IMG/VR virus record: IMGVR_UViG_3300036980_000594
Coordinates: 1 to 28,055 of that record
DNA length: 28,055 nt
DNA from: a virus
Direction: 5' to 3' (one strand)
The notes beneath the pieces are model-generated. The model worked only from the letters and a program-made list of their open reading frames with translations, did not search any database and was not told the origin of the DNA. A program made the position numbers and the translations under genes. Positions 1 through 28,055 of the stretch are shown piece by piece (the first letter of the stretch is position 1; every line of letters begins with the position of its first letter).

Positions 1-1657
1 ACTCGTTGTAATTCTCGCCAAACACCAAAGGTATTTGTACCCCCATCATACCGCCGCTGGTTATGTCCGTATCGTTGATGTGAATGGTTTTGGCAAAGAA
101 CCCGGTATAGCTTGTATCAATCCCGTTTGGGTAGCGGTCAGCCGGGAAAGCATACCCACCCGAATAGATGTTAACACCCCTGCGTTTCTCCTCAGCTTCG
201 GTTGTATCGTCATCGGTTGCCCATGCCAATACCGTCGTAGACTTGTACGAATCAATTATCTTAACCTCGTTATTTTTAACCCCCCGCGCCAACAAATCGT
301 ATTGGTCGGAGTTCTTGAAGAAGCCGTTGAATGAGGTTGCTACCGTTGCGCCTGTGGCGTTGGGTCGGTACTTTAGATAATAATCGTCCTTTGGGTAGGC
401 GTACACCTTACGGGCTAATACGTCCGTTTCCCAGGCTAGATTAAAAATATAGGTAAGGTCTTCAATAATGAACTTTGTAAACCATGTGCCGGGTATAATA
501 TCGGATAGTGCGTACACTTCGCCCAAATTAAAGCTTTCCTTTTCGGCCTGGACACTAACCACACCTTCAATTGTGGCATTCAGCGTTACGCCTTCGTATT
601 TTAAATATAATTCCACTGTGTGCGTCTCGTTCAGGTCTTGAATCTGCTCAAAAATAATCGACTCATCAAAGACAAAGCTGGTATTCCAGTCATGCCCGGC
701 GGCTATGTCGTACACATGCACCACGTTTCCGTTCACCTTGTAGACTAAAACCAGTTCGTTGAATGCCCCAGGGTCGCCAGAAGTAGCCGTGACGGTAACG
801 TTTAGCTCTGCAATGAGGTCGTACAAGGCGGTAAGTGGGGTAGTGTATATGCCTCCTGTGTAGTTCCCGCCGTTGTCAAAGTTGGGTGCTGTGGTTGTGT
901 CGCTAAAAACCAAAAGCGTTTCGCCTGCTGTGGTAACGACTATGTTGATGGTTAGCGGGGTAGTAGTGGAGGCTCTTAGGTTTACGTTGTCTTGGAAAAA
1001 TTCAGGGTCAAGCTGTAACCCAAACGGAATAATAAGGCGGTTCAGCGGGTCGCTATCAAACACGCTTACAAACTCATACCCGTACTGCTGGAATGCCTTT
1101 TGCAGGATGCGCCACACAAACACGCACGGGGTAAACTCTTCGTGGCGTACCTTGTCTGTATCAATCCACTCTTGCCACTTCATCAAGATAAAACAGCTTT
1201 CCGCCGTGGTCGGGTCTACGTTTTCCTCTACATCCGCAACGCTTATGGTTAGATTGCCCCAATCTAATGCCCTTACAAGCGTGTTGCCCACGTCGGTGAA
1301 CCAATCCGCATTGTTCCCAATAAGGGCAACTTTGTAATTTTCTGGTGTAAATCCCGTTGGCGTGGCTTTAAGGTCAACGCCGTCGACGCGTGCCTTACCT
1401 TCCAGAATTGGCAGTCCTTTGGATTCAAGTCGGGCGGGTAAGAACTTATAGGCTTGCACTGTGCTTGCTCCAGGTATTTCGATATTCTCGAATATTCGCT
1501 GGGTTCTTTTGGTTGCTGGAATTTTAACAAGTCGGGAAGAGTGCGCCCCTTGGATTTTGCCGGGTACAATGCCTTCAATCGAATAGGAAATGGCGACATC
1601 TAAACCTTTTTGGTCAATGTCGATTAGATTCCCGTCAATGTAAAGGCGTTCATTCAT
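1..1657 (-). CDS. Large phage tail/baseplate-type structural protein, 3' end cut by window edge
   Basis: An uninterrupted leftward frame runs from an ATG at 1655-1657 to the window edge and gives 552 residues with no stop, so the C terminus lies outside. The N terminus (MNERLYIDGNLIDIDQKG, then a basic S-x-R-L-V-K-I-P-x-T-K segment near residues 40-50) resembles the start of large virion proteins in Bacteroidetes phages, where a short beta-rich opening is followed by a K-x-P-x-T motif. The rest is rich in beta-prone V/T/Y and acidic residues, with no visible catalytic motif. It is the last visible gene of the leftward structural operon and is separated from the upstream tail gene by an oppositely oriented gene. 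The coding call is firm; the tail/baseplate role is inferred from position and N-terminal resemblance. Confidence 0.75.
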   Translation of the reverse strand, partial: MNERLYIDGNLIDIDQKGLDVAISYSIEGIVPGKIQGAHSSRLVKIPATKRTQRIFENIEIPGASTVQAYKFLPARLESKGLPILEGKARVDGVDLKATPTGFTPENYKVALIGNNADWFTDVGNTLVRALDWGNLTISVADVEENVDPTTAESCFILMKWQEWIDTDKVRHEEFTPCVFVWRILQKAFQQYGYEFVSVFDSDPLNRLIIPFGLQLDPEFFQDNVNLRASTTTPLTINIVVTTAGETLLVFSDTTTAPNFDNGGNYTGGIYTTPLTALYDLIAELNVTVTATSGDPGAFNELVLVYKVNGNVVHVYDIAAGHDWNTSFVFDESIIFEQIQDLNETHTVELYLKYEGVTLNATIEGVVSVQAEKESFNLGEVYALSDIIPGTWFTKFIIEDLTYIFNLAWETDVLARKVYAYPKDDYYLKYRPNATGATVATSFNGFFKNSDQYDLLARGVKNNEVKIIDSYKSTTVLAWATDDDTTEAEEKRRGVNIYSGGYAFPADRYPNGIDTSYTGFFAKTIHINDTDITSGGMMGVQIPLVFGENYNE

Positions 1658-1667
1658 AAAATACCTG

Positions 1668-1699
1668 TTTTGTGGTATTGTTTGAGGTTTAGTATTTTG
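1668..1699 (+). promoter_or_regulatory. Bacteroidetes-type promoter for the 1708 gene
   Basis: TTTTG ends at 1672, exactly 20 bp separate it from TATTTTG at 1693-1699, and this fits TTG-N20-TAnnTTG. The predicted start of transcription (about 1704-1707) is almost at the ATG at 1708, so the mRNA would have little or no leader. Confidence 0.6.
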
Positions 1700-1707
1700 T
1701 AACTTGC

Positions 1708-2094
1708 ATGAAAATCAACGACATGCGAGAACGACTAATTAAAGTTTACAATTGCGACCACTGCAAGAAAATGTACCAACGCAAACATGCTTGCGAAGTA
1801 CACGAAAAAGATTGTATGAAAAACCCGGCCAATTATCGCCCATGTTTGGATTGCGTCAATCTAACAATGATTGAACAAATCATCTATGGCGATGATTGGA
1901 CAGGCGGGGAAACTCAAACAAAAGTAAATGCTTTCTTTTGTCGCGCCAAAGGGATCGCCCTTTATCCGCCAAAGACCGAAAATAGGGGTAATGGGATGGT
2001 TTACGAATTTGGAGATTATCCAAACGAACCAATGCCAAAGAAATGCGATCAAGCAGATATTTTATACATGCAAGACGAACCGCCCCTATTTTAA
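1708..2094 (+). CDS. Small zinc-finger-like protein (moron-like gene)
   Basis: This 128-residue protein lies on the plus strand between leftward structural genes. It has a C16-x2-C19-x12-H32-x3-C36 arrangement, with extra H18, H27 and C29. A second Cys set follows (C46-x2-C49, then C78 and C113), so it probably binds one or two zinc ions. The first group resembles a C2H2/C2HC finger of the kind that binds DNA or protein. It has its own promoter (1668-1699) and its own terminator (2101-2127), the hallmark of a moron, an independently expressed cargo gene in a late operon. No family was recognised. Function could be host takeover or transcription control, but that is speculation. Confidence 0.75.
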   Translation: MKINDMRERLIKVYNCDHCKKMYQRKHACEVHEKDCMKNPANYRPCLDCVNLTMIEQIIYGDDWTGGETQTKVNAFFCRAKGIALYPPKTENRGNGMVYEFGDYPNEPMPKKCDQADILYMQDEPPLF

Positions 2095-2100
2095 AATTAT

Positions 2101-2127
2101 AGCCTCGCACTTTAGCGGGGCTTTTTT
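2101..2127 (+). terminator. Rho-independent terminator after the 1708 gene
   Basis: AGCCTCGC (2101-2108) pairs with GCGGGGCT (2115-2122) with one T-G wobble and a 6-nt loop, followed by a T run at 2122-2127. It lies between convergent genes. The opposite strand also continues A/T-rich, so weak bidirectional action is possible. Confidence 0.8.
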
Positions 2128-2129
2128 AT

Positions 2130-3347
2130 TTACAACCCACTCACCGCTTTAAGTGGGAAAAGAATTGTGAACTTCACCTCCAATTCAACTTCCCGGTTAT
2201 CCAATGTCGGCACGGTTGCATTATCAATCACCACCGCCACGTATTGCCCGCCCACGTTCAAATACACCTCTGGCGATTCAAACAGCGTTGCAATGTATTC
2301 ACCGTCCTCTTGCGGTATACTGGTGTTCACCTCAATTTCTTTCCGGCTCTGGATGTTGGTCTTTAACATCCGCTTATCGTAACTATTCGCCCGTGGTGCT
2401 GTGAAGTTCCACGTTTGCGCCACGTCTATATTTTCACTGTCTGTTTTCACTTGGTCGGTGAACTTGCCGCAGAACACGTAGCTTTCAGCCCCGCCGTACT
2501 TCCCAAACCAATGCAGCTCCAGTTTATCGGGGCATCCTTGCTCAATGTTGAATACCAGTACCTCACTGCTGCCAACGAAAAAACCAGAATACACCCCGGC
2601 TTGCACCGTGTAGTAAGAGTACCCGCTGGATGAAGTTGGAAATGTTCCAGAGTGATATACAAGCCCACCCCCGGCGGTTTGGCCTAGGATGTTGGCCAAA
2701 CCTACACTAAAGGTCTGCATCCCGTAGCTCGAAAAGCTATTCACAAGGTCGATAACCACCGTCAACGCTGGTACCCCGGCTAGGTCGTAAAAAACGAACT
2801 CACCCGCGTTTGTCCCATAGATTAGGTAACTCAAAAAGATATTGTCTGCATCAGCTACCCGACGTGCTTCACGTTGTGCGGTTAAGAACTGGAACCGGCC
2901 ATCACCTGTTGGCTGTTGAAATATCGAAAGACTGTAATCGTAATCCCAATAATCAGAAGACAATGCGTAACCTGTGGTGCTTGTTTGCGCGGCTGTGCTG
3001 GTCACTAAATACCCGCTACTATTGATCGTTTCGGGGTAGATGTTGATATAAGTACTTTTGAAACAGTCTGTATTTAATTGGCGGTAAAAGTCGTTAAGCG
3101 TTCCAAAAACGGAGGTAATTTGATCAACTGCGGGCGCAACATTTGCCCCAACATAACCGGAAGAATCTAGCACAAAAATACCGCTTGTGCCGCTTGTTCC
3201 CGAATACGATGCGCGGTAATTGCCCACATTAGCCCCGGCAACAAAGATACTAATATACAACTGCTCGACCCCGTCCGGTTGAATGTTCCGATACGTGATG
3301 GGGTAAATGGTGCTGCTGATAGTGTCCGGGTAGTGCGTGTAGGCCAT
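2130..3347 (-). CDS. Phage tail structural protein (unassigned)
   Basis: This 405-residue protein is rich in Ser, Thr, Gly and Tyr and beta-prone, with no signal peptide or catalytic motif, as expected for a virion protein. A segment near residues 280-300 (L-E-L-H-W-F-G-K-Y-G-G-A-E-S-Y-V-F) resembles a recurring motif in Bacteroidetes phage tail proteins. The C terminus ends in a beta-rich stretch (E-V-E-L-E-V-K-F-T-I-L-F). The start codon shares one base with the stop of the upstream gene (TAATG at 3347), so translation is probably coupled. Its position after a tail-terminator-like and a gp10-like gene suggests a tail tube or distal tail role; that is inference. Confidence 0.7.
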   Translation of the reverse strand: MAYTHYPDTISSTIYPITYRNIQPDGVEQLYISIFVAGANVGNYRASYSGTSGTSGIFVLDSSGYVGANVAPAVDQITSVFGTLNDFYRQLNTDCFKSTYINIYPETINSSGYLVTSTAAQTSTTGYALSSDYWDYDYSLSIFQQPTGDGRFQFLTAQREARRVADADNIFLSYLIYGTNAGEFVFYDLAGVPALTVVIDLVNSFSSYGMQTFSVGLANILGQTAGGGLVYHSGTFPTSSSGYSYYTVQAGVYSGFFVGSSEVLVFNIEQGCPDKLELHWFGKYGGAESYVFCGKFTDQVKTDSENIDVAQTWNFTAPRANSYDKRMLKTNIQSRKEIEVNTSIPQEDGEYIATLFESPEVYLNVGGQYVAVVIDNATVPTLDNREVELEVKFTILFPLKAVSGL

Positions 3348-3865
3348 TATCTTCCAATTTGTGTTTTAAAATACGATTCCAAAACAAAGTTAATACTTTC
3401 TTCGACACCGCGTTCAATAAGTTGCGCTAACTCAGGCTCAATACCATCTAGCGCCGCTTCAATAAACCCCGTCCGCTTTCCCGTAGATGAAAACCGGGCG
3501 CTTGCTTTGCTGGGCATTCCCTCTTTCTTGTGCTTGCTTGCAATGGCAAAGGCAATACTTCGTGCTTCACGGTCACTTTTGCCCATGCGCTTTTTCACGT
3601 AGTCGATTAATCCGGCAATGTACTTAGACGTTCTTGCCCCGCTGCCCGGTGAATAGGGAATGTTTGCAGCCGTTACCCCTGTGTTGATGTTGGCCATATA
3701 GTCAACCACGTAGCCCTGTATCACAATATCGGCATCCGCTACAATCCGCGTTTCAAGCTGCTGGATTGCGTTGCCCGTCAGGTTGTGGCCTTGTGCCTTC
3801 CACTGGATAGCAACGGCTTGAATGGCTAGGTTTGCGATCTGCTGAACGAGGGAGGTATCTAGCAT
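3347..3865 (-). CDS. HK97 gp10-like head-tail connector/tail completion candidate
   Basis: This 172-residue protein has a helical N terminus (MLDTSLVQQIANLAIQAVA), then a central conserved-looking part (Y-S-P-G-S-G-A-R-T-S-K-Y-I-A-G-L) and a basic segment with K-K-E-G-M-P-S-K. Size, composition and place next to a tail-terminator-like protein fit the HK97 gp10/neck family. No diagnostic catalytic motif exists for that family, so the call rests on context. It overlaps its upstream neighbour by 7 bp and its downstream neighbour by 1 bp, within one operon. Confidence 0.55.
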   Translation of the reverse strand: MLDTSLVQQIANLAIQAVAIQWKAQGHNLTGNAIQQLETRIVADADIVIQGYVVDYMANINTGVTAANIPYSPGSGARTSKYIAGLIDYVKKRMGKSDREARSIAFAIASKHKKEGMPSKASARFSSTGKRTGFIEAALDGIEPELAQLIERGVEESINFVLESYFKTQIGR

Positions 3866-4314
3866 GTCGCCTTTGTTACAAAGGTAAACGTAGCAATAAC
3901 CGTAATGACCCGCCGCTGCAAAGCAAAACTGTCTAGTGTAAAATTAACCGTGCCTTGCACCTTTCCCGTAGTGATGTAGCCTTGCATCTCCTTAACCCAT
4001 CGCTCAGCATATGTAATAAGCGTAGACCACTTAACCACCTGCGTATCTGTGTTGGCTTCACCGTCGTCATCGTAGCCCAACAAATCATCAAAAAATACCT
4101 GGCATTGGTAGGTATCATTGCGCCCGTTCGGTTCGTGGTCAAGGGTCGGGACTGCAAACAATACCCGCGGGTAAAGATCAGTTTGGTCTTCGCCGGGTGC
4201 ATCGTACGTCTGTGAGCGCGTCCTATCGCTAGGCCACCCGAACGAATACCCATTAAGCCCCGCGATTGCGTCGGTTACGGTTTTGAACTGCTCGTTTATT
4301 TGCAATAGCGTCAT
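3859..4314 (-). CDS. Tail terminator-like protein
   Basis: This 151-residue protein has the layout of Bacteroidetes phage tail-terminator/tail-completion proteins: a helical start (L-L-Q-I-N-E-Q-F-K-T-V), a central Y-P-R-V-L-F-A-V-P strand, a long acidic middle (F-F-D-D-L-L-G-Y-D-D-D-G) and a helix W-S-T-L-I-T-Y-A-E-R-W followed by beta strands. Such proteins cap the tail tube and join it to the head. Its start lies inside the 3' part of the frameshift extension that ends at 4253, an arrangement also seen after G/GT-type genes. Role by similarity of pattern and position. Confidence 0.55.
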   Translation of the reverse strand: MTLLQINEQFKTVTDAIAGLNGYSFGWPSDRTRSQTYDAPGEDQTDLYPRVLFAVPTLDHEPNGRNDTYQCQVFFDDLLGYDDDGEANTDTQVVKWSTLITYAERWVKEMQGYITTGKVQGTVNFTLDSFALQRRVITVIATFTFVTKATC

Positions 4315-4561
4315 TGACTTTATTTATATCGGCCTGGAGGCTAAGGTATGTCATTACTTCATACAAGTTTGCCTTTTCAGCCGATTGGATTGCATTCATT
4401 CCTGCTATACTGAATAGCCCACATTTGGCCACTTCGATGATGGTAATGTACCACCCGTACTTCCGCATTACCCCAGCTAGGTCGTTTGGAGATCCTAAGC
4501 CGCCCGTCTTAACAAAGACAGGTTTAAACCTAGCACGTAATTGAGACTTAACGTCTTCAAA
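4253..4561 (-). CDS. -1 frame extension of the 5184-4495 gene (GT-like C-terminal part)
   Basis: This frame is open from the T9 run at 4559-4567 to a stop at 4253-4255 and adds 102 residues after slippage. It would join to the upstream protein to make about 310 residues. An internal ATG at 4468 could yield only a 71-residue fragment starting MRKYGWYITIIEVAK, but the frame upstream of that ATG also reads as good protein (E-D-V-K-S-Q-L-R-A-R-F-K-P-V-F-V-K-T-G-G), which argues for a fusion. A lambda GT-like fusion is the natural model. Gene finders would report only the 4253-4468 piece. Confidence 0.65.
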   Translation of the reverse strand, partial: FEDVKSQLRARFKPVFVKTGGLGSPNDLAGVMRKYGWYITIIEVAKCGLFSIAGMNAIQSAEKANLYEVMTYLSLQADINKVNDAIANKRAVQNRNRRNRGA

Positions 4562-5184
4562 AAAAAACCTACTTCGTACAAGGTCTGGAGGGGCAGCGTC
4601 TTGAATCTTGCTCGATTGCGGTTATAAACTTCTTCGCTGTATTCCTCGTTTTCTTTCCTCAAGATCACCGAACAAACGTTTAGCAACCCTTCAAAATTGC
4701 CGTCCTTGATTTGTTCGGCGTTCTCTTCGTACTGTGCACTTTCGGCAAACTCTTGCAGGGTTGACTGGCTCATAAGCTTTGTAGGTAGTTTGTACACCTC
4801 CCCGTCGATTAAGTACAATTGCTTGTATTGTACATCGCCTGGGTTACGCATTGCGCCGATACAATAGTGGTAAAGGTATTCCAGATGGTCGGGGCTTGTT
4901 TGGCTTAATGTTGCGTTATCAATCGCGCAAAAGTGCGAAACGACGCGGCACATGTACGGGTAGAGGTGTGCTGAAATCCAGACCTTAGATTGCATTTTCT
5001 TCTCAATTGCTGCCACCCGCTTTTCGTTTATCGGTTCTTCACTTACTGCGTCGCTTAATTCCAGCATCAAGGCCGGGCGTGTAGGGTATACGTCACGGTA
5101 AAACTCAATAACTTGCTGAATTATCACATCTTCGCAGGTTTCAGGATGGGCGTACTTTTGGTTATTCAGCGAAAAAACTATCAT
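4495..5184 (-). CDS. Tail assembly chaperone-like protein (G-like, short form)
   Basis: This 229-residue, mostly helical protein has no enzyme motif. Near its 3' end it reads GGT TTT TTT TTG AAG, giving the slippery heptamer T_TTT_TTT in the correct register (4567-4561). It then stops 21 codons later at 4495, while the -1 frame stays open for 102 codons. In lambda-like phages the short form (G) and frameshift form (GT) are chaperones that recruit tail tube protein to the tape measure. The order here is unusual: it follows terminase and a short unknown gene, and no tape measure is visible downstream in the window. It overlaps the upstream gene by 23 bp. Confidence 0.6.
   Translation of the reverse strand: MIVFSLNNQKYAHPETCEDVIIQQVIEFYRDVYPTRPALMLELSDAVSEEPINEKRVAAIEKKMQSKVWISAHLYPYMCRVVSHFCAIDNATLSQTSPDHLEYLYHYCIGAMRNPGDVQYKQLYLIDGEVYKLPTKLMSQSTLQEFAESAQYEENAEQIKDGNFEGLLNVCSVILRKENEEYSEEVYNRNRARFKTLPLQTLYEVGFFLKTLSLNYVLGLNLSLLRRAA
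4559..4567 (-). promoter_or_regulatory. Candidate programmed -1 frameshift slippery site
   Basis: On the minus strand nine T residues follow AGG. Read in the zero frame they give T_TTT_TTT_G, allowing both tRNA-Phe molecules to slip back one base with full re-pairing. A possible 8-bp hairpin with one G-U pair (4503-4522, loop TGTT) lies about 36 nt downstream, which is rather far for a classic stimulator. Confidence 0.65.
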
Positions 5185-5488
5185 CCCCCTTGGTTTTTCT
5201 TGGTTTTGGCAATGGATCGTTTTTGGTGTCCTGAGAGTAAGCCAGCACGTCAGTAGACACCGCCTTAACTGGTTCCGCCTTCTTCAGCGGCTGCGGCTTA
5301 ATTGTTTCAACTGCTTTCGGTCGGTCAATGCGCGGTACTTCCCGGCCTATGCGTAGCGACGCGGTTTCCAATGCGCTCTTGCACCTAAGCCACATCCGGC
5401 GATTATGGTCAGTTGTGCCTAGTAACTCAATCACGTCGGAAAGGAGCGCTGTTATTTTGTCGGCAATTTGGTTTTCTTTTTCGGTCAT
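5162..5488 (-). CDS. Hypothetical protein between large terminase and chaperone-like gene
   Basis: I chose the ATG at 5488 because it overlaps the terminase stop as ATGA; a longer start at 5536 would overlap the terminase gene by 52 bp. The 108-residue protein begins MTEKENQIADKITALL, with a helical N-terminal part (about residues 1-45). A Pro/Lys-rich, probably disordered middle follows (P-Q-P-L-K-K-A-E-P-V-K), then an acidic tail with D-D-S-F-F-A-E. No domain was recognised. It sits where some phages encode small packaging or head-tail accessory proteins. Confidence 0.65.
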   Translation of the reverse strand: MTEKENQIADKITALLSDVIELLGTTDHNRRMWLRCKSALETASLRIGREVPRIDRPKAVETIKPQPLKKAEPVKAVSTDVLAYSQDTKNDPLPKPRKTKGDDSFFAE

Positions 5489-6726
5489 TTTGAATATGCT
5501 AAAACGGTTGAACCTTCGATTAATCGGGTAGCGCAATATCTGGCCGCGTCAAGGGCGTGGTCATGCGCCGCTACTGGTATGCTTGCTTTCTTATCGTTCC
5601 AAACGTAGTTTCTCAATTCGTGTTTTAGGTTGTAGCTTTCCGGAGTTACGACAAACTGAAACTTACTAAGCTCCCGTATCCCCTCCTTAATGCTATCCTT
5701 CCCCTTGCTTGCGTTCTGCATGTTCAACCCGTTACGGGCAAACATTTTAATTAGGCGCGGCTCGCTGGTATCGTTCACCACTAGCGCGTTTGGCTCTACC
5801 CGGTCAAGCATTATCGCCAGTGCTGCCTCATCGCTCAGGTTCGTCTTGTAAATTTCTTCGTGCATGTAAATTTGCATTGTCTTTGTATCTACCGCTACCT
5901 TTACCAGTGCCAACGGGTCAGGGAAGAAGCCCAGGTCAAGGCCATAACCGAATGGTAACGATTCATCAAACGATCCCTCTACCCAGTTGGGATAAATTAC
6001 GCCCTCTTTTCTGGTCAGCCATTGGCCTAAGTAGCGGTGCGCGTATGCTGCTGGGTTATCTCGTTTGAGGTTTTCTATCTTGGTTATATAGTCCTCATTC
6101 AAATGCCCTGCGTTATCAAACCACGTTGTATGGATGTGGGTAATGTCTGGGTGCGTGCTTATCGGTATTTGATGCCCATCAATTATTTCCATCCGGTGTG
6201 ACTTTTCAAACCATCGTTCCCAAATCCAGTGTTCAGTATCTTGTGGGTTCATTATCAAAACAACAATGTTAGGCAGGTCTTTTTGCCTTATGCTGTCGTC
6301 TATGATAATGAAATCCTTTTCACTTACAAATTCCTCAGCTTCATCGACTACAAAAACGTTCAGGCCGGGTATTGATTTAAGCCTAGCCGTTTCCGTTCCA
6401 CTTGCTGCCTTGATACCGGAGAAGATAATACTGCTCCCCGTGTCGCGGCATTCAACCAAACCGCTTGTTACCCGGCACCGATCAGCAACGCCAATCAAAT
6501 GCAGCTTTTCGGTAAACTCTGGTATGATTGAAATTTCGGCGCTCTTTAGCGTCCATCTAGTAAACAGCACCTTCCAATTCTTGAAGGTCGTTATGTTCTT
6601 ACATAGCCATTCGGAAACGGCGAACGACTTTTGAGAACCCCTACCCCCCGTCAGCAGGTAGTACCTCGTTCTCCTGTCTTTCAGGGGAAAGTACTTTCTT
6701 GAGATTTCCAAATTCATCATAAGCAA
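5485..6726 (-). CDS. terL: Terminase large subunit
   Basis: This 413-residue protein is the packaging motor, combining ATPase and nuclease. A Walker-A-like G-G-R-G-S-Q-K-S-F is at residues 27-35, Walker B with catalytic acid N-V-F-V-V-D-E-A-E-E at 123-132, and the coupling motif M-N-P at 159-161. The RuvC-like nuclease acids are D264 (G-L-D-L-G-F), D319 (N-D-T-S-E-P) and D389/D393 (H-D-H-A-L-D-A-A-R-Y). Length and motif spacing fit the Terminase_3/PBSX-like family. Its 5' end overlaps the small subunit by 86 bp; several Met codons (1, 3, 4) lie in the overlap, so the exact start is uncertain by a few residues. The next gene starts at its TGA. Confidence 0.95.
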   Translation of the reverse strand: MLMMNLEISRKYFPLKDRRTRYYLLTGGRGSQKSFAVSEWLCKNITTFKNWKVLFTRWTLKSAEISIIPEFTEKLHLIGVADRCRVTSGLVECRDTGSSIIFSGIKAASGTETARLKSIPGLNVFVVDEAEEFVSEKDFIIIDDSIRQKDLPNIVVLIMNPQDTEHWIWERWFEKSHRMEIIDGHQIPISTHPDITHIHTTWFDNAGHLNEDYITKIENLKRDNPAAYAHRYLGQWLTRKEGVIYPNWVEGSFDESLPFGYGLDLGFFPDPLALVKVAVDTKTMQIYMHEEIYKTNLSDEAALAIMLDRVEPNALVVNDTSEPRLIKMFARNGLNMQNASKGKDSIKEGIRELSKFQFVVTPESYNLKHELRNYVWNDKKASIPVAAHDHALDAARYCATRLIEGSTVLAYSK

Positions 6727-7042
6727 ATCCGTCTGTGTAGATTGTCTTTCCGGTTATCGTTTCGCCATTGCTCACTATGTCAATATGTTCCTTTGGCTTC
6801 CCATAAGCCCGGTTAAGCAGCATCTCAGCCGCTTTTAAGTCGCCCTTTATTGCCTTACTGCGGATTACCTTTAGAATCGCCTCTGCTGCGCTCATTCCAT
6901 TCTGCTCGTCTGCTAGGACTTCGGCAATCAGTAGGTCGAGGGCGGGTAGTTTCTTCGGGCGACCTTTGGGGTTTAATACCTCGCCTTTCTTTATCCGCTT
7001 TAGCGTTCCCCCATTCCTTCCCGGCATTGTGTCTTTTTCCAT
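6641..7042 (-). CDS. terS: Terminase small subunit-like protein
   Basis: This 133-residue basic protein lies directly upstream of, and overlaps, the large terminase. The N terminus has G-E-V-L-N-P-K-G-R-P-K-K near residues 20-31, a motif common in small DUF5681-type proteins upstream of phage terminases. A helical body follows (A-L-D-L-L-I-A-E-V-L, then K-V-I-R-S-K-A-I-K-G-D-L-K-A-A-E-M-L-L) that fits DNA binding and oligomer formation, and the C terminus is flexible. Function as the DNA-recognition part of the terminase is inferred from position and the N-P-K-G-R-P motif. Confidence 0.75.
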   Translation of the reverse strand: MEKDTMPGRNGGTLKRIKKGEVLNPKGRPKKLPALDLLIAEVLADEQNGMSAAEAILKVIRSKAIKGDLKAAEMLLNRAYGKPKEHIDIVSNGETITGKTIYTDGFAYDEFGNLKKVLSPERQENEVLPADGG

Positions 7043-7053
7043 TTACGTATTTT

Positions 7054-8535
7054 TTACGTGTTTACCGTTTCCAATAATCCGTCGTATTCGTCTAGCACGT
7101 CATCCAGTGAATGTGGAGCGTATGGGTCATAAGAAACAAAACGCTTTGTAGTTGTGTCCCATCGTTTAGAAAGGTTATCCAAAGTCTTACGCCGTATCTT
7201 TCGGATTACTTCGTTTGGTATGTAACTTTCCAAAAACCAAGTAGGTAATTTTTCTTCCACGCCGTATTCTCTTGTCAAGTCCCCAATATCGTAATGGTCT
7301 AAAATATACTTGTATTGCTCCCCCCTGCGTAAGGCTCGGAATTTCGAGTTGAACGTAAAGAGGTTGAAAATCTTTTCCGAGTTCTTAGCCCCGCCCCTTA
7401 AAACGCAAATATCAGAAAGCAACGAGGCTTCTGATTCTAAAGGGGAACGCTGGAAAAACTTAACCGTCCTCCCTTCGTTCCATGTTACCGAAAATTCCAT
7501 ATCATATAGAACCTTTATAGCTTTCTCCGAAAACTCGTTTTTGTAAAATAGATTTACAGCAGCATAAGCAGCAGGAGTAATAGGGGATGGCCTGAACGGG
7601 GTATTAGTCATCTTGATACGCATTTTCTTACCGTCAAAGTCAACCCGGTTTAAGCGCTCTACCATATCTAACCACAATTCCCAATCTTCCTGCGTTGCAC
7701 CCTCCAATCCAATGATGTTGTAAAGATTTACGTCTATACCTTTGTTTTTGGTTTTCTTGAGCACATCTATAAAGAATTGCTCTATCTGCTCGTTAGGCAA
7801 TCGCCTATTGTGTAAATACCTGCTTCGCTCTGATATTCCATCTAGCGCGGTTATAATGTCCGGCTTAGACCCATCATACAAGCAAGAATCCATCCATTCT
7901 AATTCCATGCTTTTGCCCGTGGAAAACTCCATGACAAAATCTTTCCGGCCTTCGTGCTTTCGGGCATAAGTGTAATGGCAATAAGTGCATTTGTTTGGGC
8001 ATCCATGCATTTCTTCTTTAAGCGAAAACTTTTTCCCGCCTATTTGCATATCCTCAATTACCAACATTTTTTCAGTCTGCCTAAAAATAATTGAGTGTAA
8101 TCCTTGTTCCTTGATGCGCATTAAGGAATCTGATGGGTAGTCGAACCAAGATTTTACTATCTTCCCAAATTCGCCCTCTGATCTTCCGAAATAAGCAAAG
8201 TCTAACCATTCTTGGACGTGGTAGGGGTTTTGCATTCCAAATCCGCCGCCACAAACCAAAAATTTACGATTTTCTTTTCTCCATTCTGGAATTTTATAGA
8301 CCGCCTTAGCAAAGGCAATCATATCATAATTAGAGGTGAAAGACACTAAAATTAAATCGTATTTGTACGCCGTCTCTGGCACACAATGCTCAACTTCTAC
8401 ACCGGTTTCCCCTTGCACATCCATAGCCACGATGATAGCCCCACCATTGCCAAGCCCCAAAAAGCTACTATTCTTGTGTCGCTTTGCACCTGCATTTTCC
8501 CCATCGAATATTAAAAAGGCTATCTTCTTGTCCAT
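7054..8535 (-). CDS. Radical SAM protein with B12-binding-like N-terminal domain
   Basis: This 493-residue protein contains C179-x3-C183-x2-C186 (H-G-C-P-N-K-C-T-Y-C-H), the 4Fe-4S site of radical SAM enzymes. The first 130 residues form a Rossmann-like region: alternating strands, D-L-I-L-V-S-F-T-S-N, F-L-V-C-G-G-G-F-G, and F-G-R-S-E-G-E-F near 116-123. This pattern is typical of the cobalamin-binding-like domain in many radical SAM proteins, but the D-x-H-x-x-G cobalamin ligand motif is not evident. N-I-I-G-L-E-G-A-T-Q-E-D near 263-275 fits a later core strand. The gene lies 11 bp from the small terminase start and 4 bp after the ParB-like gene. Its substrate cannot be read from the sequence; DNA, protein or glycan modification are all possible. 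Confidence 0.88.
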   Translation of the reverse strand: MDKKIAFLIFDGENAGAKRHKNSSFLGLGNGGAIIVAMDVQGETGVEVEHCVPETAYKYDLILVSFTSNYDMIAFAKAVYKIPEWRKENRKFLVCGGGFGMQNPYHVQEWLDFAYFGRSEGEFGKIVKSWFDYPSDSLMRIKEQGLHSIIFRQTEKMLVIEDMQIGGKKFSLKEEMHGCPNKCTYCHYTYARKHEGRKDFVMEFSTGKSMELEWMDSCLYDGSKPDIITALDGISERSRYLHNRRLPNEQIEQFFIDVLKKTKNKGIDVNLYNIIGLEGATQEDWELWLDMVERLNRVDFDGKKMRIKMTNTPFRPSPITPAAYAAVNLFYKNEFSEKAIKVLYDMEFSVTWNEGRTVKFFQRSPLESEASLLSDICVLRGGAKNSEKIFNLFTFNSKFRALRRGEQYKYILDHYDIGDLTREYGVEEKLPTWFLESYIPNEVIRKIRRKTLDNLSKRWDTTTKRFVSYDPYAPHSLDDVLDEYDGLLETVNT

Positions 8536-8539
8536 CAGT

Positions 8540-9001
8540 TTATTTTAAAAAGGAAAACCCGCACTTTGGGCAATCTATTTCCTCTTTCTTTTTACTTCCT
8601 TCCGCGCCGGGCATGTCGTCATCTATTCCGCCAAAATCCATTTCTTGCGGAATATGCAACCCCCACGCACTTAAATCGTCTGCATCCCAATTATTCGCCA
8701 ATTCATCCCAATCCCATTCTCCAAAGCCAACATTATCCGCAATTACAAACCGCTGCTTTTCTTCGGGGGTTAGTTCGTTGGCTCGCTTCACCCAATTATC
8801 TGGAATTTCCTTGTAGTTTAGTTCTTGCAATGCCTTTAGGCGCATGTTCCCGCCTAGTACAAACCCATTCTCGTCCACCACGATAGGCCGTAACTCCATC
8901 ATCTTTGGGAACTCCGAAATACTTTGCTTTAGCTTGGCAAATTTTTCATCCCTTAGTATCCGGGGGTTATCTGGATTGGCTTTAATTTCCTTTAGCTTCA
9001 T
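8540..9001 (-). CDS. ParB-like N-terminal domain protein with C-terminal zinc knuckle
   Basis: This 153-residue protein starts MKLKEIKANPDNPRIL, the usual opening of the ParB/Srx-like fold, and has G-G-N-M-R at residues 50-54, corresponding to the conserved G-[GH]-x-R signature. The following V-G-F-G-E-W-D-W-D-E-L (91-101) is typical of phage ParB-like proteins that sit beside DNA-modifying enzymes. The C terminus carries C144-x2-C147 (C-P-K-C-G-F). It is too short to be a chromosome-partition ParB. ParB-fold proteins can be CTP-dependent or nuclease-like; neither activity is shown here. It may act with the neighbouring radical SAM enzyme. Confidence 0.85.
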   Translation of the reverse strand: MKLKEIKANPDNPRILRDEKFAKLKQSISEFPKMMELRPIVVDENGFVLGGNMRLKALQELNYKEIPDNWVKRANELTPEEKQRFVIADNVGFGEWDWDELANNWDADDLSAWGLHIPQEMDFGGIDDDMPGAEGSKKKEEIDCPKCGFSFLK

Positions 9002-9179
9002 CTAGTGGTTTTAAATGGCTTGCACCAACTTTGAAAACTTGCACCTTGACTAACTTTCCATTTTGCGAGGTGAGTATTTTGTGGACTTTGCAAAGGTACA
9101 AGTATCCGCCCTCTGTGTTAGTATTGTAGACGCTTTTAACAGCATCCTTGTTACAGCCCTTTACACAACACTTATCCAT
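8982..9179 (-). CDS. Small zinc-binding protein
   Basis: This 65-residue protein has Cys at 4, 5 and 9 (MDKCCVKGCNKDA) and a later Y-L-C-K-V-H, which together could form one treble-clef-like zinc site. The rest is short and basic. It overlaps the ParB-like gene by 20 bp and lies 5 bp after the methyltransferase, so it belongs to the same operon. No family was assigned. Confidence 0.65.
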   Translation of the reverse strand: MDKCCVKGCNKDAVKSVYNTNTEGGYLYLCKVHKILTSQNGKLVKVQVFKVGASHLKPLDEAKGN

Positions 9180-9184
9180 ATCAT

Positions 9185-9817
9185 TTAATTAGGCACCTGA
9201 AACACCGTCAACCCGCACCGGGGCACCACGGTAGTCCACAAATCAATTCGCTGCCAGTTCGTGTTTCGTTTGATCCACTCAATCGTTTCCTTTTCATCCG
9301 GGCAATGCGCCCAGGCTTGTAGATCTTCGTCCCACTTCCCGCCGTAATTGTCCAGGACCCATTGCTTGTCCTTGTCGATGTCTGCTTGCTTCCAATGGCC
9401 TGTATCGTGCAAGATAAACAGTGCGCCGGAACCAAGGACATTTACTAGCCCTTTGACCACTTCGATGTTGTCCTTTAGCTTGTGACTTGCATCAACAAAC
9501 ACAAGATCGGGTATTCCACGCACAAAATCAATAGGCGCGGTCATATTTTGTTCAAAGCACAACATTCCGTTTGTACCTTGCCCGCGTTGTAGTTCCTTTA
9601 CTTCGTCGCTTATTGTCGAGTCCACGGCATAGATGAAGGGTACACCAGCATTGATCCAGACGCGCAAACTTTGGCCGATTAAGCAGCCGATTTCGAGGAC
9701 TACCTGGGGTTTGACCATATGGCATAGGCCGTACAAGAAAAGTGCCTCGTCGGACTGAATAGGCCCCAACGTCGTTTCGTTAAACGGGTGCAGGAAACTT
9801 GTATTGTACTGGCTCAT
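9185..9817 (-). CDS. Class I SAM-dependent methyltransferase
   Basis: I chose the ATG at 9817 (MSQYNTSFLH) because it overlaps the glycosyltransferase stop as ATGA; an ATG at 9826 is also possible. In the 210-residue protein, motif I is L-E-I-G-C-L-I-G-Q-S at 41-50, the acidic end of strand 2 is A-V-D-S at 64-67, and L-V-F-V-D-A-S-H at 105-112 plus H-D-T at 137-139 match the Methyltransf_24/TylF-like group. Those enzymes often methylate sugar hydroxyls in glycan pathways. Placement between a glycosyltransferase and SAM-related genes supports a glycan O-methylation role, but the substrate is inferred. Confidence 0.82.
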   Translation of the reverse strand: MSQYNTSFLHPFNETTLGPIQSDEALFLYGLCHMVKPQVVLEIGCLIGQSLRVWINAGVPFIYAVDSTISDEVKELQRGQGTNGMLCFEQNMTAPIDFVRGIPDLVFVDASHKLKDNIEVVKGLVNVLGSGALFILHDTGHWKQADIDKDKQWVLDNYGGKWDEDLQAWAHCPDEKETIEWIKRNTNWQRIDLWTTVVPRCGLTVFQVPN

Positions 9818-10743
9818 GGCTTCCATCGGTTTGGGTTTAAGTAATCCGGTTTGCTTTCAATTGTTGTATACTGGTCGTGGTTTGCTTTCATATCCTCAAC
9901 CCATACTTCCGCAACGCGTGGGGTAAGCACATTGTACTTTGGATCATCGTGGTTTTCGTGTAGTACCCAAGTATCTACCTCGTTTGGAGTTGCCGTTGTA
10001 AATCCAAAAGTGTACCGCTGCTTCATAAATGCCATGTCCACCGTCCCCCAGTTGCTACTTTCTGGCATCCCTTTAAACCGCTTCCAAGTATCAGTTGTTG
10101 CGCTGCAAAATATCCACGAATCAAAAGGCCGATTATCTGCCTCCAAGTTATTCGGATGAAAATCGTGGTTTGAATCGCCGTAATCGTAAAAATCTGGACA
10201 AATAGCCTTAAACCGCTGAATTGACCAATCCGCCGTACCTCCTTTGCTGCGGTCATCCATGAGCAAGAAAAACCAATCTTCATATCTTAATTGCAATTCA
10301 ACTGGCAGATAATACCCCCTAAACATCACAAAGTCGATCCCCTCCTGTGCAGCGTTGATTGCATCGAACGTGTAAATACCCGGTACAATTTCAGGGTGTG
10401 TAGGGATAACCCGTTCAGCCCCTAGCGCATGGATTGCAAAGCTTATGCCCATGTTCAGGAACGCCGCACTGTCACGCCACACCCCCGGCTGTTTGTCGGT
10501 GAGCTTGAAGTAAAAAACATCGATGTTATTGGAATATATTTTGCACACCTGCAAAGTGTCGTCTGTGCTACCGTCGTCAAGAACCACCACGCAATCCTCT
10601 GTGCCCATGCTTTCCTGGTAAGCGTACATTGATTGCCGCATCAAGTGGCCTCGGTTGTACGTCCCGAAAACTACGACGTTGCGGTAGGGTTTATGCCAAT
10701 GCTTTTTGCCATTGTTCCAAAGCGGATCTATAAAGTACAACAT
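9814..10743 (-). CDS. GT-A family 2-like glycosyltransferase
   Basis: This 309-residue protein has the GT2 nucleotide-binding start (V-V-V-F-G-T-Y-N-R-G, residues 23-32) and V-V-V-L-D-D-G-S-T-D-D at 52-62, a typical first acidic motif. Later acidic pairs and a D-D-R-S segment could serve as metal or acceptor site residues, but I cannot fix a D-x-D with confidence. No membrane segments are evident, so it is probably cytoplasmic. Its 5' end overlaps the mutase-like gene by 53 bp; no later Met would preserve the strand holding the Y-N-R motif, so the long overlap is probably real. Confidence 0.85.
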   Translation of the reverse strand: MLYFIDPLWNNGKKHWHKPYRNVVVFGTYNRGHLMRQSMYAYQESMGTEDCVVVLDDGSTDDTLQVCKIYSNNIDVFYFKLTDKQPGVWRDSAAFLNMGISFAIHALGAERVIPTHPEIVPGIYTFDAINAAQEGIDFVMFRGYYLPVELQLRYEDWFFLLMDDRSKGGTADWSIQRFKAICPDFYDYGDSNHDFHPNNLEADNRPFDSWIFCSATTDTWKRFKGMPESSNWGTVDMAFMKQRYTFGFTTATPNEVDTWVLHENHDDPKYNVLTPRVAEVWVEDMKANHDQYTTIESKPDYLNPNRWKP

Positions 10744-11590
10744 AGGGATGTTGATTATTTGGGTCGTGAAATTGGTTATCGAAGTCCTCGTTAAGCTCCA
10801 TAAAGATAGCTTCTTTTTTCAAGTTGGCAAACACATTGCTTGCCCGGCTGTGGTGTATAGTAGCGTACCCAGTCACGGCTGCGTAGCCTTGCGTGTCCAT
10901 CCAGCGTTTCAATACCACGCCGCTCCAAATATCAGCAAAGCGGTCGCCAACTGGTAGGTCAAACTCTGCAAGTCGTTTGCCCATCGGAGCTTGGTACACA
11001 TACGGCATTAGTTCACGTCGGAAAGCAAAATTCATGGCGCATAACGGAAACAGTGCGCCCGTTGGGATGCTGGTTTTGTTAAACGCAATGTCTTTCACGT
11101 CGGGGTTAAGGAACTGCGTAGGTGCGTCGAAATCAGGAACCCCGTTCCAAACCCCGTGCGACAACATTACAGGCCATTTTTCGCCACCCACAGGAATGCC
11201 CCGAACCCTCCAATCTTGCGCCGTTGACATCCATGTTGGGGAGACGGATATTGAAAGCGCGTTGATGTGACCCTGTATTGGGTCATTGACGGGGTAAACG
11301 TCGTCATCCAAAGAGATAATAATATCCGCGCCCCACTCATGCGCAAAAAGAAACCCAGCATTTCTACAACAATCCGACTTATTGAACAACCAGTTTTGGC
11401 TCTTGTTAGCTATAAAAGTTTGCCCTGTGTCATCAGGTAAGCTAAACTTTACGACAGGCCATTCCCCCGAATCATCAACTTTAAAAAGCCCTATTTGATG
11501 TTTTAAGAAAAGCGGTTTCCACGCCTCAAAAAACAATTTCCAGCTTTCCGGGCGTATGGTTGGTACAACGACTGCGATTTTTTGGCTCAT
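10691..11590 (-). CDS. UDP-arabinopyranose mutase / reversibly glycosylated polypeptide-like (GT75)
   Basis: This 299-residue protein matches, segment by segment, what I recall of plant RGP/UAM proteins. It opens A-V-V-V-P-T-I-R-P, has the metal-binding D-D-D at 95-97 (I-S-L-D-D-D-V-Y-P), R-G-I-P at 130-133, S-H-G-V-W-N-G-V-P-D-F-D-A-P-T-Q at 144-159, G-A-L-F-P-L-C-A-M-N-F-A-F at 178-190, D-I-W-S-G at 220-224, and H-S-R-A-S-N-x-F-x-N-L-K-K-E at 247-260. In plants these proteins interconvert UDP-arabinopyranose and UDP-arabinofuranose and self-glycosylate on an Arg, possibly R130 here. It overlaps the GT-B gene by the ATGA at 11587-11590. A cytoplasmic sugar-nucleotide mutase or related transferase is the best call; activity is untested. 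Confidence 0.82.
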   Translation of the reverse strand: MSQKIAVVVPTIRPESWKLFFEAWKPLFLKHQIGLFKVDDSGEWPVVKFSLPDDTGQTFIANKSQNWLFNKSDCCRNAGFLFAHEWGADIIISLDDDVYPVNDPIQGHINALSISVSPTWMSTAQDWRVRGIPVGGEKWPVMLSHGVWNGVPDFDAPTQFLNPDVKDIAFNKTSIPTGALFPLCAMNFAFRRELMPYVYQAPMGKRLAEFDLPVGDRFADIWSGVVLKRWMDTQGYAAVTGYATIHHSRASNVFANLKKEAIFMELNEDFDNQFHDPNNQHPYVVLYRSALEQWQKALA

Positions 11591-12636
11591 AACGACTCTA
11601 AAATTTCAACACGTTTTAAATTCAATTTCTCCAAATCTCTGTTTTCAGTTATCCACTGTCTGCCTTCCTCGATTGTTAGGTGATAGTCCGCATCGTCTTT
11701 CAATAGCCCCATGAACTCCTTGATCAATCCGCCTGCACTATCGTAATGACGCACCCCCGGATGATTGAACTCAGCAAACCCAGTCGGCGCATACGGCACA
11801 ATCCCCGCAACCAGCATTTCCATAGCAAAAATATTGCTTTTGGCATGGTTAAACGGATGGTCAACAAGCGGAAAAACACCGTAATCCGCTCCTGTATTGC
11901 GCAACTCCTCGAAGTAATGGAAGACAAACGGCCGCCAATCACGGGACAAAATGCCTGGGTAGTGGGTTTCAACATACGCTTTTAAGATCCCAATCCAACC
12001 AATGTTGGTGGTTTCATTCAATACCGCCCACTTCCAGAAAGAGTCAACTGTTTTTAGATCCTCCATGTGAGTCATTGATCCCCGCCAAAAGATTTTGATA
12101 AGCGCATCCGGGTTCATTTGCCCGTCTTTTTGCGATGGCGCATACCGGGACCTAACTGCTGGGTTAGTTTGTATTTGATTCGTAAAGGGCGTGGTTTTTA
12201 GGTCTATCCCGTTTGGAATGACTGTTATGCTCTTGTGCCATTGCCTGAACGCATCCTCCAGTACAGGCGTAGATACGATCACGTGGTCCGCATACTCGAA
12301 AGAATCCACAATGGTTTTTCTAACATCCTCCCGGTTGAAATGTGAGCTTGCCGGGTTAGTTAATGGCACATTGGTAAGTAAATCATCGTGGTCAAAAATG
12401 ATCTTGCCGTCACGGCGCATACGCTTGTAATCTCGGATAATCCCTAACATGGAATCACCATTAGGCCGGGAAAAAAACATCACATCACATTGGAAATAAT
12501 CTTCCCATTTGCTGTCGGGGCGAATGATTACAATCCTGTATTTAGGGTGTGCTTTTGAAAGCCGGGTAAACGCACCTACGGTTCGATAAAAATCTGTCGC
12601 AGGTGATTCGTTGTTTATTAGGATTCCTATTGTCAT
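11587..12636 (-). CDS. GT-B-like (family 4-like) glycosyltransferase
   Basis: This 349-residue protein starts with a Rossmann-type strand (MTIGILINNESPATDFYR). Later it has Y-A-D-H-V-I-V-S-T-P-V-L followed by I-T-V-I-P-N-G-I-D (about residues 113-146), the linker seen between the two domains of GT4-type enzymes. The C-terminal half carries A-K-S-N-I-F-A-M-E-M-L-V-A-G, corresponding to the donor-binding K-x8-E-x-x-A/G pattern. It probably uses a nucleotide sugar in the cytoplasm. Start and stop overlap neighbours by 4 bp on both sides, so expression is tightly coupled to the mutase-like gene. Confidence 0.82.
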   Translation of the reverse strand: MTIGILINNESPATDFYRTVGAFTRLSKAHPKYRIVIIRPDSKWEDYFQCDVMFFSRPNGDSMLGIIRDYKRMRRDGKIIFDHDDLLTNVPLTNPASSHFNREDVRKTIVDSFEYADHVIVSTPVLEDAFRQWHKSITVIPNGIDLKTTPFTNQIQTNPAVRSRYAPSQKDGQMNPDALIKIFWRGSMTHMEDLKTVDSFWKWAVLNETTNIGWIGILKAYVETHYPGILSRDWRPFVFHYFEELRNTGADYGVFPLVDHPFNHAKSNIFAMEMLVAGIVPYAPTGFAEFNHPGVRHYDSAGGLIKEFMGLLKDDADYHLTIEEGRQWITENRDLEKLNLKRVEILESL

Positions 12637-12995
12637 TTGGTTGTTTTTTTAAGTGTTGCTAAATCCTCCATTTGTGATAATAGCATGTCTATATATCGCA
12701 TGTTTGGATTTTCTTTTTCAAGCTCAATAAAGGCAATGCAATGTAAAATACGCATATGGTTTTCAGGTATCAATCTGACACCGTTTTCAATTTGCCCGTT
12801 GCTGTTTTCTGCTTCCACGCTACAAGATAGCCTTTCCAGCTCTCCCCACCCCTCCAGCAGCACCTCAAGCGCCTGGTTAGCGGTCGTATTTGTTCCTCGC
12901 TTGGCTTGCAAGAATCCTACCACCTCCATCAGCCGGGCATGTGTGGCCTCGGTTAGTGAGATGCTTTTCTTCCGTATTAATTCAGTATTGCTCAT
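12633..12995 (-). CDS. Hypothetical protein, possible ribbon-helix-helix; first gene of the leftward operon
   Basis: In this 120-residue protein the N terminus (R-K-K-S-I-S-L-T-E-A-T-H-A-R-L-M-E-V-V-G-F-L) reads like a strand followed by helices, as in ribbon-helix-helix DNA-binding proteins. The middle is acidic and the C terminus is helical. It is the first gene after the divergent control region 12996-13286, so it could regulate one or both directions. It overlaps the next gene by ATGA. The RHH assignment is tentative. Confidence 0.7.
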   Translation of the reverse strand: MSNTELIRKKSISLTEATHARLMEVVGFLQAKRGTNTTANQALEVLLEGWGELERLSCSVEAENSNGQIENGVRLIPENHMRILHCIAFIELEKENPNMRYIDMLLSQMEDLATLKKTTK

Positions 12996-13079
12996 TTTCG
13001 CTTTTGGTTTAAAAAAACCGGGCGCACAACCTAGCCTAAATCAGTAGTATGAATGCGAAACGTAAAAAACTCTGCAATT

Positions 13080-13087
13080 CAAAGATA
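13080..13087 (-). promoter_or_regulatory. Candidate -7 element for the leftward operon
   Basis: On the minus strand TATCTTTG matches TAnnTTTG about 85 bp ahead of the 12995 start. No TTG is found at 19-20 bp upstream, so the site is incomplete. It forms the leftward half of the divergent control region. Confidence 0.4.
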
Positions 13088-13126
13088 CGACTATTTTTAT
13101 ATTTTTTATAGTTTTAGGCAAAAAAG

Positions 13127-13157
13127 TTTGCAGGTTTGAAAAATAGGTGTATATTTG
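13127..13157 (+). promoter_or_regulatory. Bacteroidetes-type promoter for the early operon
   Basis: TTTG at 13127-13130 is separated by 19 bp from TATATTTG at 13150-13157 (followed by C), an excellent -33/-7 match. A/T-rich DNA at 13090-13115 could serve as an upstream element. Predicted transcription start is near 13164. Confidence 0.75.
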
Positions 13158-13163
13158 CAGTAC

Positions 13164-13286
13164 GATATAACGCTTAGAGGTGAGAGCCTAACCGTCATAT
13201 TATGAGGATTTAGTAGTTAAACAAAGCCCGGCGCTCTCACAATAGCCGGGCTTTTGTATTTTTAGTCAACTACTAACATCAACGAT
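13164..13286 (+). ncRNA. Structured leader RNA ahead of the initiator gene
   Basis: Between the promoter and the ATG at 13287 lie three sets of complementary segments. GTGAGAGC (13180-13187) matches GCTCTCAC (13233-13240). AGCCCGGC (13225-13232) matches GCCGGGCT (13245-13252). TTAGTAGTT (13210-13218) matches AACTACTAA (13268-13276). The first two interlock in the order a-b-a'-b', as in an H-type pseudoknot with no nucleotide between b and a'. The outer helix ends 10 nt before the start codon. An attenuator or cis-regulatory RNA is likely. I do not recognise it as a named family. Confidence 0.6.
13225..13256 (+). terminator. Terminator-like hairpin inside the leader (attenuator candidate)
   Basis: An 8-bp GC-rich stem (13225-13232 with 13245-13252) is followed by CTTTTGTATTTTT. 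It lies downstream of the promoter but upstream of the first gene, so it would limit read-through into the replication genes. Its 12-nt loop contains the 8-nt segment that can pair upstream. Confidence 0.6.
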
Positions 13287-14141
13287 ATGTCAAAAATTAC
13301 ACGCCAAAAGCGTACCGAAAACTACACCGTCGTAAACAACGACATTCTACAAAATACCGACCTTTCCTGGGCTGCCAAAGGCATGCTGGTTTACTTGCTC
13401 CATTTACCGGACGACTGGCAAATTAATGTTGCCGATCTTTCCAATCGTTCCCGAAATGGCCGTGATGGTACGGCGGGCATCATTAAGGAATTAATGGCCG
13501 AAGGCTATATTTTACGGGTGAAGATCAAGAACGAAAAAAGCCAATTTAAAGGCTATGATTATACCGTAACCGATGAACCCGTAAACGGGAAAGCCGTAAA
13601 CGGAGATTCCGTAAACGGGAAAGCCGTAACAAGTAAGTACTATCTTAAACAAGTACTAAATAAAGAAAATACTATTGAAGAACCTCAAAAGGAAAAATCA
13701 ATTCCATCAAAGGAACAAAAGGAGAAGAAACCTAAAGGACAACCTAAACATATCTTCCCTCCAACCTTGGAAGAGGTGATACCGTTGATGTACGCTAAGC
13801 TCGTTGAAAAAAAACGAATCCACACGAATATCGTCGACTGCTGGAACAACGCCAACATGCAGGCTGAAAAATTCCATATCCATTGGGAGGAAAAAGGATG
13901 GAAGATTGAAAAGTTGAATCTGGCAATTGCCAAGTGGATCAACAACTCAATCAGTTACGGACAAGTTACCAAGCCCTGCCCCATCCAATACCCCAACAAC
14001 CCCGCGAACGCACAGCCCGCACAACCTACTAAAGTACACGTCGAAGAACGCCCCGTATTAACTCAACAGGACATTGAAACCAGCTCTGCGCACTTGGCAG
14101 CGGTTGGGGATGTGTTCAAACAGATGGGGGTAAGAGTATGA
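13287..14141 (+). CDS. Winged-helix replication initiator-like protein
   Basis: In this 284-residue protein, residues 15-75 (V-V-N-N-D-I-L-Q-N-T-D-L-S-W-A-A-K-G-M-L, then L-S-N-R-S-R-N-G-R-D-G-T) look like the winged-helix N-terminal domain of phage and plasmid initiators. The middle (about 95-160) is low-complexity, Lys/Glu/Pro-rich, and includes three V-N-G-[KD] repeats coded by the iteron array. The C-terminal half is helical (W-N-N-A-N-M-Q-A-E-K-F) and could bind the helicase, as lambda O does. It is followed by a helicase gene one gene later. It overlaps the next gene by ATGA. Confidence 0.7.
   Translation: MSKITRQKRTENYTVVNNDILQNTDLSWAAKGMLVYLLHLPDDWQINVADLSNRSRNGRDGTAGIIKELMAEGYILRVKIKNEKSQFKGYDYTVTDEPVNGKAVNGDSVNGKAVTSKYYLKQVLNKENTIEEPQKEKSIPSKEQKEKKPKGQPKHIFPPTLEEVIPLMYAKLVEKKRIHTNIVDCWNNANMQAEKFHIHWEEKGWKIEKLNLAIAKWINNSISYGQVTKPCPIQYPNNPANAQPAQPTKVHVEERPVLTQQDIETSSAHLAAVGDVFKQMGVRV
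13564..13638 (+). repeat. Five 15-bp tandem iteron-like repeats, candidate replication origin
   Basis: Units begin at 13564, 13579, 13594, 13609 and 13624, each starting CCGTAA. Units 1 and 3 of the central three are identical (CCGTAAACGGGAAAG) and unit 2 is CCGTAAACGGAGATT; the outer units are degenerate. Each central unit holds the near-palindrome CCGTAAACGG. Location within the initiator gene mirrors lambda ori inside O. Confidence 0.6.
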
Positions 14142-14470
14142 ACCGCACAGAATTTTCCAAAGCAATCCAAGAACTACACGCACCTGCACAACGCCAAAAG
14201 AAATTAGCAGACGCGGTAGGATTGAAGCACGGGGCAACATCTAAGCAGTACAAAGATGAGTATGCAAAGTATGCTAAATTATTGCTTTCAATCGTCCCAA
14301 AAGAGCATGAAATCTGGTGCCAATTCTGTATCTTTCTTTTTACCGAAGCAATCCAGAACGGAAAGCCAAAAGAACGGGTGCTTGCCGAAATAATCGAAAC
14401 GGGTAAGCACATGGAAGAAAGCAAAAAGCCAGATTGGCGGAATATTTACAAATCAATATCAGCCTTATGA
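14138..14470 (+). CDS. Hypothetical helical protein between initiator and helicase
   Basis: This 110-residue protein is probably all-helical (T-E-F-S-K-A-I-Q-E-L-H, then K-Q-Y-K-D-E-Y-A-K-Y-A-K-L-L-L-S-I-V). It starts at an ATGA overlap with the initiator gene and ends in an ATGA overlap with the helicase gene. The place would suit a helicase loader or accessory factor, but there is no Walker motif or other signature, so function is unknown. Confidence 0.7.
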   Translation: MNRTEFSKAIQELHAPAQRQKKLADAVGLKHGATSKQYKDEYAKYAKLLLSIVPKEHEIWCQFCIFLFTEAIQNGKPKERVLAEIIETGKHMEESKKPDWRNIYKSISAL

Positions 14471-15882
14471 AAAAGACAAACACAATCCACGTTGAAGCGT
14501 CCATTATCGGCACGCTGCTTTGCGCTCCTGAGTACTTTGCCACGGCAAATAAGACGTTGAAGCCTGAAATGTTTCAGCACTACCGCGCCTTTTACGACTG
14601 GATGCACGACCTAGACGTAAATAAAATGATGTTGTGGGATATTCAGATGGTCACGTCAAAGTTTGGGGACATTTCGGATTTGATTGTAGCCTCTGAACCG
14701 GAAACATGCAGCGCACAGATTACCTACCTCAAAGAAGAATACGACCGGATTCAAGACGGTTACAAGTACATTAGTGCCGCCGCAATGCTGGAAGTAGACA
14801 GCCCGTATAACGTCCGTGAATATATTCTAGCGCAGATCGGAGAAAACAATGAAATCGAAGCCGAAAAGACACGCGGCGATAAAATGTATGAAGCATGGCA
14901 GGACATTGAAACCGGGCAAATCGGGGTGTCTACCTGCTGGAAGGACTTCAACAACATCACAGGCGGCGTTCAGAAAGGCCAAACTGGATTTATTGCGGGA
15001 ACAACGGGTACAGGCAAAACTGAAAAGGCTTTAAAAATGCTTTTGGAATTGGCCAAAGCTGGCAAACCTGTTGCATTTTTTTCGATGGAGCTTACTGAAA
15101 AACAGATCTGGCAGCGCGTGTACAAGATCGAAAGCGGGCTATCCATGAAGGATTTGTCCAGCAGGGTATACGATCCAGTGACCGGAAAATACAAACTGGT
15201 ACTACCTGAATACAAAATGAAAATGCTTTCGGATGCTTTGGAGCGGGTTGCATCTATCCCGTTCTACGTTTTCGATATGAAGGAAACGACCAATAAAGGC
15301 ACGTTGATTCGACAAAAAATCCGCTGGTGCATTCGGAAATACGATCTATTTGCCTACTGCCTGGACTACATCCAGCTTTGTGAAACTGGAATAGAGAAGA
15401 TTGACAACGGCGGCAACGATGTGAAGATCTTGTCTAAGCTATCAAAAGACTTTTCTGCGTTCAACAAGGCATCTAACGTGGTCGGTGTGCTGCTTTCTCA
15501 GTTTAACCGAGGTGTTGATACCCGCGCAGATAGAAGACCGCACAAAGAGGATCTATTAGGCTCATCGGCAATGGAACACGCGGCGGACTGGATATTACTT
15601 TTGTTTCGCCCTGGTGCTTATGAGGATTGGAGCGAGCAACACCATGAGAGCGGGGCAATTGTGACCCGCTATAACTACAAAGGAACGTCATACAACCGTT
15701 ACGACTGCGAATACATCATTGCAAAAAACCGGGCATTTGATGGTCAAACCGGGTCATGGTGGGAATGGCAAGAGCCAGTATCAAATCAATTCCCAGTCAA
15801 ATCCGAACCAGCAAAGCAACAAGAGAATGAGGTCATTTCCCAGGCCGGGCGGGAGAACCTGGAATCGGAACTACCTTTTTAA
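14467..15882 (+). CDS. DnaB-like replicative helicase
   Basis: The start was set at 14467 (MKKTNTIHVEASIIGTLL) because it forms ATGA with the previous stop and gives the usual DnaB N terminus (helical V-E-x-S-I-I-G). The protein has 471 residues. Walker A is G-T-T-G-T-G-K-T at 178-185. S-M-E-L at 206-209 carries the catalytic Glu typical of DnaB/RecA folds, and Walker B ends at D300 (Y-C-L-D-Y-I-Q-L). The later S-Q-F-N-R-G-V-D-T-R and G-S-S-A-M-E-H-A-A-D match DnaB motifs H3/H4. It would unwind DNA at the phage fork. Confidence 0.92.
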   Translation: MKKTNTIHVEASIIGTLLCAPEYFATANKTLKPEMFQHYRAFYDWMHDLDVNKMMLWDIQMVTSKFGDISDLIVASEPETCSAQITYLKEEYDRIQDGYKYISAAAMLEVDSPYNVREYILAQIGENNEIEAEKTRGDKMYEAWQDIETGQIGVSTCWKDFNNITGGVQKGQTGFIAGTTGTGKTEKALKMLLELAKAGKPVAFFSMELTEKQIWQRVYKIESGLSMKDLSSRVYDPVTGKYKLVLPEYKMKMLSDALERVASIPFYVFDMKETTNKGTLIRQKIRWCIRKYDLFAYCLDYIQLCETGIEKIDNGGNDVKILSKLSKDFSAFNKASNVVGVLLSQFNRGVDTRADRRPHKEDLLGSSAMEHAADWILLLFRPGAYEDWSEQHHESGAIVTRYNYKGTSYNRYDCEYIIAKNRAFDGQTGSWWEWQEPVSNQFPVKSEPAKQQENEVISQAGRENLESELPF

Positions 15883-15889
15883 CCTGTCT

Positions 15890-15905
15890 ACGACATCAAT
15901 GTCGT
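15890..15905. repeat. Perfect 16-bp palindrome-like inverted repeat after the helicase gene
   Basis: ACGACAT and ATGTCGT are separated by CA. With a 2-nt spacer it is a better fit to a dimeric protein operator than to a terminator, although a 6-bp hairpin with TCAA loop can form. No T run follows directly. Confidence 0.4.
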
Positions 15906-15956
15906 GAACATAAATACCATGTTTTGGGTATGTTTTGGTAATTTAAAAATCCCGAA

Positions 15957-15981
15957 ATTGCAGTATCATTTAAAACAAACG
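15957..15981 (+). repeat. 25-bp leader repeat, copy 1
   Basis: ATTGCAGTATCATTTAAAAC followed by AAACG is identical to 16687-16711. Each copy ends 2-3 nt before an ATG (15984 and 16715). In copy 2 the first bases overlap the -7 element, so the repeat covers promoter edge plus 5' leader. Confidence 0.7.
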
Positions 15982-15983
15982 TT

Positions 15984-16256
15984 ATGAAAAACAAAATTAT
16001 TAAGGCCATCGCGGAGTATTTGGAACAAAAAACCATTTGGGTCTTCAATTATGACGACTCTCTTCGTGAAATATACGCTAATTGGCCTTGCGAACAATCT
16101 GTTATCGCTAAGGAAATAGCTGATGCGATTTCCCCGCACATGGAAGAATCGGATTTTCCATTTTCCAAACTATTTGACCACATGTCGAATGAACACGGGC
16201 TGACGCTGACTAATACTGAGTTGGGGGATATTATCAATATTGCTCGTGGAAAATAA
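15984..16256 (+). CDS. Hypothetical protein, 90 residues
   Basis: The protein starts MKNKIIKAIAEYLEQK and is helical and acidic; it contains a D-D-S-L-R-E segment and a C-terminal T-N-T-E-L-G-D-I-I-N-I helix. No family was recognised. It is directly preceded by the 25-bp leader repeat shared with the 16715 gene, so the two are probably co-regulated, and it is followed by a small hairpin (16258-16275). Confidence 0.7.
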   Translation: MKNKIIKAIAEYLEQKTIWVFNYDDSLREIYANWPCEQSVIAKEIADAISPHMEESDFPFSKLFDHMSNEHGLTLTNTELGDIINIARGK

Positions 16257-16257
16257 A

Positions 16258-16275
16258 ACGGGGAGCGCCACCCGT
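16258..16275 (+). repeat. Small hairpin, copy 1 of a CGGGGA-ACCCG motif
   Basis: ACGGG (16258-16262) pairs with CCCGT (16271-16275) around an 8-nt loop. The 17-nt core CGGGGAGCGCCACCCGT matches the hairpin at 20890-20906 at 13 positions. A T-rich tract ends near 16301, so a weak terminator role is possible. Confidence 0.4.
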
Positions 16276-16328
16276 CGAGTAAGCGCGATTATTTATTTTT
16301 TGTTTGGGTAATTAATGGGTTAAAATTT

Positions 16329-16357
16329 GCGGCTGGGTGAGATCCTGGCCGCTTTTT
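16329..16357 (+). terminator. Terminator-like hairpin ahead of the 16379 gene
   Basis: GCGGCTGGG (16329-16337) pairs with CCTGGCCGC (16344-16352), with two G-U pairs and a 6-nt loop, followed by TTTTT (16353-16357). TTG at 16300-16302 and AAAATTTG at 16322-16329 could form a weak promoter overlapping the hairpin. Confidence 0.6.
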
Positions 16358-16378
16358 AAATCCGAAAAAGCAACTAAT

Positions 16379-16675
16379 ATGATAGATAAAACCTTAGCAC
16401 TAATCAAGCGCTACACCGGGTTAGAATTACAACTTTGTGACTACTTCACCGGGGTAAAGAAAAGCGGAAAAGATAAATATTTTAACATCATCTTGAGCGA
16501 TCCAATTTACGAATCTAGGGAACATGCTACCCTAGAAAGATTTGCGAATCAATACGGCCTGATAAAAGTAGAACCAAATGGGTATAAGCGTTTGGCGATT
16601 TTCCGAGTTGTTAAAAAAGCAACCAATCAGAAAATAAATTTAAAAAATAATCCTCAAAACTTGCACGTTGTTTAA
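16379..16675 (+). CDS. Hypothetical protein, 98 residues
   Basis: I start this at the ATG at 16379 (MIDKTLALIKRYTG), because the upstream Met at 16337 lies inside the terminator stem. The protein is basic, with a helical N terminus, a Y-F-T-G-V-K-K-S-G-K-D-K-Y segment, and a C-terminal Lys/Asn-rich tail. The -33 element of the 16715 promoter lies within its last codons. No family recognised. Confidence 0.68.
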   Translation: MIDKTLALIKRYTGLELQLCDYFTGVKKSGKDKYFNIILSDPIYESREHATLERFANQYGLIKVEPNGYKRLAIFRVVKKATNQKINLKNNPQNLHVV

Positions 16676-16690
16676 AAGCAACGTATATTG
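16661..16690 (+). promoter_or_regulatory. Promoter with embedded operator for the 16715 gene
   Basis: TTG (16661-16663), 20 bp, then TATATTG (16684-16690). Between them sits the inverted repeat ACGTTG-N8-CAACGT (16665-16684). The same layout recurs at 20847-20877. Confidence 0.65.
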
Positions 16691-16711
16691 CAGTATCATT
16701 TAAAACAAACG
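16687..16711 (+). repeat. 25-bp leader repeat, copy 2
   Basis: Identical to 15957-15981. It starts in the -7 element and ends 3 nt before the ATG at 16715. Confidence 0.7.
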
Positions 16712-16714
16712 AAC

Positions 16715-17080
16715 ATGAAAGTTTACGATTACTCTTTTCAGATTGGCTTAGCTACTTCTAGCGCAATTGTTCAGGTTGACAACGCCCGCCCTGAGCCAAA
16801 TATGTTCCCATTCTTCTTCACCAACTACGACGTGGTTGTGGCTGGAATCGAATTGGGAATTATCCCGCAGCCAGAGGACATGGACAAAACCCGTATTGGG
16901 TACGAACATCCAGCCTTTTCTGCTTCTGTTCGTGCTGACAATGGGAATTACCGGATGCAATACTATCAAATGTATGAGGTGTTGAAAGAGCTTTCTGGGG
17001 AAGAAAGCGAAGCTATTATTTTGCACCTGGCAATGCAACAGCCAGAAATTAGCAACCAAATTTTGCAAGAACTAATTTAA
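16715..17080 (+). CDS. Hypothetical protein, 121 residues
   Basis: The start is the ATG at 16715 (MKVYDYSFQIG); a TTG at 16688 is in frame but lies in the promoter. The protein has a beta-rich N-terminal half (S-S-A-I-V-Q-V-D-N-A-R-P), a central F-F-F-T-N-Y-D-V-V-V-A-G-I-E-L-G, and a helical C-terminal half (M-Y-E-V-L-K-E-L-S-G-E-E-S-E-A-I-I). No catalytic motif seen. Position directly before recT suggests a recombination or early-control role, without direct evidence. Confidence 0.7.
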   Translation: MKVYDYSFQIGLATSSAIVQVDNARPEPNMFPFFFTNYDVVVAGIELGIIPQPEDMDKTRIGYEHPAFSASVRADNGNYRMQYYQMYEVLKELSGEESEAIILHLAMQQPEISNQILQELI

Positions 17081-17084
17081 ATTG

Positions 17085-17128
17085 CCCCACTCTGAGCAAC
17101 GCACCAAGTACGGTGCGTTTGTTCGGGG
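17085..17128 (+). promoter_or_regulatory. Long hairpin in the leader of recT
   Basis: CCCC (17085-17088) pairs with GGGG (17125-17128). GAGCAACGCACC (17094-17105) pairs with GGTGCG-T-TTGTTC (17112-17124) with one bulged T, one G-U pair and a 6-nt loop. No T run follows, so it is not a terminator. It ends 16 nt before the ATG and could affect translation or mRNA stability. Confidence 0.55.
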
Positions 17129-17144
17129 GAAAATAAAAACGACA

Positions 17145-18044
17145 ATGAGCCAAGAATTAACCACCATAAACGAAAAGATTGCAAGCTTAGAACCTCAAAT
17201 GCTCAAAAATCTGAGTGAGCAAACAGTACGCCGGGAACTAAGTTTCGCAAAGCAATTAGTCGGAAGCAGCAAGCAATTGCAAGAATGCACAATGCCAAGT
17301 GTGCTTACCGCGATTTACAACATTTGTAACATCGGGTTAAGTCTTAACCCCGCTGCAAAAGAGGCATATATAGTGCCTCGTTATAATTCCCAAAACAAAT
17401 GCAAAGAAGCAAGCCTACAGCCGTCCTACATTGGCCTGGTAAAACTTTTAACCGACGCGGGTACAATTACCCAGTGCGTTACAAATATCGTCCATGAGGG
17501 CGACGTATTTGAGATGGATATCGCAAACGGAACCGTAAAGCACTTGCCTTGCCTGATCCGAGCAAACAAAGGCGCAAAGATTGGATGTTACGCAATGGCC
17601 ACCCTGCCAAACGGAGCAAAGCAAGTTGAGTGGATGGAGCTAGAAGACATCCATGCAATTCGCGATTGCTCCGAAAGCTGGAAGAATGAAAACACCCGCG
17701 CTTACTCACCTTGGATGAAGCATGAGGATGAAATGAGCCGCAAAACGGTTATCCGCCGTCTGTACAAATATTTACCCCGTAGCGGATCGTCTGCAAAGAT
17801 TACGCGTGTTGATGAAGTTATACAAATTGACGATGCGCAATACAACGCGACGTTTGGCCAATTGGGCTACATTGAAAGCCTATTGCAAGGTGCAAATATA
17901 TCTCCCGAAATTGAACGCCGCATCAATAGCGAGTATCAAAATTACTCCAATGCGGAGGCTGAAACGTGCATCAACTTTTTGCTTTCAAACCAATCTGAGC
18001 TGAATGACCCCAAAAAACAGTTTGAAGCACGCTTAAAAAACTAA
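17145..18044 (+). CDS. recT: RecT-family single-strand annealing protein
   Basis: This 299-residue protein follows the RecT pattern: A-K-Q-L-V-G-S-S-K-Q-L-Q-E-C-T-M-P-S-V-L, then N-I-G-L-S-L-N-P-A-A-K-E-A-Y-I-V-P-R-Y (about 65-87) and L-Q-P-S-Y-I-G-L-V-K-L-L (95-106). These are the characteristic Lxxx-NP, Y-x-V-P and Q-x-x-Y-x-G-L-V/I elements. It would anneal complementary single strands in phage recombination. The C-terminal 60 residues are acidic/helical and probably a partner-binding tail. The start at 17145 avoids translating the leader hairpin. Confidence 0.9.
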   Translation: MSQELTTINEKIASLEPQMLKNLSEQTVRRELSFAKQLVGSSKQLQECTMPSVLTAIYNICNIGLSLNPAAKEAYIVPRYNSQNKCKEASLQPSYIGLVKLLTDAGTITQCVTNIVHEGDVFEMDIANGTVKHLPCLIRANKGAKIGCYAMATLPNGAKQVEWMELEDIHAIRDCSESWKNENTRAYSPWMKHEDEMSRKTVIRRLYKYLPRSGSSAKITRVDEVIQIDDAQYNATFGQLGYIESLLQGANISPEIERRINSEYQNYSNAEAETCINFLLSNQSELNDPKKQFEARLKN

Positions 18045-18064
18045 TCTTTAGTACGTTTGTTTTG

Positions 18065-18093
18065 CCCCGCTGCGGTTGTGGCGGGGATTTTTT
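18065..18093 (+). terminator. Terminator after recT
   Basis: CCCCGC (18065-18070) pairs with GCGGGG (18081-18086), followed by ATTTTTT and more T-rich sequence. It sits between recT and the 18114 gene, so downstream genes depend on read-through or another promoter. Confidence 0.75.
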
Positions 18094-18113
18094 AATTTTT
18101 GAAATTGAAAACG

Positions 18114-18296
18114 ATGAACAAGGAAAAAACCCTAGAGGTCTTTGCAGAAATCGCCGCCTTGCTCCGATCGGTAAGGCATGAAGATCCCGAATACTGGCAA
18201 TTTAATGTTGTTGCATTGGGTATAATTTCGGGTAAAACGCTTGATTGGGAAGAAATGGAAATCGCATTAATCGCACTATCAAACTATCGGCCATGA
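18114..18296 (+). CDS. Hypothetical small acidic protein, 60 residues
   Basis: The ATG at 18114 gives MNKEKTLEVFAEIAALLRSV. Two helices flank an E-D-P-E-Y-W-Q-F-N motif, then D-W-E-E-M-E-I-A-L-I-A-L. The stop overlaps the next start as ATGA. No family recognised; earlier in-frame TTG codons (18099) are unlikely starts. Confidence 0.62.
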   Translation: MNKEKTLEVFAEIAALLRSVRHEDPEYWQFNVVALGIISGKTLDWEEMEIALIALSNYRP

Positions 18297-18484
18297 TCTT
18301 AACAATAATTCTCACAATCGCCCTGGACACCATGCCAATTCAACCTATCCGGGTTTTGTTGCCGCGTCCGGTGAAATCACAAACCGTAAAACCAAAACGA
18401 GATGACAAAAACAAGGGTACTAAAACTGACGATGCAAATAGCCGAATTTTGGGTAGTCGTCCTGCTGATTTGGTTAGCCGTTAA
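18293..18484 (+). CDS. Small protein with short hydrophobic N terminus, 63 residues
   Basis: It starts at the ATGA overlap at 18293 (MILTIILTIALDTM). The first 11 residues are strongly hydrophobic and the rest is basic and polar (K-P-K-R-D-D-K-N-K-G-T-K), suggesting a membrane-anchored or secreted peptide. The second half overlaps a separate micro-ORF (18402-18497) in another frame. Function unknown. Confidence 0.5.
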   Translation: MILTIILTIALDTMPIQPIRVLLPRPVKSQTVKPKRDDKNKGTKTDDANSRILGSRPADLVSR

Positions 18485-18497
18485 GAACTTGCTATGA
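18402..18497 (+). CDS. Nested 31-residue single-span membrane micro-protein
   Basis: The frame gives M-T-K-T-R-V-L-K-L-T-M-Q followed by I-A-E-F-W-V-V-V-L-L-I-W-L-A-V, then K-N-L-L. That is a basic N terminus and one clear transmembrane helix. Its TGA overlaps the ATG of the NinB-like gene (ATGA at 18494), the same coupling as real genes here. It is nested in the 18293 gene. Similar in kind to the micro-gene at 20266. Confidence 0.5.
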   Translation: MTKTRVLKLTMQIAEFWVVVLLIWLAVKNLL

Positions 18498-18946
18498 AAG
18501 AGCTTACCTACTTTTGCAATGTTGACCAAGACTGCGTGCTGCACGTACCACGCCGATTCAAACAGGAAGTAGGCGAAAAGTTTAGAGGGCAACGGATCGA
18601 GATAACAATACGCAAGAAAAAAAAGCACCGAAGCACAGAGCAAAATCGGTATTACTGGGGTATTGTTGTACCATACATTTTGGAAGCGTTCATCGAGTTA
18701 GGAAACGACCTGCAAGAAGGCAACCCAGAACATGCGAAATTGATACATGATTTCCTGAAGCGTCGTTGTTTGCCAGCTAGGCAGGTTTGTGACGCGCACG
18801 GGGTTGAAATTGAACTTACTCCAAGCACCGCAGATTTATCAACTACCGAAATGATGGAATATATTGATCGGGTTTGTTTGTTTTCGGCTGAGTCGCTTAA
18901 TGTGGCCATACCGCAACCAAATGAGCAAACCCGCATTTTTGAATAA
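18494..18946 (+). CDS. ninB: NinB-like phage recombination protein
   Basis: This 150-residue protein carries the region K-K-K-K-H-R-S-T-E-Q-N-R-Y-Y-W-G-I-V-V-P-Y (about residues 42-62), typical of the NinB/YbcN family, where a basic run and the S-x-x-Q-N-R-Y-x-W motif are conserved. A helical part and an A-D-L-S-T-T-E-M-M-E-Y-I segment near the C terminus also fit. NinB in lambda-like phages is a single-strand DNA-binding recombination mediator. The location close to recT supports the role. Confidence 0.8.
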   Translation: MKELTYFCNVDQDCVLHVPRRFKQEVGEKFRGQRIEITIRKKKKHRSTEQNRYYWGIVVPYILEAFIELGNDLQEGNPEHAKLIHDFLKRRCLPARQVCDAHGVEIELTPSTADLSTTEMMEYIDRVCLFSAESLNVAIPQPNEQTRIFE

Positions 18947-18960
18947 TTAAAATTCAAGTT

Positions 18961-19470
18961 ATGATACTAGAGCACATTCGATGTGAACAAACCCAAGACA
19001 GCACGCGCGGCACATTGATAGCACAATTGCAAAAAGACAGTTCAATCCCGACATGGATTTGCGATGTTCTTGAGGATGGTTTTCGCAAAATCAAGGAACA
19101 CGGTAAGACCCGGATTGATTGCAAAACCTACCACGTCGTACCGATCCAATATGGTAGGTTTTACCAAAAGTACAACGAAGCACACGGGCATCAATTTGCA
19201 ATTGCGTTGATGGATAACCCGCCAATAGACCGCGCAGGCCGTCACGGTAATGTGCGGGTGCATAAGGGCAACAAGGCGGAAGATACGGAAGGATGTCCAC
19301 TGGTAGGCCAAATCCGGTTTTCCAGCGTTGATAAAAACTTTGTGCTGCTTGCGGGTACTTCAACTTCTTCGTACTTGAAGCTTTACAAGCTATTGGAACC
19401 ACTTTTCAATCCGGAAACCAAAGCCTTTTCTGAGGATGTTTTTTGGAGAATCACTGAACAATTTGCATAA
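18961..19470 (+). CDS. DUF5675 family protein
   Basis: This 169-residue protein has the DUF5675 signature: a T-R-G-T-L-type opening (D-S-T-R-G-T-L-I-A), V-V-P-I-Q-Y-G-R-F in the middle, and G-R-H-G-N-V-R-V-H-K-G-N-K-A-E-D-T-E-G-C at about 97-116. The H-x-G-N and G-C residues resemble L,D-transpeptidase-like cores, so a cell-wall enzyme role has been proposed for such proteins; that is uncertain. It sits in the early module, not beside the holin, and has no signal peptide. Confidence 0.8.
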   Translation: MILEHIRCEQTQDSTRGTLIAQLQKDSSIPTWICDVLEDGFRKIKEHGKTRIDCKTYHVVPIQYGRFYQKYNEAHGHQFAIALMDNPPIDRAGRHGNVRVHKGNKAEDTEGCPLVGQIRFSSVDKNFVLLAGTSTSSYLKLYKLLEPLFNPETKAFSEDVFWRITEQFA

Positions 19471-19471
19471 A

Positions 19472-19801
19472 ATGAAAAAACCACTTCGCAGCGAATACGG
19501 CTACTCGAAAAAAACCGGGTGGCAAGATGATCGCGACCGGGATTTGTACGACGCTGCATTGCTGGAATATTACAACCAACCCCGGAAAGCTGGCAAGGTT
19601 CGCGTTCGTCCTATTAACGAAAGTTGGATTGAAGTCTTAAAGCACTTCGATTCATCCAACTCACAACGTAGTCAAGGCGCTTTTTGCCGGTGGGCAAATC
19701 TTAAACCGGCTAGCTTTTCGAACTGGAAAACAAAGCCGATCAAAGACGATTTGAAGCGGTTTATTTTAGAATGGGTTGAAACATTTGATCAAGATGAGTA
19801 G
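19472..19801 (+). CDS. Hypothetical basic protein, 109 residues
   Basis: The ATG at 19472 follows the DUF5675 stop by 1 nt; a longer start at 19436 would overlap that gene. The protein is rich in Arg, Lys and Asp with a C-terminal half W-I-E-V-L-K-H-F-D-S-S-N-S and F-C-R-W-A-N-L-K-P-A-S-F-S-N-W-K. That part could be a helix-turn-helix (L-K-P-A-S-F-S-N-W reads like a recognition region). It overlaps the nuclease gene by 8 bp. Possible DNA-binding protein, unassigned. Confidence 0.65.
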   Translation: MKKPLRSEYGYSKKTGWQDDRDRDLYDAALLEYYNQPRKAGKVRVRPINESWIEVLKHFDSSNSQRSQGAFCRWANLKPASFSNWKTKPIKDDLKRFILEWVETFDQDE

Positions 19802-20255
19802 AGCAAACGCAATTACCACAAACGTAATCCGCCAGATCAACCTCCAAGGTTGCGAAGCGTGGAGAAATAATACCGGGGGCATTTTCGATGCTGCCATCGC
19901 GCTCAAAAAGATCTGGAATGTAGTCCAGTCTGGAAAGGTTACGACGGTAGAAATCAAGAAAGCGTTGCAATCCAGCTACCGCAAAACACATGAACGCCTG
20001 GGCGTGTCGGATGTGATTGGATTCACCAAACAAGGGGGATTTATCGCCGTCGAGGTAAAAGGGAAAGGCGACGTGATCAGCTTCGAGCAAAACGCATTCC
20101 TGAAGGATTTAGCAAATAAGGGGGGCATTGCTTTTCTTGTTTGCGAATATCCCGAAAAGGTGAAGTTTAAAATACCTGGATCGGAAAAAATTACCGTGTG
20201 CAACGATATGAATTTCTTGAGCTTGTTTCGATTGAAACTAGATGAACCATTCTAA
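19794..20255 (+). CDS. VRR-NUC domain nuclease
   Basis: The start at 19794 (MSRANAITTNVIRQ) gives 153 residues. Residues match the PD-(D/E)XK VRR-NUC layout: G-C-E-A-W-R-N-N-T-G-G near 19-29, G-V-S-D-V-I-G-F with D73, E87-x-K89 in A-V-E-V-K-G, and Q99 in F-E-Q-N. It is a probable DNA nuclease acting on branched or replication intermediates. It follows a small basic protein and belongs to the recombination module. Confidence 0.88.
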   Translation: MSRANAITTNVIRQINLQGCEAWRNNTGGIFDAAIALKKIWNVVQSGKVTTVEIKKALQSSYRKTHERLGVSDVIGFTKQGGFIAVEVKGKGDVISFEQNAFLKDLANKGGIAFLVCEYPEKVKFKIPGSEKITVCNDMNFLSLFRLKLDEPF

Positions 20256-20265
20256 AACTATCAAC

Positions 20266-20340
20266 ATGGAAACAATATTTTGCATTGGCCTTTGCCTGGC
20301 AGTTGCTTTTATCTTCTACCAAAAATCTGAAAAAAAATGA
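20266..20340 (+). CDS. 24-residue single-span membrane micro-protein
   Basis: The frame M-E-T-I-F-C-I-G-L-C-L-A-V-A-F-I-F-Y-Q-K-S-E-K-K has one hydrophobic span with a basic C-terminal end. Its TGA overlaps the next gene's ATG (ATGA at 20337). It fills the short gap after the nuclease gene with coding-like sequence. It parallels the nested micro-gene at 18402. Confidence 0.5.
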   Translation: METIFCIGLCLAVAFIFYQKSEKK

Positions 20341-20798
20341 GCGATTACGTAACAGACAAGGATATTAGAGCATGGGATATACTTAGAGGCTCTGACCTAA
20401 AGTATACGAAGCCGAAAAAGAAAGAACCCGCACCGCGTAAAGAAAAGCAGATTGCACCGGAACAAGCACACCTACCAACTAAGGCGGAATATAAAAAACG
20501 GGTATCTACTATAAACATGGCAAGTGCAACACAAAAAGCACTTAAAGTAGTACAAAACAAACTTGGTTATGATCTAAGCGCAAGCGGACACTATACGGAG
20601 CGTTTTAAGCGCAATCTGGGATGGCACACGTTTTGTCGGTGCATTCAGCTAATTTGTCCAAGTTTTACGTTGAGCGGAATACACGCGGCATTGACGGTGC
20701 CAAATGCGCCTAGTAAAACCACACTGCCCTATATGTTCCAATGTTCGAGAGAAAACCCGCATAGTGACGAGGATTTAAAACGGTTATTGCAAGAATAG
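20337..20798 (+). CDS. Hypothetical protein, possible C-terminal DNA-binding domain
   Basis: This 153-residue protein has a basic, Lys/Pro-rich N terminus (K-Y-T-K-P-K-K-K-E-P-A-P-R-K), then a helical part (K-A-L-K-V-V-Q-N-K-L-G-Y-D-L). Its C terminus, F-T-L-S-G-I-H-A-A-L-T-V-P-N-A-P-S-K-T-T-L, reads like a helix-turn-helix with some resemblance to the DnaA C-terminal DNA-binding end. That resemblance is weak and not a firm family assignment. The gene ends just before the second operator-bearing promoter (20847). Confidence 0.65.
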   Translation: MSDYVTDKDIRAWDILRGSDLKYTKPKKKEPAPRKEKQIAPEQAHLPTKAEYKKRVSTINMASATQKALKVVQNKLGYDLSASGHYTERFKRNLGWHTFCRCIQLICPSFTLSGIHAALTVPNAPSKTTLPYMFQCSRENPHSDEDLKRLLQE

Positions 20799-20846
20799 CT
20801 ACCTGAGGGTATTTTTCATGTTTTCAGAAAATAAATTGAAAAACAC

Positions 20847-20877
20847 TTGTGCGTTGTCTAAAAGCAACGTATATTTG
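20847..20877 (+). promoter_or_regulatory. Second promoter with embedded operator
   Basis: TTG (20847-20849), 20 bp, TATATTTG (20870-20877), with the inverted repeat CGTTG-N8-CAACG at 20852-20869 in the spacer. Layout and most of the spacer match 16661-16690. Expected to drive 20922 to 21626. Confidence 0.7.
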
Positions 20878-20888
20878 TATCATCACAA

Positions 20889-20906
20889 GCGGGGAATGCA
20901 ACCCGC
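20889..20906 (+). repeat. Small 5'-leader hairpin, copy 2 of the CGGGGA-ACCCG motif
   Basis: GCGGG (20889-20893) pairs with CCCGC (20902-20906) around GAATGCAA. It lies in the leader of the 20922 gene; the related hairpin is at 16258-16275. Confidence 0.45.
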
Positions 20907-20921
20907 GCAAAATCTAAAAAG

Positions 20922-21173
20922 ATGAAAAATACAATCATTCCAACCACAGTAACGAGCAATAACGGAAAAGTAACCGCAAAAGTAGCTACCAAAGAGTGGC
21001 AAAAAGAAGGCAAAGTTAGAACATACATCACCCTCCATTTCGATCGCGAAACATTGGATTTAGGCTACATTGACCACAACAACGCCAACAACTACGAGTA
21101 CAAGCCATTCAAAGGCTTCCAGAAAGACTGGAAAAACGCTTTTGAAGCAGCCTTGGAAGTTGCAAACGCTTAA
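20922..21173 (+). CDS. Hypothetical protein, 83 residues
   Basis: A short beta-rich N-terminal region (G-K-V-T-A-K-V-A-T-K-E-W) is followed by Y-I-T-L-H-F-D-R-E-T-L-D-L-G-Y-I and a helical, basic and aromatic C terminus. It is the first gene behind the promoter at 20847 and its leader hairpin. The leader ends in AAATCTAAAAAGAT, a 14-nt sequence also found in the leader of the 23407 gene on the other strand. No family recognised. Confidence 0.68.
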   Translation: MKNTIIPTTVTSNNGKVTAKVATKEWQKEGKVRTYITLHFDRETLDLGYIDHNNANNYEYKPFKGFQKDWKNAFEAALEVANA

Positions 21174-21228
21174 GATAAAAACACGCAATTGGACTAATTT
21201 GGGATTGTTAACCAATAAAAAATCTATC

Positions 21229-21432
21229 ATGAAAAAGTATTCAAAAAAAACAATCAAATCTTGGATTGTAGCAACTTTTCGCCAAATTGGTGTTTATTCT
21301 TACTCATTCAAACCAACGGGTTTAACTCAGGAAGAGTACGACAATTTTTACCACTGGTTTGATGTAGTGGCAAACAACACCCCACACAGCACGATGTCTG
21401 ACATCGTAAACAAAATTCACAGCAACCAATAA
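21229..21432 (+). CDS. Hypothetical protein, 67 residues
   Basis: I take the ATG at 21229 (MKKYSKKTIKSWIVATFRQIG). A longer frame begins at 21070 inside the previous gene and gives a Thr-rich, non-protein-like N terminus, so I reject it. The protein is basic at the start, then aromatic (E-E-Y-D-N-F-Y-H-W-F). Its stop overlaps the XRE gene start (TAATG at 21432). Function unknown. Confidence 0.62.
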   Translation: MKKYSKKTIKSWIVATFRQIGVYSYSFKPTGLTQEEYDNFYHWFDVVANNTPHSTMSDIVNKIHSNQ

Positions 21433-21626
21433 TGGAACAAACTATCCTGACCGCCCTCCGCTCCGCAATCCAGGAGCGGGGGCTAACAATCGCCGATGTT
21501 GCAAAGGCCGCGAAGGTGAACCGGACAACGTTGAGTTTAATGTTGTCCGGTGTTAAATCCCCTACCTTACGGACGTTGTGCCGGGTGTGCGGGGTGCTAA
21601 ATTTCGAACTAAAAATTACAGAATAA
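21432..21626 (+). CDS. XRE/Cro-like helix-turn-helix regulator
   Basis: In this 64-residue protein the HTH is G-L-T-I-A-D-V-A-K-A-A-K-V-N-R-T-T-L-S at about residues 17-35, with L-S-G-V-K-S-P-T-L-R-T-L following, a classic Cro/C1-type pattern. At this size it is a single-domain repressor or Cro-like protein, or an antitoxin-like regulator. It lies at the end of the early rightward operon. It could bind the operators between -33 and -7 at 16661 and 20847, but that is untested. Its own gene contains a 9-bp inverted repeat. Confidence 0.85.
   Translation: MEQTILTALRSAIQERGLTIADVAKAAKVNRTTLSLMLSGVKSPTLRTLCRVCGVLNFELKITE
21521..21550. repeat. 9-bp perfect inverted repeat inside the XRE gene
   Basis: CCGGACAAC (21521-21529) and GTTGTCCGG (21542-21550) are separated by 12 bp. 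It could be an autoregulatory operator or an mRNA hairpin. Confidence 0.4.
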
Positions 21627-21629
21627 CAA

Positions 21630-21660
21630 AAGCCCGCTCGGAGTTGATCCCGGCGGGCTT
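21630..21660. terminator. Bidirectional terminator between convergent genes
   Basis: AAGCCCGC (21630-21637) pairs with GCGGGCTT (21653-21660). On the minus strand the stem is followed by TTTTGTTATT, on the plus strand by GCTATTTT. It separates the XRE gene from the leftward gene ending at 21673. Confidence 0.75.
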
Positions 21661-21672
21661 GCTATTTTAGGC

Positions 21673-22404
21673 TTAGTCTTTTTTACCCGAAGCCCACCGC
21701 CAAAGTATTTTAGCGTTGACTCTTTGATTTTGTGAAGCCGTTTTAAATCCAGGGAAACAATTCTCTAATGGTGGCCACGCTGCGCCCTCTTGTGTTGAAT
21801 CGTATATCTTATTCCAGCCCTGAAAGAGCTTATACACCATTCGCCCCATGTTGCTACTGTAGGTGTTGCTGTATCGTCCTGCCTCCATTCCTGCGGAGGT
21901 TGCGACGCGCTTAAAGTAGGTTTTCAGCAAGGCTATTATTTCTGCTTGGTTTAGCTGCCTGTATTCATCCTTGAACTCAATTTGAACTACCGGGACTGCA
22001 ATAGGTTTTGGGTTTTCGATCTTCCCAAGTAGCCGCGTTTCTACATCATTTTGCACGAACTGCTTCACATGCTGAGGGACTTTTTCGAGTGCTTGACGAT
22101 ACGCATTTTGGTTTTGCTCGTTTTCGATTTTTTGCGCTGCCTTTTCAAATTCTTTTTTTGCGTCGGCTACCATTTTTTCTAGCGTTTCGTTTAGCGCTGG
22201 TATGGCTAGGCTTGGATTTGTTGATGCTGCTAAGATTGCTTGCTTTTCGCTTTTTTTTTGCCGCCTTTCAATTTCAGCTTCAATCATTTCCAGCCCTTGT
22301 TTTGCAAGTTCTTTGGCTTCGCCTTCATTGATTAGCGGCAACTTTGCTTTATACCGCGCTTGTTGGGTAGTTAGCCATTCAATAGTTTTTTCGTAGATCC
22401 TCAT
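21673..22404 (-). CDS. Hypothetical coiled-coil protein, 243 residues
   Basis: Residues about 25-110 are strongly helical, rich in Glu, Lys, Gln and Ala (E-M-I-E-A-E-I-E-R-R-Q-K-K-S-E-K-Q), fitting a coiled coil. The C-terminal half is different: aromatic and Asn-rich (G-R-Y-S-N-T-Y-S-S-N-M-G-R-M-V-Y-K-L-F-Q-G-W-N-K). No family recognised. It is coupled to the upstream open frame by ATGA at 22401-22404. It contains an A9 run (22251-22259) but the -1 frame there closes after about 35 codons. Confidence 0.7.
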   Translation of the reverse strand: MRIYEKTIEWLTTQQARYKAKLPLINEGEAKELAKQGLEMIEAEIERRQKKSEKQAILAASTNPSLAIPALNETLEKMVADAKKEFEKAAQKIENEQNQNAYRQALEKVPQHVKQFVQNDVETRLLGKIENPKPIAVPVVQIEFKDEYRQLNQAEIIALLKTYFKRVATSAGMEAGRYSNTYSSNMGRMVYKLFQGWNKIYDSTQEGAAWPPLENCFPGFKTASQNQRVNAKILWRWASGKKD

Positions 22405-22598
22405 ATGATTTCTTTGTTGATGTATAGCAGCTCCAGCTGTAGCTGAATTTGTTCCGCAACATCTTGATAATCTGTAATAGATAGAGTTGTTTCCAATAGT
22501 TCGATAACTGCGTTTAAGTGCGCTTCGTCCGGTTCTTGTACATGCGTTTGTACTCGCTCAGGAGCAGGAGGTTGAACGTCACCCCCTACCCCGCCTAA
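22401..22598 (-). CDS. Open frame without a start codon, possible -1 frameshift extension of the 23407 gene
   Basis: After the stop of the 22595 gene, the -1 frame is open for 65 codons and ends with TGA overlapping the next ATG. It reads like real protein (G-D-V-Q-P-P-A-P-E-R-V-Q-T, then a helical D-Y-Q-D-V-A-E-Q-I-Q-L-Q-L-E-L). There is no ATG, GTG or early TTG start. The junction is ACT TTT TAG: tRNA-Phe at TTT can slip back to another TTT with the stop in the A site. A 7-bp hairpin (22566-22587) starts 7 nt after the stop. The fusion would be 335 residues. A one-T sequence error is the main alternative. Confidence 0.5.
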   Translation of the reverse strand, partial: LGGVGGDVQPPAPERVQTHVQEPDEAHLNAVIELLETTLSITDYQDVAEQIQLQLELLYINKEII

Positions 22599-23407
22599 AA
22601 AGTTTCTCGCACCTTTACGCCCAGGTCAACCGCTTCCCGTTTTACCCCATTGTCAAAAATGCCAATCAGAATAATAGAAAGTACAATAGCCCCCTCTGCA
22701 AAGCCCATCCAGCCCCGCGCCTGTGATTTATTCGCGCTTGTCTCTAGGTTGTACTCATCCATCGCAGCCTGATTTTTTGCCTCAGCTGATGCGATTGTGG
22801 CAGCTCGTTCTTGCTCTACATTGGCTAAGATGTCATTGATTTTTGCGGATTGCTTCAAGGCCGGGGCGGTTACATTGCCTTTCCATTTTGTACCTAAGTA
22901 CGCGCTTTGGGTGCGTTGGTATTCTGCCCGGCGTTGATCGTAGTAGTTTGAAATGCTGTCAACCGAAATCAAATCCACATTAATAGCAGTATCTTTTTTG
23001 GAAACAAAATCAACAACCTTTTCCGCACCGCCCAGGGATAACATCACGCCCATTACGATACCGAAAACACCCATGCACCCCTTTAGCACCATCATCGCAA
23101 AATCGCCACCGCCCTTGTTGTGCGCGCCGGCTTGAAGATCATCAACAAAGAATTTCAGCATGAACTGGAATCCGATGACAAGGATAGTACCCGCACCTGC
23201 AAGGACATAAGAAAGCCCGGAAACAAACGTCTCATCTGCTCGAATTTTCAAGTGGGCGAAGATAGAAGATGCGCTCAGGATTGTAGCCAAAACATAGATG
23301 CCTAGCGCAATCCAAAAAACCTGATAGTTCCTGCGCACAAAGGAATTGTCTTTTCGGAGCTTGTCTTTAGACTTGTCAATAATTGTGTTGTAAGTTTCTA
23401 GTTTCAT
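22595..23407 (-). CDS. Membrane protein with four predicted helices
   Basis: In this 270-residue protein, hydrophobic spans lie at about 27-52 (F-W-I-A-L-G-I-Y-V-L-A-T-I-L), 61-88, 103-127 (V-F-G-I-V-M-G-V-M-L-S-L) and 232-254 (G-A-I-V-L-S-I-I-L-I-G-I-F). Between the third and fourth lies a polar, partly coiled-coil region (R-R-A-E-Y-Q-R-T-Q-S, then N-V-E-Q-E-R-A-A-T-I-A-S-A-E-A). No enzyme motif. It is transcribed from the promoter at 23502-23532 with unusual operator-like repeats. It may be envelope or superinfection related, or virion associated; unassigned. Confidence 0.72.
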   Translation of the reverse strand: MKLETYNTIIDKSKDKLRKDNSFVRRNYQVFWIALGIYVLATILSASSIFAHLKIRADETFVSGLSYVLAGAGTILVIGFQFMLKFFVDDLQAGAHNKGGGDFAMMVLKGCMGVFGIVMGVMLSLGGAEKVVDFVSKKDTAINVDLISVDSISNYYDQRRAEYQRTQSAYLGTKWKGNVTAPALKQSAKINDILANVEQERAATIASAEAKNQAAMDEYNLETSANKSQARGWMGFAEGAIVLSIILIGIFDNGVKREAVDLGVKVRETF

Positions 23408-23501
23408 GTTAATTATCTTTTTAGATTTGTTTGTAAAAGGTTTTTAGATTGTTTGAAATTTGTTTAATATACTTTTCTCAAACAATTCTCAAACTTTATT
23501 G

Positions 23502-23532
23502 CAATATTAATCTAAACTAATCTAAATAGCAA
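23502..23532 (-). promoter_or_regulatory. Promoter with tandem repeats for the 23407 operon
   Basis: On the minus strand TTG (23532-23530), 20 bp, TAATATTG (23509-23502). The spacer contains two copies of TTTAGATT on that strand (plus-strand AATCTAAA at 23509-23516 and 23519-23526). Confidence 0.6.
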
Positions 23533-23576
23533 GTAAACAATAAATATATTTTTTATTTAGGCTGGTTTAAAAAACA

Positions 23577-23608
23577 AAGCCCCGGACACAATGCGTGAAC
23601 CGAGGCTT
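23577..23608 (-). terminator. Terminator after the metallophosphoesterase gene
   Basis: On the minus strand AAGCCTCGG pairs with CCGGGGCTT with one mismatch and a loop, then TTGTTTTTT follows. It lies just past the stop at 23646 in the leftward direction. Confidence 0.7.
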
Positions 23609-23645
23609 TTCTAATGTCCCAAAAACGAAAGTATAGAAAGGTTAC

Positions 23646-24578
23646 TTAAATTATCCTGTTATCAACTTGGAAATTATCACCGCTGCGTTCTATCGTTGCA
23701 AATCCGTGATTCCATTTTGATCGCCCAATCCAAGCTGGGTTTAAGTTACATAAGCATCCAGTACCCCACCCACCTATCATTGTGTCGTCAAGTTTGGGAT
23801 CTATATCTGTCTGTGTCCTATGGTAATGGCCAATCAAAATATTCACACTAGCTTTTATTCGCGTCTGCCTAGCATGATATATGCCACCACCAAAATGGCT
23901 ACGGTATTCGTGACCGTGGGCAATAAATAGCTTCCCTGTCTTTGCTATCTGGTTTTGTGGCACATGGTGGATTCCAAAGCCCTCTAAACCTAATTGCTCA
24001 CTTAGACTTAAACCAACTAGGTCAAAAAGTTCTTCTGCGTTGCGCATGACGTAATCAGTAAAACGTTTTTCGTGGTTTCCTTCTTTGTAATAGATCGCGG
24101 CTTTTGGAAACAACCCGCGAATCTTAACCAAAAACTCTTTGCAAAGGTTGATTTCTTTTTTTAGGCTTTCTGTTTCAATAGATTTTGCAAAGTGGCTGAT
24201 CCGTTCAGCGTCGATGATGTCGCCATTTAAATAAATGCAATCTGGTTCATACTTATAACCCCATTCAAGCGCAGAAATTAAAGCCTTTTTGTCGTGTCTT
24301 GGAAAGTGTATGTCAGATAGAACCAAAATTCTATTACCTTCAATTTCGATGGGTTTAGAACTATCATCTATGCCATCATCAAAGTCGCCAAAAGCAGATT
24401 TAACGTCTAACCCAATGTCAAGTTGAATTTTTTCAATTTCTTTATATTCCTCCACCCCATTTAATAAAATAGCCGCACGAGCTTCATTTGCAGTTATCCC
24501 AAGTGTGCTTGCTATTTTAACTCTCCCTAACCCCTGTTTAGCTAGTTCAATTGCTTTTTTCAACACATCGTTATTCAT
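23646..24578 (-). CDS. HTH-metallophosphoesterase (calcineurin-like)
   Basis: The start was set at the ATG at 24578 (MNNDVLKKAIELAKQG); an upstream ATG at 24653 lies on the GC-rich terminator hairpin. In the 310-residue protein, residues about 5-37 form an HTH-like unit (G-R-V-K-I-A-S-T-L-G-I-T-A-N-E-A-R). The enzyme core has D89-x-H91 (L-S-D-I-H), G119-D120 (L-N-G-D-I-I-D), G-N-H-E at 167-170, A-H-G-H-E at 220-224 and G-H-Y-H at 250-253, the complete two-metal phosphoesterase set. The substrate may be nucleic acid or a nucleotide; the HTH could target it to DNA. It is flanked by terminators on both sides. Confidence 0.88.
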   Translation of the reverse strand: MNNDVLKKAIELAKQGLGRVKIASTLGITANEARAAILLNGVEEYKEIEKIQLDIGLDVKSAFGDFDDGIDDSSKPIEIEGNRILVLSDIHFPRHDKKALISALEWGYKYEPDCIYLNGDIIDAERISHFAKSIETESLKKEINLCKEFLVKIRGLFPKAAIYYKEGNHEKRFTDYVMRNAEELFDLVGLSLSEQLGLEGFGIHHVPQNQIAKTGKLFIAHGHEYRSHFGGGIYHARQTRIKASVNILIGHYHRTQTDIDPKLDDTMIGGWGTGCLCNLNPAWIGRSKWNHGFATIERSGDNFQVDNRII

Positions 24579-24631
24579 GCGATTGTTTTTAAATTTTTTG
24601 GCAATATTGAATAGGAGGAGGACAAAACATA

Positions 24632-24651
24632 GCCGGGCGCAGATGCCCGGC
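24632..24651 (-). terminator. Terminator after the 24662 gene
   Basis: A perfect 7-bp stem GCCGGGC/GCCCGGC with a 6-nt loop. On the minus strand TATGTTTTG follows, a weak T tract. Confidence 0.55.
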
Positions 24652-24661
24652 ATAATAATTA

Positions 24662-25237
24662 CTACTTTGCAGAAAAGGAACGGGCTGCGTTCACATCAAT
24701 TGCAATATCTTGTATAAGGTCGAATAGTCCTTCGATGGCAACCAGGAAGAACCCGCGCAAACCTTCATCAGCTACTTTTTCGTTAATGACCTCAGTCAAA
24801 TACCCGATCACCAACGCGCGAAACTCAGCGCCTTGGAGGTACTCCGAAGCATAAGCCTTAAGTTGCTCAGGGTTGTCCTTAATGTCATCCAGGAACAAGT
24901 AAGTCGAGTTCACTATCTTTGTCGCCAAGCTCACCAACAACGCTTCTAGTGCCTCCGAAGCTACCTTAGATAAGATCGGTTTAATCTCATCCCCAACGGC
25001 GGGTAAAAGAGTGTCGCGGAGATACCCAACCCAAACCGCGTTGAGCTGCTTTTTGTTGTCGGCTTCATTGTCGCTCAGGGCATCTACCGTATCATCTACG
25101 GCAGCTAATGCACCCACGGCGGCTTTATCGCCAAACGTTCCGTCCTTGAATAGGTCATCTACCTTTTTGCTTCCGAAAGGGTAGGCGGCCTTGAATAATA
25201 GGCGGCCGATAGTCCCAATCAATTTGGTCTTTGCCAT
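24662..25237 (-). CDS. Hypothetical protein, 191 residues
   Basis: The protein is soluble-looking and mostly helical. It has a basic N terminus (MAKTKLIGTIGRLLFKAAYPF), an acidic middle (A-A-V-D-D-T-V-D-A-L-S-D-N-E-A-D) and long hydrophobic-patterned helices towards the C terminus (I-E-G-L-F-D-L-I-Q-D-I). No signal peptide, catalytic motif or known family. It follows the holin gene in the leftward direction, with the orphan plus-strand unit in between. Confidence 0.65.
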   Translation of the reverse strand: MAKTKLIGTIGRLLFKAAYPFGSKKVDDLFKDGTFGDKAAVGALAAVDDTVDALSDNEADNKKQLNAVWVGYLRDTLLPAVGDEIKPILSKVASEALEALLVSLATKIVNSTYLFLDDIKDNPEQLKAYASEYLQGAEFRALVIGYLTEVINEKVADEGLRGFFLVAIEGLFDLIQDIAIDVNAARSFSAK

Positions 25238-25244
25238 TTTAGTA

Positions 25245-25274
25245 TTGATTTTATGGTTAAAAAATTATACCTTG
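25245..25274 (+). promoter_or_regulatory. Orphan plus-strand promoter
   Basis: TTG (25245-25247), 20 bp, TACCTTG (25268-25274) followed by C. It points right between two leftward genes and is followed after about 55 bp by a strong terminator. Predicted transcription start near 25281. Confidence 0.5.
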
Positions 25275-25280
25275 CTTGCA

Positions 25281-25360
25281 ATGGTTTTCAAAGTGTTTTT
25301 TCATGAGATTGTGAAGTGTTGAGATTGATTGTAAGCCGGGCAAATGCTCGGCTTTTTTTT
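25281..25360 (+). ncRNA. Candidate small RNA (about 80 nt) with its own terminator
   Basis: The transcript predicted from the 25245 promoter ends at a hairpin AAGCCGGGC/GCTCGGCTT (25333-25354, one G-U pair, AAAT loop) followed by T8 (25353-25360). The T run lies only on the plus strand, so it does not serve the leftward genes. A 13-codon frame begins at 25281-25283, near the predicted start, and may be meaningless. No known RNA family was recognised. Confidence 0.45.
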
Positions 25361-25425
25361 GTTGTAAAAGTAGGCAACTAACCACCTATTCAGGTATTGA
25401 CGGCTGCCCCCCATATGAATCATTA

Positions 25426-25863
25426 TCACTTTTCAGATTCCTCTCCTTCTTCTTTTTCCTCCTCGACTGGCTTCATGTTTCCTGGGATTATTTTCCTAAT
25501 AATGCTCCCAATATCCGTTCCGGATACAACCCGTGTATTTTCTAAGATCGAAAGCAGTTCGGTAAACGCAATCGCACCAGTTGCAAAGTAGGCAAGCGAT
25601 GCGGGTAATTTTAGTGCCACTTCAACCCCATGACATGCAAGTATAGACCCTGCGTAAACAATTAGCTTGTCAATCATCCGCCGGGCTTTTTTGCTGTTTG
25701 GTTTCTCGCCACGGCGCATTGCGGCACGAATACCAGTAACGGTATCTAAGATAATCAACCCACCACAAAGGGCAAGGAAATGCCCAACAGGCACAATAAA
25801 CCCTGCTAACATTCCTAGTAATCCGTAAAAGTAAGTATCCAGGCTGGTAAAAAATTTGCTCAT
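25426..25863 (-). CDS. Phage_holin_4-like holin
   Basis: I use the ATG at 25863 (MSKFFTSLDTYFYGLLGMLAG); an ATG at 25875 and an earlier one at 25947, overlapping the lipoprotein gene, are alternatives. The 145-residue protein has about three hydrophobic spans: L-L-G-M-L-A-G-F-I-V-P-V-G, A-L-C-G-G-L-I-I-L-D-T-V-T-G, and A-Y-F-A-T-G-A-I-A-F-T-E-L-L. The L-D-T-V-T-G-I-x-A-A then G-E-K-P-N-S-K-K-A-R-R-M-I-D-K-L-I-V-Y segment is diagnostic of the toxin-secretion/phage-lysis holin family. The C-terminal tail is highly acidic. It would form membrane holes for lysis. Confidence 0.85.
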   Translation of the reverse strand: MSKFFTSLDTYFYGLLGMLAGFIVPVGHFLALCGGLIILDTVTGIRAAMRRGEKPNSKKARRMIDKLIVYAGSILACHGVEVALKLPASLAYFATGAIAFTELLSILENTRVVSGTDIGSIIRKIIPGNMKPVEEEKEEGEESEK

Positions 25864-25894
25864 AGTGATTCGCATTGTCGTGGAGACTGGTAGT

Positions 25895-26509
25895 TTAAAA
25901 ATCCATTTGCAAAAACATTCTGTGCGGTGCTGTCCTATTCCCTCCAAACCAAGCGGAGTTTTTTCCCACGATGCGGTATCTTAATTCGTTTCGTTGCTTT
26001 CCAAGTGTGTCGAGATTGAGCAGTGCGGTAAATTTTCCATTCTCTTGCAGTATGGTAGCGGCATAGAATCGGTTGCTTAGGATGCAAATAATCCGATCTT
26101 CTTGTGGCCTATTTGCATTATTGACATTCTCATACAGGCAGATTTCAAACGCATTTCTACGGGTCAGGTACGGCCTCCAGGCTACCATGACGGCGTTCTT
26201 ATTCTTCTTGTAATCGTCCCATTTGTAGAATCCAAAGAGCTTATTCCAGTCCAGGTTATCAACCCCTAGGCTAGTATAGTAGCAGGAAGAATCCAGCATG
26301 AAAGTTACCGTAACCGTCTTGGCCTGCTTAGGTAGCGGGAACGGGGACGGCTTGAAATCGTGCTGCCCAGCCTGGACGGTGTAGGTTTTCGGTATACGCT
26401 CGTTTGTCCCGTCGTCCGGTGTGCAACTGGACAGCCAGAAAATTAGCGCAGCGATCAGGATCACCCAAACCCAAAATTCTTTTAGCAAGTCTTTAAAAAG
26501 TCCGTTCAT
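25895..26509 (-). CDS. Lipoprotein with N-terminal membrane segment
   Basis: In this 204-residue protein, residues 12-28 are hydrophobic and end in a lipobox L-S-S-C with C29 (I-F-W-L-S-S-C), followed by polar residues, which fits lipid attachment. The mature domain has no recognised family: beta-rich and aromatic, with W-N-K-L-F-G-F-Y-K-W and W-F-G-G-N-R near the end. It starts at an ATGA overlap with the secreted protein gene. Position beside a holin makes an outer-spanin-like or surface role conceivable, but the size and sequence do not match usual spanins. Confidence 0.72.
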   Translation of the reverse strand: MNGLFKDLLKEFWVWVILIAALIFWLSSCTPDDGTNERIPKTYTVQAGQHDFKPSPFPLPKQAKTVTVTFMLDSSCYYTSLGVDNLDWNKLFGFYKWDDYKKNKNAVMVAWRPYLTRRNAFEICLYENVNNANRPQEDRIICILSNRFYAATILQENGKFTALLNLDTLGKQRNELRYRIVGKNSAWFGGNRTAPHRMFLQMDF

Positions 26510-27198
26510 TTTGTAGAGTTTTTGACGATTTGACGGGCTTGCTTGACTAGTTGATAGTTTCCAAGCAAGCTAACCCATCTGCCCGGTTCAATCTGGTACA
26601 AGTCCACGTTTTCACCAGCACCCGCAATATTTTGAAGCAGCACCCACCGATCCGAGTAAACCGTGAACGGAAAGATGTTTTGGGCGTTGATGCGAATGCG
26701 TACCGATCCATTGGCAAGTTTCGTAACTGCAACAGGGGTATTAGCCACCCCAGGCCGCACCAAAATATAATCGCCTACCAAGCTATCAGCAAAGGTCTTT
26801 TCAATTTGTCGGAGCATTCCAGGCCGTCCAAAGCGAACTAAAGCGGTATTGATGCCCGTGAACCCCTTTAAGCTGCGCTTCTGGAAGATAAACCCGATTG
26901 CTTTTTCAGCCTGTTGCCGCCCAAAGTCGATCAGTGGATTGGCGTAAAAGTTGACTAGGGTTGTAGTGTCGTGGTACTTGATGCCCGAACAGGGATTGTT
27001 TTCGTCAAAGCCCACGGGTTGACTATTCATGACTTTGCGCCCTCCCCTAAATTCGATAATTTCAGTAAGCAGCACAACCGTATCGCCACACTCGTTTATC
27101 GTTGTCGAGAATGCGATTGAATCACTTACCACTTCAGCGCGTTGTGCCAGTGCAGGCAAGGCAAAAACAAGGATGCAAAAAAAGATAAAGTATTTCAT
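26506..27198 (-). CDS. Secreted protein with signal peptide, 230 residues
   Basis: I chose the ATG at 27198 because it gives a clear signal peptide (M-K-Y-F-I-F-F-C-I-L-V-F-A-L-P-A-L-A-Q, cleavage likely after A-L-A); the upstream in-frame Met overlaps the previous gene. The mature part has two Cys (N-E-C-G-D-T and N-P-C-S-G), and a beta-rich C-terminal half containing R-I-R-I-N-A-Q-N-I-F-P-F-T-V-Y. No enzyme motif. Exported to the periplasm or outer surface. Function unknown. Confidence 0.75.
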   Translation of the reverse strand: MKYFIFFCILVFALPALAQRAEVVSDSIAFSTTINECGDTVVLLTEIIEFRGGRKVMNSQPVGFDENNPCSGIKYHDTTTLVNFYANPLIDFGRQQAEKAIGFIFQKRSLKGFTGINTALVRFGRPGMLRQIEKTFADSLVGDYILVRPGVANTPVAVTKLANGSVRIRINAQNIFPFTVYSDRWVLLQNIAGAGENVDLYQIEPGRWVSLLGNYQLVKQARQIVKNSTK

Positions 27199-27208
27199 GT
27201 TGCTAGTT

Positions 27209-28054
27209 TTAGTATTGTTTAATCCAGCCAATGCCCGTATAAAATTTAAATTTCCGCTGGCTTCCAGCTACTGCCGTAGTTACCGCGCTGCCTACAATTG
27301 TATTTCCGTTCCCGTTTATCGTTAGCGTCGTGATTGCGTTATTGTATGTAATCATAACGACCTGGCCGTCTACTGGCGAAGCTGGCATATTGAGCGTAAA
27401 CGTAGCCTGTGTGCCTCCCTGATTAATCAAATTGTCGGCTATCGTGCTGGACAGTGTTACCGGGCTTGTGGTGCTGGTAATCGTGTTGTACTGCTCTGTA
27501 TTGGCTCGTTTTTCGAGTAGCGTTCCATCCGTGGCGTAAATTGCATTGTAAACGGATTCGGTTTTGCTTAGGTCGGAGGCTTCTTTTGTTCCTGTGCCGT
27601 AATTATGAAAATTGATTCTCGTGTTTACAGTAGACCCAATCTTTACCTGGCCTGTTTCGGTTGTGGCCGCTGCATAACCTATTGCGATAGACCTAGCGTA
27701 TGCGTTTGTTATGAAATTACCAAACGCATACGCAGTATCCGCTGTTATAGTATTGTTTGTCCCAATTGTGATTCCGATCTTTTTTTGATTTTCATTGTTA
27801 TATCCCACAATAGTATTTTCAAAATTTAGCGACCTAGACAAAGCGCCTACAATGGTTGATTTCGGTTGATTCCTTTTAGAGTATGCTCCATCTCCAATTA
27901 CTACATGGTAGTAAGAGTTTCCGCCGCCTTCTGTGTATGCATCACTCCCGATAATTACGCATCCGTCGCACTTCCCTTTTGTTGAAGACGTGTCACGACG
28001 GGTATTGCCTCCAATCCAAATAAGCGAGCCAACTTCTCCACCCCAACTTGTTTG
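27209..28054 (-). CDS. Tail fiber/spike-like protein with repeated I-G-x-x-A motifs, 5' end outside
   Basis: The frame is open from the window edge to the stop at 27209 and gives 281 residues. It has repeating short elements: C-V-I-I-G-S-D-A-Y, V-V-I-G-D-G-A-Y, T-I-V-G-A-L-S, N-T-I-V-G-Y-N, I-T-I-G-T-N-N and S-I-A-I-G-Y-A-A. This resembles YadA-head-type or other left-handed beta-roll repeats found in fibers and trimeric adhesins. The C terminus has a different beta-rich domain (L-S-S-T-I-A-D-N-L-I-N-Q-G-G-T-Q). A receptor-binding fiber or spike is the likeliest role. Confidence 0.68.
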   Translation of the reverse strand, partial: QTSWGGEVGSLIWIGGNTRRDTSSTKGKCDGCVIIGSDAYTEGGGNSYYHVVIGDGAYSKRNQPKSTIVGALSRSLNFENTIVGYNNENQKKIGITIGTNNTITADTAYAFGNFITNAYARSIAIGYAAATTETGQVKIGSTVNTRINFHNYGTGTKEASDLSKTESVYNAIYATDGTLLEKRANTEQYNTITSTTSPVTLSSTIADNLINQGGTQATFTLNMPASPVDGQVVMITYNNAITTLTINGNGNTIVGSAVTTAVAGSQRKFKFYTGIGWIKQY

Positions 28055-28055
28055 G

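Follow-up and report, generated by a model that had tools for sequence, protein, structure and literature searches.

A radical SAM protein in a terminase-linked slot of a virus operon: two exchangeable modules with predicted roles in DNA modification and virion glycosylation

The interval 7054-12995 of a virus contig of 28,055 bases, which may be a fragment and was analyzed over its whole length as the window, reads as two exchangeable modules at the start of a packaging operon and not as one system. We hold this explanation as a whole, with a glycan on the virion from one module and DNA modification against restriction from the other, at somewhat better than even confidence. The modules are regarded as separate because the sugar genes and the pair of ParB-like and radical SAM genes each occur without the other: the sugar cassette is present without ParB and radical SAM in two related loci (L149 and L150), and ParB with radical SAM is present in a third (L260), in which no GT-B, RGP-like, or GT2 gene was detected. 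Module A (GT-B, RGP-like protein, GT2, and methyltransferase; 9185-12636) would make or transfer a methylated sugar, with a virion protein as the most likely acceptor. Module B (ParB and radical SAM; Table 1) would change phage DNA chemically before or during packaging, most likely as an escape from host restriction; the ParB-like protein would be the conserved partner that handles DNA, and the catalyst, here a radical SAM protein, would be exchangeable. Gene order, homology, exchange, and slot occupants in relatives are direct observations.

Table 1. Features of the operon and of the exchanged stretch, with supporting matches
Feature	Position	Strand	Support
Leader ORF, 120 aa, possible RHH-like	12633..12995	-	first operon gene
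GT-B fold glycosyltransferase, glycan module anchor	11587..12636	-	phrog_7162 E 1.9e-21
RGP/UDP-arabinopyranose-mutase-like (GT75-like)	10691..11590	-	PF03214 E 1.3e-27; PDB 8cid E 1.2e-13
GT-A family 2 glycosyltransferase (GT2)	9814..10743	-	PF00535 E 7.9e-6
Class I SAM methyltransferase	9185..9826	-	Methyltransf_24 E 0.0039 (weak)
Cysteine-rich protein, 65 aa	8982..9179	-	sequence only
ParB/Srx-domain protein, slot's constant partner	8540..9001	-	phrog_498 E 3.6e-25, ParB_N E 6e-4
Radical SAM protein, predicted DNA-modifying enzyme	7054..8535	-	PF04055 E 6.4e-6
TerS, small terminase subunit, DUF5681 family	6641..7042	-	PF18932 E 2.8e-11
TerL, large terminase subunit	5485..6726	-	PF04466 E 5.5e-29, PF17288 E 4.9e-13
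Exchanged cassette, no DNA similarity to closest relative L004	6429..11603		blastn

The genes form a co-directional minus-strand operon running from 12995 to 5485, with gaps of at most 11 bp, and ending in terminase. Overlaps measure 4 bp (leader ORF/GT-B and GT-B/RGP), 13 bp (GT2/methyltransferase), 20 bp (cysteine-rich protein/ParB), and, taken at the listed ATG with alternative ATGs further on, 53 bp (RGP/GT2); gaps measure 5 bp (methyltransferase/cysteine-rich protein), 4 bp (ParB/radical SAM), and 11 bp (radical SAM/TerS), and TerS and TerL overlap. Since terminator-like sites in the region 5400-13400 are at chance level (9 observed versus 9.2 expected), co-transcription appears likely. 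Terminase and the genes downstream from it lie on one strand and a DnaB-type helicase gene on the other, and late expression of the operon, which fits the gene strand, is probable. No Rfam family was found in the window.

All genes named in the first-pass annotation are present, on the minus strand and with the spacing it gave; it counted nine within 7054-12995, where eight lie, the ninth, TerS, being at 6641-7042. HMM searches bore out its GT-B, RGP/UAM, GT2, radical SAM, ParB, TerS, and TerL assignments (TerS has a weak additional match to phrog_2538, terminase small subunit) and lent weak support to its methyltransferase (Methyltransf_24, E 0.004). Two labels found no support: the supposed RHH protein, our leader ORF, had no match at E<=1 in Pfam or PHROG, and the supposed zinc protein, 65 aa and cysteine rich, had no Pfam match and PHROG matches of just E 0.06 and 0.29. 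A homolog of the leader N terminus precedes GT-B in L004 (74% over 42 aa). ParB had been listed as a part of the cluster but not recognized as the partner that stays constant in the slot.

Judged by its neighbors and its slot, the ParB-linked radical SAM protein probably modifies phage DNA, against restriction. In the window, as in L260, a same-strand ParB gene is followed by a catalyst gene and then by TerS and TerL. The census of this slot covered 89 distinct ParB-to-TerL loci, which are mutually related, come from scans favoring them, were deduplicated solely on identical 300-bp ParB stretches, and comprise only loci whose stretch includes both ParB and TerL (in L023, the ParB-TerL distance is atypical). 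Known or predicted DNA-modifying genes were present in 81; nothing was recognized in 7, and radical SAM occurred once, in the window. Read by HMMs made from slot genes and then checked with Pfam, the 81 fell into N6/N4 methyltransferase fused to ParB (41), TET-associated glycosyltransferase (9; L186 was assigned to this TAGT group by eye, with no Pfam match, and in L173 TAGT is present only as a 57-aa fragment), ABC-GNAT (8), Mom (6), 7-deazaguanine set (5), C5 methyltransferase (5), PAPS reductase with ParB (4), and TET/JBP (3), with ABC-GNAT and PAPS reductase with ParB being predicted, unproven DNA modifiers. Pfam searches of 97 slot proteins found Mom (6), TAGT (9), QueC (6), GTP_cyclohydroI (5), PTPS (5), C5 DNA_methylase (5), Tet_JBP (3), PAPS_reduct (4), and GNAT (7), and in 49 control genes past TerL found no DNA-modification family. 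The slot is also present in cultured phages, as ParB-Mom-TerS-TerL in Psychrobacter phage Y8A, as ParB-ABC/GNAT-...-TerL in Leptospira phage LE4, and in Bacteroides phages. The window ParB is 55 to 66% identical to ParB proteins beside Mom, methyltransferase, and GNAT genes; its profile search of the PDB gave no match. A C-terminal CxxC tail was considered as a mark of ParB proteins paired with radical SAM and rejected, as it occurs in 5 of 143 ParB-like ORFs, including Mom- and C5 methyltransferase-paired ones. A literature search covering a minority of subscription journals returned no ParB-radical SAM pair and no slot rule; Iyer et al. reportedly surveyed DNA base modification systems in 2013.

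Several known systems share this arrangement in part. ParB-methylase fusions of phages and of Bacillus cereus (Bce_0392) likewise join a ParB/Srx domain with an enzyme of DNA modification; 41 of the 89 loci have such a fusion in the same position ahead of TerS, and it is because of these that we regard ParB as tied to modification. In the window, by contrast, the 153-aa ParB protein stands unfused, with a radical SAM protein as its partner. In the available part of its description, Bce_0392 is an adenine methylase fused to ParB, with nicking activity (PMC5512222). Homologs of Mom, of the phage Mu type of adenine modification, hold the exact radical SAM position in L007, L010, L087, L110, L180, L190, and Y8A (PF25680, best E 8e-52). 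Mom is a GNAT-fold-like enzyme, whereas the window protein is a radical SAM protein. The accessible part of one paper cites Mom as a member of the acyltransferase superfamily (PMC7761591). The 7-deazaguanine set (DpdA, QueC/D/E, and FolE) is complete in the same slot of L089, L090, L096, L105, and L152, and its QueE-like gene also encodes a radical SAM protein. The product of QueE is a free base precursor; the window protein does not match QueE and is accompanied by ParB alone.

The radical SAM assignment rests on a C179-x3-C183-x2-C186 cluster motif (CxxxCxxC), whose cysteines are the only invariant ones in the alignment of all four family members, and on the PF04055 match, just under the cut-off and above it once the pieces are joined. 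In Pfam at E<=1, only Radical_SAM, Radical_SAM_N2, and PRO8NT were matched, with no profile match to Mom, TAGT, DpdA, Tet_JBP, or DNA methylases. Protein-level searches of viral contigs, genome contigs, phages, plasmids, and the PDB found no direct relative, the phage search at E<=10 returning merely MiaB genes of bacterial-looking contigs and unrelated weak matches. Relatives were traced by a degenerate DNA pattern for GCxxxCxYCHY, which gave 17 stretches with one true relative, L255 (one contig with L260); alignments built on it led to L261 and L262, and a final scan made no additions, so that the family totals four including the window. L204 was rejected, its weak profile match being the start of a terminase gene. 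In two of the four members, the window and L260, radical SAM comes right after ParB and ahead of TerS; the L260 order is ParB-radical SAM-TerS-TerL, with a ParB 54.8% identical to that of the window and a divergent TerL. Past radical SAM in L261, genes for an N6/N4 methylase (E 4e-45) and for a Dam methylase (E 4.5e-21) begin within 2.3 kb; the neighbor in L262 has no Pfam match, and neither L261 nor L262 shows a terminase adjoining radical SAM in the stretch examined. As a counterpoint to a DNA role, the protein lacks close relatives with an assigned function, and its neighbors are its sole link to DNA.

The enzyme is expected to carry one 4Fe-4S cluster, and methyl transfer to a carbon atom is suggested because it weakly resembles cobalamin-binding class B enzymes. 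Weak matches to class B radical SAM methyltransferases (TIGR04014, TIGR03960, and 9ccb) cover the N-terminal half along with the CxxxCxxC stretch, with E-values of 1e-7 to 2e-5 in NCBIfam and 0.005 for PDB 9ccb; against these and TIGR04013, however, every score is far under the curated cut-offs, and the DxHxxG motif is absent. As the two structure models were unusable (mean pLDDT, 35.7 and 40.2), the fold and a possible B12-binding domain are read from weak profile matches. MiaB/RimO enzymes hold a second cluster with three extra N-terminal cysteines; a methylthiotransferase reading of this kind was rejected, as no cysteine outside CxxxCxxC is invariant. We tentatively raise, at less than even confidence, a stand-alone radical SAM protein that is guided or clamped by the ParB-like protein and directly alters a DNA base beside the packaging motor, which would be a new hypermodification class. 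Such an alteration could be, for example, a cobalamin-dependent methylation at an unactivated carbon; the substrate would be DNA of genome length, and radical SAM would be one chemistry among the many that replace each other in a single slot linked to terminase.

For module A, the cassette order GT-B, RGP-like protein, GT2, and methyltransferase is repeated in L149 and L150, with 45 to 46% identity for the RGP-like protein and 36% for GT2; the gene at the methyltransferase position there matches Methyltransf_24 at E 1.7e-19, and the window enzyme is probably a sugar O-methyltransferase. GT-B has relatives in 79 viral loci (the L004 copy is 88% identical), none found in cultured genomes, and no match in a profile search of the PDB. 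The RGP-like protein combines the PF03214 profile with the aspartate triad (LDDDV) of GT75; aligned to 8cid, it has VG-GEK in place of SLREG, and the reversibly glycosylated arginine of UDP-arabinopyranose mutase presumably lies in the LREG stretch. In a divergent phage, L161, the GT-B homolog is flanked by genes for the head-tail adaptor and the head/tail terminator, and a thymidylate-synthase-type hydroxymethylase (PF00303) was found in none of 15 GT-B-bearing records (the window's own and 14 others), which may be incomplete. These two observations favor virion glycosylation, with a glycan on capsid or tail predicted from gene position in relatives, and the second sets the module apart from hydroxymethylcytosine glycosylation of the T4/RB69 type. 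As in virion glycosylation loci of the mycobacteriophage type and in Streptomyces phage Zuko, glycosyltransferase genes sit within the packaging/structural block; Zuko has a sugar dehydrogenase-type gene, a GT-B relative, an HTH gene, terminase, and portal, whereas in the window GT-B is followed by the RGP-like protein, GT2, and methyltransferase.

Exchange is visible against L004: blastn aligned 11603-12648 at 81.5% and 5424-6429 at 79.7%, with nothing between, so the ends of the exchange fall at the 3' end of GT-B and inside TerL. Identity of TerL to L004 climbs along the protein from ~0.5 to 0.93-1.0, its N-terminal part being inside the replaced stretch.

That the cluster is fused to packaging and likely targets DNA and virion, as the first-pass annotation proposed, stands, but its single pathway does not, because the modules occur apart and the ParB slot of related phages carries varied DNA-modifying genes; location away from the terminase in homologs, which it held against itself, is seen for single parts (GT-B in L161 and, in the stretches examined, radical SAM in L261 and L262). 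We think it quite improbable that radical SAM makes a reactive carbon on a base, that GT-B, RGP, and GT2 add a pentose, and that the methyltransferase caps it. The product would be a methylated glycosyl base, like that of arabinosyl-hydroxymethylcytosine phages. All the genes share an operon, DNA-type glycosyltransferases (TAGT) fill the slot of relatives, arabinosylated cytosine in RB69-type phages is a precedent in the part of the source available (PMC13390438), and in 58 of the 89 loci GT-B precedes ParB by no more than four genes, which one shared pathway would likewise produce. Set against this are the separate occurrences in L149, L150, and L260, the many unrelated slot chemistries alongside which GT-B is found, and the absence of the hydroxymethylase from 15 of 15 records. 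Radical SAM enzymes are also known in sugar and peptide modification, and the shared operon, together with class B matches, among them one to a model of protein C-methyltransferases (TIGR04014, E 1.7e-7 for L262), could place the enzyme on a sugar or virion protein within the glycan module, ParB adjacency being accidental. This is unlikely, as all three relatives have no GT-B, RGP, or GT2 near radical SAM in the stretches examined, RGP is missing from their whole records, two of the four members lie between ParB and TerS, and one lies among DNA methylases.

A module A that acts on the host surface instead of the virion, for superinfection exclusion or a conversion of the O-antigen type, is somewhat unlikely. 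Phage glycosyltransferases are well known to convert surfaces and PHROG puts the GT-B family under moron/host takeover, but the module adjoins terminase, the L161 homolog lies among head/tail genes, the Zuko relative is beside terminase, and no obvious membrane segment was seen by eye in any of the four proteins. A loose cargo hotspot, with genes near terminase often swapped and no functional theme, would account for the block replacement between GT-B and TerL relative to L004, and the available part of a study of cryoconite phages describes terminase regions as variable islands, with variable methyltransferase/acetyltransferase genes and a variable TerL (PMC7468147). In that part, one map, of a Mu-like phage, includes the label ParB, and neither radical SAM nor a ParB-slot rule is described (PMC7468147). 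DNA-modification-type genes in 81 of 89 slots and in none of the controls past TerL make a themeless hotspot very improbable.

New phage DNA modifications have so far been found one at a time, though many exist. The site flanked by a ParB-like gene and TerS, where related phages have eight recognized classes, predicts DNA modification and can therefore serve as a finder for unknown modifications, the radical SAM enzyme being the first unexplained case from that slot. This raises the question of why modification is linked to ParB and packaging. If radical SAM enzymes do modify phage DNA directly, they would add a new chemistry to the means of evading restriction.

The packaging genes of the window, a virus record of 28,055 bases, close a minus-strand run of ten genes, with no gap exceeding 11 bp, in the order 120-aa leader, GT-B, RGP-like protein, GT2, class I methyltransferase, 65-aa cysteine-rich protein, ParB-like protein, radical SAM protein, TerS, and TerL. 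The gene list of the first-pass annotation was correct, and its cluster genes lie in one co-directional run with TerL; its RHH and zinc labels had no model support, and TerS falls just outside the interval it quoted. Its view that modification genes are joined to packaging also stands, but the single system it proposed divides into two kits with different likely targets, each found without the other. Relatives were gathered for TerL (80 loci kept of 409) and ParB (80 of 588); for GT-B, the best 80 of 356 confirmed gave 79 loci. Two loci, L149 and L150, repeat the GT-B, RGP, GT2, methyltransferase order of module A (RGP 45 to 46% and GT2 36% identical to the window), followed by TerS and TerL with neither ParB nor radical SAM, whereas in locus L260 a radical SAM relative follows ParB and precedes TerS-TerL, and GT-B, RGP, and GT2 were not found.

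In the closest relative, L004, DNA is about 80% identical to the window over GT-B and most of TerL, while the intervening stretch has no DNA similarity and in L004 holds a different methyltransferase, another gene, a GT2-type gene, and another TerS; TerL protein identity rises from about 0.5 at the N terminus to 0.93 to 1.0 over the last two fifths. Because the flanks match, the interior does not, and identity climbs along TerL, the stretch between GT-B and TerL has evidently been exchanged as a single block. Between the divergent operons, the intergenic DNA matches L004 at 82% identity and contains a promoter-like match of Bacteroidota type, TTTG-N-TANNTTTG, a pattern whose count across the window is not above chance.

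Coordinates of features in the window and in relatives
Record	Feature	Position	Strand
Window	ten-gene run	12995-5485	-
Window	module A (GT-B to methyltransferase)	9185-12636	-
Window	ParB-like gene	8540-9001	-
Window	radical SAM gene	7054-8535	-
Window	GT-B stretch matching L004	11603-12648	
Window	TerL stretch matching L004	5424-6429	
Window	interval dissimilar to L004	6429-11603	
Window	intergenic stretch	13008-13159	
Window	TTTG-N-TANNTTTG match	13127-13157	+
Window	TANNTTTG box (by eye)	about 13083-13090	-
L268 (Psychrobacter Y8A)	Mom homologue	1626-2279 (OQ059336.1 7125-7778)	
L265 (Leptospira LE4)	ABC-GNAT fusion	4474-5574	
L111	DUF4406 gene	12850-13191	
L177	DUF5131 protein	9049-9999	
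L261	TnpB-like transposase-type gene (by eye)	5054-6226	

Module A is most likely a glycan kit separate from ParB and the radical SAM protein. In L161, the major head protein and head-tail adaptor precede a GT-B relative (phrog_7162, E 4e-19), and a head protein directly follows it, then the tail terminator and major tail protein; in Streptomyces phage Zuko, a GT-B relative lies just before terminase and portal. Phages with hydroxymethyl bases need a thymidylate-synthase-family gene; searches of the window and of 14 further GT-B records, mostly about 40 kb long, found none. Since GT-B relatives adjoin structural and packaging genes and this gene was not found, we favour virion glycosylation over base glycosylation as the likely role. 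The main rival is that module A converts the host surface; the virion remains our preferred target. In one lineage (L086, L088, and L094), the conserved genes upstream of GT-B (clusters c32, c31, c26, and c38; labels by eye), among them a methyltransferase and a DegT-like sugar aminotransferase, may represent a different sugar kit at the same place.

The interval between ParB and the terminase genes was surveyed in 89 loci with ParB upstream of TerL, after dropping loci with identical ParB DNA; these are related by descent and by search route, so the counts describe a pattern rather than independent events. ParB was fused to an N6/N4 DNA methylase in 41 (three with DUF4417, one with DUF5131). 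The others held TET-associated glycosyltransferases (TAGT; 9), ABC-ATPase plus GNAT (8), Mom (6), a 7-deazaguanine set (DpdA-like, QueC, QueD, QueE, and FolE; 5), a C5 methylase with or without a second methyltransferase (5), PAPS reductase plus a second ParB (4), TET/JBP oxygenase plus FkbM methyltransferase (3), radical SAM (the window), or nothing recognised (7). For loci with unfused ParB, Pfam matches on 97 slot proteins backed these classes; in the same run, the families found on 49 control genes after TerL were portal, Mu F, GP88, NUMOD4, and HNH, none of them a DNA-modification family.

Cultured phages share the arrangement. In Psychrobacter Y8A the order is ParB, Mom homologue, TerS, TerL; the homologue, which carries a hypothetical label and scores E 3e-64 against a Mom profile built here, is not the gene that the authors of that genome called Mom. 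The order in Bacteroides BS-TP3 is ParB, ParB-methyltransferase protein, TerS, TerL, and in Leptospira LE4 ParB is followed by the ABC-GNAT fusion, then by three more small genes before TerL. ABC-ATPase with a GNAT domain, split or fused, also adjoins ParB in L005, L106, L141, and L143; it is a predicted modification system, present in a cultured phage, for which, to our knowledge, no product is known. The FkbM-type methyltransferase and TET/JBP-type oxygenase paired in L098, L131, and L136 are possibly a further unexplored modification. DUF4406 (7 of the 97 slot proteins) often separates TerS from TerL or occurs in slots that would otherwise be empty, and between the ParB-methylase fusion and TerL of L177 lies a DUF5131 protein with a cysteine-rich motif, possibly a second radical-SAM-like protein in the slot.

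Ordinary searches of viral contigs, genomes, phages, plasmids, and PDB found no close relative of the radical SAM protein. A motif pattern scan recovered L255 (35% identical over 459 aa, E 5e-85), whose contig is that of L260, while L261 and L262 came from scans with alignments. C179-x3-C183-x2-C186 provides the only cysteines invariant across this four-member family. Two of the four, the window and L260, have the ParB-radical SAM-TerS-TerL order. N6/N4 and Dam methylases lie downstream in L261, with weak methyltransferase matches flanking the radical SAM gene and a TnpB-like gene upstream, and the next gene in L262 has no Pfam match. Profile matches to cobalamin-binding radical SAM proteins (TIGR04013, TIGR03960, TIGR04014, and PDB 9ccb) were weak and all far below cut-offs, the DxHxxG motif is absent, and AlphaFold gave poor models (mean pLDDT 35.7 from the single sequence and 40.2 from four). 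Carbon methylation, suggested by the class B resemblance, is our guess at the reaction.

Given the 41 of 89 ParB-methylase fusions and the replacement of the methylase by Mom, TAGT, deazaguanine, TET, and other enzymes, we argue that ParB would be the constant DNA-handling part of the slot and the second gene an interchangeable catalyst. Published reports describe DNA nicking by the ParB-methylase Bce_0392 (PMC5512222), association of DndB, once placed in the ParB superfamily, with phosphorothioate systems (PMC10853773), probable attachment by T-even TAGT of a second sugar onto cytosine that is already glucosylated (PMC13390438), and, in cryoconite phages, variable islands whose variants include methyltransferases and acetyltransferases and, in a Mu-like phage, variability in the region that separates integrase from TerL (PMC7468147). 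A partial literature search found neither an account of ParB paired with radical SAM nor one that treats the interval between ParB and terminase as a general slot for DNA modification. By the logic of a constant ParB and an interchangeable catalyst, the radical SAM protein would modify phage DNA, at a time near packaging, and would probably counter restriction. Phage DNA modification is a known kind of locus; a radical SAM catalyst within it would be a new variation.

Follow-up and report, generated by a model that had tools for sequence, protein, structure and literature searches.

A GT75 mutase-like protein in an exchangeable glycosyltransferase and methyltransferase cassette of a phage

Genes of the window

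The DNA analyzed here (the window) spans an entire IMG/VR virus record (IMGVR_UViG_3300036980_000594; 28,055 nucleotides), which is classed as linear and is probably a fragment. Its terminase large subunit (TerL) is closest to those of Riemerella phages (42% identity). This agrees with a Bacteroidota phage, the origin that an earlier note, made from the sequence alone, had suggested. The features discussed are the following:

5485..6726, minus strand: terminase large subunit, Terminase_3 type (landmark)
6641..7042, minus strand: terminase small subunit-like (landmark)
7054..8535, minus strand: radical SAM protein with CxxxCxxC, in the cassette's transcription direction
8540..9001, minus strand: ParB-N-like protein, whose counterpart directly follows GT4 in relatives without the GT75-GT2-methyltransferase insert
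9185..9826, minus strand: class I methyltransferase, candidate sugar O-methyltransferase (weak Methyltransf_24 match, below cut-off)
9814..10743, minus strand: GT2-like glycosyltransferase, overlapping the GT75 gene by 53 bases
10691..11590, minus strand: GT75 (RGP/UAM/MtdL family) NDP-pyranose mutase-like protein, assigned by profile, fold and residue mapping
11587..12636, minus strand: GT4-like glycosyltransferase of GT-B fold, kept in related phages with and without GT75

Read along the minus strand, the order is a 120-aa gene, GT4, GT75, GT2, methyltransferase, a 65-aa gene, ParB-like, radical SAM, terminase small subunit (terS) and TerL. The first five genes, from the 120-aa gene to the methyltransferase, overlap successively by 4, 4, 53 and 13 bases. 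The GT4, GT75, GT2 and methyltransferase genes form a tight operon upstream of the terminase. The two glycosyltransferases and the methyltransferase that the earlier note saw beside the GT75 gene are borne out by these GT4-like, GT2-like and methyltransferase-like genes, and the observation extends to a cassette conserved in other phages. No clear membrane segment was found in the cassette proteins, and the cassette contains neither a gene for a membrane protein or flippase nor one of GtrA/GtrB type.

The structural model of the GT4 protein matched BshA best (Z = 25.4), with T4 AGT lower (Z = 21.6). As the fold search singled out no DNA glycosyltransferases, the model gives no grounds for assigning GT4 to DNA.

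A tblastn search of 50,697 phage records retrieved no match to the radical SAM gene, located between ParB and terS, and its protein weakly matches a B12-binding radical SAM family. The divergent intergenic region at 12996-13286, in which the inverted repeat GCCCGGC...GCCGGGC precedes a T-rich sequence, separates the late operon from the replication genes.

Family, fold and key residues of the GT75 protein

The GT75 reading frame starts with ATG and encodes 299 aa. The protein matches Pfam RGP (PF03214) with 97.4 bits (E = 1.3e-27; curated cut-off 23.8), the sole Pfam family matched; searches of NCBIfam and PHROG gave no model and no significant match, respectively. Among solved structures searched by sequence, the top matches were the UDP-arabinopyranose mutase chain 8cid (phmmer, E = 1.2e-13) and MtdL (4e-12), and a profile search with the protein reached 3.8e-32. 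We modelled the structure from an alignment of 25 proteins comprising the window and locus proteins, leaving out locus L005 (mean pLDDT 92.7, pTM 0.91). Based on Foldseek and VIA-align, the closest structures to the model are rice UAM2 (8cid; Z = 27.8, 275 residues aligned) and the full set of MtdL entries (Z = 26.5-27.1, 275-279 residues). The next fold below these is GlfT2, with a Z of only 14.7, and no other GT-A family fits better. Because the complete GT75 architecture is matched by the model, core and C-terminal helix regions included, the protein is more than a GT-A member. Profile, fold and residue mapping agree, and membership in GT75 is secure. This family had been named in the earlier note from a series of motifs, all of which are present (D95-D97, R130-G-I-P, S144-H-G-V-W...D155-A-P-T-Q, G178-A-L-F-P-L-C-A-M-N and H247-S-R-A-S-N...N-L-K-K-E).

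A structural study of MtdL names the key GT75 residues (PMC9937993), and we checked the numbering of the MtdL chain against S86, D87, R90, D109-111, R159 and D195 of that study. By alignment, D95-97 of the window protein correspond to D109-111 of MtdL, R130 to R159, D153 to D195, R217 to R257, D220 to D260, H247 to H287 and R249 to R289. All of these except R249 are invariant across the 25 aligned sequences. The mapping makes D95-D97 the DXD motif, D220 the general base and H247 a Mn ligand, and it places R130 at the reversibly glycosylated arginine (R159 in MtdL, R158 in OsUAM1). The triple aspartate and the conserved arginine singled out in the earlier note are borne out by profile, fold and residue mapping. 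Rice UAM2, which is reported to be inactive (PMC9937993), carries N where the window protein has D97, T in place of R217 and R in place of H247. Since all MtdL catalytic residues are kept, three of which the inactive OsUAM2 has lost, we infer that the window protein is an active enzyme. Membership in GT75 is in itself no guarantee of activity, because some plant members are inactive (PMC9937993).

The residues that bear on the substrate give a mixed pattern. Positions 13, 86 and 87 matter in MtdL: GDP binding is weakened by T13P and lost with S86D, and D87S kills the enzyme, as the reverse change S91D kills AtRGP2 (PMC9937993). At the base-reading T13 position the window protein has the plant state, P10, located by its P-T-I motif; this match rests on the published I15/T13 spacing (PMC9937993), the MtdL N-terminus being outside the alignment. 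S72-D73 follows the MtdL order (S86-D87) and not the plant Asp-Ser state. A185 is neither S nor G and does not match MtdL S228, and M186, which differs from MtdL Q229, is taken as the plant state from the plant motif. D73 is conserved in close relatives, whose residue 72 is S, T or N; L014 and L016 are the exceptions, with C-A at this pair. The plant order D-S appears in a jumbo-phage clade, and C-A or C-G in most of a marine clade. With plant and MtdL states mixed in this way, we gave up reading base or sugar specificity from the residues. On its sequence the protein fits neither characterized substrate class, that is, neither the plant UDP-sugar nor the MtdL GDP-sugar enzymes. The arabinofuranose product proposed in the earlier note is accordingly not supported, and the characterized bacterial GT75 enzymes use GDP-L-fucose and GDP-L-galactose (PMC9937993).

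Those enzymes, MtdL and Hyg20, are pyranose-furanose mutases of actinobacterial antibiotic pathways, and were the only two bacterial members characterized by 2023 (PMC9937993). The window protein shares with them the fold (MtdL Z of about 27), the DDD motif, the equivalents of R159, D195, R257, D260 and H287, the S86-D87 order and a bacterial context beside glycosyltransferases. It is 24% identical to MtdL, has Pro, Met and Ala in place of T13, Q229 and S228, and lies in a phage cassette rather than an antibiotic cluster. With the plant UAM/RGP proteins (OsUAM1, AtRGP1-3 and OsUAM2, the 8cid structure) it shares the fold (OsUAM2 Z = 27.8), DDD, the glycosylated arginine, Pro at the T13 position and Met following the S228/G216 position. 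The plant proteins differ in having D-S at 86-87, where the window has S-D. This is the site at which a D inactivates AtRGP2 (S91D; PMC9937993).

The cassette and GT75 genes in other phages

Single-sequence scans of viral and genome collections recovered almost no GT75 relatives, and alignment queries were needed. Likewise, a scan with the window GT2 sequence alone found no relatives. The GT2 alignment retrieved five full-length relatives, 5/5 of them together with a GT75. L010 and L015/L148 were already known through their GT75, and the independent count is 3/3 (L145, L146 and L147). L145 and L146 have the order GT4-GT75-GT2-methyltransferase-terS-TerL, with a Terminase_3-type TerL as in the window. 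In L147 a GT4-like gene, GT75, GT2 and a methyltransferase are followed by an HK97-type TerL, and in L010 so are GT75, GT2 and a methyltransferase; this TerL belongs to a different family from that of the window. Identity to the window GT75 protein is 44-53% for those of L010 and L145-L147, and the tree places the window and L010 as sisters (support 98/97; neither the long L007 branch nor the distant position of OsUAM2 was used). The methyltransferases of L010, L145 and L147 match Methyltransf_24 above the cut-off, and that of L145 also weakly matches the sugar O-methyltransferase profiles RMNT_CmcI and TylF.

Relatives found through their TerL are variable at this site. In L062 (TerL 76% and GT4 89% identical), another methyltransferase and another GT2 replace GT75-GT2-methyltransferase. 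In L063, L065, L068 and L071 the insert is absent and ParB directly follows the GT4 gene, and in L067 a GT2, a PLOD-type glycosyltransferase and a methyltransferase precede GT4. The same gene order accompanies terminases of two unrelated kinds, and close relatives either lack it or have other genes in its place. The cassette is therefore mobile, and its site is a slot for exchangeable sugar genes.

Several other genes were noted around this slot. The PLOD-type (lysyl hydroxylase glycosyltransferase) domain protein of L067 (6925-7569) is within the exchangeable region. In L063 an ABC-type ATPase (817-1898) beside a GNAT acetyltransferase occupies the position of the window's radical SAM gene, and could be a Mom-like DNA modification. 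Upstream of the cassette, L145 (2672-3277), L146 (2613-3167) and L147 (1229-1801) carry a dCTP-deaminase-like gene, recognized only by eye.

The GT75 alignment scan yielded 48 viral loci. In the close loci L009, L012, L013, L016, L057 and L058 (the last two being contigs filed as bacterial), GT75 lies amid glycosyltransferases, methyltransferases and some NDP-sugar enzymes. The latter include dTDP-glucose-dehydratase-like SDRs (L014 and L016) and nucleotide-sugar dehydrogenase-like proteins (L012 and L058). In L057, L013 and L016, a short distance separates GT75 from the major head protein gene that precedes it.

A distant marine viral clade (support 99/100) shows another arrangement: TAGT is usually directly upstream of GT75, with a ParB-like gene before TAGT. 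This pairing, upstream of the terminase, is found at about 20 loci among L025-L056, for example at L034:871-1791 and L034:1776-2555. The TAGT match reaches 115 bits for PF20691 and 9.7e-74 for the PHROG beta-glucosyl-HMC-alpha-glucosyltransferase, and 18 of 41 records contain a TAGT match above the threshold. In T2/T6, TAGT attaches the second sugar to hydroxymethylcytosine that is already glucosylated (PMC13216743, PMC13390438). A ParB-TAGT-terminase row also occurs in L012, from the window's own clade. In L017 and L024 a thymidylate-synthase-family, CMP/dCMP-hydroxymethylase-like protein is encoded about 6 and 10 kb from GT75 (L142:4574-5572, L143:14187-15311). The closest PDB entries to the L017 copy are CMP 5-hydroxymethylase and T4 dCMP hydroxymethylase, and the best match of the L142 protein is 5jnh (4e-28). 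Together with GT75 and a GT-B-like gene nearby, these proteins suggest a modified-cytosine pathway.

Proposed pathway and target

We propose that the window encodes an active GT75 mutase, a GT2 that transfers its product and a methyltransferase that caps it, carried together as a mobile cassette with a virion protein glycan as acceptor; we put the probability of this reading at roughly 0.6. GT75 would bind a host-made NDP-sugar together with Mn2+, which the DDD motif and H247 would coordinate. Attack by R130 on the anomeric carbon would give an arginine-sugar adduct, with D220 as the base; the ring would re-close through O4, and the NDP-furanose would be released. GT2 may then move the furanose onto an acceptor glycan, perhaps one begun by GT4, and the methyltransferase may cap the transferred furanose. 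The GT75 family and fold, the intact catalytic residues and the conservation and exchange of the cassette are observed; mutase activity, GT2 transfer and methyl capping are what we infer. The four-gene cassette moves between phages and stands in line with the late packaging genes, and a glycan on a virion protein is the most likely acceptor. Overall, the probable outcome is a virus decorated with an unusual sugar.

As the target of the window cassette, a virion protein is our first choice, followed by the host surface or DNA. It is ranked first because of the late, packaging-linked position, the lack of a clear membrane segment, the relatives beside head genes and the absence of base-modifying genes. 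Neither the late position nor the neighbouring genes are proof of a virion target. The absence of base-modifying genes covers a thymidylate-synthase-family hydroxymethylase (PF00303), TAGT (PF20691) and a C5 methylase, none of which was found in the window or in L145-L147. Because these records may be fragments, the absence is weak evidence and the ranking has only moderate support. A TET/JBP search gave no signal from any control.

An alternative is that the cassette modifies phage DNA, with GT75 supplying a furanosyl donor and GT4 or GT2 glycosylating a modified base to shield the genome from restriction. The GT75-TAGT loci with their ParB genes, the similar row in L012 and the hydroxymethylase-like proteins of L017 and L024 all favor it, as does the placement of GT4 next to ParB and near the terminase in window relatives. 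Given the TAGT and hydroxymethylase-like associations, a DNA target is conceivable for GT75 in general. For this cassette we consider it unlikely: the three kinds of base-modifying gene were not found in the window or in L145-L147, all possibly fragments, of which the latter carry the same cassette and have no ParB between it and terS, and the GT4 model is nearer to BshA than to T4 AGT. The broader view, in which phage GT75s make NDP-furanoses for DNA furanosylation, with the marine GT75-TAGT pairs as one form and the window cassette as a second, seems to us quite improbable. The parallel that the earlier note drew with arabinosylated DNA of RB69-like phages does not hold, as other genes are involved there. 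There too a phage makes and transfers an unusual sugar, but RB69 and Mosigvirus phages form arabinosyl-cytosine with an isomerase, an epimerase, a kinase, an NTP-transferase and separate arabinosyltransferases, with no mutase named (PMC6024577, PMC13390438). The earlier observation that no hydroxymethylcytosine pathway is visible holds for the window, possibly a fragment, where no cytosine hydroxymethylase-type gene was found.

Genes that alter surface glycans are common in phages, and the cassette could instead change host capsule or lipopolysaccharide, blocking superinfection or changing the receptor. Sets of GT4, GT2 and methyltransferase genes are typical of surface polysaccharide loci, and the glycosyltransferase slot is highly variable among relatives. 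Against this, the cassette includes no membrane protein, flippase or GtrA/GtrB-type gene and sits in a late packaging row, a time at which a surface change would presumably be of little use; this target, too, is improbable in our view. A different kind of alternative concerns the enzyme itself, which may be inactive as a mutase or act as a transferase with the GT75 fold, glycosylating itself or another protein and making no furanose. OsUAM2 and AtRGP5 are without mutase activity, and autoglycosylation can occur without sugar conversion (PMC9937993). We judge this rather unlikely, as the residues tied to inactivity when lost (H287, R257 and the third motif Asp) are all kept in the window protein.

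GT75 enzymes convert pyranose to furanose nucleotide sugars without a flavin. We found no paper on a phage GT75, RGP or UAM in the literature searched, in which coverage of subscription journals was mostly lacking. One phage GT75 already has an annotation: UniProt A0A6J5N5Z7, a fragment from an uncultured Caudovirales phage, is automatically named 'Reversibly glycosylated polypeptide', is 41% identical to the window protein and has the same fold. Two things appear to be new: a conserved cassette of GT4, GT75, GT2 and methyltransferase genes that is exchangeable, and the association of GT75 with TAGT. If the proposed pathway is correct, the recurrent cassette is a new phage way to rare furanosyl decorations, and it offers many new NDP-furanose-making enzymes and a small four-gene system.

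A GT75-like protein was also observed in Synechococcus phage S-T4 (L004:7785-8690). It is annotated as a membrane protein and groups with MtdL (99/96), and its gene lies amid heptose, epimerase and fucosyltransferase genes.
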